Assembly: GCA_024278215.1 (NCBI GenBank)
Contig: JAJRTR010000022.1
Span: 1-13,599, forward strand
Origin: a bacterium
Lineage (GTDB): Bacteria > UBP15 > UBA6099 > JAJRTR01
Length of the DNA: 13,599 bases
Direction: 5' to 3'
The notes below the pieces were generated by a model. It was given only the letters and a program-made list of their open reading frames with translations, was not told the DNA's origin and searched no databases. This document shows positions 1 through 13,599 of this stretch, in pieces. The translations under genes and the position numbers were made by a program. Numbering within the stretch: position 1 is the first letter of the stretch; each line of letters opens with the position of its first letter.

Positions 1-5
1 AATCG

Positions 6-683
6 TTGCGTCTGGATAGGCTGCTGATCATATTCGCGAAGCTGCCGGAGCCGGGCAGAGTAAAAACAAGACTTGCGGCGGCTATCGGCGTCGATAACGC
101 CTGCGAGATATACAGGTTGTTTATTGACGCAACTGTCGAAAGATCAACCGACGCCGAGGACACCGATGTGAGATTGTGCGTCACGCCCGATACGGTGGCG
201 ACGAAAGACTATTTCAAGCGGCGATATGGCGCAATGGATATTCATTTTCAGCGCGGCCCTGATCTTGGGGCGAGGATGTTTAACGCGCTGGCCGGCGGCT
301 TCCACGATGGATATAAGCATATTTGCATTATCGGAACCGATGTACCGCATTTACGCGTCGAAACAATAAACGAAAGTTTCAATAATCTGGGGAAAGCCGA
401 CATTGTTATTGGCCCCTGCAATGATGGCGGCTATTATCTGATAGGGCAGAGCAGGCCGGTCCCGGAGCTTTTCAGCAATATGGAATGGAGCACGGACAGG
501 GTTCTGCGCGAGACAATCAGTCGCGCGCGCACGCTTGGCCTGAAAATAGAGGAAACAGAATACATGAGTGATATTGACAATTTTGACGACTTGCTTTCTG
601 TAAGAGAAATTGCAGACGATGCCGGTGATGATTGTCTTGCGCGGATAAACAGGTTGACGGATGCTATAAAGGATGGTTCGTGA
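6..683 (+). CDS. TIGR04282-family glycosyltransferase (DUF2064), possibly 5'-partial
   Basis: This is a cytoplasmic GT-A-fold nucleotidyl/glycosyl-transferase-like protein of the DUF2064/TIGR04282 family, which databases link to arsenosugar biosynthesis. Visible hallmarks are AKLPEPGRVKTRLA at residues 11-24 (nucleotide-binding N-terminus), IIGTDVPHL around 108-116, GPCNDGGYYLIG at 136-147, WSTDRVL at 161-167 and DIDNFDDL at 189-196. The 225-residue length fits the family. The first available start is TTG at position 6. The frame stays open to the window edge, so the true start may lie a few codons upstream, but the conserved N-terminal motif is already complete. The last 11 bases overlap the following radical SAM gene, implying translational coupling. 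The family assignment is strong. The substrate is unknown, and the arsenosugar link is a family-level label, not something seen here. Confidence 0.88.
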   Translation: MRLDRLLIIFAKLPEPGRVKTRLAAAIGVDNACEIYRLFIDATVERSTDAEDTDVRLCVTPDTVATKDYFKRRYGAMDIHFQRGPDLGARMFNALAGGFHDGYKHICIIGTDVPHLRVETINESFNNLGKADIVIGPCNDGGYYLIGQSRPVPELFSNMEWSTDRVLRETISRARTLGLKIEETEYMSDIDNFDDLLSVREIADDAGDDCLARINRLTDAIKDGS

Positions 684-1680
684 TGTTATGCGAAATGAAA
701 TCGGATCACTATACTGGGTGATAACACATTTGTGCGACAGTACTTGTTCGCACTGCTATATGAGTTGCGGACCCGGCGGGCAGTCATTGACAGAGGATGA
801 AGCAGCGGCAATAATAGACAACCTGCCGCGTCGCATCAATCAAAACATAATATTGAGCGGCGGCGAAGTGCTTCATCCCGGCATCCGGACTCTGTTGTAT
901 TTTATTACAGAAGAACTGTTGAGAAAATATGGAAAAAGGCATATCGCCATACAAACCAACGGCGAGTTTTTGGATGAAGCAGTAATAGATGAATGTCTGG
1001 AAGCCGGGATCACACACATTTCAATAGCATCAATTGATAAACACCATAAGAACAGACATGGATCACTCGAGGAGAAAGAGCGATATTTTCGAGAAATTTT
1101 GAAGGGCAAAGGATTGAAGGAACTGCCGTCGGTCAGCGAACTTACACCTGAAAATGTCGAAAAGAACGCGCGGCTCGGAAACATAATAAAAATGGTTGCG
1201 CCGCATTTTTACAGGCAGCCGAATTTTTCTATCTGGGGCGCCAATGAAGACATCTGGCTGGGCGGCAACTGGGCAAGGGGGCGTGCCCTGAAAAACGGAA
1301 ACGTATTGATGGATCCGGCCCATAATTTCTGCCGGTTATGGTCAGGCGGTTTGAATTTTCTGAAATCCGGTTCGCCGCGACAGGAGGTCGTGATTCAGTT
1401 GTCATATCTTTATCCCTGCTGTCCATCCACAAGGGTGTTTATTGCGGATGTGAGATATGAGACATTGATAGCCGGGCTCGAAAAGGCAGCCGCTGAACCG
1501 ATATTCAGGGCGATAAACAGGGGCAGGCCCTACAACGGTGCCAAACAGTTCAACATGCAGCCCGCTCAGGCGAGGAAACGGTTGAAAGAAGTAAAAAACA
1601 TCTGCATATTATGTGATGAGTTGCTTATGAAACTGGATGAAGATAAATTTCCACGATCACCTTTCAAAATTTATTTATAG
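673..1680 (+). CDS. Radical SAM protein with C-terminal auxiliary-cluster-type cysteines
   Basis: This is a radical SAM enzyme of 335 residues that should reductively cleave S-adenosylmethionine at a [4Fe-4S] cluster. The cluster motif CDSTCSHC is at residues 21-28 (C21, C25, C28), with another cysteine at C32. GGE at 63-65 and IQTNGEFL at 93-100 are typical SAM-binding barrel elements. The C-terminal third carries C220, C249-C250 and CILC at 311-314, a spacing that suggests a SPASM/twitch-like auxiliary Fe-S site. That is inference, because the pattern is not canonical. Two starts are possible. ATG 673 overlaps the upstream gene by 11 bp. ATG 688 lies five codons in, at a longer distance from the AAAGGAT at 667-673. 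The gene ends directly before a hairpin cluster. It does not look like the arsenosugar enzyme ArsS. Its substrate is unknown. Confidence 0.85.
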   Translation: MVRDVMRNEIGSLYWVITHLCDSTCSHCYMSCGPGGQSLTEDEAAAIIDNLPRRINQNIILSGGEVLHPGIRTLLYFITEELLRKYGKRHIAIQTNGEFLDEAVIDECLEAGITHISIASIDKHHKNRHGSLEEKERYFREILKGKGLKELPSVSELTPENVEKNARLGNIIKMVAPHFYRQPNFSIWGANEDIWLGGNWARGRALKNGNVLMDPAHNFCRLWSGGLNFLKSGSPRQEVVIQLSYLYPCCPSTRVFIADVRYETLIAGLEKAAAEPIFRAINRGRPYNGAKQFNMQPAQARKRLKEVKNICILCDELLMKLDEDKFPRSPFKIYL

Positions 1681-1685
1681 GAAAA

Positions 1686-1802
1686 CCACCGATGAAATCG
1701 GTGGATGTAACGAGCTGGAGGCTCGACATCCTTAAACAACCAACAAAGTTGGTCGTTTAACGGTTAAACCTACTTTATCAAAGCCACCGACAAGGTCGGT
1801 GG
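1686..1802. repeat. Cluster of four short hairpins (REP-like or IS200/IS605-end-like)
   Basis: Four inverted repeats lie within 117 bp just after the radical SAM stop. Hairpin 1 has 8-bp perfect arms (CCACCGAT, 1686-1693; ATCGGTGG, 1697-1704) and a GAA loop. Hairpin 2 has arms CGAGC (1711-1715) and GCTCG (1721-1725), extended by ATGT/ACAT outside. Hairpin 3 pairs 1732-1744 with 1748-1760 with one mismatch. Hairpin 4 is CCACCGAC (1784-1791) and GTCGGTGG (1795-1802) with loop AAG. Hairpins 1 and 4 are near-copies, and GGTCGTTTA follows the arm of both hairpins 3 and 4. Triloop hairpins of this kind are known from REP elements and IS200/IS605 ends. No transposase is present. The cluster may also end transcription, although the nearest T-run (1821-1826) is about 20 bp past the last stem. 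Confidence 0.6.
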
Positions 1803-1897
1803 TCGTTTACTCGAATTGAACTTTTTTGTTTTCATCCCATTCCATCCTCATACATTCATGTTGGATATGATACCAATCCGTTATCAAACATACAGTA

Positions 1898-1955
1898 GAG
1901 CCAATTGCAAAATTATATTCGTAGCGAGGTCGAGCAAAATTGTTCAGAGCAAGAG
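1898..1955 (-). repeat. Fragment (one end) of the interspersed MITE-like repeat, copy A
   Basis: Beginning with GAGCCAATTGCAAAATTA at 1898, this stretch matches the reverse complement of the right end of the complete copy at 8177-8355. The match covers roughly 58 bp, including ATTCG, GCGAGG, CGAG, AATTGTT and AGCAAGA, then fades after about 1955. Only the outer third of the element is present. It lies between two convergent genes, 17 bp beyond the reductase stop codon. Confidence 0.75.
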
Positions 1956-1971
1956 GGGGTTCGTTCAGACA

Positions 1972-3180
1972 CTATACACTTCTGTTGACAATTATTTCGA
2001 GATCGGTCACCGGATATGACGCGCAGGGGTGGAAGTGGTTGAACTTCACCCCGGCCATTCTGCGGCCATCGTTTTCGGGACTGACGAATATTTCACCGTC
2101 CAGCAGCAACGAGTCGCAAAAACCGCATTCGCCCGATCTGCATTTCGATTGCGGTGCCAGCCCGGCCCGTTCCATCGCAACGAGAACCGTTTCGGTGGCT
2201 TTCGCCTGAATCTCCTCGACTTCGCTGCCGATATGCACTTTGATGTTGAACTTTTTTCTCTTCAGCCCCCTGGGGAATTCATCGAACGCTGTTATGTCGT
2301 CTATTTCGCCGAACACTTCGCGCCTGATGCGTTTTTGGGGAATCTTGAATTCCGCAAGTTCATTTTCAAGGAACCGGTACATTGCGGGCGGACCGCAGAT
2401 AAACAGTGTTTTTCCTTTCACGCCGCCTCCCTGTTTTTTGATGACATCTTTCGTTATAAAACCGGACGGTCCTTTCCATGAGCCGTCGGGTTCGCTGCAA
2501 ACGTAAGTCACCTTGAGTTTCTTTCCCATCTTCCGCTTATATTTCGCCAGCTCCTTTTTGAAAATCACTTCATCCGGCGTTCGGATGCCGAAAAGCAACG
2601 TAATACTCAGATCGAGATCATTATCTATCGCGTCTTTGATCATCGACCTGAATGGGGTGAACCCGCAGCCGCCCGCGATGCCGAGAATGTGGTTTGTGTC
2701 GCGCAGGGGTTCGTGATAGAAAAACCCGGCAGGGCCGGAGGATGTGATTTTCGAGCCGGGCTTCCAGTTTTTCCAGATATGTTTTGTGAGAAAACCTTTA
2801 GGAATTTTCCGCACGGTTATTTCCATGAAGCCGTCTTCGAGCGCCTCGCGCGGCGACGAGGATATAGAGTAGGGGCGCGTGACGACAACACCCTGGACTT
2901 CCTCCCTGAACGCGAGGTACTGCCCCGCTCTGAACACGGGCAACGCGGTTGTGCCGGAATCCGGGGCGGCAACCAGCTTGAAAGTGCGTATCGTCGGTGT
3001 TTCGTCCCTGACTTCGGCGATCTCGAAATATATTTTTTGAGGATGCAGGCTGCGCGCGAGTTCATTGATCGGATCGTCGCCGATCGGACCCGGCGAAGCT
3101 CTTTCGATGCGCCGCTTTCTTTCGGGAAGCAATTCGATAAGTCCGGCAATATCTCCGAGAAAATTGTTTTTCTTTTTCAT
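1972..3180 (-). CDS. FNR-type FAD/NAD(P) reductase fused to C-terminal 2Fe-2S ferredoxin domain
   Basis: This is a cytoplasmic electron-transfer protein of 402 residues that moves electrons from NAD(P)H via FAD to a plant-type [2Fe-2S] cluster. After a 45-residue N-terminal extension come the FAD-binding beta-barrel with RPYSISSSP (102-110), the nicotinamide domain with GIAGGCGFTP (167-176) and CGPPAM (262-267), and a ferredoxin domain with cluster ligands C347, C352, C355 (CRSGECGFC) and C386 (HPCASYP). The domain order matches phenol-hydroxylase-reductase or CntB-like proteins. The ATG overlaps the stop of the upstream CrtI-like gene by 4 bp (ATGA), with GGGGGTGAAG as ribosome binding site. 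The two proteins are therefore probably made together, and this one is the likely electron donor to its partner. NADH versus NADPH preference cannot be read from the sequence. Confidence 0.92.
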   Translation of the reverse strand: MKKKNNFLGDIAGLIELLPERKRRIERASPGPIGDDPINELARSLHPQKIYFEIAEVRDETPTIRTFKLVAAPDSGTTALPVFRAGQYLAFREEVQGVVVTRPYSISSSPREALEDGFMEITVRKIPKGFLTKHIWKNWKPGSKITSSGPAGFFYHEPLRDTNHILGIAGGCGFTPFRSMIKDAIDNDLDLSITLLFGIRTPDEVIFKKELAKYKRKMGKKLKVTYVCSEPDGSWKGPSGFITKDVIKKQGGGVKGKTLFICGPPAMYRFLENELAEFKIPQKRIRREVFGEIDDITAFDEFPRGLKRKKFNIKVHIGSEVEEIQAKATETVLVAMERAGLAPQSKCRSGECGFCDSLLLDGEIFVSPENDGRRMAGVKFNHFHPCASYPVTDLEIIVNRSV

Positions 3181-4790
3181 GACTTCACCCCCATTTCCTT
3201 TAGTGTCGAAAGCGCGGCAGCGCGCCCCGACAACAGCGAAACATTGTATCCATGCCCCATGAACGAGAAGCCGCCGCCTATTTCAAGGCCCTTGATGTAT
3301 TTCTCGTCTTCTTTCGTGACCACTCTTGCGATCACGCCGTCCCATGGGTCGAGTTCATATCCGTATACGACACCTTTATATGATCTCGTGTAGCGCGCGA
3401 AGGTTGCGGGTGTGGCCACTTCGATCTCCTCGATGTGGTCCCTGATGTTCGCGCCGGTTCCGTTTTCCAACTGGTCGATGAGTCCGTTCGCGATGCGGTT
3501 TTTCACCTTGAAATAATCCTTCGGCGTAACATCGGACCACGAATCCATGCTGAAAAGGGTAGTAATGGAAACTATCGAAGTGCCCGGAGGCGAGCAGTCC
3601 GGGATGACATTATTAAGACAAGTTGTCGCCTGCATGATCGGAACGTCGAGAACATAAGTGGAATCATAAATTTCGTCGGTGTCCATATTTTTCGAGATGA
3701 AGTAGCCGTAATCAGTCAGTCCGAGTTCATCGAGTGTCGTGTCGAGTCCCATGTATACAACGATGCAACTTGAAGCGTGTTTCCTCGCGTTGACATTTTT
3801 CAGGGCGATTTTCGGTACTTCCGTTTTCGGGCTGATCAGATCGTTATAGACAAGCGTGGGAGAAACATTTGCGATGATTTGAGACGTGCGTATTTCGTCG
3901 CCCTGCGAAGTCCTGACGCCAGTGACTTTTCCGCGCTCGACAAGAATCTCCTCGACGCGCGTGTTGTATTCGATCCTGCCGCCGAGTTCCCTGATGCGCG
4001 ATTCCATTGCCATCGTCAATTCCTGCGAGCGCATCCTGGGCACATAAGCGCCTTTTGTCATGTAGCTGATTAGCATCGCGCCCCAACTCGTGAAGGAAAG
4101 TCTGCTCATGGGCAGGCCGAGGTAGCACCAGTAAGGATATAGAATCGCCCGCGCCCTGTCGGGGAGTTTGTACTCGTCGGATACCTGGTCGACGGTTTTC
4201 GATATTACTCGAAGCAGGTTCATCAGTTTGCGCACAATCGAAGCTATTTCCTCGATAGGATTATCGGAATCCCGGACAAAGCTCATGAAATCTGAAATCA
4301 TCCTGTCGGGCTTCGCGCTGTCCGCAATGCCGCCGAGTATGCCGAGAGCGCCGTTGACATCCTTGCAGAGTTCCATATATTTTGTCATGGCTTTGCGGCT
4401 GCCCGGCACTTCCGACTCGATAGTGTCGATGAGTTCTTCGATGCCGAACGGCACACGCACATTCAGGTTTTCATCGGTGAGAATCACCCTGTAGGCCTCG
4501 GGGATAGCGACCCAGTCGATATCGGTGCCTGCCTCGTCGAGAAAAACCCGCAGGCTGCCCGCGTTATCGGCGGAGCCGACATCGGCAAGTTCGTGCAGCG
4601 ATGCGTCGAACTCGAACCGACCGCGCACAAAGCTCGTCGCGAAACCGCCCGGCACATTATGCTGTTCGAGCAGCAGGGTTTTTACCCCCTTGAGCGCGAG
4701 TTGCAGAGCCGCGCCGAGCCCTCCGTTGCCCGCTCCCACTACGACCGCTTCATACGAAGGGTCCAGTATTGCTTTCCGTCTTCCCGCCAT
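3177..4790 (-). CDS. CrtI/retinol-saturase-like FAD-dependent oxidoreductase
   Basis: This is a flavoprotein of 537 residues in the phytoene desaturase / carotene isomerase / all-trans-retinol saturase superfamily. The N-terminal Rossmann motif VVVGAGNGGLG is at 16-26, with acidic E42 (LLLEQ) for the FAD ribose and VPGGFATSF at 46-54. The C-terminal FAD-binding signature runs from about 503 to 531 and includes GLEIGGGFSFMGHG and SGRAAA. Family members desaturate, isomerise or saturate polyenes. Which reaction applies here is not readable. Start: GAGGTGAAAG precedes ATG 4790, and a sigma70-like promoter lies 37-65 bp upstream. It is the first gene of a two-gene operon with a dedicated 2Fe-2S reductase, which points to a reductive or redox-neutral reaction rather than O2- or quinone-linked desaturation. 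No phytoene synthase (CrtB) or other carotenoid gene is present in the window. Confidence 0.85.
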   Translation of the reverse strand: MAGRRKAILDPSYEAVVVGAGNGGLGAALQLALKGVKTLLLEQHNVPGGFATSFVRGRFEFDASLHELADVGSADNAGSLRVFLDEAGTDIDWVAIPEAYRVILTDENLNVRVPFGIEELIDTIESEVPGSRKAMTKYMELCKDVNGALGILGGIADSAKPDRMISDFMSFVRDSDNPIEEIASIVRKLMNLLRVISKTVDQVSDEYKLPDRARAILYPYWCYLGLPMSRLSFTSWGAMLISYMTKGAYVPRMRSQELTMAMESRIRELGGRIEYNTRVEEILVERGKVTGVRTSQGDEIRTSQIIANVSPTLVYNDLISPKTEVPKIALKNVNARKHASSCIVVYMGLDTTLDELGLTDYGYFISKNMDTDEIYDSTYVLDVPIMQATTCLNNVIPDCSPPGTSIVSITTLFSMDSWSDVTPKDYFKVKNRIANGLIDQLENGTGANIRDHIEEIEVATPATFARYTRSYKGVVYGYELDPWDGVIARVVTKEDEKYIKGLEIGGGFSFMGHGYNVSLLSGRAAALSTLKEMGVKS

Positions 4791-4826
4791 CTTTCACCTC
4801 GATAATATCTTTTGGAAACCGATTTT

Positions 4827-4855
4827 ATCCTATCCGCAGATTATTCTTTTGTCAA
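4827..4855 (-). promoter_or_regulatory. Sigma70-like promoter for the CrtI-like/reductase operon
   Basis: On the minus strand a perfect -35 TTGACA (plus 4850-4855) is separated by exactly 17 bp from TAGGAT (plus 4827-4832; 4 of 6 consensus positions). Predicted transcription starts near 4820, giving a leader of about 30 nt to ATG 4790. Confidence 0.65.
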
Positions 4856-4972
4856 AACTTCTTTATCGGTGATCATGGTTATTGCGAAATATATTAATTA
4901 TTCGAAGAGCAAAAAACGTAACTATATATGGATATTAACTGAAACTTGTGATTAATACATTTATATGGACGG

Positions 4973-5012
4973 TATCCCCGTAAAGAGGTGATAGCGCCGG
5001 GGATATTATAAT
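4973..5012 (+). promoter_or_regulatory. Inverted repeat plus -10-like box upstream of the porin gene
   Basis: TATCCCCG (4973-4980) and CGGGGATA (4998-5005) form a perfect 8-bp inverted repeat with a 17-nt spacer. TATAAT at 5007-5012 follows two bases later. No good -35 box lies 16-18 bp upstream of TATAAT. The repeat occupies that place, as an activator or repressor site would. If TATAAT is used, the leader to ATG 5095 is about 75 nt. The regulator is unknown. Confidence 0.35.
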
Positions 5013-5094
5013 GTATCACGGATTATCCAGTATTACGCCGGAAGCGGTATTCGCGGAGGCGACTACATAAAAAGATCAAAAAACTGGAGGTAAT

Positions 5095-6171
5095 ATGAAA
5101 AGGTCAATATTCATCATCACACTCGCCGCACTCCTTATCGGAGCGGGCAGCATGGCAAACGCTGTAAAAATGAAGGACATGAAGCTGGACGTATCACTGC
5201 TGGGCCAGTTCGGATACACGTGGAGCCAGGAAACCGGCAGCAACGATCAGCTCGACACCAACCGGCTGAGAATCAGACTGAGGGGAATGCCAACAGACGG
5301 CATCATGATCTTCGCGCAGCTCGAAGGCACAGACAATATTTCTCCCAACGCGGCAGGAAGCAACGTTCCGGCAAATGCGCTTACGCCTTTCAGCGACGCA
5401 CCGGGCAACGACAGCAGACTTGTCGATCTCTATGCAGTCATTACATACTGGGACTGGGCCACGTTCATCATCGGCCAGAGCCCCAGCCCTGTCTCTTATG
5501 AGTTGAATACCGATGAGTTCGATCTCGAGACCATCGACTACAGCCAGTTCGCAGGTATCGGCAATCGCGACCGCGCTCTCGCCGTCCATTTCGGCCTTTC
5601 GCCCGAAGTCGGGCTCGACCTCTGGCGGCTCAACGGCACCGGCGCCATCACCGGCGCGTACAATGACATCGACGACCGCGGCGTACTCGGGTTCAAACTC
5701 GACTGGAACCCGCCTGTCGAAGGCAAACTCAACCTGAAGGTTTTCGGCAACTACGGCTCGGCTGTCAGTCCTGCTTTCAGCAACAAAACGGAAATAGATA
5801 TTGACGCCTGGGGTTTAGGTTCGGATTACAGGACAGGTCCGTTTCACCTTATGGGTGAATATGTGCAGGCCAAGATGAGCATAACCGATGAAGAAAATGC
5901 AGCAAACATTTACCCGAGTTACAAAACGAAAGAATGGTACATCCACGGCGCGTATGACATACCGGAAACTGCGCTGCAACTCGTGCTCCGCTACGACAAA
6001 TACGATCCCGACACCAACACCTCCGATGACGAAACAAAGATAACAACAACCGGTTTGAACTACAATTTCACGAAAAACGCCAGGTTGCAAGTCATGCACG
6101 AATTCGTCCAGGTTCCAAAATCATTGACGAAAGACGACAACACGGAAATTCAGCTTTCGGTCAGGTACTGA
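5095..6171 (+). CDS. Porin-like outer-membrane beta-barrel protein
   Basis: This is a predicted outer-membrane protein of 358 residues. A signal peptide is clear: basic MKR, a hydrophobic stretch, and the probable Sec cleavage site ANA at residues 21-23. The mature part is rich in alternating polar/aromatic strands such as LDVSLLGQFGYTW, RLRIRLRGM and LQLVLRYDKY. It ends in QLSVRY with a terminal tyrosine, the usual C-terminal signal for BAM-dependent barrel assembly. The strand pattern resembles phosphate-selective porin O/P-type proteins, but the solute is not evident. GGAGG at 5085-5089 precedes ATG 5095. The gene is monocistronic, with an inverted repeat and -10-like box upstream and a strong terminator at 6195-6227. 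It diverges from the redox operon and could share regulation with it. Confidence 0.82.
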   Translation: MKRSIFIITLAALLIGAGSMANAVKMKDMKLDVSLLGQFGYTWSQETGSNDQLDTNRLRIRLRGMPTDGIMIFAQLEGTDNISPNAAGSNVPANALTPFSDAPGNDSRLVDLYAVITYWDWATFIIGQSPSPVSYELNTDEFDLETIDYSQFAGIGNRDRALAVHFGLSPEVGLDLWRLNGTGAITGAYNDIDDRGVLGFKLDWNPPVEGKLNLKVFGNYGSAVSPAFSNKTEIDIDAWGLGSDYRTGPFHLMGEYVQAKMSITDEENAANIYPSYKTKEWYIHGAYDIPETALQLVLRYDKYDPDTNTSDDETKITTTGLNYNFTKNARLQVMHEFVQVPKSLTKDDNTEIQLSVRY

Positions 6172-6194
6172 TCGTCTGAACAGCAAACAGCAAC

Positions 6195-6227
6195 AAAAAA
6201 GGCGCCGGGTGTCCGGCGTCTTTTTTT
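6195..6227. terminator. Bidirectional rho-independent terminator
   Basis: GGCGCCGG (6201-6208) and CCGGCGTC (6213-6220) form an 8-bp GC-rich stem (one G.U pair) with loop GTGT, flanked by six A on the left and seven T on the right. It therefore works for the porin transcript on the plus strand and for the convergent acyl-CoA dehydrogenase transcript on the minus strand. Confidence 0.9.
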
Positions 6228-6228
6228 G

Positions 6229-6254
6229 CTTATGCGCCCTCCAGGGCGCATAAG
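6229..6254. repeat. Perfect 12-bp inverted repeat beside the terminator
   Basis: CTTATGCGCCCT (6229-6240) and AGGGCGCATAAG (6243-6254) are perfectly complementary around a 2-nt centre. It sits one base after the terminator T-run and 28 bp from the acyl-CoA dehydrogenase stop. It may protect mRNA 3' ends or act as a second terminator element. It has no T-run of its own on the plus strand. Confidence 0.75.
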
Positions 6255-6282
6255 ATTTTATCAGATGTATTATCCGGTTCCT

Positions 6283-8130
6283 TCAATAATCCAGAATTAC
6301 GTCCAGTGCGCTCCTGTCGGCGTTCCGAATCGCCGCGACAATCGACGACACTTCGGGCAGAACATTAAAAATAAAGAACGAAGCTGTTTTTATCTTATTA
6401 TGATAAAAGGTCGCGTTCGGACTGTCTTTCACTACCTCGTTTTTGGCCTCATCATCCGCCGCGTCTTTTTCGTCGAATATCGCATCAAGTTTTTCGTTTG
6501 CTATAACCGCCTGCTGGAGCAGGTTGTACGCCAGCACAACGTGGCCGAACATGTTCAGGAACGGCGTGGCGTTCAGCACCGGTATGAGAACCTCTTTTGT
6601 TGCTCCGAGTTGCTGGAACTGAGTCACGCAGCCGACCAGCGCATCTCTGGCAGCCGTGAATTGCTTGAACAGCGGTGCGAGTGATTCATGTTTTTCGTTA
6701 GCTGCAACAAATTGGTTTATATCCATCAAGTACGACATAAGGGCCATGCCGCCCTTCATGCCAAGTTTGCGGCCCACGAGGTCGAGCGCCTGTATGCCGT
6801 TGCAGCCTTCATAAATCGAGGCGGCCTTCACGTCGCGCATCTGCTGCTCGACAGGATATTCCGCGGTGTAGCCGTAACCGCCGTGCACCATCATCGCGAG
6901 GTCGGCACATTTAAAACCGATATCGGTACCGTATCCCTTTATTACTGGAGTAAGTATGGCCAGCAAGTCGTCGGCTTTATCCCGAACCGCCTTATCTCCG
7001 GATTTTAGAAGATCTGTCTGGAGAGCCGCGAATAGAATAAGCGACCTGAGACCTTCCGTATATGATTTCATCAGCATGAGGCTGCGCCGGATGTCGGGGT
7101 GGTTGACAATCGGCACACGCTCGGCGTACGCGTTCCGCATCTCTCTTATGTCGACGCCCTGTATGCGTTCGTGAGCATACTGCCGGGCATATTCGAGGCA
7201 GGCCGCGCCCTGAGCGAGTCCTTGCAGTCCGCACGAGATGCGCGCTTCGTTCATCATGTGGAACATGTAGACAATGCCTTTGTTTTCTTCGCCGATGAGT
7301 TGGCCGCGGCACCTGCCGTTCTCTCCGAAATTCATCACGCATGTGGGCGAACCGTGCAGGCCCATCTTGTGTTCGATGCCGCCGCATACGACATCGTTCG
7401 GCTCGCCTGCCGTGCCGTCTTCGTTTATCCTGTTTTTCGGCACAATGAAAAGGCTGATTCCCTTTATTCCTTTCGGTGCGCCCTCCACTCGCGCAAGCAC
7501 GAGGTGGATTATATTATCGGTCAGATCATGTTCCGCGCTCGTTATGAAACATTTCGTGCCGGAGATGAGGTATTCGTCGCCGTCTTTGACGGCCCTGGTA
7601 GACAGATCACCCACGGCAGTGCCCGCTCCGGGTTCGGTGAGACACATTGTGCCGCTCCACTCTCCGGAAGTAAGTTTTTCGCAGAATGTCGCTTTCTGTT
7701 CTTCGGTACCGAACTCCTCGATCACCGCGCAGTTTCCGCGCGAAAGACCCACTGTGAACATAAATGAAACACATGCCGCCGTGAAAGCCTCGCTTGCCGC
7801 GATGCCGACCGAAGTCGGGAAACCGCCCCCGCCGTATTCCGGGCTCGATCCGATGGAAGCCCATCCGTTTTCTGTTAGTTTCCTGTATGTGTCTTTGAAT
7901 TCCTGCGGCAGCGTCACAACACCGTTCTCGAACTTCGCGCCGACTGTATCGCCTATGGCATTGAGGGGCTCGACCTCTTTGAGCGCAAAATTGTGTGCCT
8001 CGGTGATCACCATGTCGTAGTCTTCGCGCGTGAAATCCTTGAAATCATCTATCTCCGCGTAAGCTTTTTCCACATCGAGTTGTTCGTAAAGAATGAAATC
8101 GATATCCCTGCGGTTGATCTTTAAAGCCAT
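6283..8130 (-). CDS. Acyl-CoA dehydrogenase, long (DmdC-like) type
   Basis: This is a flavin-dependent acyl-CoA dehydrogenase of 615 residues that should oxidise an acyl-CoA to the trans-2-enoyl-CoA and pass electrons to ETF. Visible in order: an N-terminal helical domain, MCLTEPGAGT at 162-171 (FAD/substrate loop), the beta domain with GTKCFITSAEHD at 191-202, HGGYGY at 416-421, and YEGCNGIQALDLVGRKL at 440-456, where E441 aligns with the catalytic base of this subgroup. About 150 further residues form the extra C-terminal domain found in roughly 600-residue members such as 3-methylmercaptopropionyl-CoA dehydrogenase (DmdC). DMSP-type specificity cannot be claimed. The start ATG 8130 follows GGGGGAGGAT. 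The gene converges on the porin and shares its terminator. A MITE-like repeat lies 46 bp upstream of the start codon. No ETF, thiolase or hydratase gene is in the window. Confidence 0.93.
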   Translation of the reverse strand: MALKINRRDIDFILYEQLDVEKAYAEIDDFKDFTREDYDMVITEAHNFALKEVEPLNAIGDTVGAKFENGVVTLPQEFKDTYRKLTENGWASIGSSPEYGGGGFPTSVGIAASEAFTAACVSFMFTVGLSRGNCAVIEEFGTEEQKATFCEKLTSGEWSGTMCLTEPGAGTAVGDLSTRAVKDGDEYLISGTKCFITSAEHDLTDNIIHLVLARVEGAPKGIKGISLFIVPKNRINEDGTAGEPNDVVCGGIEHKMGLHGSPTCVMNFGENGRCRGQLIGEENKGIVYMFHMMNEARISCGLQGLAQGAACLEYARQYAHERIQGVDIREMRNAYAERVPIVNHPDIRRSLMLMKSYTEGLRSLILFAALQTDLLKSGDKAVRDKADDLLAILTPVIKGYGTDIGFKCADLAMMVHGGYGYTAEYPVEQQMRDVKAASIYEGCNGIQALDLVGRKLGMKGGMALMSYLMDINQFVAANEKHESLAPLFKQFTAARDALVGCVTQFQQLGATKEVLIPVLNATPFLNMFGHVVLAYNLLQQAVIANEKLDAIFDEKDAADDEAKNEVVKDSPNATFYHNKIKTASFFIFNVLPEVSSIVAAIRNADRSALDVILDY

Positions 8131-8473
8131 AATGATCCTCCCCCGGCTGTTGTTGTTTTCAGCCCGACAATCTATGGAGCCAATTTCAAAACTCCAATTC
8201 TGCTGCGGTCGTCTGCAATTGTCTATTGTCGAGTTGTCGCCCCAAAATCGTCCTCATCGTACTCTGCGAGTACGTCTGCGGGGATTTTGCACCTCTCGTC
8301 TTGCTATCAACAATTCCGCTCGTCCTCGCCGCGAACATAATTTTGCAATTGGCTCTTGCGCGCAAATCATCAGTAAAGTTAATGTATCACGTTCCAGAAA
8401 AACACGTTAAGTGTAGAATAAAGTGCTGGATTCCGACTTCGCCGTTACGTCAGATAAAAAACGGCAAACAGTC
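8131..8473. other. Intergenic region holding repeat copy B
   Basis: This 343-bp spacer lies between two minus-strand genes. Over half of it is the repeat at 8177-8355. Between the repeat and ATG 8130 are the ribosome binding site and 46 bp of leader. Between the repeat and the DUF1232-like stop (8356-8473) I see no ORF and only weak stems, for example ACAC/GTGT with a short T-run on the minus strand, too weak to call a terminator. Confidence 0.6.
8177..8355. repeat. Complete 179-bp MITE-like interspersed repeat, copy B
   Basis: Terminal inverted repeats GAGCCAATTTCAAAA (8177-8191) and TTTTGCAATTGGCTC (8341-8355) differ at one of 15 positions. Inside, CAAAATC (8243-8249) pairs with GATTTTG (8283-8289), and at the apex CGTACTC (8258-8264) pairs with GAGTACG (8268-8274) over a TGC loop, so the unit can fold as one long imperfect hairpin. 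Nearly gapless similarity to 13484-13599 and an end match at 1898-1955 establish it as a repeat family. It is too short for a transposase and shows no recognisable protein. No clear target-site duplication is visible. Confidence 0.85.
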
Positions 8474-8980
8474 TTACTCGATCTCCGCAGCGGTCCGGCC
8501 CAGGCGCTGAACTCCACTGAGACCGGCGAGCGATCTCACTGCTTCAACAAACTGTTCAGCCTGTTCCGGGTTTCCGATCCAGTTATCCTGTATAACTTCC
8601 TCATCAAGATTGCTTATCATTATACCGATACTGTAAATCAGGTAGCCGATTATGACGACATCGTCCATCAGTGCGATAGGTCCGATAAGTTCCATCAGCA
8701 GCACATCCGCCGGAGTAATCAGCAATGTTACAAGCACGCCGATCTTGATCTTTTCGCTGATCGGCACACGTTTATCAAATGTTATATTGAGCGCAAACAT
8801 GACAAGGCTCGGCAGGAACTCGATAGTCTCCATAATTCCTTTCGCTATGTCGCGTGCATCGTCCTCGTCAGCCTTCTTCGACAGAGACACTGCGAGGTCC
8901 GCCGCACGCTCCGCTGCTTTTTCATTAGATTCTTCAAGTTGTTCTCTGAGCTTTTTCAGCCATCTTAACCTGACACTCAT
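8474..8980 (-). CDS. Small DUF1232 (YkvA-like) membrane protein
   Basis: This is a predicted inner-membrane protein of 168 residues. Residues 5-40 are strongly charged and helical, probably amphipathic or coiled-coil. Residues about 73-122 fit the DUF1232/YkvA pattern of two short hydrophobic helices: VLVTLLITPADVLLMELIG, then PIALMDDVVIIGYLIYSIGI, with the characteristic TP-D...P-DDVV spacing. Family function is unknown. The start ATG 8980 has GGAGGGCG just upstream. The protein ends in a polar tail of about 45 residues. It reads in the same direction as the acyl-CoA dehydrogenase gene but is separated from it by 343 bp and a repeat, so co-transcription is doubtful. The DUF1232 call rests on the motif pattern alone. 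Confidence 0.7.
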   Translation of the reverse strand: MSVRLRWLKKLREQLEESNEKAAERAADLAVSLSKKADEDDARDIAKGIMETIEFLPSLVMFALNITFDKRVPISEKIKIGVLVTLLITPADVLLMELIGPIALMDDVVIIGYLIYSIGIMISNLDEEVIQDNWIGNPEQAEQFVEAVRSLAGLSGVQRLGRTAAEIE

Positions 8981-9201
8981 TTCGCCCTCCGAAATTTCAT
9001 TATTCCTTTGCCTTCTTTGACATTACCACTTTTTCAATCGTGAAGCAAGCATAAAAGCCGTCAAACGGCAAGTGCTGATCACAAATTGTGTTCTGTCGAG
9101 CCGATCGTGCTATTCTGATTATTCTGTCGCGTCCGTCGGCTGGTCGGTCTGTTATGCGCCGGTATTATTATGCGGAAATTGCACGATTGCTTCATTATTT
9201 C

Positions 9202-9223
9202 AACATAATTTTGCAGTCGTCTC
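9202..9223 (+). repeat. Possible worn end of the interspersed repeat, copy D
   Basis: This stretch matches 19 of 22 positions of the right end of copy B (8334-8355), including the run AACATAATTTTGCA. About 30 bp upstream, TGCGGAAATTGCAC recalls the TGCGGGGATTTTGCAC inside copies B and C, as if the part between had been lost. It is short and could be chance in AT-rich DNA. Confidence 0.35.
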
Positions 9224-9230
9224 AATAAAT

Positions 9231-9259
9231 TTTCCGTCATAAGATTTCTTGTGTATAAT
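9231..9259 (+). promoter_or_regulatory. Possible promoter for the TMTC-like gene
   Basis: A perfect -10 hexamer TATAAT lies at 9254-9259. The hexamer 17 bp upstream (TTTCCG, 9231-9236) is a poor -35. The start codon is 163 bp downstream, so the leader would be long. Confidence 0.3.
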
Positions 9260-9422
9260 AGCGTTGATATTGCAATGTTTTTTTCTTGAGAAATCATGGA
9301 CGCATCTCTATGAGAACCGGGTGCCCGACATTTTCGCATTTCATGACGACGGACACATAACGGATACATGCCGGATGCGAAAAACGTTCAACATCTTTCA
9401 ATAATGGAATGGCGGCACGTCA

Positions 9423-11093
9423 ATGAAATATTTTAAAATATCGGCAGCTTTGCTTATCATCGGCCTGGCAGTTGTTTTATATTTACCGACTATCAATTAT
9501 GACTTCGTTTATGATGATTATACCCTGATTGTAAATAATCATGATATTCAGGAGTTCAATGTCGAAAGTATTAAAACACTTTTTTTTAACAGGAACACTG
9601 TTAATTTTCTGCCTGCGCGTATGTTCGTATACGCTTTAATTTATCATTACAATCAGTTGAATCCTGTGCCGTATCATATTGTCAATATCATTTTACACGC
9701 GTTGAACTCCCTTCTGGTATTCGGCATAACGTGCCTGATAGCAGGAGGCATGGGCAGGAATGGAAAGGGAGCTGAAACCGCGGGCGCAGTTTTCGCGGGC
9801 GTGGTGGCTGCCCTGATATTCGCCGCACATCCGCTACATGTCGAGGCAGTCACATGGGTATCCGGATTAAAAGACGTGCTTTCGACATTTTTCTGCCTTG
9901 CAGGTTTTATTGCATACTTAACATATCGCATAAAAGGTGATTCCGGCGGATTCAGGGCAGGCTATATGATTGCCCTGATAGCATTTATTTTTGCAGTTCT
10001 TTCCAAGGCCACCGCTCTCCCGTTCCCGTTTGCATTGCTGTTCTTCGACATAATATTTGCCGAAACAGCACGCAGGACCGAGCTGTCGCAGAGGATTCAG
10101 GAACATGTTTTTCTTTTTATCGTTATGGGTGGACTGTTCACGCTGAACTATGTGATGGCACAGAAAAATCTGATGATCGAGAATGTTGTCGGCGGCGGTA
10201 TGTTTTTACATGTGCTGACAATAGTAAAAATCATCCCGTTTTATTTGCTCAAAATTATCTGGCCCGTCGATCTGAGCATTATATATGATATTCCCGCGGC
10301 GAGTTCATTGCTCGACCCTGCCGTCATAATATCTTTACTTGCGCTGGTACTCCTGACAGCATTTATTATTTATTTCAGAAAGCGAAATCCTGCGCTTTCG
10401 TTCGGAACGGGCTTTTTTGTAATCATGCTGGGGCCGACACTGAACGTAATACCATTCGGAACACTCGCCGCGGACAGGTATGTGTACCTGCCGCTGTTTG
10501 GAATATGCCTTGCCGCCGGAGTTGTCGCCGGAGAGATGTTCGACAGAGGAGTTGTTCCCAGGGCGGTAGCGGCGGCGCTTGTCATAGTGGTCGGGGCCGG
10601 TATGATCTACGGTGTGGAGAAGAGAAACCCCGACTGGCGCGACCCGATCAGCCTGTGGGAATCCACAGTCGAGACAGTGCCGGAATCTGCAAAGGCGCTG
10701 GCGAGCCTCGGGGGCGCATATCTCAGGGAAAAGCGTTTCGACGACGCTATGAATGTATTCCGGAGAGCGCTGAAGGCCGATAAAACATTTCCGGCGACAT
10801 ACGTGGGAATGGGGTTATATTATCTCACGAAGAATGAAAACATGAAAGCGCTGAATATATTGCAGGAGGGTCTGAAATACGGCTCTGGTAATATAAACCT
10901 TCTTTATCACATCGGTATCGCGTATTACAATCTTGGCGAATACCTGTCCGCCGTAAGGGTGTTTGCTGCTGTGGATTCGGCAAAGCCCAATTACAAAAGT
11001 GTCGGTCGATACATGCAGCTTACGCTCAGCGAATTAAAGAAAGAACTTTCGAGAGAAGATTTCATGAACTTGATTATGTCGATTCAGATGTGA
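9423..11093 (+). CDS. Multi-pass TMTC/DUF1736-like membrane protein with C-terminal TPRs
   Basis: This is an inner-membrane protein of 556 residues. The N-terminal ~400 residues form about ten hydrophobic helices of the GT-C glycosyltransferase type. The first extracytoplasmic loop carries FVYDDY (28-33), where such enzymes have their catalytic acidic pair. HPLHVEAVTWVSGLKD (136-151), LSKATALPFPF (193-203) and DRYVYLP (351-357) match motifs of TMTC/DUF1736 proteins, whose eukaryotic members are O-mannosyltransferases. Residues about 424-525 form roughly three TPR units (for example LASLGGAYLREKRFDDAMNV and LYHIGIAYYNLGEYLSAVRV) that would bind protein or glycan partners. A transferase role for polyprenyl-phosphate sugars is inferred. 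The sugar and acceptor are unknown. The ribosome binding site before ATG 9423 is weak. The gene has its own intergenic region on both sides. Confidence 0.82.
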   Translation: MKYFKISAALLIIGLAVVLYLPTINYDFVYDDYTLIVNNHDIQEFNVESIKTLFFNRNTVNFLPARMFVYALIYHYNQLNPVPYHIVNIILHALNSLLVFGITCLIAGGMGRNGKGAETAGAVFAGVVAALIFAAHPLHVEAVTWVSGLKDVLSTFFCLAGFIAYLTYRIKGDSGGFRAGYMIALIAFIFAVLSKATALPFPFALLFFDIIFAETARRTELSQRIQEHVFLFIVMGGLFTLNYVMAQKNLMIENVVGGGMFLHVLTIVKIIPFYLLKIIWPVDLSIIYDIPAASSLLDPAVIISLLALVLLTAFIIYFRKRNPALSFGTGFFVIMLGPTLNVIPFGTLAADRYVYLPLFGICLAAGVVAGEMFDRGVVPRAVAAALVIVVGAGMIYGVEKRNPDWRDPISLWESTVETVPESAKALASLGGAYLREKRFDDAMNVFRRALKADKTFPATYVGMGLYYLTKNENMKALNILQEGLKYGSGNINLLYHIGIAYYNLGEYLSAVRVFAAVDSAKPNYKSVGRYMQLTLSELKKELSREDFMNLIMSIQM

Positions 11094-11131
11094 ACCACAT
11101 CATTTCGAGTTGCATTTTCCAACATAGAAAA

Positions 11132-11162
11132 ATGGGTTCCCGTCATGCGGGCGGGAATCCAT
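11132..11162 (-). terminator. Hairpin downstream of the response regulator; REP-like or terminator
   Basis: ATGGGTTCCCG (11132-11142) and CGGGAATCCAT (11152-11162) form an 11-bp stem on the plus strand with one G.T pair and a 9-nt loop. Read on the minus strand, the second arm is followed by a short T-run (TTTTTC), as expected for a terminator about 95 nt after the response regulator stop. The GGATTCCCG...CGGGAA pattern also resembles dispersed intergenic repeats seen in many Proteobacteria, so this may be such an element reused as a terminator. Confidence 0.45.
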
Positions 11163-11256
11163 TCTCAATGCCGCGACCGTAATCTCACAACTTCACTTCG
11201 GCGAAAAATGACATGAGGGCTTTCCGTAACACAATGGTTGAGCCTCCTCCGTCAGG

Positions 11257-11658
11257 CTATTCGAATAAACGGCTTTCCGGCTTATGATCTACAAGAAAAC
11301 GCACCTGTTCCAAGAGATATTTTGAATCGAAAGGTTTTGTAATATAGCGCTTTGCGCCGGAAATGAAAGAAGCTAATTTTGTCTGTAAATCGCATTTTGA
11401 AGTAACGAATATTATCGGTATATTTTTCAGAAGTTCGTCATTGTTGACCTCGCGGCTTACATGTATTCCGTCGACATCGGGAAGTCCGATGTCGAGAAGA
11501 ATCAAATCAGGGGAAACCTCACCCGCAAGCTTAAGCCCCTGTTGCCCGCTGTATGCAGGGATCGGCCTGTAGCCGTCATCCGCCAGTTCCGCACAGATCA
11601 AATCATTCAAGTATTGCTCATCCTCTATCACAAGTATGACCTTTTCATGTCGAAGCAT
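11257..11658 (-). CDS. Receiver-only response regulator (CheY-like)
   Basis: This cytoplasmic single-domain protein of 133 residues accepts phosphate from a histidine kinase. The acidic pair E12-D13, phospho-acceptor D56 (LILLDIGLPD), T86 (FVTSK) and K108 (YITKPF) are all in place, so it should be active. There is no DNA-binding or enzymatic output domain. It must act by protein-protein contact or relay phosphate onward. TGA and TAA codons directly precede ATG 11658 in frame, fixing that start. GGAGG lies about 15 nt upstream, longer than ideal. It lies 150 bp downstream of a sensor kinase on the same strand, its probable cognate partner. Confidence 0.92.
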   Translation of the reverse strand: MLRHEKVILVIEDEQYLNDLICAELADDGYRPIPAYSGQQGLKLAGEVSPDLILLDIGLPDVDGIHVSREVNNDELLKNIPIIFVTSKCDLQTKLASFISGAKRYITKPFDSKYLLEQVRFLVDHKPESRLFE

Positions 11659-11725
11659 TTATCACACAACCATCCTCCGATTATATCCCGGATTAAATAT
11701 TCTCCTGATATGTTGGGACAGTCGA

Positions 11726-11753
11726 TACTGTTTGAAAGTTCCTGAAAACAGTA
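11726..11753. repeat. Inverted repeat between kinase and response regulator genes
   Basis: TACTGTTT (11726-11733) and AAACAGTA (11746-11753) are perfectly complementary over 8 bp with a 12-nt spacer. No T-run follows on the minus strand, so it is not a standard terminator. It could be an operator or an mRNA processing hairpin affecting response regulator expression. Confidence 0.4.
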
Positions 11754-11808
11754 AAATACTTGTGGTTCGTGAATTTTCAAGCGGGTTTTCGTTCATTCGT
11801 TACATGGT

Positions 11809-13230
11809 TCAACCATGCGACATGCTCTGCGTCAAAGGCAAGATTATTTCAGCCGTAGTGCCGCTACCATCACAGTTGCCGAACAGATTCAATTTTCCGT
11901 CATGAGCTTCTACAATCAATTTCGCTGAAAACAGGCCCAGTCCGGTACCCGGTGCCATTTTCTCCGTTCGCGGCAGCCGGGTGAAAGGCTGGAATATGTC
12001 TTTGATCTCATCACTTTCGATTCCGGCACCTTCATCTTTTATCTTTATTGATACGTCGGCATCTTTCTTTTCCACGCTCACTGTTACCGTGGTGTTTTCC
12101 GGACTGTATTTGACTGCATTGGATAATAAGTTCTCGAAAACTCTTTTCAGTCTGTGTGTGTCACCCTGCATTACGCATTCCGAGTCGCCTACTATCGAAA
12201 ACCGGTAGTTTTTTACAAGTTCACTCTGCACTTTTACAATATCCCGAATGAGCGACAACAACTCGAACTCCTCTATCTGCAATTTGAAACTGCCCGATTC
12301 CAAATGGAGTGTTTCCATCAAATTGCCGATCAGATTATCAATATATTCAGACTTTTCGATAATACGTTCCAGCCATAAAGCTTCATCACCTGATGCGGGT
12401 ATCTTCCTCTTTATTCTTCGAGCCGCAAGTGTTATCACACTTAACGGGTTTCTTAAATCATGAGCTATGACCGCGATAAAATTCATCCGTTCGTTCTCGA
12501 GGCGGCATATCCCGTCCGCCATGTCGTTGAAAGCGTTGCACAACATTCCGATCTCATCGTCATGGTAGACCGGCACTCTTACAAAAAAGTCGCCTTGTCC
12601 GATCTTTTCCGTACTTCGCATGAGGGCATACGTAGGACGCATAATTCTGTTCAAGACGGCCAGTGAACCCGCCGCGAGCACGAGAGCCATGGAAATAATA
12701 AGTATCATCGACCAACGATCTATTAGAGAATCGAGTTTGTCGCTTGACGCGATAGTGCGATCGAGCTGTTTTCTTTCAAGGTTTCTGTAATTCTCGACAG
12801 CTTTAAGCAAATTGTCCGCTGTATATATTGTTCCAGTGACCGATTGATGATTTTCAGCAATTTTTATGGCTTTGTAAATTTCATATTGATTTTCGACATC
12901 GTTCAGAACATTTCTGTTTTCAGGGAGGACTGAAATTCTACTTATCTCTCCAACAAGTTTATCCGCTTCCATCAGATTTATAGTTGACTTATGTTTCTTC
13001 TTTGTTACCTGCGACGATAAAGACCGGCTCTGTTCCTTAATTATCTCGATAACCAGCCGGTGCCCCAATTCCAGCGCTCTGGAATCTATAAGTATCCGAT
13101 TGTTCATGCTCTGAAGTTTTTTCGTCATTAACACCAGTGATAGAGATAGAACAATGAAGCATATTATCATTGCTCCAGCCCCAAAAGCTACAAGATACCT
13201 GATGTTGATTCTTGCTGGTTTAATACGCAT
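11809..13230 (-). CDS. Membrane-bound sensor histidine kinase with HAMP domain
   Basis: This is an inner-membrane two-component sensor kinase of 473 residues. TM1 spans about residues 12-35, a mainly helical periplasmic sensor region about 36-172, and TM2 about 173-194. HAMP follows at about 195-247 (RPTYALMRSTEKIGQGDF). The dimerisation/phosphoacceptor helix contains FIAVIAHDLRNPLS with H257. The ATPase domain shows the N box around N367/N371 (NLLSNAVKYS), G1 DEGAGI (399-404) and G2 GTGLGLFSA (428-436). All catalytic motifs are intact. The periplasmic part has no known small-molecule sensor motif that I recognise. AAGGAT precedes ATG 13230, and a plausible promoter lies just upstream. The next gene on the strand is a receiver-only response regulator, so the pair likely forms one signalling unit. 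The stop codon sits at the centre of a perfect 7-bp inverted repeat (11803-11817). Confidence 0.94.
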   Translation of the reverse strand: MRIKPARINIRYLVAFGAGAMIICFIVLSLSLVLMTKKLQSMNNRILIDSRALELGHRLVIEIIKEQSRSLSSQVTKKKHKSTINLMEADKLVGEISRISVLPENRNVLNDVENQYEIYKAIKIAENHQSVTGTIYTADNLLKAVENYRNLERKQLDRTIASSDKLDSLIDRWSMILIISMALVLAAGSLAVLNRIMRPTYALMRSTEKIGQGDFFVRVPVYHDDEIGMLCNAFNDMADGICRLENERMNFIAVIAHDLRNPLSVITLAARRIKRKIPASGDEALWLERIIEKSEYIDNLIGNLMETLHLESGSFKLQIEEFELLSLIRDIVKVQSELVKNYRFSIVGDSECVMQGDTHRLKRVFENLLSNAVKYSPENTTVTVSVEKKDADVSIKIKDEGAGIESDEIKDIFQPFTRLPRTEKMAPGTGLGLFSAKLIVEAHDGKLNLFGNCDGSGTTAEIILPLTQSMSHG

Positions 13231-13483
13231 GGTTGTGTATCCTTAATAATATAAATTAGACAAAACAGATTAGAAATTGTTCAAAATTACTGATATTTCA
13301 TCAGTGTCGGAAAAACCATGATTGTCGAGATTTATGGGTTAACAGCAACACAGCGGCAGGATGAAGAACGCTGTATCTGTTCACAGGTAACTGTTCGCAA
13401 TAGAACATCTGGAATGCCTGGAATGCAAACAGTTGCAGAATGCCACCGGGCACGATCTGGAATTTATGAGAGATCATTTATAA
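13231..13483. other. Upstream region of the sensor kinase, before repeat copy C
   Basis: This stretch holds the putative kinase promoter (13255-13284) and a small inverted repeat CTGAT/ATCAG (13290-13304) just upstream of its -35. From about 13310 to 13483 I find no convincing gene. Short open frames exist, but none has a ribosome binding site or recognisable protein. Confidence 0.5.
13255..13284 (-). promoter_or_regulatory. Probable sigma70-like promoter of the sensor kinase
   Basis: On the minus strand TTGAAC (plus 13279-13284) and TCTAAT (plus 13255-13260; 5 of 6 consensus) are separated by 18 bp. Transcription would start near 13248, leaving a leader of about 18 nt that still contains the AAGGAT ribosome binding site. 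Confidence 0.4.
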
Positions 13484-13599
13484 GAGCCAATTGCAAAATT
13501 CTGATTCGGCTGCGGTCGGCTGCAATTGTCAACATCTGCATTGTCGGCACAAAATCTTCCTCGACGTACTCTACAAGTACGCCTGCGGGGATTTTGCAC
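13484..13599. repeat. MITE-like repeat, copy C, cut by the window end
   Basis: The element begins GAGCCAATTGCAAAATT and aligns without gaps to the first 116 bp of copy B (8177-8292), with about 94 identical positions counted by eye. The apex hairpin (CGTACT 13565-13570; AGTACG 13576-13581) and the CAAAATC/GATTTTG pair are kept. Differences cluster in one segment (13534-13543). Its right end would be expected about 63 bp past the window. Confidence 0.85.

Follow-up and report, generated by a model that had tools for sequence, protein, structure and literature searches.

A high-copy family of 178-bp MITEs in a bacterium of a little-sampled phylum, sharing its ends with an IS1182-like element of another bacterium

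The repeat found in the window, i.e., the whole 13,599-bp stretch of DNA that was analysed, is a transposed element rather than a gene or a member of a described RNA family. It is rightly called a MITE on the basis of its many copies, its terminal inverted repeats, the 4-bp duplication of its target sites, and the occurrence of the same ends on a transposase-bearing element in another genome. The original prediction had proposed a dispersed MITE-like family from the window sequence; the family proved to be a true MITE and larger than had been claimed. Very probably, it is a non-autonomous 178-bp element mobilised in trans by an IS1182-like transposase, with later decay of the copies and loss of the partner. 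As far as was found, this high-copy family has not been described before, and its host belongs to a little-sampled phylum, of which seven genomes were covered here.

The window corresponds to contig C197, one of the 207 contigs of a MAG of 4.55 Mb that is 95% complete with 1.3% contamination. The following features were assigned in the window.

8177..8355, plus strand: full-length MITE copy B, 179 bp
8177..8191, plus strand: left terminal inverted repeat of copy B, GAGCCAATTTCAAAA, 15 bp
8341..8355, minus strand: right terminal inverted repeat of copy B, GAGCCAATTGCAAAA on the minus strand
13484..13599, plus strand: MITE copy C, interrupted by the end of contig C197
1898..1959, minus strand: truncated copy that covers only the right-hand third (model positions 117-178)
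9172..9223, strand not given: possible worn mini-element with end motifs that point towards each other, 52 bp apart

Copy B was complete as predicted, and its ends (GAGCCAATTTCAAAA / GAGCCAATTGCAAAA) agreed over 15 bp with the single mismatch that had been described. It showed 85% identity to the family consensus and 86% to its nearest relative, and is among the older copies of the family. No recognisable target-site duplication was found in its flanks (TATG / TTGC), i.e., the duplication of copy B is no longer visible. The gapless alignment of copies B and C spans 116 bp with 81.0% identity, which reproduced the predicted value of about 81%. Copy C, which had been reported as truncated at the window end, is interrupted by the contig end at 13599, and its 116 bp are 99% identical to a copy on a different contig, at L097:7746. 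The end fragment predicted at 1898-1955 was recognized across 1898-1959, where 57 of 62 positions were identical to the reverse-complemented family consensus before the match ended. A worn end had been suggested with a "perhaps" at 9202-9223. It may be the right half of a worn 52-bp mini-element at 9172-9223, an uncertain assignment with weak matches to the end motif (12/17 and 14/17) and no flanking target-site duplication.

The family was sampled in 716.8 kb of the genome in 40 stretches and in shorter loci, and full copies were extracted by profile. The 40 stretches together with the window formed the main sample of 730 kb. The search of the own genome gave at least 40 scored matches among 451 first-look candidates. 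In the genome sample, 71 distinct full copies were found, 67 of 177-180 bp and the rest of 167-176 bp, and the consensus element is 178 bp. The genome-wide count that the original prediction had proposed as a check was extrapolated from the 46 full copies within the main sample to approximately 290, which may be somewhat high because the sampled stretches were chosen partly for holding matches. Across the 4.55 Mb of the genome, 310 occurrences of the exact 17-base end were counted against 0 of its reversed pattern, so chance was ruled out, and the further copies on which the prediction had been staked do exist. With up to one mismatch, the 15-bp end occurred 568 times genome-wide (0 for the reversed pattern). 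Terminal inverted repeats of 15-17 bp were present on nearly all full copies. The element carries no transposase gene; the ORFs over its 178 bp are short (38-105 aa) and overlap one another, each extends past an element end, and none is a plausible gene within it. No Rfam match was found in the window at gathering scores. The element is short and non-coding and has terminal inverted repeats, a fixed-length duplication and many dispersed copies, which are the features of a MITE.

The flanking duplications, which had also been proposed as a check, were recognized in the same copies. An exact 4-bp target-site duplication was present in 41 of the 71 copies against 1.6 in shuffled flanks, and 57 copies were counted when one mismatch was allowed (3 of 4 bases or better). 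Duplications of 2, 3, or 6 bp and more were at or near background, and 5-bp matching flanks were found in 6/70 copies. The flanks were AT-rich, i.e., 64% AT versus 49% overall. In the 730-kb sample, which is approximately 85% coding, 40 of the 46 copies were placed between long ORFs and six inside them.

Internally deleted forms of approximately 46-107 bp retained both ends. The 46-bp (TATC/TATC), 57-bp (TATT/TATT) and 59-bp (GAAG/GAAG) derivatives were flanked by exact duplications, and a 106-bp form (L079:2572-2677) by an exact AAAA duplication of low complexity. Because three of the shortest forms and the 106-bp form carry exact duplications, little beyond the ends seems to be needed for movement. 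At L093:3272-3440 and L067:5398-5564, an element end was joined to a different 171-bp body, 90% identical between the two loci and terminating in GGGGTCAGACC-type sequence, which is possibly a distinct derivative or composite. The 487-bp end pair at L093:2954-3440 was rejected, as the sequence inserted in it is unrelated and a transposase was not seen there.

To find the ends elsewhere, 84,980 species genomes were scanned for ATT followed by the 17-base end. Six loci were obtained, and the end was then counted in their five genomes. The larger element with the same ends and a transposase gene, which the original prediction had proposed to look for, was found in another bacterium. It is an insertion sequence (IS) of 1417 bp at G042:C20:4269-5685, in the Deltaproteobacteria MAG Zod_Metabat.965, and its ends bracket one transposase of 374 aa. 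One end is identical to the MITE end over 15 bp and the other has one mismatch, and the flanks agree at only 3 of 4 bases (CCAT / CGAT). In the transposase, the PF05598 (DUF772) and PF01609 (DDE_Tnp_1) domains were over the cut-off. The protein was 42-51% identical to annotated IS1182 proteins, including that of ISUnCu17 (plasmid relatives). Its best NCBIfam model was NF033551 IS1182 at 74.9 bits, below the cut-off of 270, so it is called only IS1182-like and formal IS1182 membership is not claimed. Two IS1182 relatives have GAGCCTCTTGCAAAA ends with ATGA duplicated and GAGGCTCTTGC ends with TGGT duplicated.

MITEs with other bodies that carry this 15-bp end at one or both termini were found in a Simkaniaceae MAG (163 and 67 bp), the Deltaproteobacteria MAG (121-123 bp), a Desulfonema MAG (132-133 bp) and a Lentisphaera MAG (121-122 bp). 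Most of those read had exact 4-bp duplications, and in three of these genomes one MITE end was GAGGTAATTGCAAAA, GAGGTTATTGCAAAA or GAGTTAATTGCAAAA. In the Lentisphaera MAG, a decayed and internally deleted IS1182-like transposase fragment has a GAGGTAATTTCAAAA end pointing towards it at a distance of approximately 190 bp. A single end motif without a partner end in Draconibacterium (L110) was taken as chance. No copies were detected in viral contigs and phages, and plasmids gave only short chance-level matches. The exact end sequence was not found in the open-access papers searched. The earlier remark that no described family has these ends therefore stands for the exact end within these papers, but not for the end type, which belongs to IS1182-like elements. 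The shared 15-bp end ties MITEs of unrelated bacteria to IS1182-like transposases. As at least four unrelated hosts combine this end with differing bodies, it is a good case for examining how MITE bodies originate and whether transposition is helped by the hairpin.

In the own genome, searches with the transposase protein, with DUF772 and with a four-protein profile (best E 0.33) did not reveal an IS1182-like transposase, and the partner was therefore inferred from other genomes. The exact end was absent from the other six genomes of the phylum examined and from all of the 385 other genomes of a broad sample. For this reason, the element is regarded as patchy and its source as probably horizontal.

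Other candidates for the partner were considered. The own genome contains IS4- and IS1634-type transposases, which are without matching ends. A decayed IS1380-type transposase fragment (PF13701) was found at L104:1501-1653, approximately 0.2 kb from a MITE copy; as a partner it was rejected because it is degraded and not bracketed by ends. Two inward-facing end pairs (L077:12672-15695 and L080:10842-14622) enclosed ordinary host genes and no transposases. The IS4- and IS1634-type transposases and the IS1380-like fragment are what could favour a MITE of another 4-bp-duplicating DDE family, i.e., IS5, IS4, IS1634, or IS1380 type, whose IS1182-like ends would be convergent. This origin is unlikely, since none of the genes is bracketed by the ends and the sole near-match, near L101, lies outside its gene. 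In contrast, the 15-bp end flanks both sides of the IS1182-like gene in G042, lies beside the decayed IS1182-like gene in Lentisphaera, and occurs in recognisable form on ISUnCu17-type relatives.

With an IS1182-like partner, the DDE transposase would have recognised GAGCCAATTGCAAAA ends, duplicated 4 bp of AT-rich target and moved the hairpin-bodied 178-bp element in trans. A small number of related master copies would have given rise to approximately 300 full copies, which would afterwards have decayed independently. The transposase gene would then have been lost from the genome, or it may sit in an unassembled gap. The copy number, the ends, the duplications, the intergenic placement and the presence of these ends on a transposase-bearing IS elsewhere are shown by the data; which type of transposase moved the copies, in what order the events took place and that the partner was lost is what we infer.

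The full copies were mutually about 90% identical on average, and the closest pair was 98.3% identical. The median identity was 94% to the consensus and 97% to the nearest neighbour. Folding gave a single long, imperfect hairpin across the whole element, with −65.0 kcal/mol and z −6.1 for the consensus and z −4.5 for copy B. Compared with copies in which the same substitutions had been randomly placed, the real copies were more stable by a mean of 4 kcal/mol. These values would suit a selected functional RNA or regulatory hairpin, e.g., a terminator, mRNA stabiliser or attenuator, which was only secondarily spread by transposition. However, private mutations did not avoid paired sites (43/94 vs 26/50 sites, p = 0.49), covariation was weak (8 pairs vs 3.7 shuffled), the Rfam search gave no match, and convergent gene ends were not preferred (4 of the 38 intergenic copies that could be placed). 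Such a primary function is thus quite improbable.

The original prediction had explained the exact length and preserved stem by constraint on the fold or by a recent shared source. The second part agrees with the copies, which radiate from the consensus. The first part was not supported for individual copies; substitutions counted over all copies were rarer at paired (4.4%) than at unpaired interior sites (9.4%), but private substitutions per site were even across paired (0.57), unpaired (0.66) and terminal sites (0.68), and nothing in the substitution tests indicated that single copies are kept folded. Hence, the hairpin is inherited and not visibly maintained. Because private mutations spare no paired sites, the excess stability is assigned to variants shared by subfamilies, i.e., to master copies, and shared ancestry in a few masters that were themselves hairpins best accounts for the uniform length and stem. 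As a tentative and rather doubtful extension, one IS1182-like transposase lineage may have repeatedly entered unrelated phyla, seeded in each host a separate family of hairpin MITEs on the same 15-bp ends and vanished, leaving up to hundreds of copies, with the masters in the present lineage selected to remain hairpins.

That the repeats are artefacts of assembly or binning is hardly credible: several of the 207 contigs, including the window, end within copies, but the copies lie at many distinct loci with differing flanks and matching 4-bp duplications, even the closest full-copy pair is not identical, and contamination is low.

Many contigs were seen to end inside or beside a MITE copy, i.e., the window at 13599 and, for example, C4, C6, C25, C62, and C174. 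The family therefore probably limits the assembly of this genome, and it is of practical use that it probably explains where the assembly breaks.

Among known systems, the ISUnCu17-type IS1182 elements of Aeromonas, Comamonas, and Acinetobacter plasmids are like the MITE in their ends, GAG(C/G)C...TTGCAAAA, and in their 4-bp duplications where readable (ATGA, TGGT). Their transposases are those with 42-51% identity to that of the 1417-bp IS. However, these elements are approximately 1.4-1.5 kb and encode a transposase, whereas the MITE is 178 bp and non-coding, with no such gene found in its genome. The 1417-bp IS of Zod_Metabat.965 differs from the MITE in having a transposase gene in place of the hairpin body, and its host is unrelated. 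Correia, ERIC, Chunjie, and QMITE are also short non-coding hairpins with tens to hundreds of copies, mostly intergenic and with truncated derivatives, but they are separate families of other hosts (PMC10969869). Since the quoted maximum of ERIC is 711 copies (PMC10969869), approximately 300 copies is a high number for a bacterium, yet it falls within what has been reported for other MITEs and is no record. IS1272 of Staphylococcus was placed in the IS1182 family and reportedly inserts in place of a stem-loop target, with no duplication of the target site (PMC5678879), unlike the present family with its 4-bp duplications.

Other repeats were found in the same genome. A second interspersed repeat, CCGGATTTCTCACAAAGGAATCCGGAAAA, is itself a hairpin and was located at L062:15179-15207, L075:12949-12977, L086:7317-7345, and approximately 20 further places. 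At the L062, L075, and L086 sites, it is found immediately internal to a truncated MITE end. In the window, a third dispersed repeat of 57 bp (13372-13428) was approximately 89% identical to L065:6296-6351. Two GGTGG-type hairpins, CCACCGATGAAATCGGTGG and CCACCGACAAGGTCGGTGG, were placed 79 bp apart at 1685-1803, and a third hairpin was found between them at 1732-1760.
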